A stretch of 64,000 bases of DNA from Massilia putida (GTDB lineage Bacteria; Pseudomonadota; Gammaproteobacteria; Burkholderiales; Burkholderiaceae_D). This document shows, piece by piece, positions 1 to 64,000 of the stretch. A model generated the notes under the pieces. It was given only the letters and a program-made list of their open reading frames with translations. It did not search any database and was not told the DNA's origin. The translations under genes and the position numbers were made by a program. Position 1 is the first letter of the stretch, and every line of letters starts with the position of its first letter. Location: contig NZ_CP019038.1 of NCBI RefSeq assembly GCF_001941825.1, positions 5,580,001 through 5,644,000 on the forward strand, in the 5' to 3' direction.

Positions 1-1
1 G

Positions 2-1789
2 CCGTTCGCCATCAACGAGGCGACCAAATACATCAGCCCGACCAAGGTGCTCGAATACATGGCGGCCCAGTTGCCGATCGTCAGCACGCCGATCGCCGAC
101 GTCGCCAATCCGTACGGCCACGTCGTCGCGATCGCCGCGACTCCCGACGAATTCATCGCCGCCTGCGAAGCGGCACTTGCGCAGACGTCGGAACAGCGCC
201 GCCACATGATCGCCGCGATGCAGGCCGTCGTCGCCGCGACGTCGTGGGACAACACGGCCGCGCGCATGCGCGAGCTGATCGACACGGCGCCACCGCACAC
301 GGACCGGCGCGCCACGCCGCGCAGCCCGGACGGGGCCAGCGACGGCGGCACCAAGATCAATCCGCTGCGCGCGCACGAGCCGCACGTGGGCACGATCGTC
401 ATCGGCGGCGGGCCGACGGGCCTGTCGGCGGCGTACCACCTGGGCGCCGATACGCTGCTGCTGGACCGTAACGAGAGCATCGGCGGCTGGTGCCGCTCGA
501 TCGAGGACAATGGCTTCACGTTCGATTACGCCGGCCACATCATGTTCTCGAACGACCCGTACGTCCTCAAGATGTACGAGGTGCTGCTGGGCGATAACGT
601 ACACTGGCAGAACCGCGAGGCGTGGGTCTACAGCAAGGGCGTCTACACGCGCTATCCGTTCCAGGGTGCGCTGTATGGCCTGCCACCGAAAGTGATCACG
701 GAATGCGTGATGGGCGCCATCGAAGCCCGCTACGAAAGCGCGGAAGGCAAGACGGCCGCCGCGCAAGCCATCGACGATTGCTGCGCCGACGGCACGACCG
801 ACGTCTGCAACACGGACCGCGCCGTGAAGGGCGAGGTGCGGAACTTCGAACAATTCATCTACAAGGTATGGGGCAAGGGCATCGCGAAACACTTCGCGAT
901 TCCGTACAACCGCAAGATCTGGACCGTGCCGCTGTCCGAGATGGAAACGTCGTGGCTCGGCGGCCGCGTGCCGCTGCCGAACCTGGAAGAAATCATCCAG
1001 GGCGCACTGGAGCCGTCGCCGAAACCGCTGGGGCCGAACGCCCGCTTCGGCTATCCGCTCAAGGGCGGCTTCCAGGCCTTGATGAACGGCTTCCTGCCTC
1101 ACATCAAGGGCAAGATCGAGCTGAGTGCGGACGTCGTGAAAGTCCTGCCGCGCGAACACATCGTCGCCCTGCGCGACGGCCGCCGCTTCCGCTACGACGA
1201 TCTGATTTCCACGATGCCGCTGCCGGAATTGATCAAGGCGATCGGCGACGAGGCGCCGGAAGAGGTGAGGGCGGCCGCGAAGGGCTTGCGCCACGTGTCG
1301 ATCCGCTGCGTGAACATCGGCATCGACCGCGTCGCCACGGACAAGCACTGGATTTACTATCCGGAAGACACGATCTTCCACCGCATCTTTGTGCAGGGCA
1401 ATGCGAGCCCCGGGTGCAATCCGCCGGGCGGCTTCGGGTTCACCTGCGAGATTTCGTACTCGCCGTATAAACCGCTGCCCGTCGACGGCGACGCGCTGAT
1501 CGCACGCGCCATCGCGGATTGCCGCAAGGTCGGGATGATCCAGGAGGGCGACAAGATCCTGGCCGCGAACCAGGTCGACATGCCCTACGCCTATGTGCTG
1601 TACGACCACGCGCGCGCCCGTAACGTCGAGACATGCAAGGCCTGGCTGAAGCAGTTCGACATCACGCTGGTCGGCCGCTACAGCGAGTGGGAATACTACA
1701 ATTCCGACCACGCCCTGCTGGCCGGCAAGCGCGGCGCGGACATCGTGCGTGCCAAGCGCACGCAGGCGCAGCAGGTCGGGACGGAATAA
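2..1789 (+). CDS. Glycosyltransferase C-terminus fused to FAD-dependent oxidoreductase (5' partial)
   Basis: The reading frame is open from base 2, so the true start lies before the window. The first visible residues (SPTKVLEYMAAQLPIVSTP) match the C-terminal nucleotide-sugar binding end of GT4/GT1-type glycosyltransferases. After a hydrophilic linker a second domain starts near base 380 with a dinucleotide-binding motif (VIGGGPTGLSAAYHLG, then an acidic LLLDRNE strand end). It continues as an amine-oxidase or UDP-galactopyranose-mutase-like FAD fold to the stop. The likely setting is cytoplasmic surface-polysaccharide synthesis, with one arm transferring a sugar and the other acting on a sugar or sugar nucleotide. 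The substrate cannot be read from the sequence. The fusion is directly visible in one uninterrupted frame; the role is inferred. Confidence 0.8.
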   Translation, partial: PFAINEATKYISPTKVLEYMAAQLPIVSTPIADVANPYGHVVAIAATPDEFIAACEAALAQTSEQRRHMIAAMQAVVAATSWDNTAARMRELIDTAPPHTDRRATPRSPDGASDGGTKINPLRAHEPHVGTIVIGGGPTGLSAAYHLGADTLLLDRNESIGGWCRSIEDNGFTFDYAGHIMFSNDPYVLKMYEVLLGDNVHWQNREAWVYSKGVYTRYPFQGALYGLPPKVITECVMGAIEARYESAEGKTAAAQAIDDCCADGTTDVCNTDRAVKGEVRNFEQFIYKVWGKGIAKHFAIPYNRKIWTVPLSEMETSWLGGRVPLPNLEEIIQGALEPSPKPLGPNARFGYPLKGGFQALMNGFLPHIKGKIELSADVVKVLPREHIVALRDGRRFRYDDLISTMPLPELIKAIGDEAPEEVRAAAKGLRHVSIRCVNIGIDRVATDKHWIYYPEDTIFHRIFVQGNASPGCNPPGGFGFTCEISYSPYKPLPVDGDALIARAIADCRKVGMIQEGDKILAANQVDMPYAYVLYDHARARNVETCKAWLKQFDITLVGRYSEWEYYNSDHALLAGKRGADIVRAKRTQAQQVGTE

Positions 1790-1807
1790 TAGCGCGCGGA
1801 CGCGCGC

Positions 1808-2497
1808 TCAGTGCTGGATGACGCCGCTCGCCAGGCTTACCCGGTCGCCGGTGCGGAAATCGGGCGTCGTCTGCTGGGTGACGACCTGGGTGCTGCCGTC
1901 GTCCATGCGCAGCGTGATGCGATAGACGCGGTCGGCGGAACTACCGGTCGTGCCGCCGGCGCTGCTACCTTGTGCCATGCTGGCGCCGCTGCTGCTTTCG
2001 CCTTCGGCGGTGGCGCTGCCCGATCGCGGCATGACTTCGATGGCGGCGACGGTGGCGTTCGGGCTCGTGGCCGCGGCACTGGCGCCGCGCTCCTGCATCA
2101 TGCCGGCGCTGCCGGACATCCCGGAACTGCTGGACATCCCGGAACTGCTGGACATCCCGGAACTGCCGGAGGTCCCGGAACTGCCGGAGGTCCCGGCGCT
2201 GCCCGAGGAGCCCGAGCTGTCATAGCCGCTCGAGCCGGACGTGCCGGACGTGCCGGAGGACCCCGAACTGCCGCCGCCCCAGCTGCCGGATCCTTGCGAG
2301 CCGGTGCCGCCGCCCGTGCCGGACATGCCGCCGCTGTTCGATGTGCCGGTGGCCGTGCCGCTGCTGCCGGTCTCGCCGGCGGTACCGCTGCTGCCGCTGC
2401 TGCCCGTGCCGCCGCCGCGCCAGGAACTACACGCGGACAGCCCGACTGCGAGCGCCAGCAAGCCCGCCAGGAAGACGCTCTGGTGTTTTTGCTTCAT
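1808..2497 (-). CDS. Ser/Gly-rich low-complexity lipoprotein
   Basis: The start at 2497 is chosen because AAGGAGTT lies just upstream and the protein then opens with a lipoprotein signal (MKQKHQSVFLAGLLALAVG followed by lipobox LSAC). Residues about 25 to 125 are almost entirely Ser, Gly and Thr in SSG/SGTSG-like repeats. The last ~40 residues form an ordered segment (VYRITLRMDDGSTQVV and FRTGDRVSLASG) resembling the C-terminal module of SlyB/Pcp-like outer-membrane lipoproteins of betaproteobacteria. Predicted location is a lipid-anchored envelope protein with a long flexible linker. Specific function is unknown. An Ala/Pro-rich frame on the opposite strand is a composition shadow. Confidence 0.75.
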   Translation of the reverse strand: MKQKHQSVFLAGLLALAVGLSACSSWRGGGTGSSGSSGTAGETGSSGTATGTSNSGGMSGTGGGTGSQGSGSWGGGSSGSSGTSGTSGSSGYDSSGSSGSAGTSGSSGTSGSSGMSSSSGMSSSSGMSGSAGMMQERGASAAATSPNATVAAIEVMPRSGSATAEGESSSGASMAQGSSAGGTTGSSADRVYRITLRMDDGSTQVVTQQTTPDFRTGDRVSLASGVIQH

Positions 2498-2652
2498 GAT
2501 CAACTCCTTCTGATGGGATAGTGTCAGGTTAGATGAGTGACGATGCCGCGTGCCACTTTGGTAAGAGGCCTGTTCAGAATCGGCGTTCAAGCTGCCTGCC
2601 GTTGAGCATGAGCCATGTCAAAGCCATGGCGATTAGTGCGGGCGCTACGGGG

Positions 2653-3054
2653 TCAGTGTCGGGCGTCGACGGGGGCGCGCGACGCCAGCAGGGCGAGCAC
2701 GCTGCTGATGACGATGGCGGCGCTGACGTCGACGGCCCAGTCGCCGATGGAGGCGCCGCGATAGGGGAAGAAACTTTGCACGAATTCGTCGCCGGCACCC
2801 ATCACGGCGACGGTCAGCACGGCCTTGCAGGCGCGCGCGAACGCACTGCCGCGGCTGCCGACGAACCACAGCGAGGCCAGTACGGCGTAGGCAATCGAGT
2901 GCAGGACCGCACCGGGCGCATAGGCGCCGATGTCGGCCCGGGCGCCCGGGATGTTGCCTGTCGTGATGATCGTCAGGTACATCACGACGGCGGCCGCGAG
3001 GCACAGCGGGCGGCGGCGCGGATGGTGCAGGAACGTGGACAAATACGAGGTCAT
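2653..3054 (-). CDS. VanZ-like membrane protein
   Basis: A protein of 133 residues from the ATG at 3054, with about four hydrophobic segments. The pattern GDEFVQSFFPYRGASIGDWAVD is the hallmark of VanZ-like proteins (D-E-x-x-Q followed by R-x-x-x-x-x-D-x-x-x-N/D). VanZ-like proteins are integral inner-membrane proteins, mostly of unknown role; the name comes from teicoplanin resistance, which should not be assumed here. No clear Shine-Dalgarno sequence precedes 3054. An upstream in-frame ATG at 3123 would add 23 residues without hydrophobic character, so the shorter start is preferred with moderate certainty. Confidence 0.65.
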   Translation of the reverse strand: MTSYLSTFLHHPRRRPLCLAAAVVMYLTIITTGNIPGARADIGAYAPGAVLHSIAYAVLASLWFVGSRGSAFARACKAVLTVAVMGAGDEFVQSFFPYRGASIGDWAVDVSAAIVISSVLALLASRAPVDARH

Positions 3055-3157
3055 GACAAGGCCGGGCTGAAAAAGGCTCACCTTACCATGTGCGTCGTGC
3101 GTGTGCAGGACGCATCGGACCACGGCGCCGCCCCGCCGGCGCCCGGGCGCCCGGGCG

Positions 3158-3481
3158 TCAGATCGTGAGTGCTGGCGCGCCGTTCGGATAGTGGGCGTCG
3201 AAACAGCTGGCGCAGTCGGCGCAGAACAAATGGGCCATGCGGACGGCCGACTGGCGCAGGACCAGTTTCAAGTGGCCGCTCTGGCATTTGGGGCAGATCT
3301 CTCGGACCGTGCCGAACGTCATGACGTGAAGGGGTTGCCCTTCATCGTCGATATGGTCGACCACCATGCGCGGGTTGAGCTCGCTGAGAACCAGGCAGTC
3401 TTCCGGTTCCGGGTGGCGGCGGCGCGATGGCGTGAAGTGCTCTTGGGGTGGCGACATCGTCTCAGGTACAGGTAAAGTCAT
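3158..3481 (-). CDS. Small zinc-ribbon protein of unknown function
   Basis: The 107-residue protein has a hydrophilic N-terminus and a C-terminal pair of knuckles, CPKC then CADC, about 25 residues apart, which fits a zinc ribbon. The start at 3481 (MTLPVPETM) gives a sensible soluble protein; the frame runs further upstream through a stretch with unlike composition. No family was recognised. Transcription from the minus strand would follow the possible small RNA and its terminator at 3640-3768. Function unknown. Confidence 0.5.
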   Translation of the reverse strand: MTLPVPETMSPPQEHFTPSRRRHPEPEDCLVLSELNPRMVVDHIDDEGQPLHVMTFGTVREICPKCQSGHLKLVLRQSAVRMAHLFCADCASCFDAHYPNGAPALTI

Positions 3482-3639
3482 TGGACCGGCTCCATTCTGT
3501 GTTTGGATTGTCTTGTCCCCACGCGAATGCGAAAAGACGCGAGGCGTGAATTTCATGATAGCGGAATCGGGAGATGGTTCAAGCACAACAGCGATCAATT
3601 GTGCGGTGTGTAGCAGACACCACAATAAGAATACGGAAC

Positions 3640-3670
3640 AAAAAAAAATGCCCGCCAACGGAGGACGGGC
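3640..3670 (-). terminator. Intrinsic terminator
   Basis: On the minus strand the stem GCCCG...CGGGC with a GC-rich loop is followed by nine T residues (3640-3648). It ends the possible small RNA. Confidence 0.7.
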
Positions 3671-3768
3671 ACAACCCAAGATCGGGCCAAGAGACGCAGA
3701 ATTCGGTGCGGTGTGCCGCGAGCAGCACACCTTCTGCGATCACGCATATCGGTTGCGTGTATCCAGAT
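3640..3768 (-). ncRNA. Possible small structured RNA
   Basis: Reading the minus strand, a TATACT -10-like box lies at 3775-3780. It is followed by a hairpin (CACGCA/TGCGTG, 3741-3759), a perfect 7-bp hairpin (GGTGTGC/GCACACC, 3710-3731) and an intrinsic terminator (GCCCG/CGGGC, 3650-3670, then nine T). That is the layout of a ~130-nt stand-alone small RNA. No known RNA family was recognised. It could instead be the leader of the zinc-ribbon gene at 3158-3481. Promoter and boundaries are inferred. Confidence 0.35.
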
Positions 3769-3873
3769 GAACCCAGTATAGGTACGGAATGTGACTTGGC
3801 CATGACACTCCTCAAGGGTGCGCGTCATTGTTCCGGAACGTTTATGGATGAGATTAGTCAGCAGGGCGGCGGC

Positions 3874-3903
3874 AAAAAAAAAGCCCGCTGGTTGAGCGGG
3901 CTT
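3874..3903 (-). terminator. Intrinsic terminator downstream of the SDR gene
   Basis: A perfect 9-bp stem (AAGCCCGCT/AGCGGGCTT, loop of 5) is followed on the minus strand by a run of nine T. It lies ~125 bases after the stop of the SDR gene at 4030. Confidence 0.8.
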
Positions 3904-4029
3904 CAAACTATTTTCTTGGAGGAGAATAGTGGAGACAGGTGCATTATGCTGCGCTGCGATATATCTGTCTAATGATGAATTCCCATACCGGATATCAGCC
4001 TGCGTAATAATGGTCGAGCCCGCTTGTCA

Positions 4030-4791
4030 TCAGTCCTTGACCGGCACCGTGTAATTCAGCGCCATGCGGCCGCCGTCCGCATACAGCGTCTGGCCCGTGA
4101 TGTACGAGGCGTCGTCGCTGGCAAGGAAGGCGGCGATGCCGGCGATCTCTTCCGGTTCGCCGCAACGGCCCAGCGGCGTGCGCGACAGGACCTTGTGGCG
4201 CGCGTCAACGCTTCCCAGCACGGCCTGCTTGGCCAGTTCCGTCAGGATCGTGCCCGGGCCGATCGCGTTGACGCGGATGCCGTGCGGGGCCAGGCTGACC
4301 GAGGTCACGCGTGTGAGCTGGTTGACGCCGCCCTTCGACACGACGTACGGAATCTGGTTAGGGATCGTCAGTTCCGCGTTCACGCTCGACATGTTGATGA
4401 TGCAGCCGCTCTGGCGTTTCACCATCTCGCGGGCCACGGCCTGGCTGCACAGGAACATCGACTTGAGGTTGATGCGCAGGACGCGGTCGAAATCGTCCTC
4501 GGCGAGGTCGAGGAAATCGGCGGCGTGGGTCACGCCCGCGTTGTTGACGAGGATGTCGATGTGCCCGAACGCGGCCAGCGTGGCCGCGACCATCGCGTCC
4601 ACCTCGGCCTTCACGCTCACGTCGGCGCGGAAGAACCGTGCCGCATCGCCCAGCGCTTCGGCGGCGGCGCCCTCGGGACGCACGTCGGCGAGCATCACGC
4701 GCGCGCCCTCGCGCACGAGGCGTTCGGCGCACGCATGGCCGATGCCCTGGCTGGCGCCGGTGACGATGGCGACTTTCTGGCTGAGTTTCAT
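4030..4791 (-). CDS. SDR family NAD(P)-dependent oxidoreductase
   Basis: A classical short-chain dehydrogenase of 253 residues. It has the cofactor motif TGASQGIG near the N-terminus, NNAG in the middle, SS before a YVVSK catalytic Tyr/Lys pair, and the PG motif after it (NAIGPGTILT). The start at 4791 is supported by GAGGA seven bases upstream. Closest overall impression is the glucose 1-dehydrogenase / 3-oxoacyl-ACP reductase-like group, cytoplasmic and tetrameric in known members. The substrate cannot be read from the sequence. It is a single gene with its own terminator at 3874-3903. Confidence 0.85.
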   Translation of the reverse strand: MKLSQKVAIVTGASQGIGHACAERLVREGARVMLADVRPEGAAAEALGDAARFFRADVSVKAEVDAMVAATLAAFGHIDILVNNAGVTHAADFLDLAEDDFDRVLRINLKSMFLCSQAVAREMVKRQSGCIINMSSVNAELTIPNQIPYVVSKGGVNQLTRVTSVSLAPHGIRVNAIGPGTILTELAKQAVLGSVDARHKVLSRTPLGRCGEPEEIAGIAAFLASDDASYITGQTLYADGGRMALNYTVPVKD

Positions 4792-4873
4792 GGGATATCC
4801 TCGCTGCTGCAAAATGAAAAGGCCGCCATTGTAGCGGCCGCCATGTGTCGGCCGGCGTATGCCGGCCAGACAT

Positions 4874-5383
4874 TCAGAGCATCACGGGCCGATCAGGCAA
4901 TTCATTCGGCCGCGCGCCGCCGGACGGAAAATGGCTGCGCAGCAATTGGTTCACCTGGGCGATTGCGGCCAGGGTCGCGGCGCGGAATTCGCCGCGGGCG
5001 AAGCCGCGCGTCATCGTGTCGCAGACGCCCTGCCACGTGGCGGCCGGGATCTTGCGGTCGATGCCCCGGTCGGCAATGATATCGACCTTGCGGTCTGCGA
5101 GATTTACGTAGATCAACACCCCGCAATTGTCCTCGGTGTCCCAGATGCCGTAGTCGGCGAACAGGGCGATGGCGCGCTGACGGTTCGTCACGCCGGCCCA
5201 GGCGAGCGACAGCGGCAAGCCCTTTTCGACGATCAGCCGCACTTCGCCGCGGTGCGTCTGTTCGCCCGCCGTGATGGCTTCCGTGATGGCGGCGAGGGTG
5301 TCGGGCGGGAAGGCGCGCTCGGCTTCGTTGCGCGTGCTGAACAGGTGGCGCAGGGCGCGCCGCAGGCGGTTCGGTTCGTCCAT
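4874..5383 (-). CDS. TPM domain protein (soluble)
   Basis: A protein of 169 residues with a TPM (TLP18.3/Psb32/MOLO-1) fold. Visible signatures are the FPPDTLAAITEAI helix, EVRLIVEKGLPLSLAW, a DTEDNCGVLIYVNLADRKVDIIADRGID core, and a closing TRGFARGEF helix. There is no signal peptide. Its ATG overlaps the TGA of the preceding TPM gene in TGATG, so translation is coupled. With that gene and the LemA lipoprotein it forms a LemA-TPM-TPM cluster, a conserved arrangement of unclear function probably linked to the envelope. Confidence 0.8.
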   Translation of the reverse strand: MDEPNRLRRALRHLFSTRNEAERAFPPDTLAAITEAITAGEQTHRGEVRLIVEKGLPLSLAWAGVTNRQRAIALFADYGIWDTEDNCGVLIYVNLADRKVDIIADRGIDRKIPAATWQGVCDTMTRGFARGEFRAATLAAIAQVNQLLRSHFPSGGARPNELPDRPVML

Positions 5384-6249
5384 CACCAGTCTCCCGAGGC
5401 GCCGCCGCCGTCGAAGCTGCCGCCGCCACCGCCGGAGAATCCACCGCCGCCGCCGTCCGAAAACCCGCCGGAAAATCCGCCGCCGCCGCGCCAGCGGTCG
5501 TCGTCGCTGTGATGGTGGGCCGCATTGGCCAGGATGTTGCCGAGAATGAAGCCGGTGGTGCCGCTGTCCCAGCCGGCGCCGTAGCGGCCCGGTTGTGCAA
5601 GCCGCGCGCCGCGCGGGCGGAAGAACGAGCGCAGGACGACGATGCCGACGAGGATCAGGAAGATGCCGACGACGACGTTGGGGCCGTCGTCCCCCTGCTG
5701 CTGCGCCGGCGTCTGTGCCTGCGGCTGAGGCGCCGGGAATTTTTCCTGGTCGAGCAGGGTGGCGATGGCGCCCACGCCCGCGACGAGCCCGCCGTACCAG
5801 TCCTGCTGGCGGAAGTGCGGGGCGATCGTGTCTTCCAGGATGCGTTTCGATTGCGCGTCCGTGAGGACGCCCTGCACGCCGCGTCCCGCCTCGATGCGCA
5901 GGCGACGCAGCGCTTTCGGGTTGTCCTTCGCGACGACCAGCAGCACGCCGTCGTCGACGCCCTTGCGCCCCAGTTTCCATGCGTCGGCCACGCGGATGCT
6001 GTACTGCTCGATGGCTTCCGGCTCGGTCGACGCCACGAGCAGCACGGCGATCTGGCTGCCCGTCTTCGCTTCATAGTCGGCCAGCACGCTTTCCAGTTTG
6101 CGGCGCTGGTCCGGCGTCAACATGCCGACCTCGTCGGTGACGCGCGCGCGCAGCGCCGGCACCGCTTTGAATTGTCCTTGCGCATGGGCCGAGCAGGCCA
6201 GCAGCACGGTCAGCATCCAGGCCCACAGCAGACGGGGCAGGGCGTTCAT
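5383..6249 (-). CDS. TPM domain protein, YgcG family, exported
   Basis: A protein of 288 residues. An N-terminal signal peptide ends near SAHAQG, followed by a TPM domain (VTDEVGMLTPDQRRKLE, IAVLLVAS, GVDDGVLLVVAKDN, IEAGRGVQGVLTD). A single membrane segment (VVVGIFLILVGIVVLRSFF) follows, then a C-terminal tail of Gly-rich blocks (GGGGGFSGGGGGSF). This is the standard YgcG/BA_2796 architecture. The domain would face the periplasm and the Gly-rich tail the cytoplasm. It sits ten bases after the LemA gene and is coupled to the next TPM gene. Confidence 0.85.
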   Translation of the reverse strand: MNALPRLLWAWMLTVLLACSAHAQGQFKAVPALRARVTDEVGMLTPDQRRKLESVLADYEAKTGSQIAVLLVASTEPEAIEQYSIRVADAWKLGRKGVDDGVLLVVAKDNPKALRRLRIEAGRGVQGVLTDAQSKRILEDTIAPHFRQQDWYGGLVAGVGAIATLLDQEKFPAPQPQAQTPAQQQGDDGPNVVVGIFLILVGIVVLRSFFRPRGARLAQPGRYGAGWDSGTTGFILGNILANAAHHHSDDDRWRGGGGFSGGFSDGGGGGFSGGGGGSFDGGGASGDW

Positions 6250-6258
6250 GGGATGGCC

Positions 6259-6870
6259 TTATTTGCCGAAGTTGACGGTCGGCGCCGTCGATATGGACTT
6301 CTCGTTCTCGACCGTGAACGATGGCTTGGCCTGGTAGCCGAACATCATCGCGGTCAGGTTGGTCGGGAAGCTGCGGACCGTCACATTGTAGTCCTGGACC
6401 GCCGCGATATAGCGCTGGCGCGCCACCGTGATGCGGTTTTCCGTCCCTTCCAGCTGCGATTGCAGGTCGCGGAAGCTGGCATCGGCCTTGAGCTGCGGAT
6501 AGTTCTCCGACACGGCCATCAGGCGCGACAGCGCGCTCGACAACTCGCCCTGCACCTGCTGGAATTTCTGGAAGGCTTCCGGGTTATTCAGGACTTCCGG
6601 CGTGATCTGGAAACTGGTCGCGGCGGCGCGCGCCCGCGTGACGGCTTCCAGCGTATCCTTTTCGTGCGACGCATAGCCCTTGACCGTGTTCACCAGGTTG
6701 GGAATCAGGTCGGCGCGGCGCTGGTACTGGTTGACGACCTCGGCCCAGGCGGCCTTGGTGGCCTCGTCCTTGGCCTGGAACTGGTTGTAGCCGCAGCCCG
6801 ACAGCAGGGTGGCGGTCAGTACGGTGGCCAGCAACATGCCGGCCCACCGCGTGAACAAGGATGGTTTCAT
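6259..6870 (-). CDS. lemA: LemA family lipoprotein
   Basis: A protein of 203 residues. The start at 6870 gives a signal sequence ending in lipobox LLSGC. The mature part has the LemA helical signature (NQYQRRADLIPNLVNTVKGYA, ALSRLMAVSENYPQLKA, ENRITVARQRYIAAVQDYN) and ends with FPTNLTAMMFGYQAKP. LemA proteins form antiparallel helical bundles at the cell envelope; their biochemical role is poorly defined. First gene of a three-gene cluster with two TPM genes, transcribed divergently from pyrF. Confidence 0.9.
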   Translation of the reverse strand: MKPSLFTRWAGMLLATVLTATLLSGCGYNQFQAKDEATKAAWAEVVNQYQRRADLIPNLVNTVKGYASHEKDTLEAVTRARAAATSFQITPEVLNNPEAFQKFQQVQGELSSALSRLMAVSENYPQLKADASFRDLQSQLEGTENRITVARQRYIAAVQDYNVTVRSFPTNLTAMMFGYQAKPSFTVENEKSISTAPTVNFGK

Positions 6871-6991
6871 CTGACGAATCCGTAACAAGTTGTCGAATGG
6901 CCAAAATATACCCGAAATGACATTGTATTGGCGAGACAAGCCGGGCAGGGCGCTACAATAGCGGGTTTGCAATCAGATCAGAGAGGCCGCC

Positions 6992-7813
6992 ATGAACTTC
7001 ATCGACAAACTCAACGCCGCCTGGAGCCGCAACGATTCCCTGCTGTGCGTGGGACTCGACCCGGACACGGCCCGCTTCCCCGCGCACCTGCGCGACCGCC
7101 CGGACGGCATCGTCGAGTTCTGCAAGGCCATCGTCGACGCCACGGCCGACCTGGCCTGCGCCTTCAAGCCGCAGATCGCCTATTTCGCCGCCCTCGGCGC
7201 GGAAGACCAGCTGGAAGCCATCTGCCGCTACCTGCGTGAAAACTACCCGCACATCCCGCTGATCCTGGACGCCAAGCGCGGCGACATCGGCGCCACCGCC
7301 CACCAGTACGCGCGCGAAGCCTTCGACCGCTACGGCGCCGACGCCGTCACCGTCAATCCGTACATGGGGTTCGATTCCGTCGAACCGTACATGGAATGGG
7401 CCGACCGCGGCGTGATCGTCCTGTGCCGCACGTCGAACGCGGGCGGCTCCGACCTGCAGTTCCTGGACGTGGGCGGCCAGCCGCTGTACCAGCACGTGGC
7501 GCGTCTCGTCGCGGAAAAGTGGAATAAAAACGGCCAGTGCGCCCTCGTCGTGGGCGCCACGTTCCCGGAAGAGCTGGCGCAGGTGCGCGCCATCGTCGGC
7601 GACATGCCGCTGCTCGTGCCGGGCATCGGGGCGCAGGGCGGCGACATCGAGGCGACCGTCAAGTCGGGCCGCACGGCCGCCGGTGCGGGCATGATGATCA
7701 ATTCCTCGCGCGCCATCCTTTACGCGCAGCCGCAGGGCGACGAAGACTTCGCAGCAAGCGCGCGCCGCGTGGCACTCGAGACCCGCGACGCCATCAACCG
7801 CTATCGCGGCTGA
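6992..7813 (+). CDS. pyrF: Orotidine 5'-phosphate decarboxylase
   Basis: Cytoplasmic enzyme converting OMP to UMP, the last step of de novo pyrimidine synthesis. At 273 residues it fits the longer PyrF group. It has the FKPQIAYF substrate-binding strand and the catalytic signature [12 protein letters not shown] with the Asp-Lys-Asp network. The ATG at 6992 follows AGAGAGGCC. A TACAAT box at 6954-6959 may be the -10 element. Its 3' end overlaps the converging MFS gene by 20 bases. Confidence 0.95.
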
Positions 7814-9029
7814 GCGACGTCGACGATCGCTGGCGGGCGATGGCCAGGTAGCGCATCCCGACCGCCAGCGCCGCAAACCCGGACGCGGCGGCGACACCCA
7901 GCGCCCAGCGCGGGCCGGCGTGGTCGGCCACCCAGCCGACGATCGGCGCACCGATCGGCGTCGTGCCCAATGCGATGCCGAGCCGCAAGGCCATCACGCG
8001 GCCGCGCATCGCGGGTTCGGTGGACAGCTGGATCAGGCTGTTCGATGTGTTCGTGAAGGTCAGGGCGGCCACGCCCGTCAGCGCCAGCGCGACGGCGAAC
8101 CACAAATAGCCCGGAGACATTGCCGCCAGCAGGCAACCGATGCCGAACACCCCGGCGCCCACGACGAGCGCGGAAAAGCGCGTGCGCTCGCGGCCGGCGG
8201 CCAGCAGCGCGCCGATGACACTGCCGACGGCCATCGTCGACGACAGCAGGCTGTACCCGCGCGCATCCGTATGGAACACGGACACGGCCATCGTGCCGAT
8301 GAAGATCGGGAAATTCAGACCGAACGTGGCGATCAGGAACAGCATGGCGAGGAGCGCCATCAGGTCCGGCCGTTTCCACACATACCGCACGCCGTCGAGC
8401 ATCCCGCGCCCACTGCCGCCGCCGGACGCGCGCGCATGCAGTTCGCTCTTGCGCAACCACGTCAGCGAACACAACACCGCGGCATACGACAGGCCGTTGA
8501 CCACGAACGCCCACCCGGTGCCGAGGCCGGCGATCAAGAGGCCGGCGGCCGCGGGGCCGATCATCCTGGCGGCGTTGAACGACGTCGAATTCAGTGCGAC
8601 CGCGTTCGGCAGCTCGGCGTCGCCGACGAGCTGCGCCACGAAGGTCTGGCGCACGGGCGCATCGAAGGCCGACGCGCAGCCGAACAGGAAGGCGAACACG
8701 TACACGTGCCATAGCTGGACGCTGCCTCCGATCGTCATCAGGCCCAGCGCCAGCGCGAGGATGCCCATGGCGGCCTGGGTGACCATCATGAGCTTGCGCT
8801 GGTCGATGTGATCGGCGGCCCAGCCGGTCCAGGGCAGGAGCAGCAATTGCGGGCCGAACTGCAGCGCCATGACGGTGCCCACGGCCGAGGCATTGTGGTG
8901 CGTCAGCTGGGTCAGCACGAGCCAGTCCTGGGCGGTGCGCTGCATCCAGGTGCCGACGTTGGAGACGAGGGTGCCGACGGCCCAGATGCGGTAGTTGAAG
9001 CTTTTCAGTGAACGGAATGCGCGGACCAT
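7794..9029 (-). CDS. MFS transporter (DHA3-like exporter)
   Basis: About 411 residues from the ATG at 9029, with around twelve hydrophobic segments. The opening [32 protein letters not shown] is typical of the enterobactin-exporter-like DHA3 group, and the A-motif-like [10 protein letters not shown] occurs after the second helix. Probably a proton-driven inner-membrane exporter of small hydrophobic compounds; the substrate is unknown. It converges on and overlaps pyrF. A palindrome (9039-9068) sits just before its start. Confidence 0.85.
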
Positions 9030-9038
9030 CGGATTTTC

Positions 9039-9068
9039 GTAGGGTGGGCGGAGGGCCGCCCACCCTAC
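9039..9068. repeat. REP-like palindrome
   Basis: GTAGGGTGGGCGG and its exact inverse CCGCCCACCCTAC are separated by AGGG (13-bp perfect arms). Related palindromes occur at 15048, 29940, 29987 and 33657 in this window. Confidence 0.75.
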
Positions 9069-9088
9069 CGAATCGCCTTCGCCAACGG

Positions 9089-10537
9089 TCAATACCTGCT
9101 TGGCGCGATCATTTCCGCATAATCATACAACGCCCCGAGAATCTCCTCAGCCCGCTCGTCCGCCGTCTCGGACAGCGCGTCGATCTCGGCGAATAATTGA
9201 TCGATCGTGCGTGCCCCGCCGGCGCCGTCGAACAGGCGCGCGGCCCGGTGTTCTTCCCACGTCTGCTGTTCCTCCTCGCCGAGGGTGTGCGGGAAGTTGC
9301 GGGCGCGGTAGCGGAACAGCAGGTGCGACAGGCGCTCGTCCTCGAACGACGGGCGCAGCGTCGCCAGCTTCGGTGCGGCCTCGGTCCGCAGCGATTCCAG
9401 CCGGCGCCGGTCGCCGTTCGAGACGAAGCCGCCATACAGGTCCTCGTCGACGTCGACCGCGACCGCGCTCGCTTCGCGCTGGAACACTTTCTGCCAGACG
9501 GCCGCCATGTCCGGCCCGCTCGCCGCGATGCGTGCGTGCGCGAGCCCCTGGTCGATGTCCAGTTCCCAGCGCGCCGCCATCTGCGTGCTCAAGGTTTTCA
9601 GGTTGCCGACCAGCATGGGCGACTTGTTCAGGTGCACGCTCTTGATGGGCAGGCGCGTCATGCCCTCGGGCATCTCGGCGGCACGGGTGAACAGGCGCTG
9701 GCGGATCGCTTCGACGTTCAGGTTGAACAGTTCGGACGGATCGTGGCGGCAGTCCCACACCAGGACTTCGTTCTTGTTGGTCGGGTGCGTGGCCAGCGGC
9801 CAGACCATCGCGAGACAGCCGCGCTCGGCCGGGAACATGCCGGAGACGTGCAGGAAAGGCTGGCGCAGCGCGCGGTCCAGGTGCAGGCCCATCTGCTCCG
9901 CGACCTTGTCCTTGCGGCGCAGTTCCAGGCAGAAGTCGAACAGTTTCGGCTGCTTGCTGCGCAGCAGGCGCGCCAGCGCGATGGTGGCGCGCACGTCGGA
10001 CAGCGCGTCGTGCGCCGCGTCGTGCACGAGGCCGTTGTCGCGCGTGAGGTGTTCGAGCTTGAAGCTGGGGCGGCCGTCGGCGTGGCGCGGCCACGTGATG
10101 CCGTCCGGGCGGAGCGCATAGGCCATGCGCACGACGTCGAGCATATCCCAGCGGCCGCAGCCGTTCTGCCATTCGCGCGCATACGGGTCCATCAGGTTAC
10201 GCCACAGCAGGAAGCGGGTGACTTCGTCGTCGAAGCGGATGGTGTTGTAGCCGACGCCGATCGTGCCCGGCTCGGAGAACGCCGCGCAGATGCGGGCCGC
10301 GAATTCGTGCTCGGGCACGCCGTGTTCCAGGCAGTGCTGCGGCGTGATGCCGGTGATCAGGCACGCTTGCGGATCGGGCAGGTAGTCCGGCGCGGGCTGG
10401 CAGTACAGCATGATCGGCTCGCCGATCTCGTTGAGGTCGGCGTCGGTGCGGATCGCGGCGAACTGCGCGGGACGATCGCGGCGCGGTTCGGCGCCGAACG
10501 TCTCGTAATCGTGCCAGAGGAAGGTGTGGGTGCTCAT
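9089..10537 (-). CDS. sbcB: Exodeoxyribonuclease I
   Basis: A 482-residue 3'-5' single-strand DNA exonuclease of the DnaQ/DEDDh fold used in recombination repair. Visible: Exo I motif FLWHDYETFGAEP (catalytic D and E), the GYNTIRFDDEVTR segment, Exo III-like HDALSDVRATIALA, and the SH3-like and C-terminal helical regions typical of ExoI. The length agrees with the family. A solitary gene; no clear Shine-Dalgarno sequence before the ATG at 10537. Confidence 0.95.
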   Translation of the reverse strand: MSTHTFLWHDYETFGAEPRRDRPAQFAAIRTDADLNEIGEPIMLYCQPAPDYLPDPQACLITGITPQHCLEHGVPEHEFAARICAAFSEPGTIGVGYNTIRFDDEVTRFLLWRNLMDPYAREWQNGCGRWDMLDVVRMAYALRPDGITWPRHADGRPSFKLEHLTRDNGLVHDAAHDALSDVRATIALARLLRSKQPKLFDFCLELRRKDKVAEQMGLHLDRALRQPFLHVSGMFPAERGCLAMVWPLATHPTNKNEVLVWDCRHDPSELFNLNVEAIRQRLFTRAAEMPEGMTRLPIKSVHLNKSPMLVGNLKTLSTQMAARWELDIDQGLAHARIAASGPDMAAVWQKVFQREASAVAVDVDEDLYGGFVSNGDRRRLESLRTEAAPKLATLRPSFEDERLSHLLFRYRARNFPHTLGEEEQQTWEEHRAARLFDGAGGARTIDQLFAEIDALSETADERAEEILGALYDYAEMIAPSRY

Positions 10538-10641
10538 TGTGATGCCGGAGGCGCGGCTGAGTTGCGACGCGCCATTCTAACTTGCATGATCGGCACGGCC
10601 TAGCCTCCGCTCAATCCGCCTTGCGGAACCAAACGCGGCGC

Positions 10642-11595
10642 TCAGGTGCCGATGCGGTCGCGTCCGGCCTCCTTGGCGCGGTACAGCGCGGCGTCGGCGG
10701 CCTCGATCAAGCCCCGTTCGTCCTGGCCCGGCAGCAAGGTGGCGACGCCGAACGAGCCGGTGACGTGGGGCAGCGGCAGGCGCATGTCGTCGAACACGAC
10801 GGCTTCGCGCATGCGCGCGCACAGGCGTTCGGCGACCATCATCGCTTGCTGCTGCGGCGTGGCGGGCAGGATCGCCATCATCTCTTCGCCGCCGTAGCGC
10901 ACGGCGAAATCGGTCGGCCGCAGGCCCGCGCGGATCACGCCGGCGGCCGCGCACAGGGCGCTGTCGCCCGCCATGTGGCCGTGGGTGTCGTTGAAGCGCT
11001 TGAAATGGTCCAGGTCGATCATCACGAGCGACAGCGGGCCGCTGTCCTGGCGCGCGCGGGTGACGAGCTTGGGCAGCGCGTCGTTCAGCCACGCGCGGTT
11101 GTACAGGCCCGTGAGGCCGTCGTTGAACGACAGCTGGCGGTAGAACTCGCCCAGCTTCTGGCGCCGGCGCAGGCGCGCGTTCGTCGCGCGGATGCGGAAC
11201 GACAGCAGCCGCAGCAGGTTGCGCGCCACGCCGTTGTGGCCGTCGATTAATTGCCACACGCGGTCGGGCTCGATCACCAGCAGTTCGCTGTCTTCCAGCG
11301 CGACGATGGCGTCCAGGTTGGCGGCATCGTCCAGCACGGATTGCTCGCCCACGCTCTCGCCGGGCAGGATGCGGTCGACGTTGCCTTCGCCCAGCGCCGC
11401 CTCCACGGCGAGGCTGCCCGCGAGCAGGATGTACAGGCGGGCCCGCAGGCCGTCCTCGAGCGCTTCGCCCTTCGGCAGCCGCACCAGCTTGCAATCCGCG
11501 AGCGCCTGCGCGACGGCGGTGGCGTCGGCGTCGCGGAAGAGCTGCAGGTCGCGGATGCGGTAGGAGGATGCACCGAAGGTGCCGGTCACGATCAT
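10642..11595 (-). CDS. Diguanylate cyclase with N-terminal cyclic-nucleotide-binding-like domain
   Basis: A protein of 317 residues from the ATG at 11595; the longer frame would run over the divergent BtuF-like gene and is rejected. Residues ~15-115 form a CRP-like cNMP-binding fold (LPKGEALEDGL, LYILLAGSLAVE, ILPGESVGEQSVLDD). A helix follows, then a GGDEF domain: DGLTGLYNRAWL, LDHFKRFNDTHGHMAGD, and the active-site loop GGEEM at 235-239. An RxxD inhibitory site (RPTD, 226-229) lies five residues before it, so it is predicted active and product-inhibited. No membrane segment is seen, so it is cytoplasmic. The ligand of the sensor is unknown; the domain may be a non-binding relic. Confidence 0.85.
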   Translation of the reverse strand: MIVTGTFGASSYRIRDLQLFRDADATAVAQALADCKLVRLPKGEALEDGLRARLYILLAGSLAVEAALGEGNVDRILPGESVGEQSVLDDAANLDAIVALEDSELLVIEPDRVWQLIDGHNGVARNLLRLLSFRIRATNARLRRRQKLGEFYRQLSFNDGLTGLYNRAWLNDALPKLVTRARQDSGPLSLVMIDLDHFKRFNDTHGHMAGDSALCAAAGVIRAGLRPTDFAVRYGGEEMMAILPATPQQQAMMVAERLCARMREAVVFDDMRLPLPHVTGSFGVATLLPGQDERGLIEAADAALYRAKEAGRDRIGT

Positions 11596-11638
11596 GGATT
11601 TAAAACTTCTGGGCGACAACTTATATTGACAAGCTCGC

Positions 11639-12517
11639 ATGATACCTGAACGAAACACCGACGCGATGCTTGGCGCCGATAAACAACAGTGTTTCAATGT
11701 CGGCATGAACACCGCTACCGATTCCCTCCTGACCGACGTGCTCGGCAACCGGCACGCGCCCGCGCCCGATGCGCGCATCGTCTGCCTCGTGCCCTCCATT
11801 ACCGAATTGCTGTGCGACCTGGGCCTGGCCGGCCAGCTCGTCGGCCGCACCGGCTTTTGCATCCACCCGCGCGACGTCGTCGCCGCCATTCCCAAGGTGG
11901 GCGGCACGAAGGCCGTCAACATTGAAAAAATCCGCAAGCTGGCGCCCACGCACGTCGTCGTCAACATCGACGAGAACGAGAAACCGACCGTGGAAAAGCT
12001 GGCCGAATTCGTGCCGCACATCGTCGTCACGCATCCGAACGCGCCGCGCGACAACCTGCACCTGGCGCGCCTGATGGGCGGCATTTTCGGCGCGGAGGAC
12101 GCCGCCGCGCGCTGGTGCGCCGACTTCGAGGCCGAGTACGCGGCGCTGCAGGCGCTGCCGAAAGCACCGGCGCGCACCGTGCTGTACTGCATCTGGCAGG
12201 ATCCGTGGATGACGGTGTCGAAGGACACCTATATCGCCAGCATGCTCGCGGAACTGGGCTGGCGCGTGCCGGACCTGGGTGCCGACCGTTATCCGCGCTT
12301 CGCGTGGTCGCAGGAGCGCGTCGACGGGCTCGATGCCGTGCTGCTGTCCACCGAGCCCTACCGCTTCACGGAAACCCACGCGGACGCGCTGGAAAAGCAG
12401 CTGGGCATTCCCGTCTTTCTTGTCGACGGCGAGATGATGTCGTGGTACGGCAGCCGGGCGCTGGCCGGGTTGCGCTATCTGCGCACGGTGCGGGACATGG
12501 TCGAAGGGACCGGCTGA
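11639..12517 (+). CDS. BtuF-like cobalamin/metal-chelate binding protein without signal peptide
   Basis: Periplasmic-binding-protein type II fold (helical backbone metal receptor). It shows RIVCLVPSITELLCDLGLAGQLVGRT, GGTKAVNIEKIRKLAPTHVVV, and a C-terminal half with SMLAELGWRVPDLG. BtuF-type proteins bind cobalamin or ferric chelates in the periplasm. No signal peptide is visible from either candidate start (11639 or 11705), so it may be cytoplasmic, as in several proteobacterial stand-alone members. No permease or ATPase gene is adjacent. The start is uncertain because neither ATG has a good Shine-Dalgarno sequence. Confidence 0.7.
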   Translation: MIPERNTDAMLGADKQQCFNVGMNTATDSLLTDVLGNRHAPAPDARIVCLVPSITELLCDLGLAGQLVGRTGFCIHPRDVVAAIPKVGGTKAVNIEKIRKLAPTHVVVNIDENEKPTVEKLAEFVPHIVVTHPNAPRDNLHLARLMGGIFGAEDAAARWCADFEAEYAALQALPKAPARTVLYCIWQDPWMTVSKDTYIASMLAELGWRVPDLGADRYPRFAWSQERVDGLDAVLLSTEPYRFTETHADALEKQLGIPVFLVDGEMMSWYGSRALAGLRYLRTVRDMVEGTG

Positions 12518-12556
12518 AGCGCGGGCCCGGCGCGGGCCGGGCCGGGATCGCGCGAT

Positions 12557-12931
12557 TCAAGAACCGCTGGTCAGGTCTTTATCGGACTCGGCGTCGATGG
12601 GCAGCGGTTCGCGCTTGTTCTTGTCGTTGAGGCGGCCGATCGCGCTGTCCAGAGCGCGCTTGAGCTTGGTGACGGCGCTCGAGATGGACGACTGCAGGTT
12701 TTCCGCATGCGCATGCACGACGACGGGCGCATAGCCGGACACGAGCGCTTCCATCATGCAGTAATTGCTGCCGTCTTCGTGCTTTTCCTTGTTTTCGTTG
12801 GAGAGGTGGACGTCCACGCGGCGCACGTGGTCGCCGAAACGGCTGATGGCTTCTTCGACTTGCGTGCGGACGCGCTCGTCGAGGCCCTGGTGGCGCTGGA
12901 TGGTGTTGTCTGTGTTGACATTAACTTCCAT
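12557..12931 (-). CDS. HPF/RaiA-like ribosome-associated protein
   Basis: A 124-residue protein with the sigma-54-modulation/S30AE-like fold: EVNVNTDNTIQRHQGLDERVRTQVEEAISRF, VDVHLSNENKEKHEDGSN and HAHAENLQSSISSAVTKLKRAL. The start at 12931 has GGAGGAG nine bases upstream. Members dimerise or block ribosomes in stationary phase. The central KHEDGSNYCMMEA stretch is less typical than canonical HPF, so it may be a divergent paralogue. Single gene. Confidence 0.75.
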   Translation of the reverse strand: MEVNVNTDNTIQRHQGLDERVRTQVEEAISRFGDHVRRVDVHLSNENKEKHEDGSNYCMMEALVSGYAPVVVHAHAENLQSSISSAVTKLKRALDSAIGRLNDKNKREPLPIDAESDKDLTSGS

Positions 12932-13005
12932 AAACTCCTCCAAAAGTGGTCATATTTGCATCGATATTACACACTTCGGAGAAAGTCCGGCGTTCGCATG
13001 GGGCC

Positions 13006-13707
13006 TCAGGTGTTGACGAGGCTGGCCGCGATGTTCACCGACAGGCCCAGGATGACGAGGTTGAAGAAGAACGCCAGCACGCAGTGGCCCAGCACCAGCT
13101 TGCGCATGTCGCGCGTCTTGACCGTCACGTCCGACGTCTGGACGGCGACGGAGAGCGTGAACGAGAAGTACAGGAAGTCCCAGTAGTTCGGCTGCGTGTG
13201 CAGGTCCGGGAAGGCCAGCGGCAGCGCGTGCTTGTTGGCCGTGTAGTAGAGGTGCGCGTAATGGAAGCAGTACATGACGCCGACCAGCAGCCAGGAGCCG
13301 ACCACCGTCAGCGCCGTGAACGCGTAGTGCAGGGCCTTCACATGCTCGGACGCCTCCTTCATGTTGGCCAGTTCCGTGACGATGGCGTACACGCTCAGGA
13401 TCGCGCCGACGATCATGGCGGCCAGCACGACGCCGCCCCGTTCATCCTGTTTTTCGGCGATGGCGCGCACGCGGCTGTGGTCGGCGCGGAACATCGCCCA
13501 CGACATCGTCAGCAGGTACGACCACACGCCGCTGTTCCAGCCGATCAGGGCGCGCCGCAGCCCGTTGTAATCGCCCGGGACCAGGAGCCCGACCGCGACG
13601 CCGAGCGCCAGCGCGCCGAGCAGGTAGGGGCGGCTGCGCATGAAGCGCACCATGAAACCCGCTTGCTTCGGGGTGCGGGCGTCGTGTGGGAAGGGGTTGT
13701 TCATCAT
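13006..13707 (-). CDS. DUF1345 membrane protein
   Basis: About 233 residues with five or more membrane segments. Features typical of DUF1345 are RPYLLGALALGVAVGLL, GWNSGVWSYLLTMSWAMFRAD and the C-terminal FLYFSFTLSVAVQTSDVTVKTRDMRKLVLGHCVLAFFFN. Function unknown; an inner-membrane protein. The ATGATG at 13702-13707 overlaps the TGA of the upstream MFS gene, so the two are translationally coupled. Which of the two ATGs is used cannot be decided. Confidence 0.85.
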   Translation of the reverse strand: MMNNPFPHDARTPKQAGFMVRFMRSRPYLLGALALGVAVGLLVPGDYNGLRRALIGWNSGVWSYLLTMSWAMFRADHSRVRAIAEKQDERGGVVLAAMIVGAILSVYAIVTELANMKEASEHVKALHYAFTALTVVGSWLLVGVMYCFHYAHLYYTANKHALPLAFPDLHTQPNYWDFLYFSFTLSVAVQTSDVTVKTRDMRKLVLGHCVLAFFFNLVILGLSVNIAASLVNT

Positions 13708-14972
13708 CCCACCTTGACCTTGACGTTGGCTGCGCTTTCCGCTTCGTGGTGCGGGAAGCGGTCCATGCGCGACAGCACCGGGAACAGCTTCATCCACGTG
13801 CCCGTGACGACGAGCGTCGCGACGCCGCCGAACACGATCGCGCGCACGAGGCCGAACCAGCTGGCCGTGAGGCCGGATTCGAATTCGCCCAGTTCATTCG
13901 ACGCGCCGATGAACACGGCGTTGACGGCGCTGACGCGGCCGCGGATCTCGTCCGGCGTCTCGTACTGCACGAGCAGGTGGCGGATGTAGACGCTCACCAT
14001 ATCGCCGGCGCCCAGCAGGAACAGGGCGGCGAGGGCGATGGCGAAGCTGTGCGTGAGGCCCATCGTCACGGTGGCCGCGCCGAACAGGGCAACGCCGCCG
14101 AACATCCAGGCGCCGACCTTGCGCGTGATGGGCCAGAACGCCAGCGCGATCGAGCACAGCGTGGCGCCGGCGCCGGGCGCCGTGCGCAGCAGACCCAGGC
14201 TCGTCGGGCCGGCCTGCAGCACGTCGTGCGCGTACGCGGGCAGCAGGGCCGTGGCGCCGCCGAACAGGACGGCGAACAGGTCCAGCGAGATGGCGCCCAG
14301 CACGATCGGGCGCGACCACACGAAGCGCAGGCCCTCGAGCAGCGTGTGCCAGCTGACGGGCGCTTTGTTCATGGCCTGCGGCGCGCTCTGCGTGCACGCC
14401 ATCAGCAGCACGGCGACGGCCAGCAAGGTGCTCGACACGGCGTAGACGACGTTCGGCCCGAACACGTACAGCAGGCCGCCCAGCACGGGGCCAACGATCA
14501 CGGACACCTGGAACGTGGATGAACTCAATGCCACGGCCTGCGAGAAATCCCGGGTGGAGACGAGGTTGCGCAGCACGGCCTGCGAGGCCGGCTGCATGAA
14601 GGCGCGCGCGCTGCCGAACAGCACCAGCACGGCGTAAACGGGCCACACGGTCGTGCTGCCGGACAGCGTGAACGCGACGAGCAGCAGGCTGCACAGCAGT
14701 TGCGTGGCCATGCACGCGAGGACGATCTTGCGGCGGTTGTGCGTGTCGGCCACGTGGCCGGCCCACAGGATCAGCAGCAGGAAGGGCGCGAACTGGGCCA
14801 GGCCGATGAGGCCGAGGTCGAACAGGCTGTGGGTGATCTGGTAGACCTGCCAGCCGACGGCCACGCTCTGCATCTGGACGGCGAGCGTGCCGAGGAAGCG
14901 CGAGGACAGGTAGAACGAGACGTTGGGGCTGCGCAGGACTGCCAGGCGGCCTGTCGGGGAAAGGACGGACAT
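13704..14972 (-). CDS. MFS transporter
   Basis: About 422 residues from the ATG at 14972 (MSVLSPTGR). Around twelve hydrophobic segments, with motif A GHVADTHNRRKIVLA between helices 2 and 3. It resembles the DHA3 (MefA/enterobactin exporter-like) group. Substrate unknown. It is the first gene of a two-gene unit with the DUF1345 gene, which overlaps its stop codon. The start lacks a clear Shine-Dalgarno sequence; an in-frame start further upstream would add non-hydrophobic residues overlapping the palindrome at 15048. Confidence 0.85.
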   Translation of the reverse strand: MSVLSPTGRLAVLRSPNVSFYLSSRFLGTLAVQMQSVAVGWQVYQITHSLFDLGLIGLAQFAPFLLLILWAGHVADTHNRRKIVLACMATQLLCSLLLVAFTLSGSTTVWPVYAVLVLFGSARAFMQPASQAVLRNLVSTRDFSQAVALSSSTFQVSVIVGPVLGGLLYVFGPNVVYAVSSTLLAVAVLLMACTQSAPQAMNKAPVSWHTLLEGLRFVWSRPIVLGAISLDLFAVLFGGATALLPAYAHDVLQAGPTSLGLLRTAPGAGATLCSIALAFWPITRKVGAWMFGGVALFGAATVTMGLTHSFAIALAALFLLGAGDMVSVYIRHLLVQYETPDEIRGRVSAVNAVFIGASNELGEFESGLTASWFGLVRAIVFGGVATLVVTGTWMKLFPVLSRMDRFPHHEAESAANVKVKVG

Positions 14973-15047
14973 AGGTTGGGCGAGGATGGCGGGAATGCAA
15001 CCCTCATTGTGCCTGATGTCCGGGAAATGCGCTGTCTTGACGGCGGC

Positions 15048-15076
15048 GCATGGTGGGCGGCCTCCGCCCACCATGC
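15048..15076. repeat. REP-like palindrome
   Basis: GCATGGTGGGCGG and CCGCCCACCATGC are perfect 13-bp inverted arms around a 3-base loop. It lies between the stop of the exported methyltransferase gene and the start of the MFS gene and belongs to the dispersed GTGGGC family in this window. Confidence 0.7.
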
Positions 15077-15086
15077 ATGCCGCAAT

Positions 15087-15830
15087 TTATTTCTTGACGA
15101 AGCGAATCGCGAACTTGTCGTCCGGCGCGCCCTTCATCTCGAAGAACGGCTGCTCGCGCGGGTCGGACGGCGCGCGCAGGTAATCGCTGCTGGCGTCGAC
15201 CTTGAAGCCGGCTTTCGTCACCTCGTCGACGACCGTGTCTTCGTCGATGCGGTGCAGCGTCTTCGTGGCCGAGAGGCCGCTGCCCTTCTTGGCCGCGTTG
15301 TCGATGATGACGAGATGGCCGCCCGGCTTGAGTGCGTCGTACAGGCGCTTGTTCATCGCGGCGCGGTCGGTCGGGGTATTCGCGATGTCGTGGTACGACA
15401 TGTTGATCGTGATGAGATCCAACGGCGGCGTGCCTTTGGGGACCGGGTCGTTGAAGTCCGCCACGACGGCGTGCAGGTTCGGCAGCGTGGCCTGGCCCAG
15501 GCGCTGGTCCAGCTTGGGATTCGGCTTGGCGTTCTGCGCCCAGACCTCGCCCTTGCTGCCCACGGCCGCCGTCAGCAGGGCCGCGGTGGCGCCGCCGCCG
15601 GAAGCGATGTCGAACACCTTCTGGCCGGGCTTCACTTCGGCGAACGTCAGGAACTCGCCCGACTTGCGGTGTTCGTCGGCCTTGCGGTCGTCGTCGGTGC
15701 GGAGCGGGCTGGCGAGGACGGATTGCCAGTGCGTGCCGGCCGGTTCGGCCGCGTGGGCGGGGAGGGCGCCCGTCAGCAGGGCGGCCGACAGGGCGAGCAG
15801 GACAGGGGCACGGCGGAGCGTCTGATGCAT
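15087..15830 (-). CDS. Exported class I SAM-dependent methyltransferase-like protein
   Basis: A protein of 247 residues. It starts with a clear Sec signal (MHQTLRRAPVLLALSAALL...ALPAHA) followed by a Rossmann methyltransferase fold. Motif I is VFDIASGGGATAALL, then GEVWAQNA, LDLITINMSYHD and KPGGHLVIID. Small exported proteins of this type are known as a family in proteobacteria, but SAM is not expected in the periplasm, so the activity is unclear. The ATG at 15830 follows a weak ribosome-binding site. It is transcribed in the same direction as the reductase upstream (15953-16981), 122 bases away. Confidence 0.8.
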   Translation of the reverse strand: MHQTLRRAPVLLALSAALLTGALPAHAAEPAGTHWQSVLASPLRTDDDRKADEHRKSGEFLTFAEVKPGQKVFDIASGGGATAALLTAAVGSKGEVWAQNAKPNPKLDQRLGQATLPNLHAVVADFNDPVPKGTPPLDLITINMSYHDIANTPTDRAAMNKRLYDALKPGGHLVIIDNAAKKGSGLSATKTLHRIDEDTVVDEVTKAGFKVDASSDYLRAPSDPREQPFFEMKGAPDDKFAIRFVKK

Positions 15831-15952
15831 GTTGTTGACCCTTTCTTGTTTGGGAACCGGCCGGGCGTGGCCGGGGCAAACGGGAACATACCGCAAATCC
15901 TTGTCGAGATATACAGGAATCGTATCTGCATACCGTCCGCCCGTGCCGGGAC

Positions 15953-16981
15953 TCAAGACTGGGCCAGGTCGGCTTCCGTCGTGAACGCGTCGGCGTAGAA
16001 TTCGTCGGCCGGCAGGCCGCACCGGTCGACGTAGTCGCGCCGCGCGGAATCGACCATGATCGGCGCGCCGCACGCGTACACCTGGTGGTTCGACAGGTCG
16101 GGGATATCCTGCATCACCGCCGCGTGGACGAAGCCGGTGCGGCCCGTCCAGGCGTCTTCCGGCAGCGCGTCCGAGATGACCGGCACGTACCTGAAATGCG
16201 GCAGCTCGCGCGCCCATTGTTCGCACAGGTCGTGCATGTACAGGTCCTGCGGGCGGCGTCCGCCCCAGTACAGGGACACGGGGCGCTCCGACTTCAGGTG
16301 GATCATGTGTTCGACGAGCGCCTTGACGGGCGCGAAGCCGGTGCCCGAGGCCAGCAGCACAATCGGCTTGTCGGACTCTTCGCGCAGGAAGAACGTGCCG
16401 AGCGGACCTTCGAAGCGCAGGATGTCGCGCTCCTTCATCGTCGAAAAGACGTGATCCGTGAACACGCCGCCCGGCAAATGGCGGATGTGCAGTTCGATGG
16501 GGCCGCCCAGCGACGGCGCGCTGGCGATGCTGTACGCGCGGCGCTTGCCGTCCTTGAGCATGAATTCGATGTACTGGCCGGCGCGGTAGGCGAGGGCTTC
16601 GTTGGCCGGCAGCTGCAGGGTGAGGATGGCCACGTCCGGCGCGGCACGGCGGATGGCGATGACGCGGGTGGGCATCTTGCGCACCGGGTACTCGCTGCTG
16701 CCGCCCACTTCGCGCGCTTCGATCACCAGGTCGCCCTCGGGGACGGCGCAGCACATCAGCGCATAGCCCTGGAGTTTTTCCTGGTCCGTCAGGGCGCGCG
16801 CCTGGTGCGGCTTGTGGTGGATCGTCCCTTCGACGACCTTGCCCTTGCAGGAACCGCAGGCGCCGTTCTTGCAGCCGTACGGCAGGCCGATGCCGGCACG
16901 GATCGCGGCCGCGAGAACGGTTTCGTCCGCTTCGCAGTCGTAGTGATGGCCGCTGGGCTGGACAGTGATCTGAAACGTCAT
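15953..16981 (-). CDS. Ferredoxin-type NAD(P)H:acceptor reductase (CDP-6-deoxyglucoseen reductase-like)
   Basis: A protein of 342 residues with a three-domain electron-transfer layout. The N-terminal plant-type 2Fe-2S domain has C37, C42, C45 (CKNGACGSC) and a fourth Cys at 77/78. An FAD-binding barrel follows (RAYSIAS), then an NAD-binding domain (LLASGTGFAPVKALVEH, CGAPIMVDSARRDYV). Betaproteobacterial copies are commonly named AscD-like, but the true partner could be any oxygenase or reductase. GAGGA precedes the ATG at 16981. Only twelve bases separate its start codon from that of the divergent gene at 16994. Confidence 0.85.
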   Translation of the reverse strand: MTFQITVQPSGHHYDCEADETVLAAAIRAGIGLPYGCKNGACGSCKGKVVEGTIHHKPHQARALTDQEKLQGYALMCCAVPEGDLVIEAREVGGSSEYPVRKMPTRVIAIRRAAPDVAILTLQLPANEALAYRAGQYIEFMLKDGKRRAYSIASAPSLGGPIELHIRHLPGGVFTDHVFSTMKERDILRFEGPLGTFFLREESDKPIVLLASGTGFAPVKALVEHMIHLKSERPVSLYWGGRRPQDLYMHDLCEQWARELPHFRYVPVISDALPEDAWTGRTGFVHAAVMQDIPDLSNHQVYACGAPIMVDSARRDYVDRCGLPADEFYADAFTTEADLAQS

Positions 16982-16993
16982 ACAATCCTCGGA

Positions 16994-17887
16994 ATGAATA
17001 CAAAAAACAATGTCAGGTTCAACAAGCCGCGCCTCCTGATCGTGGGCTGCGGGGATGTCGGCATGCGTCTGCTGCCGCTGGTGCGTGAGCGCTTTCGCGT
17101 GTTCGCGGTGACGAGCCAGCCGGGCCGCGGTGCCGAGCTGCGCGCGGCGGGCGCGATTCCGGTCGTGGCCGACCTCGACCGGCCCGAGACGATGAAACGT
17201 CTGGCCGGACTGGCGCAGCGGGTCGTGCATCTCGCGCCGCCGCCGCAAGACGGTGCGCTCGATTTGCGCACGCGCAATTTGACCGCCATTCTACCCGAGG
17301 GCGCGCGGGTGGTTTATGTCAGCACCACCGGCGTCTACGGCGACCGCGGCGGCGCGGCGACCCCCGAGACGACCCCCGTGGCCCCGCGCAACGCGCGCGC
17401 GCGCCGCCGCGTGGATGCCGAGCGCGTCCTGCGCGCCTGGGCCGTCGCGAGCGGGGGCAAGGTCGCGATCCTGCGCGCGCCCGGCATCTATGCGGCCGAC
17501 CGCCTGCCCATCGAACGCCTGCAGCGGGGCACGCCGGCACTGGCGCGCGACGACGACGTGTACACCAACCACATCCACGCCGACGACCTGGCCCGCCTGT
17601 GCGCGCTGGCGCTGTTCCGCGCGCGGCCGGGGCGGGTCTACAACGCGTCCGACGATTCGCGCATGAAGATGGGCGATTATTTCGATCTCGTGGCCGATGC
17701 CTTCGGCCTCGCCCGGCCGCCGCGGCTGGCGCGCGCCGAGCTGGAGAAGGCCGTGTCGCCGATGCTGTTGTCGTTCATGTCGGAATCGCGCCAGCTGGAC
17801 AACCGCCGCCTCGTCACGGAGCTGCGCGCCCGCCTGCATTACCCGCGTGTGGAGGAGGCCGTCAGGGCGTTATCGCAGGCAAAATAA
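16994..17887 (+). CDS. NAD-dependent epimerase/dehydratase family protein
   Basis: A protein of 297 residues with an atypical SDR fold. It has LLIVGCGDVGMRLLPLV (GxGxxG) near the N-terminus, a VVYVSTTGVYGDR segment with the catalytic Thr/Tyr region, a following Arg-rich ARARRRVDAERVLR in place of the usual YxxxK, and a TNHIHADDLARL motif. This matches the YeeZ-like subgroup of unknown substrate. The ATG at 16994 lacks a strong ribosome-binding site and is very close to the divergent reductase start, so promoter elements of one gene must lie in the other. Confidence 0.8.
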   Translation: MNTKNNVRFNKPRLLIVGCGDVGMRLLPLVRERFRVFAVTSQPGRGAELRAAGAIPVVADLDRPETMKRLAGLAQRVVHLAPPPQDGALDLRTRNLTAILPEGARVVYVSTTGVYGDRGGAATPETTPVAPRNARARRRVDAERVLRAWAVASGGKVAILRAPGIYAADRLPIERLQRGTPALARDDDVYTNHIHADDLARLCALALFRARPGRVYNASDDSRMKMGDYFDLVADAFGLARPPRLARAELEKAVSPMLLSFMSESRQLDNRRLVTELRARLHYPRVEEAVRALSQAK

Positions 17888-17962
17888 GGTGGTCTTAAGC
17901 AATTCGCAACTGATCCATGTATCATTTGGGTTCGCCGTAGAGCGACCATACAAATAATTCAT

Positions 17963-18020
17963 ATTTCCCAAAAACTGGCTGATTTTCCATTATCCGTCCT
18001 GGGTCGTGGAAAATTTCCCA
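17963..18020. promoter_or_regulatory. Candidate operator upstream of the HTH gene
   Basis: ATTTCCCA occurs twice as a direct repeat (17963-17970, 18013-18020). TTTTCCA (17983-17989) pairs with TGGAAAA (18007-18013) as an inverted repeat. The cluster sits immediately before a DNA-binding protein gene, which suggests autoregulation. Inference from repeats only. Confidence 0.35.
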
Positions 18021-18046
18021 TGGATGTCACCAGCGAAAGAAGACCT

Positions 18047-18310
18047 ATGCCCATCAGACGCCTGCCCGAGGGCGCCGAGTACGACCCGAACCGGGTACTC
18101 GATGCCATCATCAACAAGCTCAAGCTCAAGAACGACGCCGCGCTGTCGCGCGTGCTGGAAGTCGCGCCGCCCGTGATCAGCAAGATCCGCCACAACACGC
18201 TGCCGATCGGCGCCACGATCCTGCTGCGCATGCATGAGGAGTCGGACATCAGCATCCGCGAGCTGCGCGCGCTGATGGTGCGCAGGGACGGCGCGGCAGG
18301 CGCGGCCTGA
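18047..18310 (+). CDS. Small Cro/C1-like helix-turn-helix protein
   Basis: An 87-residue protein. The middle part (NDAALSRVLEVAPPVISKIRHNTLPIGATILLRM) reads as a helix-turn-helix with the recognition helix around PPVISKIRH. The start at 18047 is chosen over the ATG at 18020 because the latter lies inside a repeat cluster and has no ribosome-binding site. It may regulate itself or neighbours; its position next to the repeat-protein locus is notable but not proof of a link. Confidence 0.7.
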   Translation: MPIRRLPEGAEYDPNRVLDAIINKLKLKNDAALSRVLEVAPPVISKIRHNTLPIGATILLRMHEESDISIRELRALMVRRDGAAGAA

Positions 18311-18311
18311 A

Positions 18312-18350
18312 CCGAAAAAAAATCCGCCCGGGGAACGGGGCGGATCGGAC
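18312..18350 (-). terminator. Intrinsic terminator of repeat-protein gene A
   Basis: On the minus strand ATCCGCCC pairs with GGGCGGAT around a short loop and is followed by eight T. A second strong hairpin (CCGACGCGGCC/GGCCGCGTCGG, 18350-18382) precedes it. It lies ~80 bases after the stop of the gene at 18431. Confidence 0.7.
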
Positions 18351-18430
18351 CGACGCGGCCCGTGAGGGGCGGCCGCGTCGGGAGGACTGCGAAACGTGGT
18401 GACGTCCTCGTGCCGTGACGTCCTCGTGCC

Positions 18431-19462
18431 TCAGGCGGCCTTGGCCGCGGTGTGCGGACCAGCGCAGAACGCGGTGTCGGCCTTGATCGCGCTGCGTTCC
18501 TTGGTGTGCGGACCGGCGCAGAAGGCGGTGTCGGCCTTGATCGCGCTGCGTTCCTTGGTGTGCGGACCGGCGCAGAAGGCGGTGTCGGCCTGGATCGCGC
18601 TGCGTTCCTTGGTGTGCGGACCGGCGCAGAAGGCGGTGTCGGCCTTGATCGCGCCGCGTTCCTTGGTGTGCGGACCGGCGCAGAAGGCGGTATCGGCCTT
18701 GATCGCGCTGCGTTCCTTGGTGTGCGGACCGGCGCAGAAGGCAGTCGCCTGTTTGTGCGGCCCGGCGCAGAAGGCGGTATCGGCCTTGATCGCGCTGCGT
18801 TCCTTGGTGTGCGGACCGGCGCAGAAGGCCGTGGCCTCTTTGTGCGGACCCGCGCAGAAGGCGGTGTCGGCCTTGATCGCGCTGCGTTCCTTGGTGTGCG
18901 GACCGGCGCAGAAGGCCGTGGCCTCTTTGTGCGGACCCGCGCAGAAGGCGGTGTCGGCTTTGATCGCACTGCCTTCTTTGATGTGCGGACCTGCGCAGAA
19001 GGCGGTCGCCTGGTCATGCGGGCCGGCACAGAATGCGGTGTCCGCACCGTCCAGTGCCTGCCCTGCCGCGTCGGTCGTGCCCGGATAGGCTTCGCCGAAG
19101 GTGGCTTCGTACAGTTCGCCCATGCGTTTGCCGCTGTCGAGGCGGAACTGCTCGTCCTCTTCGCCGCGCATGCCGACATACGGATAGTGGTGCAGGAAGT
19201 AGCCGAATGCCTGTTCGCAGTCGGCGGCGTATTTCATCGTATCGAGGATGTGGTAATGCCAGAACGTGTCGACGTCGACCAGCGGTGCGGTGTCCTCGTC
19301 CGGGTACAGCTTCATCAGGCACAGGAAGCGGCGGTATTCTTTTTCGACCGCATCGGCCTTTTCCGCACTCCAGCCTTCGCCGGATTCCACGTGCATCAGC
19401 TTCGTTTTGATCGGTTGGAGGTCGAGTTGCATCACGGCTTTGAACAGGTCATTGGCGTTCAT
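18431..19462 (-). CDS. Repeat protein A: GRDP/DUF1399-like N-terminus plus 13 x TAFCAGPH
   Basis: A protein of 343 residues. The start at 19462 has AGGA seven bases upstream. Residues 1-129 form a compact domain with VDTFWHYHILDT (65-75), Cys82 and FLHHYPYVG (89-97). By eye this resembles the DUF1399/glycine-rich-domain-protein fold. From residue 142 to 337 the octapeptide TAFCAGPH occurs 13 times without change. The linkers are of two kinds: a 10-residue TKERSAIKAD type and a 3-residue KEA/KQA/DQA type. No signal peptide is present, so the primary product is cytoplasmic. Codons in the octapeptides vary (TTC TGC or TGT, GGT/GGC/GGG) while residues do not. This recalls multi-core peptide precursors, but no maturation enzyme is adjacent. 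Function unknown. Confidence 0.8.
   Translation of the reverse strand: MNANDLFKAVMQLDLQPIKTKLMHVESGEGWSAEKADAVEKEYRRFLCLMKLYPDEDTAPLVDVDTFWHYHILDTMKYAADCEQAFGYFLHHYPYVGMRGEEDEQFRLDSGKRMGELYEATFGEAYPGTTDAAGQALDGADTAFCAGPHDQATAFCAGPHIKEGSAIKADTAFCAGPHKEATAFCAGPHTKERSAIKADTAFCAGPHKEATAFCAGPHTKERSAIKADTAFCAGPHKQATAFCAGPHTKERSAIKADTAFCAGPHTKERGAIKADTAFCAGPHTKERSAIQADTAFCAGPHTKERSAIKADTAFCAGPHTKERSAIKADTAFCAGPHTAAKAA
18452..19039 (-). repeat. In-frame repeat array A (54-bp and 33-bp units)
   Basis: Thirteen copies of a 24-bp core coding TAFCAGPH are spaced by 30-bp or 9-bp linkers, giving 54-bp and 33-bp units. The five N-terminal-most units alternate short and long linkers; the C-terminal units are nearly identical 54-bp copies, suggesting recent expansion. 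Confidence 0.9.
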
Positions 19463-19757
19463 GGTCATCCTCATTTGTAATGGTTAAGTACAGCAATCCC
19501 TAGTTATGGTGTGAGCGGTGAATCGACTGCCGGAAACAGTATTTCCTTGAAGCATATGATGACATCGGGCAACACACTTTCGGATTTGCAGACGTGTCTT
19601 ACACGTAGTCAATTTAGTTGAGGCAATTCACCATGTTGTTGATGTTTGTCAAAGAAACAAGTTTTATGCTTAGTGGGCTACACGAAATACGATGGGCAGA
19701 GTAGGCCGGCTCAGAAAGAATATCCTGATAACACGACAGGAAGCGCGAGGAACAGCT
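19463..19757 (-). promoter_or_regulatory. Promoter region of repeat-protein gene A with 6-bp dyad
   Basis: This AT-rich region holds no gene. The dyad ACGTGT-CTT-ACACGT lies at 19592-19606, directly after a TTGACT -35-like hexamer on the minus strand and 130-144 bases before the ATG. Gene B has the same arrangement with a compensated dyad (23259-23273). A CTAGGGATTGC motif shared with copy B is nearer the start (about 19496). The regulator is unknown; the divided sites suggest a dimeric factor. Confidence 0.55.
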
Positions 19758-21611
19758 TCAGATGACGGCCGAGCCTGAACTGTGCTCCTGCTGTTGGGAG
19801 AATGCCGGCTCGGGCCCGCCGATGACGGGCGCGGACACCATCACGGTCGTGCCGCCGTCCGGCTCGCTGAACACGGCGCAGGTGCCGCCGAGAATCACGA
19901 TGCGCTCCTCGATACCGACCAGGCCGAACGAACCGTATTTGTTGCGCCCGCCCGGCGGCAGCCCGCAACCGTTGTCGCGCACCGTCAGCGACAGCCAGCC
20001 GCCGTTCAGGCGCAACTCCACCTTCACGCGCGTTGCGTTGGCGTGCCGGACGATGTTCGTGAGCGATTCCTGCAGGATGCGGAAAAAGGCCGTGGCGCAA
20101 TGGTCGGCAAGGGCGATCTCGCCGTGGTCGTCCTGGATCTCGCACTGGATCCCCGTGCGCCGCTGGAACTGGTTGACCTGCCACTCGACGGCCGCCGACA
20201 GCCCGAGGTCGAGCACGGTCGGGCGCAGGTCGTTGATGATCTGGCGCACGCTCTTGATCGTCGTGTCGATCTGCAGCAGGGTGGCGCGCGCGCGCTTGTG
20301 CAGGTGGCTGTGCGTACCCCTGGTGCGTCCGGCCAATAGTTCGGCCTCGATGCGCAGTGCGAGCAGGCTCTGGCCGAGGTCGTCGTGGATTTCGCGCGCG
20401 ATGCGCTTGCGTTCCATTTCCTTGATCTGGTACGCGTGGTCGGCCAGGCGCCTGAGTTTCTGGTGCGACAGTTGCAGCTTGCTCTGGCTCTCGCGCAGTT
20501 CGCTCGTCATCTCCTGGGCGAGCGCGAGCGCGGCGCGGCGCGACGAGGTCAACGTGTGCAGCAGGGCGTACAGCAGGATCGAGCCGAGGAAGCCGAAGGC
20601 CATCATCAGCTTCGGATAGTACGAGTCGAATTCCGTGTACAGCGCGGATTTGCGGACGCTGTAGACGGTCTTCCAGGGGCGGCCGTTGAAGTTCAGCGGC
20701 AACGTCGTCGTGAACACATCGTCGCCGCTGTCGAGCGCCGGCGCGGGATCGCTGGCGCTGCCGCGGCTGTCGAACAGCGCGAGCGCCCGTCCGCTGGTAT
20801 CCCGGCCGTGGGTGTCGGTGCCGGGCCCGATATCGTACAGGGTCATGCGCATCCCGGAAATCGGGATCTCGTCGATGACGCCATGCAGCAGCTTCGGCAT
20901 ATTGAACGCGATCCCGAGCGAACCGACGTAGGCGGCGCGGCGCTCCTCGACCGTGTCGAGCGGCAAGCCGAAGTGGTAGACCGGCGTGCGCATCCCCAGG
21001 TAGATGTTGTTCGGCGAGGACAGTGGCAGAATCGGCGTGCCGGCCGCATAGAGCGTGCCGTTGTCGCGCGCATCCATCAATTGCTTGCTGAAGTAGCGGT
21101 TCATCGCGAGGTCGATGCCGTACAAGGCCGGATTTTTCGGGTCCGGTTCGAAATAGGCGATCAGGAGATAGTCGGGGCGGATGCCCGGCGGTGAAATGTC
21201 CATCTGTACGCCTTTGCCGAAGTGGCCCTGCATTTCTTCGCGCAAGTCGTCCATGAAGGCCAACCGGTCGGCTTCTCTCACATACGCGGCGAAATTCATG
21301 CTGTCGACCGCCGGATAATTGCGTGGCAGTTCGAGCCCGCGCACGAATTCGTGGAACCGGCGGTGCGTCATGATGTCCGTGCTTTGCAGCATGCTGCCCG
21401 CGGCACGGAGCAGGTCGGTATACGATTTGAGACGGACGCTGATGACGCTTTGCGCGTGTTTCGCGTGGTTGACGAACCGCGCCTCGGCGTCGCCTTCGAT
21501 CGAGTGAGCCGTCACGATGTACAGCAGGCTGCTGACCAGGGACGACAGCAGGGCGCCGGCCCAGAACGAGAACCGGGTGACCGAAAACGCGTCTCTCAGT
21601 GTCGTCGCCAT
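19758..21611 (-). CDS. CHASE-domain sensor histidine kinase A (NarL-type)
   Basis: A 617-residue inner-membrane kinase. A membrane helix lies at ~16-36, then a periplasmic CHASE-like sensor at ~40-320 (VDSMNFAAYVREADRLAFMDDLREE), and a second membrane helix at ~335-353. Next come a short coiled coil, a HisKA_3 dimerisation domain with REIHDDLGQ (His409), and a HATPase domain (ESLTNIVRHA, DNGCGLP, GSFGLVGIEER). Such kinases phosphorylate LuxR-type response regulators; none is adjacent. It lies directly upstream of repeat gene A. From residue ~322 on it is almost identical to kinase B while the sensor differs. Confidence 0.85.
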   Translation of the reverse strand: MATTLRDAFSVTRFSFWAGALLSSLVSSLLYIVTAHSIEGDAEARFVNHAKHAQSVISVRLKSYTDLLRAAGSMLQSTDIMTHRRFHEFVRGLELPRNYPAVDSMNFAAYVREADRLAFMDDLREEMQGHFGKGVQMDISPPGIRPDYLLIAYFEPDPKNPALYGIDLAMNRYFSKQLMDARDNGTLYAAGTPILPLSSPNNIYLGMRTPVYHFGLPLDTVEERRAAYVGSLGIAFNMPKLLHGVIDEIPISGMRMTLYDIGPGTDTHGRDTSGRALALFDSRGSASDPAPALDSGDDVFTTTLPLNFNGRPWKTVYSVRKSALYTEFDSYYPKLMMAFGFLGSILLYALLHTLTSSRRAALALAQEMTSELRESQSKLQLSHQKLRRLADHAYQIKEMERKRIAREIHDDLGQSLLALRIEAELLAGRTRGTHSHLHKRARATLLQIDTTIKSVRQIINDLRPTVLDLGLSAAVEWQVNQFQRRTGIQCEIQDDHGEIALADHCATAFFRILQESLTNIVRHANATRVKVELRLNGGWLSLTVRDNGCGLPPGGRNKYGSFGLVGIEERIVILGGTCAVFSEPDGGTTVMVSAPVIGGPEPAFSQQQEHSSGSAVI

Positions 21612-21765
21612 GAAAATACGTTTCCCAAGATGTGTTCCGGCGCTGCCGGGTATGCAATGTTAATTTTTGTAAATTACTTCGCTTGAGTGCCGGGCGTACC
21701 TAGCAGTTCGAAGAGTTGTCGTCCGGCATAGTTCAGAACCGATTCATAACGGGCGCTGCCGGAAC
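21612..21765 (-). promoter_or_regulatory. Upstream region of kinase A with conserved box
   Basis: The 22-base segment at 21699-21720 matches 25379-25400 upstream of kinase B at 20 of 22 positions. The flanking TTACTT...TTG sequence is also similar. It lies 88 bases before the start codon and is a likely promoter or regulator site common to both kinases. Confidence 0.45.
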
Positions 21766-21790
21766 GAAAAATGCCCGCAGGTGAGCGGGC
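21766..21790 (-). terminator. Intrinsic terminator of repeat-protein gene B
   Basis: On the minus strand GCCCGC pairs with GCGGGC around a short loop and is followed by ATTTTT. It lies 55 bases after the stop of the gene at 21846. Confidence 0.75.
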
Positions 21791-21845
21791 AGGTGCTTCG
21801 GCTGGAAGACGGCGCGCGGAGACGCAGTCTTCCCATGGTGAAAGG

Positions 21846-23129
21846 TCAGGCATGTGACACGGCCGCGGCGATATCGGCACGGCACATATTGATGTCCGGT
21901 CCGGCTCGTTTGTTGTCCGGCCCGGCGCGGTAGGGCGTTTCCGCGCGGGGACCGGCGCAGTAAGCGGTCGCCGCGACGGCGCCTTCGCCACGGGCGGCCT
22001 GCGCCTTCACACGCGGCCCCGCGCAGTAAGCCGTTTCCGCGCGGGGACCGGCGCAGTAAGCGGTTGCCGCGACGGTGCCTTCGCCACGGGCGGCTTGCGC
22101 CTTCACGCGCGGCCCGGCGCAGTAGGCCGTTTCCTTGCGCGGCCCCGCGCAATAGGCCGTTTCGGCACGGGGACCGGCACAGTAAGCGGTCGCCGCGACG
22201 GCGCCTTCGCCACGGGCGGCTTGCGCCTTCACGCGCGGCCCGGCGCAGTAGGCCGTTTCCTTGCGCGGCCCCGCGCAATAGGCCGTTTCGGTGCGGGGAC
22301 CGGCGCAGTAAGCGGTCGCCGCGACGGCGCCTTCGCCACGGGCGGCCTGCGCCTTCACGCGCGGCCCGGCGCAGTAGGCCGTTTCCTTGCGCGGCCCCGC
22401 GCAGTAGGCCGTTTCCGCGCGGGGACCGGCACAGTAGGCGGTCGCGGCGACGGCGCCTTCGCCACGGGCGGCTTGCACCTTCACGCGTGGCCCGGCGCAG
22501 TAAGCCGTTTCCCTGCGCGGCCCCGCGCAATAGGCCGTTTCGGCACGGGGACCGGCACAGTAAGCGGTCGCCGCGACGGCGCCTTCGCCACGGGCGGCCT
22601 GCGCCTTCACGCGCGGCCCGGCGCAGTAGGCCGTTTCCTTGCGCGGCCCCGCGCAGTAGGCCGTTTCCGCGCGGGGACCGGCGCAATAGGCGGTGCCCGG
22701 CCCGCCATCTTCTTCGCGGCAAACCTGCTCGACGACGGCTTGCGTGCCCGGATAGGCTTCGCCGAAGGTGGCTTCGTACAGTTCGCCCATGCGTTTGCCG
22801 CTGTCGAGGCGGAACTGCTCGTCCTCTTCGCCGCGCATGCCGACATACGGATAGTGGTGCAGGAAGTAGCCGAATGCCTGTTCGCAGTCGGCGGCGTATT
22901 TCATCGTATCGAGGATGTGGTAATGCCAGAACGTGTCGACGTCGACCAGCGGTGCGGTGTCCTCGTCCGGGTACAGCTTCATCAGGCACAGGAAGCGGCG
23001 GTATTCTTTTTCGACCGCATCGGCCTTTTCCGCACTCCAGCCTTCGCCGGATTCCACGTGCATCAGCTTCGTTTTGATCGGTTGGAGGTCGAGTTGCATC
23101 ACGGCTTTGAACAGGTCATTGGCGTTCAT
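21846..23129 (-). CDS. Repeat protein B: GRDP/DUF1399-like N-terminus plus 18 x TAYCAGPR
   Basis: A 427-residue paralogue of repeat protein A. Residues 1-128 are identical or nearly so to protein A, including the WHYH motif. After a short divergent segment (with one extra Cys in VCREEDGG) the octapeptide TAYCAGPR occurs 18 times between residues 146 and 395. Linkers are AE, KE or RE pairs and a 14-residue VKAQAARGEGAVAA type. They make a higher-order 42-residue unit repeated about five times. The array ends in degenerate copies (TPYRAGPD, then RAGPD) and an unrelated tail NMCRADIAAAVSHA. There is no signal peptide and no modifying enzyme nearby. Every core ends in Arg followed by a short linker, so a trypsin-like protease could release similar peptides; this is inference. 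Confidence 0.8.
   Translation of the reverse strand: MNANDLFKAVMQLDLQPIKTKLMHVESGEGWSAEKADAVEKEYRRFLCLMKLYPDEDTAPLVDVDTFWHYHILDTMKYAADCEQAFGYFLHHYPYVGMRGEEDEQFRLDSGKRMGELYEATFGEAYPGTQAVVEQVCREEDGGPGTAYCAGPRAETAYCAGPRKETAYCAGPRVKAQAARGEGAVAATAYCAGPRAETAYCAGPRRETAYCAGPRVKVQAARGEGAVAATAYCAGPRAETAYCAGPRKETAYCAGPRVKAQAARGEGAVAATAYCAGPRTETAYCAGPRKETAYCAGPRVKAQAARGEGAVAATAYCAGPRAETAYCAGPRKETAYCAGPRVKAQAARGEGTVAATAYCAGPRAETAYCAGPRVKAQAARGEGAVAATAYCAGPRAETPYRAGPDNKRAGPDINMCRADIAAAVSHA
21915..22694 (-). repeat. In-frame repeat array B (126-bp higher-order units)
   Basis: Eighteen exact TAYCAGPR octapeptides plus degenerate ones. Units of 30, 30 and 66 bp combine into a 126-bp higher-order repeat. Codons for Thr, Ala, Tyr, Cys and Gly vary between copies without amino-acid change. 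Confidence 0.9.
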
Positions 23130-23401
23130 GGTCATCCTCATTTGTAATGGTTAAGTACAGCAATCCCTAGTTATGGTGTGAGCGGTGAATCGACTGCCGG
23201 AAACAGTATTTCCTTGGAGCATATGATGACATCGGGCAATACACTGTCTAATTCGCAAACATGTCTTACATGTAGTCAATTTAAATCAGGCAACTCGTTA
23301 AGATATTGATATTTATCAAAGAAGCAACATTAGTTGTTCATGTGGATATACAGTTGTCATAAGGTAGGGTAGGGATTTATCCGGCCGGGATAAATAAAGG
23401 C
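23130..23401 (-). promoter_or_regulatory. Promoter region of repeat-protein gene B with 6-bp dyad
   Basis: No gene is seen. The proximal ~100 bases equal those of copy A. The dyad ACATGT-CTT-ACATGT at 23259-23273 is at the same distance from the start as in A and differs by two compensating bases. TTTATCC...GGATAAA (23376-23394) is a further perfect inverted repeat. Confidence 0.55.
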
Positions 23402-23432
23402 AAAAGAAAACCTCGCCACCCATGCGGCGGCG
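23402..23432 (-). terminator. Likely terminator of kinase B
   Basis: On the minus strand CGCCGCC pairs with GGTGGCG (one G-T wobble, 5-base loop) and is followed by GAGG and TTTTCTTTTG. It separates kinase B from repeat gene B, so the latter probably uses its own promoter. Confidence 0.55.
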
Positions 23433-23457
23433 AATTGCAAGAGGGAAGTATAGGGGA

Positions 23458-25311
23458 CTAGATCAGGGCAGAGCCTGGTCCATGCTCGAATTGTGCGTGG
23501 ACCGGATGTTGCACAGCACCCACTACGGGCGCGGACACCATCACGGTCGTGCCGCCGTCCGGCTCGCTGAACACGGCGCAGGTGCCGCCGAGGATCACGA
23601 TGCGCTCCTCGATGCCGACCAGGCCGAACGAACCGTATTTGTTGCGCCCGCCCGGCGGCAGCCCGCAACCGTTGTCGCGCACCGTCAGCGACAGCCAGCC
23701 GCCGTTCAGGCGCAACTCCACCTTCACGCGCGTTGCGTTGGCGTGCCGGACGATGTTCGTGAGCGATTCCTGCAGGATGCGGAAAAAGGCCGTGGCGCAA
23801 TGGTCGGCAAGGGCGATCTCGCCGTGGTCGTCCTGGATCTCGCACTGGATCCCCGTGCGCCGCTGGAACTGGTTGACCTGCCACTCGACGGCCGCCGACA
23901 GCCCGAGGTCGAGCACGGTCGGGCGCAGGTCGTTGATGATCTGGCGCACGCTCTTGATCGTCGTGTCGATCTGCAGCAGGGTGGCGCGCGCGCGCTTGTG
24001 CAGGTGGCTGTGCGTACCCCTGGTGCGTCCGGCCAATAGTTCGGCCTCGATGCGCAGTGCGAGCAGGCTCTGGCCGAGGTCGTCGTGGATTTCGCGCGCG
24101 ATGCGCTTGCGTTCCATTTCCTTGATCTGGTACGCGTGGTCGGCCAGGCGCCTGAGTTTCTGGTGCGACAGTTGCAGCTTGCTCTGGCTCTCGCGCAGTT
24201 CGCTCGTCATCTCCTGGGCGAGCGCGAGCGCGGCGCGGCGCGACGAGGTCAGCGTGTGCAGCAGGGCGTACAGCAGGATCGAGCCGAGGAAGCCGAAGGC
24301 CATCATCAGCTTCGGATAGTACGAGTCGAATTCCGTGTACAGCGCGGTCTTGGGGGCCGAATAGATCGTCTTCCAGGTCCGGCCGTGGAAATTCAGAGAA
24401 AGGGCCGTCGAAAACGTGGTGTCGCCGCCGGCGAGCGGCGGCGTGGGATCGCTGGCGCTGCCGCGGCTGTCGAACAGTGTGCGCGGCGTGCAGCCCGTGT
24501 CACGACCATGGATATCCAGCCCGGGACCGATGTCGTACAGTGTCATGCGCAGCCCCGTGATCGGCACTTCGTCCATGACGCCGTGGAGAAGTTTCGGAAC
24601 GCTGAAGGCGATGCCGAGGGAACCGGCGTAAGCTGCGCGGCGCTCGGCTACGGTATCGAGCCGGCCGCTGCCGTAATAGATGGGCATGCGCATGCCCAGA
24701 TGGGTGTCGTTCGGCTTCGACAGGGGCTGGATCTGCGTACCGGAGGCGTAAACGGTGCCTTCGTCGCGGGACTTTTCCAATTGCGTGCCGAAATAGCGGT
24801 TTGCCAACAGGTCAACGCCGTAATGCCCGGGACTGGACAGGTCGGGTTCGATGTACGAGATGACGAGGTAGGACGAGCGCCTGCCTGGCGGCGCAATGTC
24901 CAACGGGGCGGGCAGCTCGACAAGGCCCTGCATCTCCTTCCTCAGTTCCTTGATGAAGATGTCCCGCCGCTCATCGGTGACGTGGGTCGCAAAATTGATC
25001 GAGTCGACCGCCGGGAAGTGCTTGGCCAGATCCAGTCCGGTCACATACTGATGAAGCTTGCGATGGGTGATGATATCCATGCTCTGGATCATGCTGCCGG
25101 TCGACTGCAGCAGATCGTTGTATGACTTCACCCGGACGTTGATGACGCTCTGGGCATATTTTGCGTGGTTGGTGAAGCGCTCATACGCATTGTTTTCGAT
25201 CGAACGCGCAGTGACCATGTACAACAGGCTGCCGACCAGCGTCGACAGCATGGCGCCGGTCCAGAACGAAAACCGGGTAACGGAAAACGTGTCTCTCAGC
25301 GTCGTCGGCAT
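23458..25311 (-). CDS. CHASE-domain sensor histidine kinase B (NarL-type)
   Basis: A 617-residue paralogue of kinase A with the same order: membrane helix, CHASE-like sensor, membrane helix, HisKA_3 (REIHDDLGQ) and HATPase (DNGCGLP). The start at 25311 aligns with kinase A (MPTTLRDTFSVTRFSFW). The C-terminal ~275 residues are practically identical to kinase A, and the DNA over ~820 bases is nearly so. The sensor half has many substitutions, which suggests different ligands feeding the same output. No response regulator gene is adjacent. It ends before a likely terminator at 23402. Confidence 0.85.
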   Translation of the reverse strand: MPTTLRDTFSVTRFSFWTGAMLSTLVGSLLYMVTARSIENNAYERFTNHAKYAQSVINVRVKSYNDLLQSTGSMIQSMDIITHRKLHQYVTGLDLAKHFPAVDSINFATHVTDERRDIFIKELRKEMQGLVELPAPLDIAPPGRRSSYLVISYIEPDLSSPGHYGVDLLANRYFGTQLEKSRDEGTVYASGTQIQPLSKPNDTHLGMRMPIYYGSGRLDTVAERRAAYAGSLGIAFSVPKLLHGVMDEVPITGLRMTLYDIGPGLDIHGRDTGCTPRTLFDSRGSASDPTPPLAGGDTTFSTALSLNFHGRTWKTIYSAPKTALYTEFDSYYPKLMMAFGFLGSILLYALLHTLTSSRRAALALAQEMTSELRESQSKLQLSHQKLRRLADHAYQIKEMERKRIAREIHDDLGQSLLALRIEAELLAGRTRGTHSHLHKRARATLLQIDTTIKSVRQIINDLRPTVLDLGLSAAVEWQVNQFQRRTGIQCEIQDDHGEIALADHCATAFFRILQESLTNIVRHANATRVKVELRLNGGWLSLTVRDNGCGLPPGGRNKYGSFGLVGIEERIVILGGTCAVFSEPDGGTTVMVSAPVVGAVQHPVHAQFEHGPGSALI

Positions 25312-25378
25312 GAGGTCCCGCAGGCAGGCAAGGGGTGTGTTTATTGATTGCAACTTACTTGTCTTGCGTGGCTGACGA

Positions 25379-25400
25379 ACCTAGCAGGTCGGAGAGTTGT
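25379..25400 (-). promoter_or_regulatory. Conserved box upstream of kinase B
   Basis: This 22-base segment matches the one upstream of kinase A (21699-21720) at 20 positions and lies 68 bases before the kinase B start. It is probably part of the duplicated kinase promoter. Confidence 0.4.
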
Positions 25401-25403
25401 AAG

Positions 25404-25440
25404 GTAAAAAAAGCCCGGCTCATCGACTGGGCCGGGCTCG
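25404..25440 (-). terminator. Intrinsic terminator of glnS
   Basis: On the minus strand AGCCCGGC pairs with GCCGGGCT and is followed by seven T. It lies ~20 bases after the glnS stop. Confidence 0.8.
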
Positions 25441-25458
25441 TGCAGGGGCGCCAAAGAA

Positions 25459-27207
25459 TTACTTGCCCCAGCTGTCCTTGAGCGTCGTGACGCGATTGAA
25501 CACGGGCTTGCCCGGGACGGAGTCGACGCGGTCGGCGACGAAATAGCCGTGGCGCTCGAACTGGAAGCGCTGGTCCGGCGCGGCCTGGGCGAGGCCCGGT
25601 TCCAGGTACGCGGTGACGACTTCCAGCGCGTTGGGGTTCAGCGCGGTCATGAAATCCTTGCCGCCGCCGTCCGGCTGCGGATCGAGGAACAGGCGGTCGT
25701 ACAGGCGCACCTCCGCTTCGAGCGCGTGCTGCGCGCTGACCCAGGTGATGTTGCCCTTGACCTTGTAGTTGTCCGCGCCCGGCGTGCCCGATTTCGAATC
25801 CGGGAAATAGTTCACGTGCACGGCCACGACGTTGCCGTTCTCGTCCTTGTCGAACCCGGTGCACTCGGTCACGAAGCCGTATTTCAGGCGCACGCGCGAA
25901 CCCGGCTTGTCGTCGATCGGCGGGTAGAAACGGTGGTAACCCTTGGCCGGCACTTCCATGAAGTCTTCCTGCTCGATCCACAGCTCGCGCGAGAACGGGA
26001 ACGAACGGGTGCCCCATTCCGGATGGTGCGGGTGGACCGGTGCGCTGCACTCGACCGTCTCGCCGTCCGGGAAGTTATCGACGATCAGCTTCAGCGGACG
26101 GAGCACGGCCACGGCGCGCGGCGCCTTCGGGTCGAGGTCGTCGCGCAGGGCGCCTTCCAGCGTGCTCATGTCGATCCAGCCGTCGGCCTTCGAGACGCCG
26201 ATGCGCTCGCAGAACAGCTGGATCGATTCCGGCGTGTAGCCGCGGCGGCGCAGGCCGACGATCGTGGGCATGCGCGGGTCGTCCCAGCCCGTCACGACAC
26301 CGTCAACGACCAGTTGGCGCAGCTTGCGCTTCGACGTGACGACATAGGTCAGGTTCAGGCGCGCGAATTCGTACTGGCGTGGCACCGGACGCTGGAAGAA
26401 GCCGCCGTCGGCCAGCGTCTCCACGAGCCAGTCGTAGAACGGGCGGTGGTCCTGGAATTCCAGGGTGCACAGCGAGTGGGTGATGTTTTCCAGCGCGTCC
26501 GAGACCGGGTGCGTGAAGTCGTACATCGGGTAGATGCACCATTTGTCGCCCGTGCGGTGGTGATGGGCGTGGCGGATGCGGTACAGGGCCGGGTCGCGGT
26601 TCGTCATGATGGGCGAGGACATCGCATCCTCGCTCATCTTGGCACGCAGCACGTGTTCGCCGTCCTTGTACTTGCCGGCCTTCATGTCGCGGAAGATCTG
26701 CAGCGATTCGGCGGCGGGGCGGTCGCGGAAGGGCGAGTTCGTGCCCGGCGTGCCGAAGTTGCCGCGGTTGCGCGACATGTCTTCGGCGCTCTGGCTGTCG
26801 ACGTAAGCCTTGCCGTTCTGGATCAGGTATTCGGCCATCGCGTACAGCTGGTCGAAGTAGTCGCTGGCGTAGTGCAGGTATTCCTGGCCGCCTTGCTCCC
26901 ACGTGAAGCCCAGCCACTTGACGCTGTCCATGATCGTGTCGACGTATTCCTGGTCTTCCTTTTCCGGATTGGTGTCGTCGAAACGGAGGTGGCAGCGGCC
27001 CTGGTAGTCGCGCGCCAGGCCGAAGTTCAGGCAGATCGATTTGGCATGTCCCACGTGCAGGTAGCCGTTCGGCTCCGGCGGGAAGCGCGTGATCACGGAC
27101 GGCATGCCGGCCCGCGTGTGGGTGCCCGCGGCGAGGTCGGATTCGACGATCGCGCGGACAAAATTCGGCGACGGGGTGGCCGCCGCAGCGTTCTTGTCGT
27201 TACTCAT
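25459..27207 (-). CDS. glnS: Glutaminyl-tRNA synthetase
   Basis: A 582-residue class I aminoacyl-tRNA synthetase that charges tRNA-Gln. The HIGH-like motif is in FPPEPNGYLHVGHAK, the LRFDDTNPEKE segment is typical of Gln/GluRS, and the KMSKS-like motif is SKRKL. C-terminal beta-barrel anticodon-binding domains are complete (ending TTLKDSWGK). The start at 27207 (MSNDKN) gives the normal length; the longer frame is not conserved-looking. Monocistronic with its own terminator, divergent from the J-domain gene. Confidence 0.97.
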   Translation of the reverse strand: MSNDKNAAAATPSPNFVRAIVESDLAAGTHTRAGMPSVITRFPPEPNGYLHVGHAKSICLNFGLARDYQGRCHLRFDDTNPEKEDQEYVDTIMDSVKWLGFTWEQGGQEYLHYASDYFDQLYAMAEYLIQNGKAYVDSQSAEDMSRNRGNFGTPGTNSPFRDRPAAESLQIFRDMKAGKYKDGEHVLRAKMSEDAMSSPIMTNRDPALYRIRHAHHHRTGDKWCIYPMYDFTHPVSDALENITHSLCTLEFQDHRPFYDWLVETLADGGFFQRPVPRQYEFARLNLTYVVTSKRKLRQLVVDGVVTGWDDPRMPTIVGLRRRGYTPESIQLFCERIGVSKADGWIDMSTLEGALRDDLDPKAPRAVAVLRPLKLIVDNFPDGETVECSAPVHPHHPEWGTRSFPFSRELWIEQEDFMEVPAKGYHRFYPPIDDKPGSRVRLKYGFVTECTGFDKDENGNVVAVHVNYFPDSKSGTPGADNYKVKGNITWVSAQHALEAEVRLYDRLFLDPQPDGGGKDFMTALNPNALEVVTAYLEPGLAQAAPDQRFQFERHGYFVADRVDSVPGKPVFNRVTTLKDSWGK

Positions 27208-27341
27208 GAAACCTATTGTGGATGGGTATGATTCCCGGCATTTTACCGTAGAAGGCGGCATCCGGGCCGCTATGTGGCCAAGCGCACGGTCTGCCCCGGA
27301 GGCAGTCTCCATACTGGGCGAGCCGTCGTCCCGGCAGCGGC

Positions 27342-27371
27342 CTGTCAAGTTGGCGCTTTCTATAGGATAAT
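27342..27371 (+). promoter_or_regulatory. Candidate promoter of the J-domain gene
   Basis: CTGTCA (27342-27347) and GATAAT (27366-27371) are separated by 18 bases, about 40 bases before the GTG start at 27413. Confidence 0.4.
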
Positions 27372-27412
27372 CTCGGTTTAATGTTATTTCGGCCACAGCC
27401 GGAGAGTTCCAA

Positions 27413-27703
27413 GTGGAAAACTTATACGCGATCCTCGGCGTCGCGCCGAATGCCGGCGACGACGAGATCAAGAAGGTCTACCGTTCGCTGGCCATGCGCT
27501 ACCACCCGGACCGCAACCAGGCACCGGGCGCGGAAGCGCGCTTCAAGGCCGTCACGAAGGCCTACGAGGTCCTGTCCGACCCGGTCAAGCGTGCCGAATA
27601 CGACCAGAGCGTGAACCACCGCATCGTGCTCGACGCGGAGGCGGAGGCGTTCGAATTGTGGCGCTCGGTCTTCGCCCTGAACGGCGTCAATTTAGCCAAC
27701 TGA
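27413..27703 (+). CDS. Small J-domain (DnaJ-like) protein
   Basis: A 96-residue protein made almost only of a J domain: [31 protein letters not shown] with the HPD motif, then [21 protein letters not shown]. It lacks the Gly/Phe region and zinc fingers of DnaJ, so it is a type III co-chaperone that would stimulate an Hsp70 for a specific client. The start is a GTG preceded by GGAGAG. It leads a same-strand run of three unrecognised genes (27747-29937), possibly its clients. Confidence 0.85.
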
Positions 27704-27746
27704 GCTGGCGGCCTGAATACGCATCCAAACAGAATACGAGTCAATC

Positions 27747-28262
27747 ATGAAAAAAGTACATCCGGAGTTCGCCTTCCAGTCGCGCGAGCTGGAAGGGCAG
27801 ATCGAAGGCACCCTGGGCGACCCGCCCAACCGCAAGAATTACGACATGATGGTGCAGGCCCTCGTGTCCGAATACGCCAATGGCGACGGCCTCGACGACG
27901 TCAACATGATGGCGTTCGCGCTCGTCGACCGCATCCGCTTCACCGATCCGAAAGGCCTCATGCGCGAAGCCTATGACTATGAAGGCGGCGACCCGGCCAA
28001 GGTGTTCGCGATGGCTAATTGCGACGGCGACGACGAAGGCCGCGCGATGTACGCCGCGATCTGCGACAACCACCCCGAGCTGGCGCGCCAGGCCATCGTG
28101 ACGGCCTTCCTGTACAAGAACCAGGCCCGCTGGGAGGACGACGACCAGTCGCTCGACCAGCTCGCGAAGGACGACGAAGGCGACGACGAGGAGCTCGACG
28201 AAACGTCCGTCGGCGACGAGTTCACCCAGCTGTTCGACCAGGAAGGAGGTGACCGCGAATGA
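27747..28262 (+). CDS. Unrecognised acidic protein
   Basis: A 171-residue acidic protein with no signal or membrane segment. The last third is rich in Asp/Glu (AKDDEGDDEELDE). Second gene of the J-domain run; its stop overlaps the next start by four bases (ATGA), showing coupling. No family recognised. The conserved-looking coupling suggests that the three products work together. Confidence 0.7.
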   Translation: MKKVHPEFAFQSRELEGQIEGTLGDPPNRKNYDMMVQALVSEYANGDGLDDVNMMAFALVDRIRFTDPKGLMREAYDYEGGDPAKVFAMANCDGDDEGRAMYAAICDNHPELARQAIVTAFLYKNQARWEDDDQSLDQLAKDDEGDDEELDETSVGDEFTQLFDQEGGDRE

Positions 28263-29041
28263 GCGACGACAACAAATCCAACCTGCCCGCGCTGACCAAG
28301 CAGGTCGGCGAACTCGTGCTGGCCGGCTCGCTGCAGCACGCCGAAGAGGCGCTGTCGCAGGCCGCCGACGAGCATGGCGACTACGCCGTGGCCGAGGTGC
28401 TGTCCACGCTGCCGCCGCAGGTGACGGCGCTGCACCTGGCCGGTTTCGACGGCGCCAAGACCTCGGTCGCGACCCTGCTCGTGCCGCCGAAGGCCTGGGC
28501 CGAAAGCCTCGCCTACCTGGCCGCCACGTGGCCGGACGACATGATCGAGGACGATCCCGAGCGCATCGCCGAGAACCTGTTCAACCACATCCACGGCATC
28601 GTCTACGCGACGGATGACGAGGAGCGCCGTCAAGAGCTGCTGACGGAAGCGTCCGCCACCGACTACGGCGCGACGGCGTTCGCCATCGTGTGGTCGCTGG
28701 CGCCGCGCGAGATCCTCGAAGTGGCGGGCGAGATCAACAACCGCGGCCCGCACATCAACGTGCACACGACGTCCGACAGCGACATCGTGCCGCTCGCCGT
28801 CGACCTGGCCAAGGCCAGCGAGGACGGCTGGCAGCGCTCGCTGCTGGAACTGTTCCCGGAATACCGCAACACGGCCGACCTCGCGGACGTCGAACTGCCG
28901 GACGATCCGGACGAGGAGACGGAATTCCAGCAGCGCGGCACGCGCGAACTGCTGTACCGCCTGCGCAAGCAAGTGCCGTCCGTCCGCAGCCTGCAACGCC
29001 GCAGCGGCCGCCGCAGCATGGGCACGGACATCTTCTCGTGA
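28259..29041 (+). CDS. Unrecognised soluble protein
   Basis: A 260-residue hydrophilic, mostly helical-looking protein. A perfect Shine-Dalgarno sequence (AAGGAGGTGA) inside the preceding gene precedes its ATG, so expression is coupled and probably strong. Features: LQHAEEALSQAADEHG, an acidic MIEDDPERIAENL stretch, and a basic C-terminus (LQRRSGRRSMG). No family recognised. Confidence 0.7.
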   Translation: MSDDNKSNLPALTKQVGELVLAGSLQHAEEALSQAADEHGDYAVAEVLSTLPPQVTALHLAGFDGAKTSVATLLVPPKAWAESLAYLAATWPDDMIEDDPERIAENLFNHIHGIVYATDDEERRQELLTEASATDYGATAFAIVWSLAPREILEVAGEINNRGPHINVHTTSDSDIVPLAVDLAKASEDGWQRSLLELFPEYRNTADLADVELPDDPDEETEFQQRGTRELLYRLRKQVPSVRSLQRRSGRRSMGTDIFS

Positions 29042-29058
29042 CGGGAGCGAGCGCATCG

Positions 29059-29937
29059 ATGCTGCCTGCCATCGTCATCGAAAAACTGCCCCGGCTGATC
29101 CGCGCAATCCGGCTGATCCCGCAACATGCCGCCGACGACGAGGCGGCGGGCCTTGCCGACGAGCTGTCCGGCATCACGGCGATGGTGGCCGAAAAGTTCA
29201 CCAACGACCGCACGGCCGAAGGCATCCAGCGGGCGCAGCTGCTGACCATCGGCTGCGTGTCGCTGGGCCTCGAACACCTCGTCGAAACGGAGGGCGAACA
29301 GGGCGACCTGGACGCGCTCGACGTGCTGCTGGGCGAGGGCGCGGAATACGTGTTCCAGCAGGGCTTCCGCCTGATCCGCGAACTCGCGGCGCTGCCGGAA
29401 GACACGTTGATCGGCGAGTTCGACAACGACCCCGTGTACTCGGCGCGGCGCCTGAAGGAACTGTTCGTCGACATCTGCACGGCCGACCCGGGCGAAACGT
29501 GGTCCGGCTACGAGCGCTATCTGGGCCAGCTCAAGCAGCGCCAGGAGGTGCAGGCCGTCGTGCGTGCCGCGCAGTGGTTGCGCCGCCATCACTGGGAAGG
29601 GCCCGTCAAGGATCCGGACCTGAATGCGGAAGGCGTGATCGCGCTCGCGATCATCTTCGGCGTCGAGGGCGGCGGGCGCATCGTCGCGCGCACGGGGCAG
29701 AAGGAATTCGAACGCTTCGTGCAGACCGTCCGCAAGGGCAAGCCCGATTTCGACGCGGGCTGGGCCGCGCTGCTCGAACACATTCCGGCACCGCACCGGG
29801 CCATCATCGCGGACCGCATCGCCAGTTACCGCAACAGCATCCTGCTGCAGAATATCGCGGGCAGGGTGCCGATGAAGGAATTGTTCGTCGAGCTCGAGAA
29901 TTATGCGGGCTCCGAGATCGACGCCGAGTATCCGTGA
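29059..29937 (+). CDS. Unrecognised helical protein
   Basis: A 292-residue protein, apparently all-helical, without signal or membrane segments. The ATG at 29059 is chosen; a GTG at 29038 overlapping the previous stop is an alternative. It shows LRRHHWEGPVKDPDLNAEG and IIFGVEGGGRIVA. Last gene of the J-domain run, followed by palindromic repeats. No family recognised. Confidence 0.65.
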   Translation: MLPAIVIEKLPRLIRAIRLIPQHAADDEAAGLADELSGITAMVAEKFTNDRTAEGIQRAQLLTIGCVSLGLEHLVETEGEQGDLDALDVLLGEGAEYVFQQGFRLIRELAALPEDTLIGEFDNDPVYSARRLKELFVDICTADPGETWSGYERYLGQLKQRQEVQAVVRAAQWLRRHHWEGPVKDPDLNAEGVIALAIIFGVEGGGRIVARTGQKEFERFVQTVRKGKPDFDAGWAALLEHIPAPHRAIIADRIASYRNSILLQNIAGRVPMKELFVELENYAGSEIDAEYP

Positions 29938-29939
29938 CC

Positions 29940-30036
29940 GTAGGGTGGGCTCGGGAGCCCACCCGTACGTGTAACCGCAGCCGTAGGGTGGGCACGTTTC
30001 ATGCGAGGTCGGGACCTCACATGAAACGTGCCCACC
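29940..30036. repeat. Two REP-like palindromes
   Basis: The first has arms GGGTGGGCTC/GAGCCCACCC (29943-29964). The second is a long hairpin with 17-bp perfect arms (29987-30003 and 30020-30036) and an inner GAGGTC/GACCTC stem. Both contain the GGTGGGC core of the dispersed family. Bases 30037-30195 hold nothing else recognisable apart from the ribosome-binding site of the next gene. Confidence 0.8.
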
Positions 30037-30195
30037 AATCGTTTGAGTCATCAAATTCGGCAATTCCGAGGTGGGCTGCCGAACTCGTCAATGCGGTTCG
30101 TGCGCCTCTTGATTCCCAACAGGACTACCATGACGCTCCAGCCCCGCATCCCCAGCCGGATGCGGACACGTGCCATCAATGCAAGGAGTTACGTC

Positions 30196-30522
30196 ATGTT
30201 GCAAGCAAACGAAATCCAGCAGCGATTCACTCATATTCAGCAAACCATCCAAGAGGCGGAACAGGCTTGCCAGCAGGCGGGCGACGCACCGGACGAGATC
30301 CGCAACGTCATCGACAAGCTGTCGCGCGAAGCCAAGCAGGCGCAGAGCGTGATGCAGTCGAACGACCAGCAGCGCATCCAGCAATGCGTGGACAACCTGG
30401 AAGACATGGGCGACGAAGCCAAGCGCATCAGCCGTTCGCTGCCGACCATGCCGGCTCACCTGGAAGCGGCCGTGACCCGCGTGCACGCCGAGCTGTCGGA
30501 CCTGAAGCACAAGCTGCACTGA
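30196..30522 (+). CDS. Small coiled-coil protein of unknown function
   Basis: A 108-residue protein rich in Gln, Glu and Lys with heptad-like spacing (IQQRFTHIQQTIQEAEQACQ, DKLSREAKQAQSVMQ). Predicted to be one or two long helices, cytoplasmic. AAGGAG lies eight bases before the ATG at 30196. Family not recognised. Confidence 0.7.
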   Translation: MLQANEIQQRFTHIQQTIQEAEQACQQAGDAPDEIRNVIDKLSREAKQAQSVMQSNDQQRIQQCVDNLEDMGDEAKRISRSLPTMPAHLEAAVTRVHAELSDLKHKLH

Positions 30523-30552
30523 TCCCTGCGTGCGGCAGCGCGCCGCCCGACG

Positions 30553-31821
30553 TCACACCACGCCGCCCGCGCGCAGGGCGGCGATCTCCTCGTCGCTCTT
30601 GCCCAGCACGTCGCGCAAGACCTCGACCGTATGCTCGCCCAGCAGCGGCGGCGCCAGGTTGCTCGTCGCCGGCGTGGCCGACATGCGCATCGGGCTGCGC
30701 ACCAGTTTCACTTCGCCGGCCGTCGGATGCGGCAGCGCGAACTCCATGCCGCGCGCGCGCACCTGCTCGTTGGCGAACACCTCGTCCAGATCGTTGATCG
30801 GACCGCACGGCACGCCCACCGCTTCCAGCATCGCGATCCACGCGTCGCGCGGCCGCTCGCGCACCATGTCGGCCAGCAGCGGCACGAGCACGTCGCGGTT
30901 TTGCACCCGCAGCGGATTGGTGGCGAAGCGCGGGTCGCGCGCCAGTTCCGGCCGGCCGCCCGCTTCGACGAATTTCTGGTACTGGCCGTCGTTGCCGGCG
31001 GCGACGATGATGTGGCCGTCGCTGCATGCGAACGTCTGGTACGGCACGATGTTGGCGTGCGCATTGCCCCAGCGTTTCGGGCGCTTGCCGCTGTTCAGGT
31101 AATTGCTGCCGACGTTGGCGAGCATCGCGACCTGCGTGTCGAGCAGCGCCATGTCGATGTGCTGGCCTTCGCCCGTGCGATCGCGGTGGGTCAGCGCGGC
31201 CAGCACGGCGATGGTTGCGTACATGCCTGTCATCAGGTCGGTCAGCGCGACGCCGACTTTTTGCGGACCGCCGCCCGGCAGGTCGTCGCGCTCGCCCGTC
31301 ACGGACATCAACCCGCCCATGCCCTGGATCAGGAAGTCGTAGCCGGCGCGGTGCGCGTACGGCCCGTCCTGGCCGAAGCCCGTGATGGAGCAGTACACGA
31401 GGTCCGGCTTGATCGCCTGCAGCGATGCGTAATCGAGGCCGTAGCGCTTGAGGTGGCCCACCTTGAAGTTTTCCAGCACGACGTCGCAATGGCGTACCAA
31501 GTCGCGCAGCAGCGCCTGGCCCTGGGGACTCGCGATGTCGACCGTGAGCGAACGCTTGCCGCGGTTCGCCGACAGGTAGTAGGCCGCTTCGGTGGTCGGC
31601 CGGCCGGAAGCGTCCGGCGCGTACGGCGGGCCCCAGGCGCGCGTGTCGTCGCCGGCGCCGGGGCGTTCGATCTTGATCACGTCGGCGCCGAGATCGGCCA
31701 GGTTCTGCGAGCACCACGGCCCGGCCAGCACGCGTGACAGGTCGAGCACGCGGATGTGGCCCAGCGCGCCCTGGGGTCGTTGATCCGGACCGTTGTGCGG
31801 TCCGTTCTGAATGGATGCCAT
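30553..31821 (-). CDS. CaiB/BaiF family CoA-transferase
   Basis: A 422-residue class III CoA-transferase. Signatures: GHIRVLDLSRVLAGPWCSQNLADLGADVIKIERPGAGDDTR, AYYLSANRGKRSLTVD, and LTDLMTGMYA holding the catalytic Asp. A GGQYQKF/EVFANEQVRARGM C-terminal region is complete. Members move CoA between carboxylic acids (carnitine, formyl-CoA, mesaconyl types); the substrate is not readable here. GGAG precedes the ATG at 31821. No pathway genes adjacent. Confidence 0.9.
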   Translation of the reverse strand: MASIQNGPHNGPDQRPQGALGHIRVLDLSRVLAGPWCSQNLADLGADVIKIERPGAGDDTRAWGPPYAPDASGRPTTEAAYYLSANRGKRSLTVDIASPQGQALLRDLVRHCDVVLENFKVGHLKRYGLDYASLQAIKPDLVYCSITGFGQDGPYAHRAGYDFLIQGMGGLMSVTGERDDLPGGGPQKVGVALTDLMTGMYATIAVLAALTHRDRTGEGQHIDMALLDTQVAMLANVGSNYLNSGKRPKRWGNAHANIVPYQTFACSDGHIIVAAGNDGQYQKFVEAGGRPELARDPRFATNPLRVQNRDVLVPLLADMVRERPRDAWIAMLEAVGVPCGPINDLDEVFANEQVRARGMEFALPHPTAGEVKLVRSPMRMSATPATSNLAPPLLGEHTVEVLRDVLGKSDEEIAALRAGGVV

Positions 31822-31859
31822 TCTGTCTCCGATTGAAGAGTTATTGTTCCCGGCGGGAA

Positions 31860-33615
31860 TTATACGTGGCGCGTCTCGTCCAGCGTGGAGACGAACTGGT
31901 CGCGCTCGCGGTCGACGATGTCGTCGACGACGCGTTCGTCGAGTCCCATCCCTTCGAGCACGAAGGCCGACAACTGCAGGCTCGCTTCCAGCGTTTCCGG
32001 CACGACGACGCTGGCGCCGGCCTGCTTGAGGGTGCGCGCGTGCTTCTCGTCGCGCGAACGCGCGTACAGCTGCACGTGGGGGAATTCGCGCCGGATGCCG
32101 CGCACGGCCTGCAGGGCCGATGCCGGATGGTCCATCGTCAGCACGATCGCGGGCGCCTCGTGAGCGTGCACGCGGCGCAGCAGCTCCGGCCGCGCCGCGT
32201 TGCCGAACCAGACGGGCCTGCCTGCCGCATGCAGCCGCGAGACGAGCTTCGCATCGTTCTCGAACGCGATGTATGGGATGCCCTGCTCGGCGAGCAGCTT
32301 GGCCAGCTGCTGGCCGACGCGCCCGAAGCCGGCGATGATCACGCGGCCCCGCGCTTCATCCAGTTCGCTGTCGTCGCCCTGCGCTGGTGCCGCGCTCGTG
32401 CGCTCGGCCCAGCGTTCGCCGATCGCGTGCCCGATCCGCGCCAGCAGCGGCGTGATGAACAGCGACAGGCCGACGGCCAGCATCACGCGCGCGCCGACGG
32501 CGCCGTCCAGCAGCTTCATCGCGATCGCGTAGCCGATGACGATGAACGCGAACTCGCCGCCCTGGCCGAGCAGCAGGCCGCCTTCGATCGCGCGGCCCCA
32601 CGGCAGGCCGCCCAGGCGCAGCAGCGGCGCGATGACGACCGCCTTCAGGAGCACGAGTCCGAGCACGGCGCACGCGAGCCACAGCGGCGCGTCGACGATC
32701 TGCAGCGCGTCCATGCCCATGCCGACCGTCATGAAGAAGAGGCCCATGAGCAGGCCCTTGAACGGTTCGACCATCAGCTCGACCTCGTGCTTGAACTCCG
32801 TCTCGGCCAGCAGCAGGCCGGCGATCAGCGCCCAACGCCATCGACAATCCGGCCAGGTGGGACAGCGCGGCGATGCCGAACGTCGACAGGAGAATCAAGG
32901 CCATGAACACGTCCGGCTGGCGGTGGCGGGCGAATGCGCGGAACAGCGGGTGCACGATCTTCCCGCCGATCAGATAGATCAATGCGATGGCGACGGCCGC
33001 CTTGACCATCGCGAGCAGGGCGACGGCCGCGACGTTGGTGTCCGCATTCTCGGTGCCGAGCGCTTTGACCAGGATCAGGATCGGCACCACGGCGAGGTCC
33101 TGCAGCATCAGCACGGCGAACGCGGCCTGGCCGACCGGACTCGCGGTGCGCTGGCTCTCGGCCAGCAGCTGCATGACGACGGCCGTCGACGACAGCGACA
33201 GCACGAGACCCAGCACGAGCGCCGCGTCGAGCCGCCGGTCGAGCAGAAAGTAGGCCGCGGCGCCGATCAGCGCGGCGCACAGCAGCACTTGCGCGCTGCC
33301 CGTGCCGAACACCCAGCGCCGCATGGCCCACAGGCGCGCGGCCGACAGCTCCAGGCCGATCATGAACATCAGGAACAGCACGCCCAGCTCGGCCAGCATG
33401 GCGACGTTGTCGTTGTTGGGGAACGTGAGGAGGCCGAGCGGGGCGAAGTCCTGCGCGATGCGCCCGAGGCCGAACGGACCGAGGAGCGCGCCGATGGCGA
33501 GGAAGCCCAGCACCTGGTTGATGCGCAGGCGCTGCAGCAGCGGGATCAGGATGCCGGCAAGGGCGAGGAACAGCAGGATTTCGCGCAGGAAGGGGAATGC
33601 GTGTTGCTCTTGCAC
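31860..33615 (-). pseudogene. KefB-like monovalent cation:H+ antiporter (CPA2), frameshifted
   Basis: Two frames together make one CPA2 antiporter with a C-terminal TrkA-N/RCK domain. The 5' part (from a GTG at 33615, VQEQHAFPFLREILL) covers about eight membrane helices and includes LSSTAVVMQLL. The 3' part continues with LIAGLLLAETEFKHEVE and the NAD-binding motif VIIAGFGRVGQQLAKLL. The switch occurs near 32830, where GGCGCTGATC would need two more bases (GC) to read GALIAG. This is either a real inactivating deletion in a GC run or an assembly error. Intact members exchange K+ or Na+ for protons at the inner membrane. Confidence 0.8.
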
Positions 33616-33656
33616 GGGCGGCCTTTGTTGGACAGAAGTTCCGGCAATTCTAACGC

Positions 33657-33743
33657 GTGGGCGGAGGCCGCCCACCCTACGGCTGCGATGCCGTCGGGCG
33701 GGCATTCGAGGCCGGGGGCGCGAACGAAACGTGCCCACCATGC
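33657..33743. repeat. REP-like palindrome cluster
   Basis: GTGGGCGG/CCGCCCAC arms lie at 33657-33675, followed by CCTAC. A second half-element (GAAACGTGCCCACC, 33726-33739) equals one arm of the hairpin at 29987. The cluster sits between the antiporter gene and the GH1 fusion. Confidence 0.7.
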
Positions 33744-33750
33744 GCCGGGA

Positions 33751-36012
33751 TTACGCCTGGCGGCTCTCCGCCATGAGGATCACCTCTTCCATCTCCTGGT
33801 CGATCTCGTTGCGCAGCTCGAGGTAGCGCGTGAGCGCATGATCGATCCCCGGCAACAGGATGCCCCGTTCGCTGTGCAGCCCCGTGTAGCGCGGGCGCGG
33901 CGCCGCGAAGCCGATCGACTCGGTCGACACGGCTTCGAGTCGGCTCGCGTCGACGCCGGCCCGCGTGGCCGCGCGTTCAGCGAGCTCGACCCACGTCAGC
34001 GTGCCGACGTTGGCCAGGTGCCAGACGCCGGATTCGCCGTCGATCGCGAGGTCGAGGCAGGCGTGTACGAGGTCCGGCACATACGTCGGCGACACCGCCA
34101 TGTCGTGCGCGGCGCGGAACGGTTCGCCCCGTTCCAGCGCGCCCAGCGCCAGCGTGACGAAGTTGTACTTGTCCCACGGGCCGAAGAACGCGCTCGTGCG
34201 CACGACGAGCGCGCCCGGATGCTTGTCCTGCACGCGCAACTCGGCCTCGGCCTTGCTGCGGCCGTAGACGTTGAGCGGGGCGACGGTATCGCTTTCCACA
34301 TACGGCCGGTCGAGGGCGCCGTCGAACACGAGGTCGCTGGAGAACGTCGTCAGGTGCACGCCGTGGCGGGCGCAGGCGGCGGCGAGGATCGCCGGGCCGA
34401 TCGCGTTCTCGCGGAAGCAGCGTTCGGCGTCGCGCTCGGCATCGTCCACGCGCACGTAGCCGGCCGTGTTGATGACGGCCCACGGGCGGTATCTGTCGAG
34501 GGCGCGGTCGACGGAGGCGGGATCGGTGATGTCCATGTCCTGGCGCGACAGCAGGCGGTAGGCGAGGTTGCGCTTGCGGCAGATGCGGGCGAAGGCGCGG
34601 CCCAGGGTGCCCGTCGCGCCCGTGATCAGGATCGGCGCCGCATCCTTGCCGACGAGCGTGTGGCCGTCGGCCGTGATGGACGTCAGCGCATCCGGCGTCG
34701 CCACGGGCTGGCACAGCCAGCGGCCCGGACGGCGCCACCAGCCCTGGCCGCGCAGCACCGGGTGCGACAGCGGCGTCCCGGACGACAGTTCGCGCATCAT
34801 GCGCGCGACGGCCGTCGCGCGCGGTTCGGGCGCGCGCACGTCGAACGGGCCCGGTTCGTAATAGCCGTTGTTGCGGGTGACGAGGCTGTTCCAGTCGAAC
34901 GAGCCGAGCAGCGACCAGACGGTCACCGCGCGCAGGTCGACGCCGTTCGCGCGCACTTCCTTGCCCGCTTCCCAGATTTCCAGCAGCCACCGCAGCTGAT
35001 CTTCGCGGTTGGCGTCGATGTGGGCCTCGGTGACGGCCAGCGGGATGTGGTACCGGTCCCAGATTTCATGCAGCAGCGGGGCGATGCCGGCGGTCGGTGT
35101 CGCGAGCGCGCGCGACGCTTCGATGTCGGCGCACGGGATGCCGTCCGCCATGCCGCGATGGTGGGCCGGATAGCGGTCGGGGCGGTGATCGAGCCAGCGC
35201 TCGCTCGTCACGTAGTAATTGACGCCGATGATGTCCGGCGGGCACGGATTGTCGCGGAACCACAGGATGTCGTCGGCTGGGATGCCCGCCTTCGTCAGGT
35301 ACGACCACAGCGGATGGTCCGGGCCGACCATGCCGCACAGCAGGTCCCACGCGAGCCAGCGGCGTTCGTTGTAGAACTCGGCCACCTGCGCCATCTCGGG
35401 CGTGCTGTAGGTCTTGCCGAGGTCGTCCGTCTGGACGAGTTTCGCGTCCGGATTGACGGCGCGGATCGCGCGCATGGCCAGCACGACGGCGCGGCACTGG
35501 TTCAGCAGCGCCTGCACGAACGTCCGGTCGTCGCGGCCGTGCGGATACCACACGCCGTACAGGCCGGCGAAGCGTGCCGTCGTGCAGGGTTCGTTGACGG
35601 GCGTGTAGTACTCGATCCATGGATAGCGCGCGGCGACGGCGCCGGCGTATTCGGCCAGCTGCTCGGCGAACGCGGGATCGACGAGGCTCGTGTGGCGCGG
35701 GCCGCTGCCGTGGTGGATCAGGCCGGCGATCGGCGTGATGCCGTGGGCGCGCAGCGCGTTCAGGCGCGCGTCTGGCCAGGTCCAGTCGGCGGCGTGGACG
35801 CCATCCGGCGCCGTGCGTTCCCACAGCACGGGATAGCGGATGGCGCGGATGCCGAGGGAGGCGAAACGGTCGATGTCGTCGGCCCTGGTGGCGTGGCCGT
35901 TACGGTCGAGCTGGTGGAAGTAGTCGTCGCGGACGCGGTTGACGGTGCATTCGAGGCCGCCCCAGAGTTCCAGAGGGCGGGCGTGGCTGTTCGTGCTCTT
36001 CGTAGAATCCAT
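33751..36012 (-). CDS. GH1-like glycosidase fused to RmlD-like sugar-nucleotide reductase
   Basis: A 753-residue two-domain protein. Residues ~12-415 are a TIM-barrel glycosidase of the GH1 type, with NEP (Glu141) as acid/base and VTEAHID (Glu329) as nucleophile. Residues ~458-740 are an extended SDR of the RmlD family (GATGTLG, FSSDLVFDG, YGRSK). RmlD reduces dTDP-4-keto-sugars. The fusion implies a sugar nucleotide or surface glycan job, perhaps trimming and reducing in one pathway. No rhamnose cluster is nearby. Both catalytic sets look intact. Start ATG 36012 with a weak ribosome-binding site. Confidence 0.85.
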   Translation of the reverse strand: MDSTKSTNSHARPLELWGGLECTVNRVRDDYFHQLDRNGHATRADDIDRFASLGIRAIRYPVLWERTAPDGVHAADWTWPDARLNALRAHGITPIAGLIHHGSGPRHTSLVDPAFAEQLAEYAGAVAARYPWIEYYTPVNEPCTTARFAGLYGVWYPHGRDDRTFVQALLNQCRAVVLAMRAIRAVNPDAKLVQTDDLGKTYSTPEMAQVAEFYNERRWLAWDLLCGMVGPDHPLWSYLTKAGIPADDILWFRDNPCPPDIIGVNYYVTSERWLDHRPDRYPAHHRGMADGIPCADIEASRALATPTAGIAPLLHEIWDRYHIPLAVTEAHIDANREDQLRWLLEIWEAGKEVRANGVDLRAVTVWSLLGSFDWNSLVTRNNGYYEPGPFDVRAPEPRATAVARMMRELSSGTPLSHPVLRGQGWWRRPGRWLCQPVATPDALTSITADGHTLVGKDAAPILITGATGTLGRAFARICRKRNLAYRLLSRQDMDITDPASVDRALDRYRPWAVINTAGYVRVDDAERDAERCFRENAIGPAILAAACARHGVHLTTFSSDLVFDGALDRPYVESDTVAPLNVYGRSKAEAELRVQDKHPGALVVRTSAFFGPWDKYNFVTLALGALERGEPFRAAHDMAVSPTYVPDLVHACLDLAIDGESGVWHLANVGTLTWVELAERAATRAGVDASRLEAVSTESIGFAAPRPRYTGLHSERGILLPGIDHALTRYLELRNEIDQEMEEVILMAESRQA

Positions 36013-36312
36013 AAATCACCAATTTGTTAGTTTTATTGCAACGAAAAATCCAGCATGGTCCCGAACTGGCAAAAAAGTCGGGGAAGCGTTTTGGCTTTCG
36101 AACGGTGGCGGTTGACAGCGGCGCGTCAACCTGCAACCATGCCATCCATGAATTTTTCGTATCCACATCCTGTTCTCACCTGGTGGCGCCGCTGATTGCG
36201 CGCGGCCAGTGAATTGGATAGGTATTCCGAAACGCCGCCTCGATTCCAAGGTGGCGTTTTTGTTGGCGCGGCAGGATCGAGGCAGGGCGGTCAACCACCC
36301 AAGGAAAACTCG
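36013..36312 (+). promoter_or_regulatory. trpS upstream region with leader terminator-like hairpin
   Basis: No convincing gene lies in these 300 bases. At 36233-36262 AACGCCGCC pairs with GGTGGCGTT (one mismatch) and is followed by five T, ~50 bases before the trpS start. It could end an upstream transcript or act as an attenuator of trpS. No Trp-rich leader peptide was found. Confidence 0.4.
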
Positions 36313-37335
36313 ATGAGTCTGCAAACCCCTACCGCTACCACGCCCATCATCCTGACCGGCGACCGGCCCACCGGGCCGCTGCACCTCGGTCACTTCGTCG
36401 GCAGCCTCCGCAATCGCGTTACATACCAGGACCAATATCGCCAGTTCATCATGCTCGCGGACGCCCAGGCGCTCACGGACAACATGGATGATATTGGTAA
36501 GGTACACCGGAACGTGATCGAGGTGGCGCTCGATTACCTTGCCGTAGGGATCGACCCGGCCAAATCGACCATCCTCATCCAGTCGCAGATCCCGGAACTG
36601 GCCGAGCTGACCTTCTATTACCTGAACCTCGTGACCGTCGCGCGCCTCGAGCGCAACCCGACCGTCAAGCAGGAAATCATCGTGCGCGGCTTCGAGCGCG
36701 ACATCCCGGCCGGCTTCCTCACGTACCCGGCGAGCCAGGCCGCCGACATCAGCGCGTTCAAGGCGACGATCGTGCCGGTCGGCGAGGACCAGATCCCGAT
36801 GATCGAGCAGTGCAACGAGATCGTGCGCAAGTTCAACCGCAATGCCGGCCGCGACATCCTCGTCGAGTGCAAGGCGATCGTGCCCGAAGTGGGCCGCCTG
36901 CCGGGCATCGACGGCAAGGCCAAGATGAGCAAGTCGCTGGGCAATACCATCAACCTGGGCGCTTCCGCCGACGAGATCCGCGCCGCGGTCAAGATGGTCT
37001 ACACGGACCCGCTGCACCTGAAGGTGTCGGACCCGGGCCACCTGGAAGGCAACGTCGCGTTCCTGTACCTCGACGCGTTCGACACCGACAAGGAAGGCCT
37101 CGCCGAGATGAAGGCCCATTACGTGCGCGGCGGCCTGGGCGATTCCATCGTCAAGAAGCGCCTGGAAGGCATCCTGCAGGACATGCTGGCGCCGATCCGC
37201 GCCCGCCGCGAGGAATTGGCCAAGGACAAGGGCCAGGTCATGCAAATCCTCAAGGAAGGCACGATGAAGGCGCGCGAGGTGGCGGCGCGCACGACGGACG
37301 AGGTGCGCAAGGCTCTCGGTTTGTCTTACTTCTAA
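36313..37335 (+). CDS. trpS: Tryptophanyl-tRNA synthetase
   Basis: A 340-residue class I synthetase that charges tRNA-Trp. HLGH (residues 24-27) in [12 protein letters not shown] is the HIGH motif and KMSKS is at 204-208. The length is that of the compact bacterial form without C-terminal extension. The ATG at 36313 has AAGGA upstream. A terminator-like hairpin lies in its leader. Confidence 0.95.
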
Positions 37336-37456
37336 ACCGCATCGGGTAGCGACAGACGCGACGTGAGGTAGCGCAAGGCGATGGCTTTGCGCTTTCTGAT
37401 GGTCCACTCCATGTATTGATGGCAAGCTGCGGCTTCCGCCATCGATGGAGAGTGCC

Positions 37457-38505
37457 ATGAGCAAGGGTTTGCGCCTAACCGAGCAATGGATGCGCCGGGC
37501 CTTGTGGCTCGTCGCGTTCGTGTTTGCCGGATTCCTGACCGGGCTCGGTAACCAGGTCGTCGACAACGTCATGGTCCTGGAGCCCGTGCCTCCTCCCGAA
37601 CAGTTCCTCGATCCGGCCAAGGCGGGGCCGCTGCAGGCTGCGATGCGGGACGCGCGGGCGACGCGCGAGAAGGCCGATGCGGCGCTGGAGCAGGCCCGGC
37701 AGAAACACCGGGTCGCGCAGGCGAACACGAACAGCGCGCGCGACGCGTTCGACAACTGGATCGCGACCCGCCACGCGACGGTGCGGCCGGACCAGGACGA
37801 GGAGCTGATCGCGCGTAACCGCGAGCTCGACAAACTCGTCGCCGCGGAACGCACGGCGCTGGCCGGTGTCGAAGCCCAGGAGCAGGTCGAGCTCGACGCC
37901 AAGCAGGCCGAGCAGAAAGCGGATGCGGCCTGCGAGGCACTGCTGGAACCGGCGCGCGCAGCGTCGAACGAGGCCGCCCGGCGGGCCGCGCGCAAGGTCT
38001 TCCTGATCCGTCTCGCCGTGACCCTGCCGCTGCTGCTGGTGGCCGGCTGGCTGTTCAAGACTAAGCGCAACGGCACTTATTGGCCGTTCACGTGGGGCTT
38101 CATCTTCTTCGCGTTGTTCGCGTTCTTCGTCGAGCTGGTGCCGTATCTGCCCAGCTATGGCGGCTATGTGCGCTACGGCGTCGGGATCGTCATGACGGTC
38201 GTCGTCGGCCGCTACGCGATCCGCTGGCTGCACGCGTGGCTGGCGCGCCAGAAGGAAGCGGAAGCCATGCCCGACGCGCAGCGCCGCACGACGATGCGCT
38301 ACGACGTGGCGCTGGACCGCATCGCCAGGAGCGTATGCCCGTCATGCGAGCGTGCGACGAACTACAAGGATGAGCACCTCGCCCATTGCCCGCACTGCGG
38401 CATCGCCTGTTCGACCGCTGCCCGGCATGCAGCGCGCGCAAGAACGCTTTCACGCGCTATTGCTTTTCGTGCGGCACGCCGGCGAACGTCAGCTTGGCCG
38501 ATTAG
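37457..38505 (+). pseudogene. Membrane protein with coiled coil and zinc ribbons, frameshifted near the end
   Basis: From the ATG at 37457 (GGAG upstream) the protein has an N-terminal membrane helix (ALWLVAFVFAGFLTGLG). A long Ala/Glu/Arg coiled coil follows (~60-180), then three to four membrane helices and a zinc ribbon CPSC...CPHC. Near 38406 one C seems missing: shifting frame restores LFDRCPACSARK and YCFSCGTPANVSLAD, a second zinc ribbon, with a TAG at 38503. Without the shift the frame runs on to 38557 in unlike sequence. Real mutation or assembly error. Function unknown. Confidence 0.65.
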
Positions 38506-38945
38506 TCCTTCAGGTCGGCCGGCACCTTGCCGCCGTTCGCCGCCAGCTTGTTCATGACCTGGCGGTGCAGCCAGATGTTCATGGTGGCCGAGTCGTTCGT
38601 ATCGCCCGTGTAGTTCAGCTCGGCGGCCAGTTCCTTGCGGGCCTGTAGGCTGGAATCGAGGCCGAGCAGCTTGAGCAGGTCGACGATCGACGTGCGCCAA
38701 TTCAATTGCTGGCCAGATTGCTGCTGCATATTGTTCAGGACGGCTTCCACGTCGACCTGCTGCATCGCCGGCGCGGCCGGGGCCGCCTGCGGCTGTTGCG
38801 CGGGCTGCTGGGCCGGCTGCTGCGTGGGCTGTTGCGTCGGCTGCGGGGCGCGTTGCTGGGCGCCCGGGTCCGCCTGTCCGCTGTTCTGCGCGGCAGGGTG
38901 CGAGGACGGGAAAATCTTGTGGAAGATATTGCTCAGAATGCCCAT
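38502..38945 (-). CDS. DUF3597 domain protein
   Basis: A 147-residue protein starting MGILSNIFHKIFPSSHPA. It has a Gln/Pro/Ala-rich linker (TQQPTQQPAQQPAQQP) and a C-terminal DUF3597 domain (VDVEAVLNNM, LNWRTSIVDLLKLLGLDSSLQARKELAAELNY). DUF3597 is LysM-neighbour-like in some proteins but of unknown role. It converges on the frameshifted zinc-ribbon gene and follows the gene at 38977 by 31 bases, probably as one unit. Confidence 0.8.
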   Translation of the reverse strand: MGILSNIFHKIFPSSHPAAQNSGQADPGAQQRAPQPTQQPTQQPAQQPAQQPQAAPAAPAMQQVDVEAVLNNMQQQSGQQLNWRTSIVDLLKLLGLDSSLQARKELAAELNYTGDTNDSATMNIWLHRQVMNKLAANGGKVPADLKD

Positions 38946-38976
38946 ATCGAATCCTTTCGGTGATTGACGGATGCGC

Positions 38977-39495
38977 TCAATGGCGCTGCATGTCTTGCGC
39001 CATGTGGCCGAGCGCGATCGCCAGCGCGGCGCCGCCGATGGCCTTGACCAGGGTCGGGTGTTCGGCATAAAAGTCGCCCATGCGCTCGACGATGCCCGGA
39101 TTCTGCTGTTCGGCCTTGGCGGCCAGTTCCTGCACCTGTTCGGGCGACACCTGGTCAGCCTGTTCCGGCGACACGCGGGCCTGGTCGGCGCCCAGCAGGT
39201 TGCCGAGCGCGCCGCCCGCGACGGACGACAGGATGGACGGCCCCACATTGGCCAGCAGATGGTTCAGCATGCCGGCACGCTGGTCGGGATTGCTGTTGCT
39301 GAACAGTTGGCTGACCATCTGCGGGAACGGCGGCGTCTGGTCCGAACGGAGCGCCTGGGTCACGCCCTGCGCGACGGTGGCGCGCGGCACGTTCTGCGCC
39401 ACGTGGTCGAAATCGGTCTCGGCCTGCGCCGGGTTGACGTTCGGATTGGCACCGCCCAGGTATTGCTGCAACAGGTTGCCCAGATCAAAGCTCAT
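38977..39495 (-). CDS. Conserved hypothetical protein (YidB/DUF937-like)
   Basis: A 172-residue protein. MSFDLGNLLQQYLGG and the Ala/Gly-rich LSSVAGGALGNLLGAD segment recall DUF937/YidB proteins, but the match is by eye only. The C-terminal helix VKAIGGAALAIALGHMA is hydrophobic. AGGAG precedes the ATG at 39495. Likely co-transcribed with the DUF3597 gene. Function unknown. Confidence 0.6.
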   Translation of the reverse strand: MSFDLGNLLQQYLGGANPNVNPAQAETDFDHVAQNVPRATVAQGVTQALRSDQTPPFPQMVSQLFSNSNPDQRAGMLNHLLANVGPSILSSVAGGALGNLLGADQARVSPEQADQVSPEQVQELAAKAEQQNPGIVERMGDFYAEHPTLVKAIGGAALAIALGHMAQDMQRH

Positions 39496-39675
39496 GATGT
39501 ACTCCTGCGTTGAGACGTCGAAGGGCAAGGGTAGGCGTTCGCGCGGGATTCCTCCGTACGTTCGCTAACGGAGCGGGTGGTCCAACCGAGGGGGAGGGGC
39601 GCGGCGGCAGGCACCGGCCGCGCGTCTGTGAAACGTCCGTCCGGGCCGCCTTGCGCGGCCCGGGCGGTCGGGCGA

Positions 39676-40833
39676 TCAGAACACGCCTTGCAGGGACACC
39701 GACATGTGTTTCGAATCGCCGAAGAACTTGTAGGCGTACTGCGAGCGGTCCTTCGACACGTCGTACTGTACCTTGAGGGCCACGTCCTTCGCGAAATCCC
39801 AACGCAGCGACACATACTGCGTATTGCGACCCTCGATCGGCTCCGCCACGGTGCGATAGCGGGAGAACGTGTACATCGGCGTCCAGTTGCCGAAGCTGTG
39901 GCCCACTCCGATCAGCGCATACTTGTAGACATTGTTGATGCCCTTGGACGCATCCACCTGTTCGAAGCGGTCCAGCTCGCTCTTCACCAGCCAGTTCTTG
40001 TAATCGAGGTTGGCGGACAAGCCCATGATGCGCGTGGGCTGGTCGGCATAGATATCGGTGCGCACGCCGTTCTGGTCCTGCCAGACCGAGTCGTTGTGGT
40101 GCATCATCATGACGCGGACATCGACGATGCCGTTGTTTAAGGCGACATAGCTGCCGAGGATTCGTTTCCACGATTCATTCGTCGGCGTCGTGTAGTAGAT
40201 GCGCGTGTCGTAGGCGTCGTTCTTCTGCGTGAATCCGCCGGCCCAGGCGTGCGCGGTGAGCGCCCAGTTGCTTTGGCCGAGCTGGGTACGGTAGGTGGCG
40301 TTGGCGCCGTCGTATGCATAGATCGGCCAGCCGTACACGTCGGGTGCCGGGCGCACCCAGGGATACGCGTAGCCGATGTAGAGATAATCGCTGTAGTAGT
40401 AGAGCGGAATGCGCTGGCGGCCGGCCTGGAAGGTCCAGGCAGAGTCTTCCGACGGCTTCCAGGTGACATAGGCCCAGTCGACGGTGGGGCGCGAGCCGTG
40501 GTTCGGATTCATCGTGCGGGCCACGACCTGTACGGTCGTCGACAGGGTGGGCGAGAAGTCCTTGCGCAATTGCAAGCCCAGCAGCGATTCCTGGTCGAAC
40601 TGCCAGCCCTTGGACTTCTCGTACACACTCGTGTATTCCCAGCCCTGCATGCTGCACGGGCAATTCCACTGTTGGTAAGTCCAGGGGGACGAATCGCCTT
40701 GCGCCGCGCCGCTCAAGACCTTGGCGCCGGTAATGTTATAGAAGCCGGTCAGCTTTAACGAGCCGCTCGAATCCAGGTCGATGGCTTGCGCCAGCGCGGG
40801 CATGAGCGCCAGCGCGATCAGGGTTTTTTTCAT
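39676..40833 (-). CDS. Outer-membrane porin-like protein
   Basis: A 385-residue protein. It has a signal peptide (MKKTLIALALMPALAQA) and alternating beta-strand pattern rich in aromatic residues, ending in Phe (MSVSLQGVF), as in outer-membrane barrels. Strands such as FQAGRQRIPLYYYSDYLYIGYAYP are visible. It starts 20 bases after the PstS-like gene, so they form a pair. Solute unknown; the partner suggests an anion such as phosphate, which is inference. Confidence 0.75.
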   Translation of the reverse strand: MKKTLIALALMPALAQAIDLDSSGSLKLTGFYNITGAKVLSGAAQGDSSPWTYQQWNCPCSMQGWEYTSVYEKSKGWQFDQESLLGLQLRKDFSPTLSTTVQVVARTMNPNHGSRPTVDWAYVTWKPSEDSAWTFQAGRQRIPLYYYSDYLYIGYAYPWVRPAPDVYGWPIYAYDGANATYRTQLGQSNWALTAHAWAGGFTQKNDAYDTRIYYTTPTNESWKRILGSYVALNNGIVDVRVMMMHHNDSVWQDQNGVRTDIYADQPTRIMGLSANLDYKNWLVKSELDRFEQVDASKGINNVYKYALIGVGHSFGNWTPMYTFSRYRTVAEPIEGRNTQYVSLRWDFAKDVALKVQYDVSKDRSQYAYKFFGDSKHMSVSLQGVF

Positions 40834-40853
40834 GACTTTCTCCACGATGACGG

Positions 40854-41270
40854 TCACTCGACCACAGCAATGACCTTGACGCTGTCATCGACTTCGGATT
40901 TTTCAATGTAGCCAATGGCGTTCGGCGATTGGCTGATGACTTTCTTCACGTCGGCGCCCGACTTCAATTCCTGCGGCGCCTTGCCCGCGCTGGAGAAGAC
41001 GATGCGCGCCCACATGGCTCTCACCTGGGATGGGGTTCTTTCCAGCACTTTCTTGCAGAATTCTGCCCGGATCGGCGCGCTGTCCGTATATTCGACAGGC
41101 TTGAGGTTGTTCGACCCGCCGATGAAGAACTGCGCCACCTGGCTGTGGTCCATGTGCGTGACCGGGTTATTGGGATTGACGACGATCGCGATCTCCGCCT
41201 GGGCGGGAGCGATCGCGAATATGGCCAGTAGTGCGAACGCACCGTGGCACAAGCTTGATTTCATGAACAT
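40854..41270 (-). CDS. Short PstS-like substrate-binding protein
   Basis: A 138-residue exported protein (signal ends at APAQA). The mature part resembles one lobe of PstS-type phosphate-binding proteins: IAIVVNPNNPVTHMDHSQVAQFFIGG and SPNAIGYIEKSEVDDSVKVI. It is about 40 percent of the usual length, so only a single-lobe form is present. AAGGAG precedes the ATG at 41270. Paired with the porin downstream. No permease or ATPase is near. Confidence 0.75.
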   Translation of the reverse strand: MFMKSSLCHGAFALLAIFAIAPAQAEIAIVVNPNNPVTHMDHSQVAQFFIGGSNNLKPVEYTDSAPIRAEFCKKVLERTPSQVRAMWARIVFSSAGKAPQELKSGADVKKVISQSPNAIGYIEKSEVDDSVKVIAVVE

Positions 41271-41537
41271 GGTAACGACTCCTTCCCAACGGTCTGGTAT
41301 TTCCAGGGACGATCAACGCTCCTGGAAGCTTCAAGCGCAGCGCTCTCCGGCAAAAATTTACTTTTTGCGCAATATTGTTGCGTTGTGGCAATTATTATGG
41401 TAGAGAGTGGCGGCGCCTCGTACAACCGGTTTCTGACGAAGGCGGCGAAAAAACAACGCGCGGGCCTGATTTGACGGTGTTTCGGTTTGCGACTTTGCCA
41501 AGTGGACACTTCCACAGCCGGCGCGTAAGCTGGCGCA

Positions 41538-41873
41538 ATGCGTTATCTTCCCCTGCTGGTGTTCCTGGCCCTGTACGCCTACGCCGCGCTGGCCTTCGGC
41601 CTGCCGTCCGCGGTGGGCCTCGCGTATGGGCTGGCCAGCGGCGCCTGCTTCGCACTCTATGCGTACGACAAGGCGGCGGCGCGGCGCGGGGGGCGGCGCA
41701 CGCCCGAGCGTGACCTGCTCCTGCTGGGTCTCGCCGGCGGCTGGCCCGGCGCATTGCTGGCGCAGCAATGGCTGCGTCACAAGACCGTCAAAGTGCCGTT
41801 CCAGTACTTGTTCTGGCTGACCGTCGGCGTCAATCTCGCCGGGTTCTGCGCCCTGGCGCGCGCGCTCGCCTGA
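41538..41873 (+). CDS. DUF1294 membrane protein
   Basis: A 111-residue protein of about four membrane helices. The DUF1294 signature is clear: ALYAYDKAAARRGGRRTPERDLLLLGLAGGWPGALLAQQWLRHKTVKVPFQ. The N-terminal cold-shock domain found in many relatives is absent. Followed after 23 bases by ugpQ. Function unknown. The 267 bases before it hold no recognised gene. Confidence 0.85.
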   Translation: MRYLPLLVFLALYAYAALAFGLPSAVGLAYGLASGACFALYAYDKAAARRGGRRTPERDLLLLGLAGGWPGALLAQQWLRHKTVKVPFQYLFWLTVGVNLAGFCALARALA

Positions 41874-41896
41874 TTCCATCTTCTCGAGGAGACATC

Positions 41897-42649
41897 ATGT
41901 GGCCTTATCCCAGGATCGTGGCACACCGCGGCGGCGGCACGCTGGCGCCGGAAAACACGCTGGCCGGACTGCGTCGCGGCATGGCTGCCGGTTTCCGCGC
42001 CATCGAATTCGACGTCATGCTGGCACGCGACGGCGTCCCCGTCGTGCTGCACGATCCCGAGCTGGGCCGCACGGTGGCCGGGGCGGGATCGGTGGCGGAC
42101 ATCGACGCGTCCGATCTCGCCGCGCGCGATGCGGGATCGTGGTTCGGGCCCGATTACGCGGGCGAACCGGTGCCGCTGTTCGTCGAGTTCGCGCAGTACT
42201 GCAAGGCGCACGGCGTGTGGATGAACATCGAGATCAAGCCCGTGCCCGGCCACGACGCGCAGACCGGCACCGTCGTCGCGCGCCTGGCGGCGGCCATGTT
42301 CGCCGACGAACTCGCCGCCGGCAGGCTGGAGCGGGCGCCGCTGCTGTCCTCGTTCAGCGAGGCGGCACTGCAAGCCGCGCGGGACGCCGCGCCGGCGCTG
42401 CCGCGCGCCTGGCTGACGTCATCGCTCCCGGCCGATTGGAAAGCGCGTGCGCGGGCGCTGGACGCGGTCGCGATCCACACGAACCACATGCGGCTGACGC
42501 GCGGCCAGGCCGCCGCGGTCAAGGCCGCCGGCTTCGGCCTGTTCTGCTACACCGTCAACGCGCCGGCGCGGGCGCGCGAACTGTTCGGCTGGGGCGTGGA
42601 CGGGCTGTGCACGGACCGGATCGACCTCATCGGTCCTGCTTTCAATTAA
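41897..42649 (+). CDS. ugpQ: Glycerophosphodiester phosphodiesterase
   Basis: A 250-residue cytoplasmic GDPD-type enzyme. It cleaves glycerophosphodiesters to glycerol 3-phosphate and an alcohol. Motifs: IVAHRGGGTLAPENT (catalytic His, Arg, Glu), FDVMLARDGVPVVLHDPELGRT (Asp/His), and NIEIKP. No signal peptide, so the UgpQ type rather than the periplasmic GlpQ type. GAGGAG precedes the ATG at 41897. Confidence 0.93.
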   Translation: MWPYPRIVAHRGGGTLAPENTLAGLRRGMAAGFRAIEFDVMLARDGVPVVLHDPELGRTVAGAGSVADIDASDLAARDAGSWFGPDYAGEPVPLFVEFAQYCKAHGVWMNIEIKPVPGHDAQTGTVVARLAAAMFADELAAGRLERAPLLSSFSEAALQAARDAAPALPRAWLTSSLPADWKARARALDAVAIHTNHMRLTRGQAAAVKAAGFGLFCYTVNAPARARELFGWGVDGLCTDRIDLIGPAFN

Positions 42650-42663
42650 ACGGTAGTTTCTCC

Positions 42664-42690
42664 TCAAGAATTGTAACGCGTTGTCGTTAA
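42664..42690 (+). promoter_or_regulatory. Candidate sigma-28 (FliA) promoter
   Basis: TCAAGAAT, 11 bases, then GTCGTTAA matches the flagellar sigma-28 consensus (TAAAGTTT-N11-GCCGATAA) at 5 and 6 of 8 positions. It lies 28 bases before the flagellin gene start, in keeping with a late flagellar gene. Confidence 0.5.
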
Positions 42691-42718
42691 TGACATTCGG
42701 CCCCCGGTCACGGTCCCT

Positions 42719-44380
42719 ATGTCACTTTCGATCAACAACAATTCACTGTCCCTGAACGTCCAGCGCAAGTTCGCCGAGCACACGAACGAGGCGAACCGCC
42801 TCATCGCGCGCCTGAGCTCGGGCGCGCGCATCGAGGGTGCCGCCGACGATCCCGCCGGCCAGGCGCTGGCGGCGCGCATGTCGTCGCAGCTGACCGGGAT
42901 GAGCCAGGCCATGCGCGGCATTAACGACGCGACGTCGATGCTGCAAGTGGCGGACAGCACGTTGTCGAACATTACCGACAGCTTGCAGCGCCTGCGTGAA
43001 CTGGCCGTGGCGTCCGGCAACGGGTCGTACACGGACAGCGACCGCGACAAGCTGCAGGCGGAAGCGCAGCAGATCCTCACCCACATTACCCAGACCGGCA
43101 ACGGCGCCTCGTTCAATGGCCAGGCGATTTTTTCTCCGGATAACACGAACGCGGGCGAGGACAAGAACAAGCGTGCCGTGCTGGACAGCCTCCGGGCTGG
43201 CTGGCTGAGCTCCGCCGAAGACATGGTCCAGCAGTACTACGGCCTGCAGGCCGACGGTGCCACCCTGAAGATCAACCTCGACACGACGGACGGGAAGGGC
43301 GGCGTGCTCGCCTCCGTCTCGGGCTCGACGGCGCCGGACAGCGACATCACCCTGAACATCGACATGGCGGATTTCAGCGGCATCACCACCCCGGACGGGG
43401 GCACGGGCCCGCTGTATGACGACCGCGTCATTGCGCACGAGATGGTGCACGCAATCATGTTGCGCTCGACCAGTTTCAATTTCCCACAATGGTTCATCGA
43501 AGGTACGGCCGAGCTCATCCAGGGCGCGGACGAGCGCGTGGCCGGCGCGCTGGCCAGCGGCCAGACGGCGAGCAACATCGTCGGGACGATCGCGGGCGGC
43601 GGTTTCACCTACGAAGGCGGCTACGTCGCGTCGCGCTATCTGCACGACAGGCTGAAGAGCATGGGCGTCAACGGGGGCATGAAGGGGCTGATGACCTATC
43701 TGAGCGCACACCGCACGGCCGACCTGGACACCGCCCTGAAGGCCGTCACGGGCGGGCAATACCAGAATACGAGCGATTTCATGGCGGACTTCGCGGCCAA
43801 TGGCGCCAACTTCATCACGAACACGATGAACCTGACGAATGCCGACACGGGGGCCATCGGCGGGCTCGACGCGGACGGCGGGCCGTCGCGCGACGCGCAG
43901 GGCGTCGTCGCCGAAGCCGGCTTCGGCACGCCGGCGAAGCCGCTGCGCAATTTCAAGGTCGAGTATCCGGATATCGGCAGCGCCGGGCCGACCATCCATC
44001 GTGTGCAGGTCCAGGCCGGCGCGGATTCCGGCGACCTGATCGACATGCAGTTCACGGCCGTGAACGCGAGCGCGCTGGGCCTCGGCGACCTGGACCTGCA
44101 CAACACGGCGGTGGCGCTGCTGCGCATCGACGATGCGCTGGCGCTCGTCGGCGAGCAGCGCACGCAGGTGGGCGCCTACAGCAACCGCATGGACGTCGTG
44201 GCCAGCAATAACCAGACGGCATCGATGAATCTGGAAGCGTCGCGCGGGCGCATCCAGGACATCGATTATGCGGGCGATACGGTGCAACTGACGCGCACGC
44301 AGATCCTGCAGCAGGCGGCATCCGCGATGCTCACGCAGGCCAATGGTGAGCCGCGGGCCGTGCTGGCGTTGCTGCGCTGA
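42719..44380 (+). CDS. Flagellin with inserted zinc metallopeptidase domain (flagellinolysin type)
   Basis: A 553-residue protein. Residues 1-140 are a flagellin D0/D1 N-terminus (SLSINNNSLSLNVQRKF, ANRLIARLSSGARI, DDPAGQALAARM). Residues ~455-553 are the flagellin C-terminus (ALALVGEQRTQVGAYSNRM, QILQQAASAMLTQAN). The variable region between them carries a gluzincin protease: HEMVH (240-244) and WFIEGTAE (Glu261/265). Proteolytic flagellins of this design are known (flagellinolysin); they build filaments with protease activity. Catalytic residues look intact. No other flagellar gene is near, but a sigma-28-like promoter precedes it. Confidence 0.9.
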   Translation: MSLSINNNSLSLNVQRKFAEHTNEANRLIARLSSGARIEGAADDPAGQALAARMSSQLTGMSQAMRGINDATSMLQVADSTLSNITDSLQRLRELAVASGNGSYTDSDRDKLQAEAQQILTHITQTGNGASFNGQAIFSPDNTNAGEDKNKRAVLDSLRAGWLSSAEDMVQQYYGLQADGATLKINLDTTDGKGGVLASVSGSTAPDSDITLNIDMADFSGITTPDGGTGPLYDDRVIAHEMVHAIMLRSTSFNFPQWFIEGTAELIQGADERVAGALASGQTASNIVGTIAGGGFTYEGGYVASRYLHDRLKSMGVNGGMKGLMTYLSAHRTADLDTALKAVTGGQYQNTSDFMADFAANGANFITNTMNLTNADTGAIGGLDADGGPSRDAQGVVAEAGFGTPAKPLRNFKVEYPDIGSAGPTIHRVQVQAGADSGDLIDMQFTAVNASALGLGDLDLHNTAVALLRIDDALALVGEQRTQVGAYSNRMDVVASNNQTASMNLEASRGRIQDIDYAGDTVQLTRTQILQQAASAMLTQANGEPRAVLALLR

Positions 44381-44478
44381 TGCGCGTGCCCGCGCTAACG
44401 CCTCCGGTCAATCGTAGCGTGCACGGCGCCGCCGTTACGGCTGAGCAGACGCCGCGTGTCTAGCCGTCCACCCTACGC

Positions 44479-44484
44479 TATAAT
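44479..44484 (+). promoter_or_regulatory. Candidate -10 box of alaS
   Basis: A perfect TATAAT lies 45 bases before the alaS start codon. No clear -35 box is seen. Confidence 0.4.
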
Positions 44485-44528
44485 CAATTTTCTTTATATA
44501 GCAAGCTGCCTAAATCCGCCCCTACGAC

Positions 44529-47144
<2,616 letters not shown>

Positions 47145-47302
47145 CGCCGACGCGCCGCCGCAACGAAATTGTTGCGGCGGCGCATGCATTGTGAATTGAC
47201 GTTGTTACAACGCAACATGGATACCAAATTTTGGTGCGGCGCGTCATAATGGGCTAATTGGAGTACTATCGGGTCCATGCCCTACCAACTAGCAGGCAAT
47301 CG

Positions 47303-47560
47303 ATGAGCGAAACCATAATCGACACCGGCACCATCGAGGTCCAGAAAGACCTGGATGCGCGTGGCTTGAATTGCCCGCTGCCGATCCTGAAGGCCAAGAA
47401 GGCCCTCGCTGAACTGGCCAGTGGCGAAGTGCTGCGCATCGTCGCCACCGACACCGGTTCGGTACGCGACTTCCAGGCATTCGCCAAGCAGACGGGCAAT
47501 GCCCTGCTGGCGCACACCCACATCAACGGCGAATTCACGTTCTGGCTCCGCCGTAAGTAA
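47303..47560 (+). CDS. tusA: TusA-family sulfurtransferase
   Basis: An 85-residue sulfur carrier protein. The CPxP motif with the acceptor cysteine is in DLDARGLNCPLPILKAKKAL. Members pass persulfide sulfur to thiouridine synthesis or other sulfur uses. The start at 47303 (MSETIIDTG) is preferred over an upstream ATG at 47258. Bases 47561-47700 hold nothing recognisable. Confidence 0.9.
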   Translation: MSETIIDTGTIEVQKDLDARGLNCPLPILKAKKALAELASGEVLRIVATDTGSVRDFQAFAKQTGNALLAHTHINGEFTFWLRRK

Positions 47561-47708
47561 CACCGACTATCCACGTCGAACCGTCGAGCCGTCCCATCGC
47601 CGGCCCGCCGGGCAGGCCAACCACACGCCGGCAAACCGCCAGCTTTCTTCCGAGAACCCGATAACGCACAATCCAGCACGATTAGGGTATTTCCTCTAAC
47701 CGAAAAAC

Positions 47709-47756
47709 GCACGATCGTGCTTTAATTCTGACCTGAACGGCATTTGCTTTTATAAT
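47709..47756 (+). promoter_or_regulatory. etfB promoter with upstream palindrome
   Basis: CTGACC (47728-47733) and TATAAT (47751-47756) are spaced by 17 bases, ~40 bases before etfB. A perfect 12-bp palindrome GCACGATCGTGC lies at 47709-47720 just upstream of the -35 box, and a half-site GCACGAT at 47676-47682. A TetR-type regulator would fit such a site; this is inference. Confidence 0.6.
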
Positions 47757-47798
47757 TCGGATCATTTTTAGTCTTCACCCATTTTCCAAAGGCACACT

Positions 47799-48548
47799 AT
47801 GAAAGTCCTGGTACCCGTCAAACGCGTGGTCGACTACAACGTCAAGGTCCGCGTCAAGTCCGACGGCAGTGGCGTCGATATCGCCAACGTCAAAATGTCG
47901 ATGAACCCGTTCGACGAGATCGCCGTGGAAGAAGCCACGCGTCTGAAGGAAAGCGGCAAGGTCACCGAGATCGTGGCTGTGACCTGCGGCGTGGCCCAGG
48001 CTCAGGAAACCCTGCGTACCGCGATGGCGATCGGCGCCGACCGCGGCGTGCTGGTCGAGACCGGTGCCGAGATCGAACCGCTGGGCGTGGCCAAGGTGCT
48101 GAAGGCGCTGGCCGTCGAAGAGCAGCCGCAACTGATCATCCTGGGCAAGCAGGCGATCGACGACGATTCGAACCAGACCGGCCAGATGCTGGCTGCGCTG
48201 CTGGGCTGGCCGCAAGCGACGTTCGCCTCGAAAGTCGTGCTGGAAGACGGCAAAGTCACCGTGACCCGCGAAGTGGACGGCGGCCTGGAAACCGTGGCCT
48301 TGAGCCTGCCGGCCATCATCACCACCGACCTGCGCCTGAACGAGCCGCGCTACGTCACGCTGCCGAACATCATGAAGGCGAAGAAAAAACCGCTGACGAC
48401 CGTCAAGCCGGAAGACCTGGGCGTCGACGTCACGCCGCGCCTCAAGACCGTCAAGGTCACCGAGCCGGCCAAGCGTTCCGCCGGCGTCAAGGTGCCCGAT
48501 GTCGCGACCCTGGTGCAGAAACTGCGCACCGAAGCCAAAGTCATCTAA
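47799..48548 (+). CDS. etfB: Electron transfer flavoprotein beta subunit
   Basis: A 249-residue subunit. Signature [34 protein letters not shown] and the C-terminal ETF-beta motif ([29 protein letters not shown]). It binds AMP and, with EtfA, carries electrons from acyl-CoA dehydrogenases to the ETF-ubiquinone oxidoreductase. Followed after 16 bases by etfA. Confidence 0.97.
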
Positions 48549-48564
48549 TTAAGGAATTTCATCC

Positions 48565-49497
48565 ATGGTCGCACTCGTCATTGCTGAACACGACAACGCC
48601 CACCTGAAGGCTGTCACCCTGAACACCGTCACCGCAGCCGCGCAATGCGGCGGCGACGTCCACATCCTCGTCGCCGGCAGCGGTTGCGGCGCCGTCGCCG
48701 AACAAGCGGCGAAAGTCGCGGGCGTATCGAAAGTGCTGGTCGCCGACGCGCCGCAATTCGCCGACGGCCTCGCCGAAAACGTCGCCGAGCAGATCCTGGC
48801 CGTCGCCGGCAACTACTCGCACATCCTGGCGCCGGCTTCGGCCTTCGGCAAGAACGTGCTGCCGCGCGTGGCTGCCAAGCTGGACGTCGCCCAGATCTCG
48901 GAAATCACCAAGGTCGACTCGCCCGACACGTTCGAGCGTCCGATCTACGCCGGCAACGCCATCGCCACCGTGCAGTCGACGGACAACGTCAAAGTCATCA
49001 CCGTGCGCGGCACCGGCTTCGACGCCGCCGCAGCCACGGGCGGTTCGGCCGCCGTCGAAACGGTCGGCGCCGTCGCGGACTCGGGCAAGTCGAGCTTCGT
49101 GGGCCGTGAAGTGGCCAAGTCGGACCGTCCGGAACTGACCGGCGCCAAGGTCGTCGTCTCCGGCGGCCGCGGCATGGGCTCGGGCGACAACTTCAAGATC
49201 CTGGAGCCGCTGGCCGACAAGCTGGGCGCCGCCATGGGCGCATCGCGCGCCGCCGTCGACGCCGGCTACGTGCCGAACGACTGGCAGGTCGGCCAGACCG
49301 GCAAGATCGTCGCGCCGCAGCTGTACATCGCCGTCGGTATCTCGGGCGCGATCCAGCACCTGGCCGGCATGAAGGATTCGAAGACCATCGTCGCCATCAA
49401 CAAGGATCCGGAAGCGCCGATCTTCTCGGTGGCCGACTACGGCATCGTCGGCGACCTGTTCGAGGTCGTGCCTGCCCTGGTCAAGGAACTGGGCTAA
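48565..49497 (+). CDS. etfA: Electron transfer flavoprotein alpha subunit
   Basis: A 310-residue FAD-binding subunit. The C-terminal FAD signature is complete: [50 protein letters not shown], and [28 protein letters not shown]. Co-transcribed with etfB; the acyl-CoA dehydrogenase gene downstream is the probable electron donor. Confidence 0.97.
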
Positions 49498-49509
49498 TCG
49501 TCGTTTCCC

Positions 49510-49604
49510 GCACTGCGGGGAACAACTTCCCGCGAAAGCGGGAATCCATACTGAATCAAACGTAGCAATGCGGTTCGTACTTTGTATGGGTTCCCGCTTT
49601 TTTT
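49510..49604 (+). terminator. Terminator after etfA with REP-like arms
   Basis: AAGCGGGAATCCATAC (49536-49551) pairs with GTATGGGTTCCCGCTT (49584-49599), one bulge, and is followed by seven T. A TTCCCGC/GCGGGAA hairpin overlaps its left arm. The GCGGGAATCCAT core is a common dispersed repeat in Burkholderiales. Confidence 0.7.
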
Positions 49605-49650
49605 GCGACCAGCGATTGACGTTGACGTAAAGAGAAACTAGGAGACTGCC

Positions 49651-51441
49651 GTGACCTACCACGCCCCCCTGAAAGACATGCTGTTCGTGATGAACGAACT
49701 GGCCAACCTGTCCGAGATCAACCAACTGCCCGGCTGCGAAGACGCGACGCCCGACACCGTCGAAGCCGTGCTGGAAGAAAACGCGAAATTCTGCGGCGAA
49801 GTCGTCGCCCCGCTGAATCACCCGGGCGACAAGGAGCCGAGCTACTGGCACGATGGCCAGGTCACGACGTCGAAAGGTTTCAAGGAGGCGTTCCGCGGTT
49901 TCGCGGACGCCGGCTGGCAGGGCGTGCAGCATCCGGCCGAATTCGGCGGCCAGGGCTTGCCCAAGCTCGTCGCCACGCCGTGCATCGAGATGCTCAACAG
50001 CGCGAACATCGCGTTCGCGCTCGTCGGCCTGCTGACCGACGGCGCCATCGAGGCGCTGCTGACGGCCGGCAGCGACGAGCAGAAGACGCGCTTCATCGAG
50101 CCCCTGATCAGCGGCAAATGGACCGGCACGATGAATCTGACGGAGCCGCAGGCCGGTTCCGACCTCGCCGCCGTGCGCACGCGCGCCGTGCCGCAGGGCG
50201 ACGGGACTTATAAAATCTTCGGCACCAAGATCTTCATCACGTACGGCGAGCACGACATGGCGGAGAACATCATCCACCTGGTGCTGGCGCGCACGCCGGA
50301 CGCGCCCGCGGGCGTGAAGGGGATCTCGTTGTTCATCGTCCCCAAGTTCATGGTGAACGACGACGGTTCGCTGGGCGAGCGCAACGACGTGCACTGCGTC
50401 TCCATCGAGCACAAGCTGGGCATCAAGGCCAGCCCGACCGCCGTGCTGCAGTTCGGCGACCACGGCGGCGCGATCGGCACGCTGGTCGGCGAAGAGAACC
50501 GCGGCCTCGAATACATGTTCATCATGATGAACGCGGCCCGCTTCGGCGTCGGCATGCAGGGCATCGGCCTGGCTGAACGCGCCTACCAGCAGGCCGTCGC
50601 GTTCGCGAAGGAGCGCGTGCAGTCGCGTGCCGTCGAAGGGTCGAGCGGCCCCGTGGCCATCATCAACCACCCGGACGTGCGCCGCATGCTGATGTCGATG
50701 CGCGCGCAGACCGAGGCCGCGCGCGCGCTGGCGTACGTCGGCGCCGGGCTGTCCGACCTGGCGCACAGCCACCCGGATGAAGCGACCCGCAAGGCCAACC
50801 TGGCCGTCTACGAATACCTCGTGCCGGTGATCAAGGGCTGGTCGACGGAGATGAGCGAGAACGTCGCGCGCGACGGCGTGCAGGTGCATGGCGGCATGGG
50901 CTTCATCGAAGAGACGGGCGCCGCGCAGCACTACCGCGACGCCAAGATCCTGACGATCTACGAGGGCACGACGGCGATCCAGGCCAACGACCTGGTAGGC
51001 CGCAAGACCGTGCGCGACGGCGGCGCCGTGGCGAAGGCCATCCTGGCCCAGGTCCGCGCGACCGAGGCGCAGCTGGCCGACGTGCAGGACGCAGACTTCA
51101 CCGCGATCCGCGCGCAGCTGGTGCAAGGCAGCGCGGCGCTGGAAACCGTCGTCGACTACGTCGTGGCGAATGCCAAGTCCGACGTGCGCGCCGTGTTCGC
51201 GGGCAGCGTGCCGTATCTGAAACTGGCCGGCATCGTGCTGGGCGGCTGGCAGATGGCGCGCGCGGCCCTGGTCGCCCGCCAGAAGCTCGATGGCGGCAAC
51301 GGCGACGCGGCGTTCTACCGCGCCAAGGTCGCCACCGCGCGCTTCTTCGCGGACCATATCCTGTCGCAGGCGGACGGCCTGCGCCACGCGATCGTGGACG
51401 GCAGCGCGGGCGTGCTGGCACTGGATGTCGAGCAGTTTTAA
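49651..51441 (+). CDS. Acyl-CoA dehydrogenase
   Basis: A 596-residue flavoenzyme of the long ACAD type with a C-terminal extension (AcylCoA_DH-C-like). Motifs: MNLTEPQAGSDLAAVRTRA, IFITYGEHD, HKLGIKASPTAVLQF, VHGGMGFIEETGAAQHYRDAKILTIYEGTTAIQANDL with the catalytic Glu in YEGT. It oxidises acyl-CoA to enoyl-CoA and passes electrons to EtfAB. The GTG start has AGGAG upstream. The chain-length preference is not readable. Confidence 0.93.
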   Translation: MTYHAPLKDMLFVMNELANLSEINQLPGCEDATPDTVEAVLEENAKFCGEVVAPLNHPGDKEPSYWHDGQVTTSKGFKEAFRGFADAGWQGVQHPAEFGGQGLPKLVATPCIEMLNSANIAFALVGLLTDGAIEALLTAGSDEQKTRFIEPLISGKWTGTMNLTEPQAGSDLAAVRTRAVPQGDGTYKIFGTKIFITYGEHDMAENIIHLVLARTPDAPAGVKGISLFIVPKFMVNDDGSLGERNDVHCVSIEHKLGIKASPTAVLQFGDHGGAIGTLVGEENRGLEYMFIMMNAARFGVGMQGIGLAERAYQQAVAFAKERVQSRAVEGSSGPVAIINHPDVRRMLMSMRAQTEAARALAYVGAGLSDLAHSHPDEATRKANLAVYEYLVPVIKGWSTEMSENVARDGVQVHGGMGFIEETGAAQHYRDAKILTIYEGTTAIQANDLVGRKTVRDGGAVAKAILAQVRATEAQLADVQDADFTAIRAQLVQGSAALETVVDYVVANAKSDVRAVFAGSVPYLKLAGIVLGGWQMARAALVARQKLDGGNGDAAFYRAKVATARFFADHILSQADGLRHAIVDGSAGVLALDVEQF

Positions 51442-51462
51442 GCAAGTCGGCGTATAGCCCTG

Positions 51463-51487
51463 AAAGCGGCCTGCGGGCCGCTTTTTT
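51463..51487 (+). terminator. Intrinsic terminator of the acyl-CoA dehydrogenase gene
   Basis: AAGCGGCC pairs with GGCCGCTT around a 4-base loop, with a run of six T completing the element, ~25 bases after the stop codon. Confidence 0.85.
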
Positions 51488-51589
51488 GTTTGACGTCCGT
51501 CATGCGCAATGGGTAGTGGGACCTCTTAGAATCGATTCGTCGCACCCACGGATGTGTTTCGCGGTGCATGGTCAACCCAAGGAGCGTCC

Positions 51590-52312
51590 ATGTTTTCCCT
51601 GAAGCCTGGTAAGGTGTTGCCGGTCGCCGCGGCCTGCGCGGTCCTATGGGCACTGGTTGCCTGCGGAGGCGGCAGCAGTCCCGCCCCCACGACGGCCGCG
51701 AACGATCCGCCGGCGGCACCGGGTCCCAGCCCGAGTCCCGCACCCGCACCGGCGCCCGCGCCCGCGCCGGCACCGCCTCCATCCACCGATCCCGCGCCCC
51801 CGCCGGACATCGTGCTGGCGCCTACCTATACTGAAATCTCGGCCACCGTCACCTTCAGCAAGCCGCACTGGCCCGCCTGGGTCCATGCGGGGACGGCCAT
51901 CGTCGACGGCGTCGGCTGTGCGAAGAACGAGAACTATCATATCCACGCGCTGCTCTCGGTCTACCAGGACGGCGTGCGCCTCGCCTTGCCGGATTCGATC
52001 GGCCGCGGCAGCGGCTGCGCGTACGAGATGCACACCCACGACGGCTCCGGCGTCATGCACATCGAGACCGACGTGCCCAAGGTCTTCACACTGGGCCAGT
52101 TTTTTGCGCTGTGGGGGCAGCCGTTGAGCGCGACGTCCGTGGCCGGCCTGCCGGGCGCGCCGACGTATTACCTGATCGACAAGGAAAAGGTGACGCGGTA
52201 CACGGCCGACCCGTCCGCCATCACGCTGGATGCGCACCGGGAGATCGTGATCGTGACCGGCACGCCGCCCACGCAGGTGCCCCGGTATAACTGGAATACG
52301 AGCGGCTTGTGA
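51590..52312 (+). CDS. His-rich lipoprotein with Pro/Ala linker
   Basis: A 240-residue lipoprotein (lipobox LVAC in ALWALVACGGG). A Pro/Ala/Ser linker follows (residues ~30-75), then a domain with NYHIHALLSVY, MHTHDGSGVMHIE and FTLGQFFALWG. The HxH, HTHD and HIE groups could bind a metal. The domain occurs widely in exported bacterial proteins of unknown role. AAGGAG precedes the ATG at 51590. Confidence 0.75.
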   Translation: MFSLKPGKVLPVAAACAVLWALVACGGGSSPAPTTAANDPPAAPGPSPSPAPAPAPAPAPAPPPSTDPAPPPDIVLAPTYTEISATVTFSKPHWPAWVHAGTAIVDGVGCAKNENYHIHALLSVYQDGVRLALPDSIGRGSGCAYEMHTHDGSGVMHIETDVPKVFTLGQFFALWGQPLSATSVAGLPGAPTYYLIDKEKVTRYTADPSAITLDAHREIVIVTGTPPTQVPRYNWNTSGL

Positions 52313-52317
52313 TGCGG

Positions 52318-52731
52318 TCAGCCGTATGCGCCGCCCGTGTAGAGCAGGTCGAACAAGCGCGAGATCGCGGCGATGAGCACCGTCGTGCCCACCAGCATCG
52401 TGATCACGACGAGGAGGATCACGAACCAGTGCGATTGCGAGCGGCGGCCTGAGCCCGCGTTGTAGCGGGCATCCCATTTCTCGTCGGGCGTGAGGCCGAA
52501 AATCAGCGCTTGGACGAAGCCGGCGAGCCAGGACACGATCAGCGGCAGCAGGACGTAGAACGGATTCGGGGCATGCCCGAGTCCGTACACCAGGCCGGCC
52601 ACGGGGAGGCTGCAGACGTGCAGCAGGCCGATGCGGTCGACGCTGCCCTTCAGATAGAAACGGTGGGCGCCGAGCCCGCCGAGCAGGAAGGCGAGGGCAG
52701 TGGCGAAGGTCTTGTTCTTGTGCTGCGACAT
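52318..52731 (-). CDS. TM2 domain membrane protein
   Basis: A 137-residue protein starting MSQHKNKTFATALAFLLGGLGAHRFYLKG, the TM2 signature (GxxGxHRFYLG). Three to four membrane helices. TM2 proteins are small inner-membrane proteins of unclear function. Converges on the lipoprotein gene with five bases between stops. Start at 52731 chosen because the upstream extension lacks hydrophobic character. Confidence 0.85.
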   Translation of the reverse strand: MSQHKNKTFATALAFLLGGLGAHRFYLKGSVDRIGLLHVCSLPVAGLVYGLGHAPNPFYVLLPLIVSWLAGFVQALIFGLTPDEKWDARYNAGSGRRSQSHWFVILLVVITMLVGTTVLIAAISRLFDLLYTGGAYG

Positions 52732-52867
52732 CGAGTATTTGTTGAAAGGAAAGCCATCAGTATCGTTCAAAAGCGGCCCCGATAGTGGCGGAGTGTCGCG
52801 AAATCGGCGATAATCTTGGATTCGGCCGGGACTGCGCGCCCAGCGTTCTTGGTTTTTATGTAAATGC

Positions 52868-52897
52868 TTGCTGATGCGGGGCGTACCGCGCTATAAT
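52868..52897 (+). promoter_or_regulatory. Promoter of the rpsP operon
   Basis: TTGCTG (52868-52873) and TATAAT (52892-52897) are spaced by 18 bases, 38 bases before rpsP. This fits a strong constitutive promoter. Confidence 0.65.
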
Positions 52898-52935
52898 CGT
52901 CGGCTTTCTTCGTCCAGCTCACTTTTGGAAATATT

Positions 52936-53184
52936 ATGGTCGTTATTCGTTTAGCTCGTGGTGGTGCCAAGAAGCGCCCGTTCTACAACATCGTTGCAAC
53001 CGACTCGCGCAACCGTCGCGACGGCCGTTTCATCGAGCGCATCGGTTACTATAACCCGATGGCTTCCGGTAAAGAAACCGGCCTGAACATCACCGCTGAC
53101 CGCCTGTCGTACTGGCAAGGCGTGGGCGCACAGCTGTCGCCGGCTGTTGCTCGCCTGGTTGCCACGCAAAAGGCTGCTGCCTAA
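52936..53184 (+). CDS. rpsP: 30S ribosomal protein S16
   Basis: An 82-residue protein of the small subunit: [41 protein letters not shown]. First gene of the conserved rpsP-rimM-trmD-rplS operon. The start is fixed by the conserved N-terminus. Confidence 0.98.
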
Positions 53185-53200
53185 TACAAGGTTATAAGGT

Positions 53201-53785
53201 TTGACCGATTCGGCAGCACATTCGGCATCGACTCCGGCCCAGGCCGGGACGCAAGTGCCTGACGACCTGATTCAGGTCGGCCACATCACCGGCGCCTACG
53301 GGATCCGGGGTGGCATCCGCGTGGCACCGTATTCGATGGATGCGGATGCGCTGCTGAGCATCAAAACCTGGTGGCTCGACAAGCCGTCGCTGCGTCCCGT
53401 CCAGGTGCGGAACGCGAAGTATCACAGCGGCGACGTAACGGCCACGCTGGCCGACGTGACCGATCGCGAGATGGCCGAGGCGCTCAAGGGCGCCACGGTG
53501 CAGGTATCGCGGGCGGACTTTCCGGAACTTCCGGAAGACGAGTATTACTGGACCGACCTGATCGGCTTGGATACGGTCAACCTGCAGGGCGAAGCGCTCG
53601 GCAAGGTCACCGATATGATGCACAATGGCGCGCAGTCCATCCTGCGCATCACGCCCGTGCCCGATCCGAACGCCGCTCCCGACGCGAAAGCGCCGGAGCG
53701 GCTGGTGCCGTTCGTAGACCAGTACGTCAAGACAGTCGACCTGCAAGCCAGACTGATTACCCTGGACTGGGGTCTGGATTATTGA
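53201..53785 (+). CDS. rimM: Ribosome maturation factor RimM
   Basis: A 194-residue 16S rRNA processing factor that binds S19 in the 30S head. N-terminal RimM domain (VGHITGAYGIRGGIRV) and C-terminal PRC barrel (YYWTDLIGLDTVNLQGEALGKVTDM, LVPFVDQYVKTVD). The start is a TTG at 53201 with AAGG upstream. Sits 16 bases after rpsP. Confidence 0.96.
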   Translation: MTDSAAHSASTPAQAGTQVPDDLIQVGHITGAYGIRGGIRVAPYSMDADALLSIKTWWLDKPSLRPVQVRNAKYHSGDVTATLADVTDREMAEALKGATVQVSRADFPELPEDEYYWTDLIGLDTVNLQGEALGKVTDMMHNGAQSILRITPVPDPNAAPDAKAPERLVPFVDQYVKTVDLQARLITLDWGLDY

Positions 53786-53811
53786 TCCCGTCCGCCTGAA
53801 GCGAGGTCTCG

Positions 53812-54573
53812 ATGCAGTTTGACGTCGTGAGCTTGTTTCCCGAAATGTTTGCCGCATTGACGCAGTCGGGCGTGACCCGGCGCGCGCACGAGCAGGGTTT
53901 GTGGAACCTGGCGATCTGGAATCCGCGCGATTTCACGCTGGATCGTCACCGGACCGTGGACGATCGCCCATATGGCGGCGGTCCCGGCATGGTGATGCTG
54001 GCCAAGCCGCTCGAAGCGACGATCAACGCGGCGAAGCAGCGCCAGGTCGAGATGGGTTTGCCCGCGCCGCGCGTCGTGTTCATGTCGCCGCAAGGCAGGC
54101 CGCTGACGCACGAACGCGTGATGGGCTTGAAGGATGAACCCGGCCTCGTGGTGCTGTGCGGACGCTACGAAGCGGTCGACCAGCGCCTGCTGGACCGTGT
54201 CGTCGATGAGGAAATTTCTCTCGGCGATTTCGTGTTGTCGGGCGGCGAATTGCCGGCGATGGCGCTGATGGATGCCGTGGTGCGGCAACTGCCCGGTGTG
54301 CTGGGCGACGGCGCCTCGGCGGTCGAAGACAGTTTCGTCAACGGCTTGCTGGATTCGCCGCATTACACGCGTCCGGAAGTCTATGAAGGCGTGGCCGTGC
54401 CGCCCGTGCTATTGCAGGGTAACCACGCCGAGATCGGAAAGTGGCGCCGCCAGCGTATGCTCGAGGCGACCGCGAAGAAAAGGCCCGATTTGCTGGACAA
54501 GGCGCGCAGCGCCGGTCTGCTGACGAAGGCCGACGAGCAGTTTCTCGCAACCTTGGAAAAGGTGGCGGAATAA
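53812..54573 (+). CDS. trmD: tRNA (guanine-N1)-methyltransferase
   Basis: A 253-residue SPOUT methyltransferase for m1G37. It has [36 protein letters not shown] and the trefoil-knot segments [14 protein letters not shown] and [14 protein letters not shown]. Third gene of the rpsP operon. Length is normal. Confidence 0.98.
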
Positions 54574-54663
54574 AGGCGGGCAGCCAGACGGTTGCCTGCG
54601 TGTTTAACCCCATCCTCTACCGGGCAACGAACGCGCCGGCAAGATGGTATAAGGAGTCTACAA

Positions 54664-55047
54664 ATGGATCTGATCCAGCAACTCGAGCAAGAAGAGATTG
54701 CGCGCCTCGGCCGCAACATCCCTGATTTCGCACCGGGCGACACCGTGGTCGTCAACGTCAACGTCGTCGAAGGCAACCGCAAGCGCGCCCAGGCATACGA
54801 AGGCGTCGTCATCTCGCGTCGCAACCGCGGCCTGAACTCGAACTTCATCGTTCGCAAGATCTCGTCGGGCGAAGGGGTGGAGCGTACGTTCCAGCTGTAC
54901 TCGCCGCTGATCGCTTCGATCGAAGTGAAGCGTCGTGGTGACGTGCGTCGTGCGAAGCTGTACTACCTGCGCGAGCGTTCGGGCAAGTCGGCACGTATCA
55001 AAGAAAAACTGCCGAACCGCAAAGCCGCTACCACTGCTGCGCAGTAA
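54664..55047 (+). CDS. rplS: 50S ribosomal protein L19
   Basis: A 127-residue protein at the 30S-50S interface: [48 protein letters not shown] and [18 protein letters not shown]. The ATG at 54664 has AAGGAG upstream. Last gene of the operon, followed by a terminator. Confidence 0.98.
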
Positions 55048-55064
55048 TAGCGATTGTGGTAGGG

Positions 55065-55098
55065 AAAAGGCATCCATTTGGATGCCTTTTTCTTTTTG
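55065..55098 (+). terminator. Intrinsic terminator of the rpsP operon
   Basis: AAAAGGCATCC pairs with GGATGCCTTTT around a 4-base loop and is followed by TTCTTTTT. It lies ~20 bases after rplS. Confidence 0.9.
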
Positions 55099-55107
55099 GA
55101 GAAAGCC

Positions 55108-55773
55108 TTGGCAAAACTGCACATCGATCCCAAGCGCCTGCCCGTCGACTCGATCGCCGGCGAGCCCGCCTTGCCGGAAGAGCGCCTGGACGTCGCCTGG
55201 CTGCGCCAGCGTCTCGCCCATCCGCCGCGGTGGGAACCGGAATTGCCCGAGGACATGCGCCTGCGCTTCCCGGTGCTGCGGCGCGCGGCCGTGCTGATCC
55301 CGATCGTGCGGCGGCCGGAGGGCCTCACGGTGCTGCTGACCCAGCGCACCGAACATCTGACCAACCACGCCGGCCAAGTCAGCTTCCCCGGCGGCCGTGC
55401 GGAAGAGATCGACTCGTCGCCCATCGAGACGGCCTTGCGCGAAACGCAGGAAGAGATCGGCCTCGCGCGCCGCCACGTGGAAATCATCGGCGTGCTGCCC
55501 GACCATGTCACGGCCTCGGCCTATGTCGTCACGCCCGTGGTGGGCCTCGTCACGCCGCCGTTCGATCTCACGGCCGAATCCAATGAGGTGGCCGCTATTT
55601 TCGAAGTTCCCTTGCGGTTCCTGATGGATGGCATGAACCATCAACGCTTGTCGTTCGATCTGCCCGATGGCGCCGGCCGGCGCAGTTTTTATGCGATGCC
55701 TTACGAGCGCTTCTTCATCTGGGGCGCGACAGCGGGTATGCTGCGCAACCTGTTTCATTTGTTACGCGCCTGA
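55108..55773 (+). CDS. CoA pyrophosphatase (Nudix hydrolase)
   Basis: A 221-residue Nudix enzyme of the YeaB/NudL group. It has LLTQRTEHLTNHAGQVSFPGGRAE followed by the Nudix box ending ETALRETQEEIGL. Known members split CoA to 4'-phosphopantetheine and adenosine 3',5'-bisphosphate. A TTG start at 55108 with GGAG seven bases upstream is preferred; an in-frame ATG at 55078 lies inside the rplS terminator. Confidence 0.85.
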   Translation: MAKLHIDPKRLPVDSIAGEPALPEERLDVAWLRQRLAHPPRWEPELPEDMRLRFPVLRRAAVLIPIVRRPEGLTVLLTQRTEHLTNHAGQVSFPGGRAEEIDSSPIETALRETQEEIGLARRHVEIIGVLPDHVTASAYVVTPVVGLVTPPFDLTAESNEVAAIFEVPLRFLMDGMNHQRLSFDLPDGAGRRSFYAMPYERFFIWGATAGMLRNLFHLLRA

Positions 55774-55897
55774 CGGGACACGTCGAAACACCTGCTGCGA
55801 CGGTTTTGCGCGGCGCCTAAAGGGAATAGACTCGCGCCGGTCTCTGCGCTACCCTAGCGGGCAATGAAGTAAGGCAACAACGTAAAAAGGACCGTGC

Positions 55898-56857
55898 ATG
55901 ACATTCTTTTCCATCCTGTGCGCACTGCTCATCGAACAGCTGAAGCCGCTGCGCGCAGATAACCAGATCTACGCCGAGATCAAGCGTTTCGCCATGCGTA
56001 TCGAAGGCTGGTTCAATGCCGGTCACGCCAGCCATGGCCGGCTGGGCTGGTTCCTGATGATGGCGGTCCTGATGCTGCCGACGGCCGTCATCTACGGCGT
56101 GCTCGTGTACTACCGCTTCGTGTTCGCCGCGTTCGCCTGGAACGTGCTGATCGTCTATCTCACGCTCGGTTTCCGCCACTACAGCCATTACTTCACGTCG
56201 ATCCAGTTCGCCCTGAATGCCGGCGACGAAGCGACGGCGCGCACCTTGCTCGCCGAATGGACGAAGCTCGACACGGTCGGCATGGACGCGACCGAGATCG
56301 CCCGCATCGCCGTCGAAAAATCCCTCATCACGACACACCGCAATGTGTTCGGCGTGTTCTTCTGGTTCCTGATGCCGCTCGGCCCGGCCTGCGCCGTCAT
56401 GTACCGCGTGTCCGAATACCTCGCGCGCGCGTGGAACGAACCCGACCATATGCGCAACGAAGCGTTCGGCGAATTCGCCGCCCGCGCGTTTTATTGGATC
56501 GACTGGATCCCTGTGCGCCTGACCGCCATCGCATTCGCCGTCGTCGGCAATTTCGAGGATGCGATTTATGCGTGGCGCAATTTCGCCAACCGGTGGACGG
56601 ATGAATCGAAAGGCATCATCCTGGCCGCCGGCGGCGGCGCCATGGGGGTGCGTCTCGGCACCCCGGCCGAGACCGCGCCGCGCATCCTGCCGGCCGACGC
56701 GGGAACCGTCGACCTGTCCGCCAGCGAAGACGACATGTTGCCCGGCGACGAGCCGAACGTGCGCGCACTGCAAAGCACGGTCGGCCTGGTGTGGCGTGCA
56801 CTGTTATTATGGATGCTGCTCCTGCTGCTGCTTTCCGGCGCGGTCCTGCTTGGCTGA
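55898..56857 (+). CDS. CobD/CbiB-like membrane protein
   Basis: A 319-residue protein with about five membrane segments, starting MTFFSILCALLIEQLKPL. The segments LIVYLTLGFRHYSHYF, ARTLLAEWT and MPLGPACAVMYRVSEYLA match the CobD/CbiB fold, which also includes AmpE. No cobalamin gene is near, so a role in cobinamide synthesis should not be assumed; in betaproteobacteria this copy is usually of unknown function. AAAAAGGA precedes the ATG. Confidence 0.8.
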   Translation: MTFFSILCALLIEQLKPLRADNQIYAEIKRFAMRIEGWFNAGHASHGRLGWFLMMAVLMLPTAVIYGVLVYYRFVFAAFAWNVLIVYLTLGFRHYSHYFTSIQFALNAGDEATARTLLAEWTKLDTVGMDATEIARIAVEKSLITTHRNVFGVFFWFLMPLGPACAVMYRVSEYLARAWNEPDHMRNEAFGEFAARAFYWIDWIPVRLTAIAFAVVGNFEDAIYAWRNFANRWTDESKGIILAAGGGAMGVRLGTPAETAPRILPADAGTVDLSASEDDMLPGDEPNVRALQSTVGLVWRALLLWMLLLLLLSGAVLLG

Positions 56858-56997
56858 ACCTGTTGGAACCGTAAGGAATTCGAGACGATTATCGTGCCGG
56901 CTTGACCCGACCGGCACGTTGGGCTCGTCCGTAGGTCTTCTATAAGATATAATAGTCGGGTTGTTCTCATTCACGCTTTTGTTTCAGAAGCCGCACT

Positions 56998-57339
56998 ATG
57001 GCCGACTCACCGCAAACCGGGAAAGGCGCCGACGAATTCTTCATTCTCGGCGTGACAAGTAAGGGCAGGCAGTTCCGCCCGAGTGACTGGGCCGAACGTC
57101 TATGCGGCGTCATGTCGTGCTTCCGGCCGGCCGGCAGCGGCGGCCCGAACGCCCACCTGAAGTTCTCGCCCTACGTGCATCCGACCGTCGTGAACGGCGT
57201 CAAGGCGGTCGTCGTGAACAATGCCCTCAAAAGCATCGAACCGCTGGCCTACCACTTCGTGTGCAATTTCGCCAAAGACAACGACCTGCAAGTCGTCGAG
57301 GCCTGCTTCGTCCCCCCGGCCGAAGACAAAAAATCCTGA
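56998..57339 (+). CDS. DUF3579 domain protein
   Basis: A 113-residue soluble protein with the DUF3579 pattern: FFILGVTSKGRQFRPSDWAERLCGVMSCF, then KFSPYVHPTVVNGVKAVVVN. The family is mostly betaproteobacterial and has no assigned function. A TATAAT-like stretch (about 56949) may be its -10 box. Confidence 0.85.
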   Translation: MADSPQTGKGADEFFILGVTSKGRQFRPSDWAERLCGVMSCFRPAGSGGPNAHLKFSPYVHPTVVNGVKAVVVNNALKSIEPLAYHFVCNFAKDNDLQVVEACFVPPAEDKKS

Positions 57340-57422
57340 CCCTTCACGTTACCGGTTTGATTTGTTTCAGACCGGGGACTATGCTTCATGGATAGCGTAA
57401 GCATCTGACGTTGGAGCAGACC

Positions 57423-57872
57423 ATGGAAGTCGGAAAACTCTGTACGGCCGACACCGTCTACTGCGCGCGCGACGAAAGCGTGCAAGGTGCGGCCTTTCTC
57501 ATGCGCAAACATCACGTCGGCGACATCGTCGTCGTCGACGACGCGGACACCGTGCCCACGCCAGCGGGCATCGTCACGGACCGCGACATCGTCGTTTCCG
57601 TCGTCGCGCTCGGCCTCGATCCGAACGGACTGGAGGTGGGCGACATCATGACGGACGACCTGCTCACGGCCGACGAGCACGACGACGTCACGGTCACCAT
57701 CGAACGTATGCGTCTGCGCGGCATCCGCCGGGTGCCGGTGGTGGGCGAGGGCGGACGCCTCGTCGGCATCGTCAGCACCGACGACCTGCTCGGCTTCCTG
57801 GCCGAGGAAATGGAAGACCTGGCGCGCATCAGTCCCTACCAGCAGCAGCACGAACGGCGTACGCGGCAGTGA
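57423..57872 (+). CDS. CBS domain-pair protein
   Basis: A 149-residue protein of two CBS modules (ESVQGAAFLMRKHHVGDIVVVDD...GIVTDRDIV and ERMRLRGIRRVPVVGEGGRLVGIVSTDDLL). CBS pairs bind adenosine nucleotides and act as energy sensors. The ATG at 57423 has GGAG seven bases upstream. Stand-alone; partner unknown. Confidence 0.88.
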   Translation: MEVGKLCTADTVYCARDESVQGAAFLMRKHHVGDIVVVDDADTVPTPAGIVTDRDIVVSVVALGLDPNGLEVGDIMTDDLLTADEHDDVTVTIERMRLRGIRRVPVVGEGGRLVGIVSTDDLLGFLAEEMEDLARISPYQQQHERRTRQ

Positions 57873-57941
57873 GGTAAGCCTGGCCTAAGTCCCCGTCTGT
57901 TACCATGTCCTACGGACAATGGTTCTTACAGACGGAGACCT

Positions 57942-60671
57942 ATGAGCTTGACGTTTTTCCAGCGCGGCCTGGCCGCCTATGCCGTCGTCGGCGGCATTTC
58001 CTTCATCGCGCAAAGTGCCTGGGCGTTCGACCTGCCCAAGGGCGTCGTGCAGGGCCCGTCCGTCGAGGGCATCACGGAATACCGCCTGCCGAACGGCTTG
58101 AAAGTCTTGCTGTTCCCCGATTCCTCGCGTCCCACCGTGACGGTCAACGTGACGTACCTCGTCGGCTCGCGCCACGAGAACTACGGCGAGACAGGCATGG
58201 CCCACCTGCTGGAGCACCTGATGTTCAAGGGCAGCCCGAAGCATCCGGACATCACGCGCCAATTCCAGGACCGGGGCATGCAGTTCAACGGCACGACGTC
58301 GCTCGACCGCACGAACTATTACGAGGTGTTCCAGGCATCCGATGACAACCTGAACTGGGCGCTGGGCATGGAAGCGGACCGCATGACGCATTCCAATATC
58401 GCCAGGAAGGATCTCGATTCCGAGATGACGGTCGTCCGCAACGAGTACGAGAACGGCGAGAACTCGCCGACTGCCGTGCTCATGAAACGCATGCAGAGCG
58501 TGGCCTACGACTGGCACGCGTATGGCCGCTCGACGATCGGCAACAAGAGCGACATCGAGAACGTCAAGATCTCGAACCTGCAGAATTTTTATCACACGTA
58601 TTATCAGCCCGATAACGCCGTGCTGCTCGTGGCCGGCAAGTTCGATCCGGCCAGGACGCTGTTGTCGATCAACCGCCTGTTCGGCGCCATCCCGAAACCG
58701 AAACGCACCTTGCCGGAGTTCTGGACCGTCGAGCCCACGCAGGACGGCGACCGCACGTTCACCGTGCGGCGCCAGGGCGACGTGCAGATCGTCGCGCTCG
58801 GCTACAAGGTGCCGTCCGGACTGCACGACGACAGCGACGCGCTGAGCTTCGCCTCGACCATCCTCGGCGATGCCCCGACCGGCCGCCTGCACAAGCTGCT
58901 TGTCGAGACCGGCAAGGCGAGCCAGGTCTTCGCCTACGGCCAGACGGGCTATGCGCCCGGCCTGCAATACTTCGGCGCCGTCGTCAAGAAAGACGCGCCG
59001 CTCGAGCCCGTGCGTGCCGCGCTCACGCAGGCCGTGGAAGAGTTCGCCAAAAATCCGCCGACGCCGGAGGAACTGCAGCGGACAAAGCGCAGTTTCCTGA
59101 ACGAATTCGAGCGCAGCCTGAACGACCCGCAGCAAGTGGGCCTTGCACTGTCGGAAGTCATCGCGCTGGGCGACTGGCGCCTGTTCTTCGTCGGCCGCGA
59201 CCGCGTCGACAAGATCACGTCGGAGCAGGTCGCGGCGGCATCGGGTCGCTATTTCAAACGCGACAACCGCGTCACCGGCGAGTTCATCCCGGACGACCAT
59301 CCGCAGCGCGCCGTGATCCCGCCCGCGCCCAGCGTGCAGAGCCTCCTCAAGGATTTCAAGCCGCGGGCGTCCACCTTGAGCGCCGAGGATTTCGATCCGA
59401 GCCAGGCCAACATCATGAAGCGCACGACCCTGACGACGGTCGGCGGCGTGAAACTGGCCTTGCTTCCGAAGAAGAACCGCGGCCAGACGGTCACCGTCGA
59501 CCTGCGCCAGCACATCGGCGATGAACAGAACCTGTTCGGCAAGGGCGCGCTGCCCGGCCTGACGTCGGCGATGCTGATGCGCGGCACGACGAAATACGAT
59601 CGCGTGCAACTGACCGACGCCTTCGACAAGCTCAAGATTTCCGGTAGCCTCACGCATTTCCAGACGACGCGCGAACACCTGCCGGAAGCGCTGAAACTCG
59701 TGGCCCACGTGCTGCGCGAGGCGAGCTTCCCGGCCAGCGAATTCGAGCAATTGCGCCAGCAAGCGATCGTCGGCCTGGAATCGAGCCGCAACGAGCCGCC
59801 CAATGTCGCGTCGCGCGCGCTGAATACGCATTTCGACATCTATCCGAAAGGCGACGTCCGCCACGAAACGACGCTCGAGGAAGACCTTGCCGACCTCAAA
59901 GGCGCCACCGTGGATCAGGTCAAGGCGTTCCACCGCGATTACTACGGTACCGTGCCGGCGGAAATGTCCATCGTCGGGGACTTCGATGCGCAGGCGATCA
60001 CGCCGCTCGTCGACCAGTTGTTCGGCCGGTGGAAGGCGCCCATGCACGTGGCGCCCGTGCTGCGCAAGAATGGCGACATCGCGCCCATCCACGAGTTCCT
60101 TAACACGCCCGACAAGGAAAACGGGTATTACACGGCACGCATCAACCTCGACCTGAACGTCGACGACCCGGATTACCCGGCCCTGATGCTGGCCGACTAT
60201 ATCTTCGGCGGGGGCGGGCTGCGGTCGCGCCTGATGGACCGCATCCGCCAGCGCGACGGGCTGTCGTATGGCGTCGGCTCGAACCTCGCGGCTGGCGACC
60301 TCGACCGTGCCGGCATGTTCGCGATCAATGCCATCGCCGCGCCGCAGAATCTGGCCAAGGTCGACGCCGCCGTGCGCGAGGAACTCGTGCGCGTGCTCAA
60401 GGATGGATTCACGGCAGCGGAACTCGCCGGTGCAAAGTCGGGTCTGATGCAACAACGTATCCAGAATCGAGCCGACGACGGCGCGCTGGCGGCGGGCTGG
60501 ACGTCGTATCTCTACCGTGGGCGCACGTATGAATGGTCGGCCGAGTTCGAAAAGCACTTGATGGCCGTCACATTGCCGCAACTGAACGCGGCGTTCCGCA
60601 AGGCGGTCGACCCGGCAAAAATGTCCGTCGTCATGGCTGGAGACAAGGCGAAAGCGAAACCTGCACCCTGA
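57942..60671 (+). CDS. M16 family zinc peptidase (pitrilysin type), exported
   Basis: A 909-residue peptidase with a signal peptide (ends at SAWA). The N-terminal half carries the inverted zinc motif HLLEH (His88, Glu91, His92) and a downstream Glu in TVVRNEYENGE. The C-terminal half is the inactive M16_C-like partner (ends in KMSVVMAGDKAK). Both halves in one chain make the full clamshell. Predicted periplasmic degradation of peptides. GGAG precedes the ATG. Confidence 0.92.
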   Translation: MSLTFFQRGLAAYAVVGGISFIAQSAWAFDLPKGVVQGPSVEGITEYRLPNGLKVLLFPDSSRPTVTVNVTYLVGSRHENYGETGMAHLLEHLMFKGSPKHPDITRQFQDRGMQFNGTTSLDRTNYYEVFQASDDNLNWALGMEADRMTHSNIARKDLDSEMTVVRNEYENGENSPTAVLMKRMQSVAYDWHAYGRSTIGNKSDIENVKISNLQNFYHTYYQPDNAVLLVAGKFDPARTLLSINRLFGAIPKPKRTLPEFWTVEPTQDGDRTFTVRRQGDVQIVALGYKVPSGLHDDSDALSFASTILGDAPTGRLHKLLVETGKASQVFAYGQTGYAPGLQYFGAVVKKDAPLEPVRAALTQAVEEFAKNPPTPEELQRTKRSFLNEFERSLNDPQQVGLALSEVIALGDWRLFFVGRDRVDKITSEQVAAASGRYFKRDNRVTGEFIPDDHPQRAVIPPAPSVQSLLKDFKPRASTLSAEDFDPSQANIMKRTTLTTVGGVKLALLPKKNRGQTVTVDLRQHIGDEQNLFGKGALPGLTSAMLMRGTTKYDRVQLTDAFDKLKISGSLTHFQTTREHLPEALKLVAHVLREASFPASEFEQLRQQAIVGLESSRNEPPNVASRALNTHFDIYPKGDVRHETTLEEDLADLKGATVDQVKAFHRDYYGTVPAEMSIVGDFDAQAITPLVDQLFGRWKAPMHVAPVLRKNGDIAPIHEFLNTPDKENGYYTARINLDLNVDDPDYPALMLADYIFGGGGLRSRLMDRIRQRDGLSYGVGSNLAAGDLDRAGMFAINAIAAPQNLAKVDAAVREELVRVLKDGFTAAELAGAKSGLMQQRIQNRADDGALAAGWTSYLYRGRTYEWSAEFEKHLMAVTLPQLNAAFRKAVDPAKMSVVMAGDKAKAKPAP

Positions 60672-60809
60672 TTGCAACACTCGGCCGTTCATTATTTGGC
60701 CGAAGTGTCGAGAAACTTGGTCAATGCCCGGCGCGGGCGCTATCATGTTGCTTCAACGCAGTATTGCTTGTGAGAAGCAAAGCTTGCGTCAAGTTATTGA
60801 AAAGGAAGC

Positions 60810-61604
60810 ATGATGAAGGGCATGACCAAGCAGACACCGAACGGCATTTCGTATGCAGGCAAGGTTGTGCTGGTAACCGGAGGCGCGAGCGGCATCGGCC
60901 GCGCGACGGCGCTGGCGTTCGGGCGCGCGGGCGCCTGCGTCGTCATTGCCGACACGTCGGTCGACGGCGGCCACATGACGGCGGCCTTGATCGTCGAAGC
61001 GGGCGGCAAGGCGCTGTTCGTGAAAGCGAATGTCACGGTCGCGGAAGACGTGGAAGCGTTGATCGACAAGGCGGTCGGCCACTACGGCCGCATCGACTGC
61101 GCCGTCAACGGTGCCGCCGTCGAGGAAGAATACCTGCCGCTGGCCGAGGGCGAGGACGAGCAGTTCGACCGCATCATGAGCGTCAACGTCAAGGGCGTCT
61201 GGCTGTGCATGAAGAGCCAGCTGCGCCAGATGCTCAAGCAGGAAGGCGGTGGCGTGATCGTCAACATCGCGGACGCCGGCGGCCTCGTGGCGGCACCGCA
61301 CCGCGCCATCTATTCGGCGTCCAAGCACGCGGTCGTCGGCCTGACCAAGAGCGCGGCCGTGGAATACGCCAAGGATGACATCCGCATCAACAGCATCTGC
61401 CCGGGCGCCGTCAAGACGCCGATGCTGGTCCGCATGCTCGAGCGCGAGCCCGGGCGCGACAAGAAGCTGAAAGCGGCGCATCCGATGGGCCGGATCGCCG
61501 ATCCGTCCGAGATCGCCAATGCGGCGCTGTGGCTGTGTTCGGAGCAGGCGTCGTTCGTCACAGGTCATCAGCTCGCCATCGACGGCGGCCTGACGGCGAT
61601 CTGA
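60810..61604 (+). CDS. SDR family protein with altered active-site motifs
   Basis: A 264-residue short-chain dehydrogenase. The cofactor motif is intact (TGGASGIG) and YSASK gives the Tyr/Lys pair. The usual NNAG is NGAA. The strand normally ending in SS (with the catalytic Ser) reads NIADAGG, so the catalytic Ser appears replaced by Asp or Ala. It may still act, or be a non-canonical or binding-only member. AAGGAAG precedes the ATG. Confidence 0.85.
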   Translation: MMKGMTKQTPNGISYAGKVVLVTGGASGIGRATALAFGRAGACVVIADTSVDGGHMTAALIVEAGGKALFVKANVTVAEDVEALIDKAVGHYGRIDCAVNGAAVEEEYLPLAEGEDEQFDRIMSVNVKGVWLCMKSQLRQMLKQEGGGVIVNIADAGGLVAAPHRAIYSASKHAVVGLTKSAAVEYAKDDIRINSICPGAVKTPMLVRMLEREPGRDKKLKAAHPMGRIADPSEIANAALWLCSEQASFVTGHQLAIDGGLTAI

Positions 61605-61613
61605 CGGCGCGTA

Positions 61614-61874
61614 TCACCCCCGTTTCTTGTGGGTGGCGCGCTGTTGCTTCGCTTGCGTGCCCACCCGCGCCTGCCGCGCCTTGTATAACGCCACGGCATC
61701 CTCGCGGGCGCGCGTGAGCGTGCGCATGTCCGGATGGTCGTCATGCGGCGAAAAATACTCGGCGGCTTGCGCGTCGACGACGAGCTTGATGGCGGTGGCG
61801 TCGTCGAGGTCGTAGAGTTCGGTCAGCAAGGTGGCGACTTCGTCCAGATAGGCTTCGTAGGTCAGGTTGGTCAT
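61614..61874 (-). CDS. Small unrecognised protein
   Basis: An 86-residue protein. The N-terminus is acidic and helical (MTNLTYEAYLDEVATLLTELYDLDD); the C-terminus is basic (QARVGTQAKQQRATHKKRG). It lies 25 bases downstream of the GntR gene on the same strand, so it may be co-transcribed. Family unknown. Confidence 0.6.
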   Translation of the reverse strand: MTNLTYEAYLDEVATLLTELYDLDDATAIKLVVDAQAAEYFSPHDDHPDMRTLTRAREDAVALYKARQARVGTQAKQQRATHKKRG

Positions 61875-61899
61875 GGCATTGTTCTTTGAGTAAGTTGCA

Positions 61900-62640
61900 T
61901 CAGCCGGCGCTCAGCTCGGCCACGAAGTCGTACATGTCGCCGCGGAAGTAGGAGCGGCAGAATTCCACCGCCTGCCCATCCGGCAAAAAGCCCAGCCGTT
62001 CCACGCACAGTCCCGCATCGCCTTCCTTCGATTGCAGCAGCTTCGCCTGCTCGGCGTTCAGCAGCAGGGCGGACAGGCGCTGCAGCGCGCGCACGGGGCG
62101 CTTGCCGTTGGCTTCCAGCGCTTCGTACATCGACACGTCCACCGCGTCCAGCGAGGGCAGGGCGGAGGCCGCGATCGTCGCGTATTCCAGGCACATCGGC
62201 ATGTCGTCGGCGTAGCGGATGCGGTTGAAACGGTACACGGCGGCGCCCGGCGACAGGCGCAGGCGCAGCGCTTCTTCCGGCGTGACGGTGCCTTCCGAAC
62301 GCTTGAGCCAGACGCTGCGCGGCGTGCGGCCGCGCGAGCGCATGTCTTCCGAGAACGACGTCAGCTTGGCGAAATTCTTTTCGATGCGGGTGTTGATGAA
62401 ATTGCCCGACCCCGCGCGGCGCACGAGCAAGCCTTCGTCGACGAGACCGTCGATCGCCTTGCGCACGGTGATGCGCGAGATGTCCAGTTCGGCCGCCAGC
62501 TGGCGCTCGGCCGGCAGGGCTTCCGCCGGACCGTAGACGCCGCGGTCGATCGCTTCGCGCAGGGCGCGCTGCAATTGCTGGTAGAGCGGCAGGTTGCTGG
62601 TGGCGGATAGCTGGTGCATCAACTGCGCGAGGTGGGACAT
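61900..62640 (-). CDS. GntR/HutC family transcriptional regulator
   Basis: A 246-residue regulator. N-terminal winged helix (LPLYQQLQRALREAIDRGVYG, LPAERQLAAELDISRITVRKAIDGLVDEGLLVRRAGSGNFI) and C-terminal UTRA effector domain (RYADDMPMCLEYATI, GLCVERLGFLPDGQAVEFCRSYFRGD). HutC-type proteins are usually repressors released by a sugar or organic acid. The target is not evident. Confidence 0.9.
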   Translation of the reverse strand: MSHLAQLMHQLSATSNLPLYQQLQRALREAIDRGVYGPAEALPAERQLAAELDISRITVRKAIDGLVDEGLLVRRAGSGNFINTRIEKNFAKLTSFSEDMRSRGRTPRSVWLKRSEGTVTPEEALRLRLSPGAAVYRFNRIRYADDMPMCLEYATIAASALPSLDAVDVSMYEALEANGKRPVRALQRLSALLLNAEQAKLLQSKEGDAGLCVERLGFLPDGQAVEFCRSYFRGDMYDFVAELSAG

Positions 62641-62695
62641 TGCGGCGGGCTTCGACGGGTACGATCCCGCGATAATACCAAAAAAAGACCGCCTG

Positions 62696-63763
62696 CTACT
62701 TCGGCCGGGGATTGGTGACCTTCCGGTCCGGCTGCAGCAGCTTGCCCGAACGCACCGCGGCGACGGCCGCGGACACCGCGCGCGCCACATTGCGCACCTC
62801 GTCCTGGAAGGCGGTGTCCTTGTCCAGCGTCGCGTGGCTGTCCGCATACGAATCGTAATAGCCGACGTAGCGGTCGAGCTGGGCGATGGGACCCGCGTCG
62901 ATCAGGCCCATCCAGTCGAGCCAGTCGGACAGCGAGCGCCGCGTCCCTTCGATGCCGGCCACGTCGCCGTGCACGGCCACGCCGTAGATTCTCCCGGCCA
63001 GGTGTTTCGGGTACGTCCAATCCTTTTCCAGCGCCTTGGCTTCTTCCGCCTTCTTGCCGTGCGTGGAGCTGGGATCGGGATTGCCCCCGTCCGCGCATAC
63101 GAGACGGTCGATCATCAGTTTCAAGATCGACGGCGACTGGTACCAGTAGACGGGCGTGCAGATGATGATCCCGTGGGCCGCCACCCAGCGCTCGTAGATC
63201 TCGTTCATCCAGTCGTTTTCCTGGTTCAGCGAATGGTTCGGGTAGCAGCTGCAGGGCCAGTGGCACAGCGGCATCGCCGTCGACACGCAGGCCTTGCACG
63301 GGTGGATGTGGCGGTCGTAGTCGGAGATGATGCGCGACAGGTCGAGCAGGTCCGTCTCCACGCCCTCGGCCGCGAGCGTTTCCTCGCACAGCTTGGCGAG
63401 GCGCCACGTCTTCGAGATCTCGCCCGGGCAGCTGCCGTCGTTGCGGGCCGCGCCATTGATCAAGAGGATGCGGCTCGGCGTCGCCGGATCTTTCTGGCGC
63501 GCTTCGGCCGCGAGCAGGCGGTCGCGCGTCTCCTTCCATTCGATGGACAGGTCGTAGTCGGGATCCGCAAAGCCGGGCCCCGCCTTGACGGTGACCGGCG
63601 CCTTGTGCGAATCGACGTACGCCTTCCACGCGACTTCCTCCACGGCCGCCAGTTCCGCGGCAACGGCCTGGTAGGCGGGATCGTAGAAGTCGCGCGCGAA
63701 CACGAGATGGAATTCGTCGCGGCTCAACTTCGCGGGCGCCTGGCCCTTGCGTACGGTGATCAT
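62696..63763 (-). CDS. Flavodoxin-fold NAD(P)H-dependent FMN reductase-like protein
   Basis: A 355-residue protein. The N-terminal ~95 residues are not recognised. Then a flavodoxin-like domain: ILLINGAARNDGSCPGEISKTWRLAKL (phosphate-binding loop), CKACVSTAM and IIICTPVYWYQSPSILKLMIDRLVC. The Cys-rich HPCKACVSTAMPLCHWPCSC segment is unusual and might hold a metal or disulfides. Likely cytoplasmic reductase; acceptor unknown. Confidence 0.8.
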   Translation of the reverse strand: MITVRKGQAPAKLSRDEFHLVFARDFYDPAYQAVAAELAAVEEVAWKAYVDSHKAPVTVKAGPGFADPDYDLSIEWKETRDRLLAAEARQKDPATPSRILLINGAARNDGSCPGEISKTWRLAKLCEETLAAEGVETDLLDLSRIISDYDRHIHPCKACVSTAMPLCHWPCSCYPNHSLNQENDWMNEIYERWVAAHGIIICTPVYWYQSPSILKLMIDRLVCADGGNPDPSSTHGKKAEEAKALEKDWTYPKHLAGRIYGVAVHGDVAGIEGTRRSLSDWLDWMGLIDAGPIAQLDRYVGYYDSYADSHATLDKDTAFQDEVRNVARAVSAAVAAVRSGKLLQPDRKVTNPRPK

Positions 63764-63838
63764 GGCCGGCCTTTCGTGGGGTGTTCCGGCGATTATCTGC
63801 CGCCGGGTTGGCCCTGCCGGTACGCTAATTCACACAGA

Positions 63839-63876
63839 CGAAAAAAAGCGGCGCGAACCGTAGCCCGCGCCGCCTT
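63839..63876 (-). terminator. Intrinsic terminator of the gene at the window edge
   Basis: On the minus strand GGCGGCGCG pairs with CGCGCCGCT and is followed by about eight T. It lies ~30 bases after the stop at 63904. Confidence 0.8.
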
Positions 63877-63903
63877 GTCTTTTGGGGGAAAGCCCCGGTG
63901 GAA

Positions 63904-64000
63904 TTACTTGGCCGCCGTCGCGCCGCTCGGGTGGTTCAGGAGCAGGATCCAGTACTTGGCCGTGTCCGACAGGCCGCCGCCGGCTTTCACTTCCTGGAAG
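63904..64000 (-). CDS. C-terminal end of an unrecognised protein (partial)
   Basis: The last 32 codons of a minus-strand gene that starts beyond the window (EVKAGGGLSDTAKYWILLL and then NHPSGATAAK, stop TAA). Too short to name. Confidence 0.6.
   Translation of the reverse strand, partial: FQEVKAGGGLSDTAKYWILLLNHPSGATAAK

Follow-up and report, generated by a model that had tools for sequence, protein, structure and literature searches.

The locus considered here raises the question of what a bacterial protein made of a conserved N-terminal domain (N-domain) and a long array of identical octapeptides is for, and with which partner it works. Two such genes lie in the window, the 64,000-nucleotide stretch of Massilia putida DNA that was analysed, and each is preceded by a gene for a histidine kinase with a CHASE sensor domain. 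The reading favoured here, held with somewhat better than even confidence and drawn from sequence comparison, is that the repeat protein is the multicopy precursor (or carrier) of a peptide ligand and that the neighbouring CHASE protein is its receptor.

Gene order and repeat arrays in the window

The genes are transcribed from the minus strand in the order kinase 2, repeat protein 2, kinase 1 and repeat protein 1; a gene for a class I tRNA synthetase (Glu/Gln type, 25459-27207) lies upstream of both kinase and repeat modules (Table 1). The two CHASE histidine kinases (19758-21611 and 23458-25353), which went unmentioned in an earlier sequence-only reading of this DNA, match CHASE (PF03924) with 89.8 and 82.5 bits, above the Pfam curated cut-off of 25. 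The ORF of kinase 2 is open to 25353, and the start at 25311 was picked by its resemblance to kinase 1. Two smaller elements lie beside repeat gene 1: (i) an 87-aa small ORF (18047-18310, plus strand) that is convergent with this gene, has a sub-threshold match to a phage-CI helix-turn-helix in its longer ORF and belongs to a cluster found in 35 of 41 regions, such that it may be part of the locus, and (ii) a perfect 16-bp tandem duplication (GTGACGTCCTCGTGCC), located directly downstream (18399-18430).

Table 1. Features of the two kinase and repeat modules, in positions of the window.
Feature	Position	Strand	Remarks
Repeat protein 1	18431..19474	-	347-aa ORF; likely start 19468 (MTMNAND...)
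N-domain of repeat protein 1	19076..19468	-	131 aa; all-helical model, pLDDT 93
Array 1	18452..19039	-	13 exact TAFCAGPH; linkers of 3 or 10 residues
Kinase 1, CHASE-HisKA_3-HATPase_c, F-type CHASE	19758..21611	-	upstream neighbour of repeat protein 1
Kinase 1, end of TM1 and variable periplasmic CHASE part	20637..21542	-	used as search query
Kinase 1 / repeat 1 intergenic	19475..19757	-	75 nt adjoining the ORF start identical to those before repeat 2
Repeat protein 2	21846..23141	-	431-aa ORF; likely start 23135
N-domain of repeat protein 2	22743..23135	-	identical to the N-domain of protein 1
Array 2	21945..22694	-	18 exact TAYCAGPR; linkers of 2 or 14 residues; then a decayed copy
Kinase 2, CHASE-HisKA_3-HATPase_c, YR-type CHASE	23458..25311	-	upstream neighbour of repeat protein 2
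Kinase 2 / repeat 2 intergenic	23142..23457	-	

The sequence-only reading had counted 13 exact copies of TAFCAGPH and 18 of TAYCAGPR; both counts are confirmed in place on the minus strand, and both arrays are also detected by TRF. The N-terminal domain of about 130 residues that it saw in each protein is equally real, the two ORFs sharing an identical first 399 nt (133 residues). From its first exact core to its last, neither array contains an altered copy; in repeat protein 2 the final exact core is followed by a decayed stretch (TPYRAGPD...). The exact cores vary at six nucleotide columns in array 1 and eight in array 2, all of them (14/14) third codon positions, and about 72-75% of the possible single nucleotide changes in the cores would be protein-altering. 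Exact cores can, by definition, differ only synonymously, and what carries evidential weight is that no altered copies occur inside the arrays. From this absence and the confinement of differences to third positions, the core peptide is probably kept by selection, with recent copying within the array contributing to the sameness of the cores.

Repeat unit and N-domain across the family

A protein search finds 2247 relatives at E ≤ 1e-3 among 7999 scored candidates. The best 120 of these 2247 are all assigned (precomputed) to PF27765, and the named organisms among the same 120 are Telluria or Massilia. Within the same genus, 61 of 62 genomes have an N-domain match; in the sole exception (G014) the contig breaks off inside a CHASE kinase of the locus type, and thus the repeat gene may lie on the missing piece. 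The relatives and the genus-wide presence rule out the assembly artefact that the sequence-only reading had considered. Family-wide, the N-domain is matched in 198 of 392 genomes and 13 of 44 genera, with some of the matches weak (E about 1e-5). The repeat-gene ORFs of three loci (L122, L048 and L020) are in pieces or have a stop.

The census of the repeat unit spans 101 regions, which contain 141 ORFs with an N-domain over 110 bits. At least three [FYW][CS] units are carried by 136 of these 141 ORFs (median 9, range 3-24), so the possibility that the N-domain never precedes such repeats elsewhere fails. Among the 136 array proteins, the consensus residue preceding the aromatic is Ala in 133, the aromatic is Tyr in 62, Phe in 38 and Trp in 36, and the residue that follows is Cys in 82 and Ser in 54. 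The aromatic is uniform in at least 90% of units in 117 of the 136 proteins, and the Cys or Ser is uniform in 132. The 83 proteins with at least three aromatic-Cys units have 760 tail Cys residues, 743 of which stand directly after an aromatic. Examples of the core include FCAGPH, YCAGPR, YCAGPW, WCGRAP, WCMGTT, YSGRVA, WSGAAV and FCGIVKPP; at one locus (L181) Met replaces the aromatic (AMCGVAV). At the level of sequence, the N-domain is conserved, and the repeat varies between species, is near-uniform within each protein and has A-[FYW]-[C/S] as its shared part.

These data separate the two functions that had been suggested from the layout of the proteins. The occurrence of Ser in the place of Cys in 54 of the 136 array proteins speaks against metal or redox function as a general role, and a multivalent Cys-based binding protein is not upheld as the general role. 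The layout of a multi-core peptide precursor fits, with a conserved N-domain, variable cores, a copy number of 3-24 and cores that are intact.

The N-domain is predicted to form a compact fold of six helices, and across 71 sequences its W, WHxH, DC and HH residues are invariant. No solved relative is found by sequence, the best structural matches are weak, and no signal peptide is seen by eye in the N-domain. Of the likeness to GRDP/DUF1399 proteins (PF07173) that was noted earlier, a weak relation stands, in the form of a profile match that spans the WHxH region. Membership does not, as the scores of 20.3 and 19.8 bits are below the family cut-off of 22.7, and the GRDP literature, in the part of it that was accessible, is mostly on plants and fungi. 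Array-less relatives from Neisseria, Moraxella, Eikenella and Bacteroidota have short Cys-containing tails (e.g., SARCPNCGRR or APKCKAPKCRTACKPMKCR). The SARCPNCGRR-type tail occurs with a divergent HTH_3 gene in Neisseria (L246) and in Moraxella and Eikenella MAGs (L198 and L241). Distant GRDP-like proteins of other families (L261-L272) often have Gly/Cys-rich tails (GGCGGCGGD), several of them after hydrophobic stretches.

The CHASE sensor beside the arrays

The CHASE kinase cluster is present in all 41 regions first examined. In the 101 regions, 103 kinase-repeat pairs pass the filters (kinase >600 bits and >560 aa; repeat gene >120 bits and at least three units), of which 98 share a strand and 5 are divergent. 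The neighbours in the 41 regions were scanned as 20 conserved clusters, one member each, 5 of which are without a Pfam match. None of these 20 clusters stands out as a dedicated exporter, protease or response regulator; a methyltransferase-like protein forms one cluster, found in 8 of 41 regions, and two MFS clusters are part of a wider syntenic block. The statement of the sequence-only reading that no modifying enzyme adjoins the repeat genes holds for the genes annotated in the window. At one locus (L151), a regulator-like ORF accompanied by a kinase of its own is found close by.

In divergent lineages the surrounding genes differ, as judged by their first residues, and the CHASE kinase neighbour is retained. 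Noviherbaspirillum and relatives have different surroundings and a divergent kinase, which is CHASE-PAS-HisKA_3 in the ones scanned. Variovorax, Aquabacterium, Caldimonas and Undibacterium have, as the neighbour, a long CHASE protein, which in the scanned examples (L151, L218, L224 and L233) joins CHASE with GGDEF-EAL. The neighbour architectures include: (i) CHASE-HisKA_3, (ii) CHASE-PAS-HisKA_3 and (iii) CHASE-(PAS/GAF)-GGDEF-EAL. Thus, the output half swaps between histidine kinase and GGDEF-EAL beside the array, and the CHASE sensor domain is the kept part.

A CHASE domain is encoded in 60 of 78 named loci, a sample that derives from the best 80 matches of one scan and is biased toward the home family. 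When an array is taken as a 4-mer present at least three times, the 67 loci flanked by 2.5 kb or more on each side have array and CHASE in 54 cases, neither in 11, array only in one and CHASE only in one, the last of which has a short degenerate array. The remaining 11 loci have both in four cases, array only in three, neither in three and CHASE only in one. Among array-less relatives at loci with this much flanking sequence, 11 of 12 are without a CHASE neighbour. Two arrays run counter to this pairing: an array of another unit (DTATCTDKIYV) in a Thiomargarita MAG (L192, 4956-5624) has no CHASE neighbour, and a short array (L184/L150) adjoins a dCache GGDEF-EAL protein instead of a CHASE sensor. 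The L192 array adjoins a gene with a TonB-receptor plug domain; at L150 (6956-9727), the neighbour of G121's second repeat gene is a dCache-HAMP-PAS-GGDEF-EAL protein, which has another sensor domain. Nearly every array gene adjoins a CHASE sensor, and this adjacency persists through relocation, inversion and output change.

The two modules of the window are alike in some parts and divergent in others. A kinase block of ~700 nt (about 20648-19928) is near 100% identical, and the repeat-gene starts (75 nt and 399 nt) are identical. The CHASE parts diverge (33-49 of 60 nt identical per alignment row), as does the last stretch of the kinase, and no alignment is obtained between the arrays; identity in the kinases breaks off at TM2, about 20648. 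A set of 20 filter-passing tandem modules from ten chosen regions (10 genomes) has four CHASE clusters, which coincide with four repeat types (F; W; Y..PW; Y..PR) in 20/20 modules, and different genomes hold different combinations of these types. CHASE identity is 0.68-0.99 within a repeat type and 0.51-0.67 between types; the mean identities within and between types are 0.88 and 0.88 for the kinase and 0.90 and 0.87 for the N-domain. Partial Mantel coefficients are r = 0.62 (p = 0.0005) for CHASE, -0.08 for the N-domain and -0.15 for the kinase. Among pairs from different genomes with kinase identity of at least 0.85, which are non-independent, the same aromatic is found in 96% of the 74 pairs whose CHASE identity is 0.75 or higher; the share falls to 34% of 59 pairs for 0.65-0.75 and to 28% of 119 pairs for values under 0.65. 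Conservation along the kinase in the 20 modules drops to its minimum at residues 114-133, with a mean of 0.51, and reaches 0.95 at TM2. Solved CHASE chains matched by sequence are 3t4j and 6k62, the latter of which we take to be PcrK. By these alignments, the kinase half and N-domain of tandem modules are homogenised, and CHASE and repeat diverge together; the matched-variation tests cover the histidine-kinase lineages.

Part of this match can come from linked inheritance of the module. That plain linkage is the whole explanation, with CHASE and array diverging at their own pace and matched through whole-module inheritance alone, is improbable. The genes are adjacent and the global partial correlation is small, as plain linkage would have it (r = 0.10 over all 103 pairs, which are non-independent, reached by 3 of 999 permutations). 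However, the homogenised block sits between CHASE and array, and the adjacency persists after relocation. The array also does not fix the type of the next downstream CHASE (four cases of YR to F, two each of YW to W and YW to YR, and one each of W to F and YR to W), which argues against plain linkage, as does the behaviour of distal repeat genes. At 26 loci where a single sensor is accompanied by two repeat genes (L122, with more than one kinase, is left out), the adjacent array tracks CHASE, weakly (r = 0.13, p = 0.027), whereas the distal array does not (r = -0.03, p = 0.68); for the 19 Ser-type two-repeat loci, r is 0.17 (p = 0.017) for the adjacent and -0.16 for the distal array.

The place of the matched variation also weighs on a cytoplasmic multivalent scaffold, in which the repeats would act as short linear motifs for recruiting a partner protein or forming condensates. 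Such a scaffold would suit the exact motif copies with two alternating linker lengths, the low-confidence full-length model of the repeat protein (mean pLDDT 50, array blocks 29-59) and the lack of a visible signal peptide, but the co-varying part of the sensor is periplasmic and its cytoplasmic half is constant, and we give the scaffold little credence.

Proposed precursor and receptor, and their relation to known systems

Multi-core RiPP precursors have a conserved N-terminal part and variable repeated C-terminal cores. The repeat proteins share this layout, and Cys-containing tails are frequent at the ends of distant GRDP-like relatives; thus, the arrays could be precursors of a modified product (e.g., an antibiotic or metallophore), with the CHASE kinase controlling its production only. 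This is judged unlikely. The repeat proteins differ from such precursors in having a folded domain of 131 residues rather than a short leader, and no adjacent modifying enzyme is seen. No modifying-enzyme or RiPP enzyme family is among the 20 conserved neighbour clusters scanned (5 without a Pfam match), and MNIO (PF05114) and YcaO, present in 44 and 58 of the 62 genus genomes, are each missing in some gene-bearing genomes (18 and 4 genomes without them, respectively). A RiPP product alone also leaves the tracking between CHASE and core unexplained, unless the sensor reads the product, in which case this explanation merges with that of a precursor and its receptor.

The array and its co-varying membrane sensor suggest an undescribed peptide signalling system. 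As a peptide precursor, the repeat protein would present, on its conserved helical N-domain, a core that differs between species (A-[FYW]-[C/S]-x-x-x...) in 3-24 copies. These cores would be freed from the repeat protein, enter the periplasm or medium and, as the co-diversification suggests, bind the CHASE domain of the neighbouring sensor. From the domains present, binding is predicted to alter the histidine kinase or, in other lineages, the c-di-GMP enzyme, and the output would be phosphotransfer or c-di-GMP turnover. Candidate roles of the N-domain are those of a carrier, a processing signal or an export signal. The main gap is that no signal peptide is visible and no dedicated exporter is among the scanned neighbours; thus, the exit route from the cell is unexplained. 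Tandem kinase and repeat modules may provide two or three separate peptide channels per cell. A more specific form of the precursor and receptor is put forward tentatively, as a Gram-negative ribosomal peptide-hormone system: the core would be excised from its multicopy carrier, perhaps closed into a ring through the aromatic-Cys/Ser pair to yield a small molecule fitting the CHASE pocket, and recognised by a CHASE receptor that evolves along with it, with tandem modules as private channels akin to mating-type or agr-group specificity.

Polymorphic pairs of peptide pheromone and histidine kinase are exemplified in Gram-positive bacteria by agr and ComX-ComP. Similarly to these pairs, the genes of the proposed precursor and sensor are adjacent, and the candidate ligand and the sensor part vary together with the kinase part constant. 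By contrast, the organism group, the precursor and the receptor domain (CHASE) are different, each precursor has many copies, and no conserved adjacent response regulator or dedicated exporter is found among the scanned neighbours. Yeast alpha-factor is made from a multicopy peptide precursor, which likewise combines several copies of one short peptide and charged linkers in a single protein; the repeat proteins differ in being bacterial, with no signal peptide seen and a folded helical N-domain. A literature search, with sources available in part, finds no published report of a system of repeat precursor and CHASE sensor. To our knowledge, the parts (precursor family, receptor class and taxa) match no known system, and the logic alone resembles peptide pheromone pairs.

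The sensor domain (PF03924) is shared with the CHASE cytokinin receptors of plants (AHK4) and Xanthomonas (PcrK), which have cytokinin ligands, whereas the sensor described here tracks a neighbouring ribosomal peptide array. The ligands described for CHASE sensors, in the accessible part of one source, are cytokinins and not peptides (PMC7072313), which weighs against the proposed peptide ligand. An Azospirillum CHASE-PAS-DGC-EAL protein is associated, in the accessible part of a second source, with biofilm, motility and root colonisation phenotypes (PMC7804937). With a gene in 61 of 62 genus genomes that encodes candidate ligands beside a co-varying receptor, the question of the CHASE ligand becomes directly testable. 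If the proposed precursor and receptor are correct, they would represent a class of peptide signalling in Gram-negative bacteria, soil and plant-associated ones included, with natural specificity groups.
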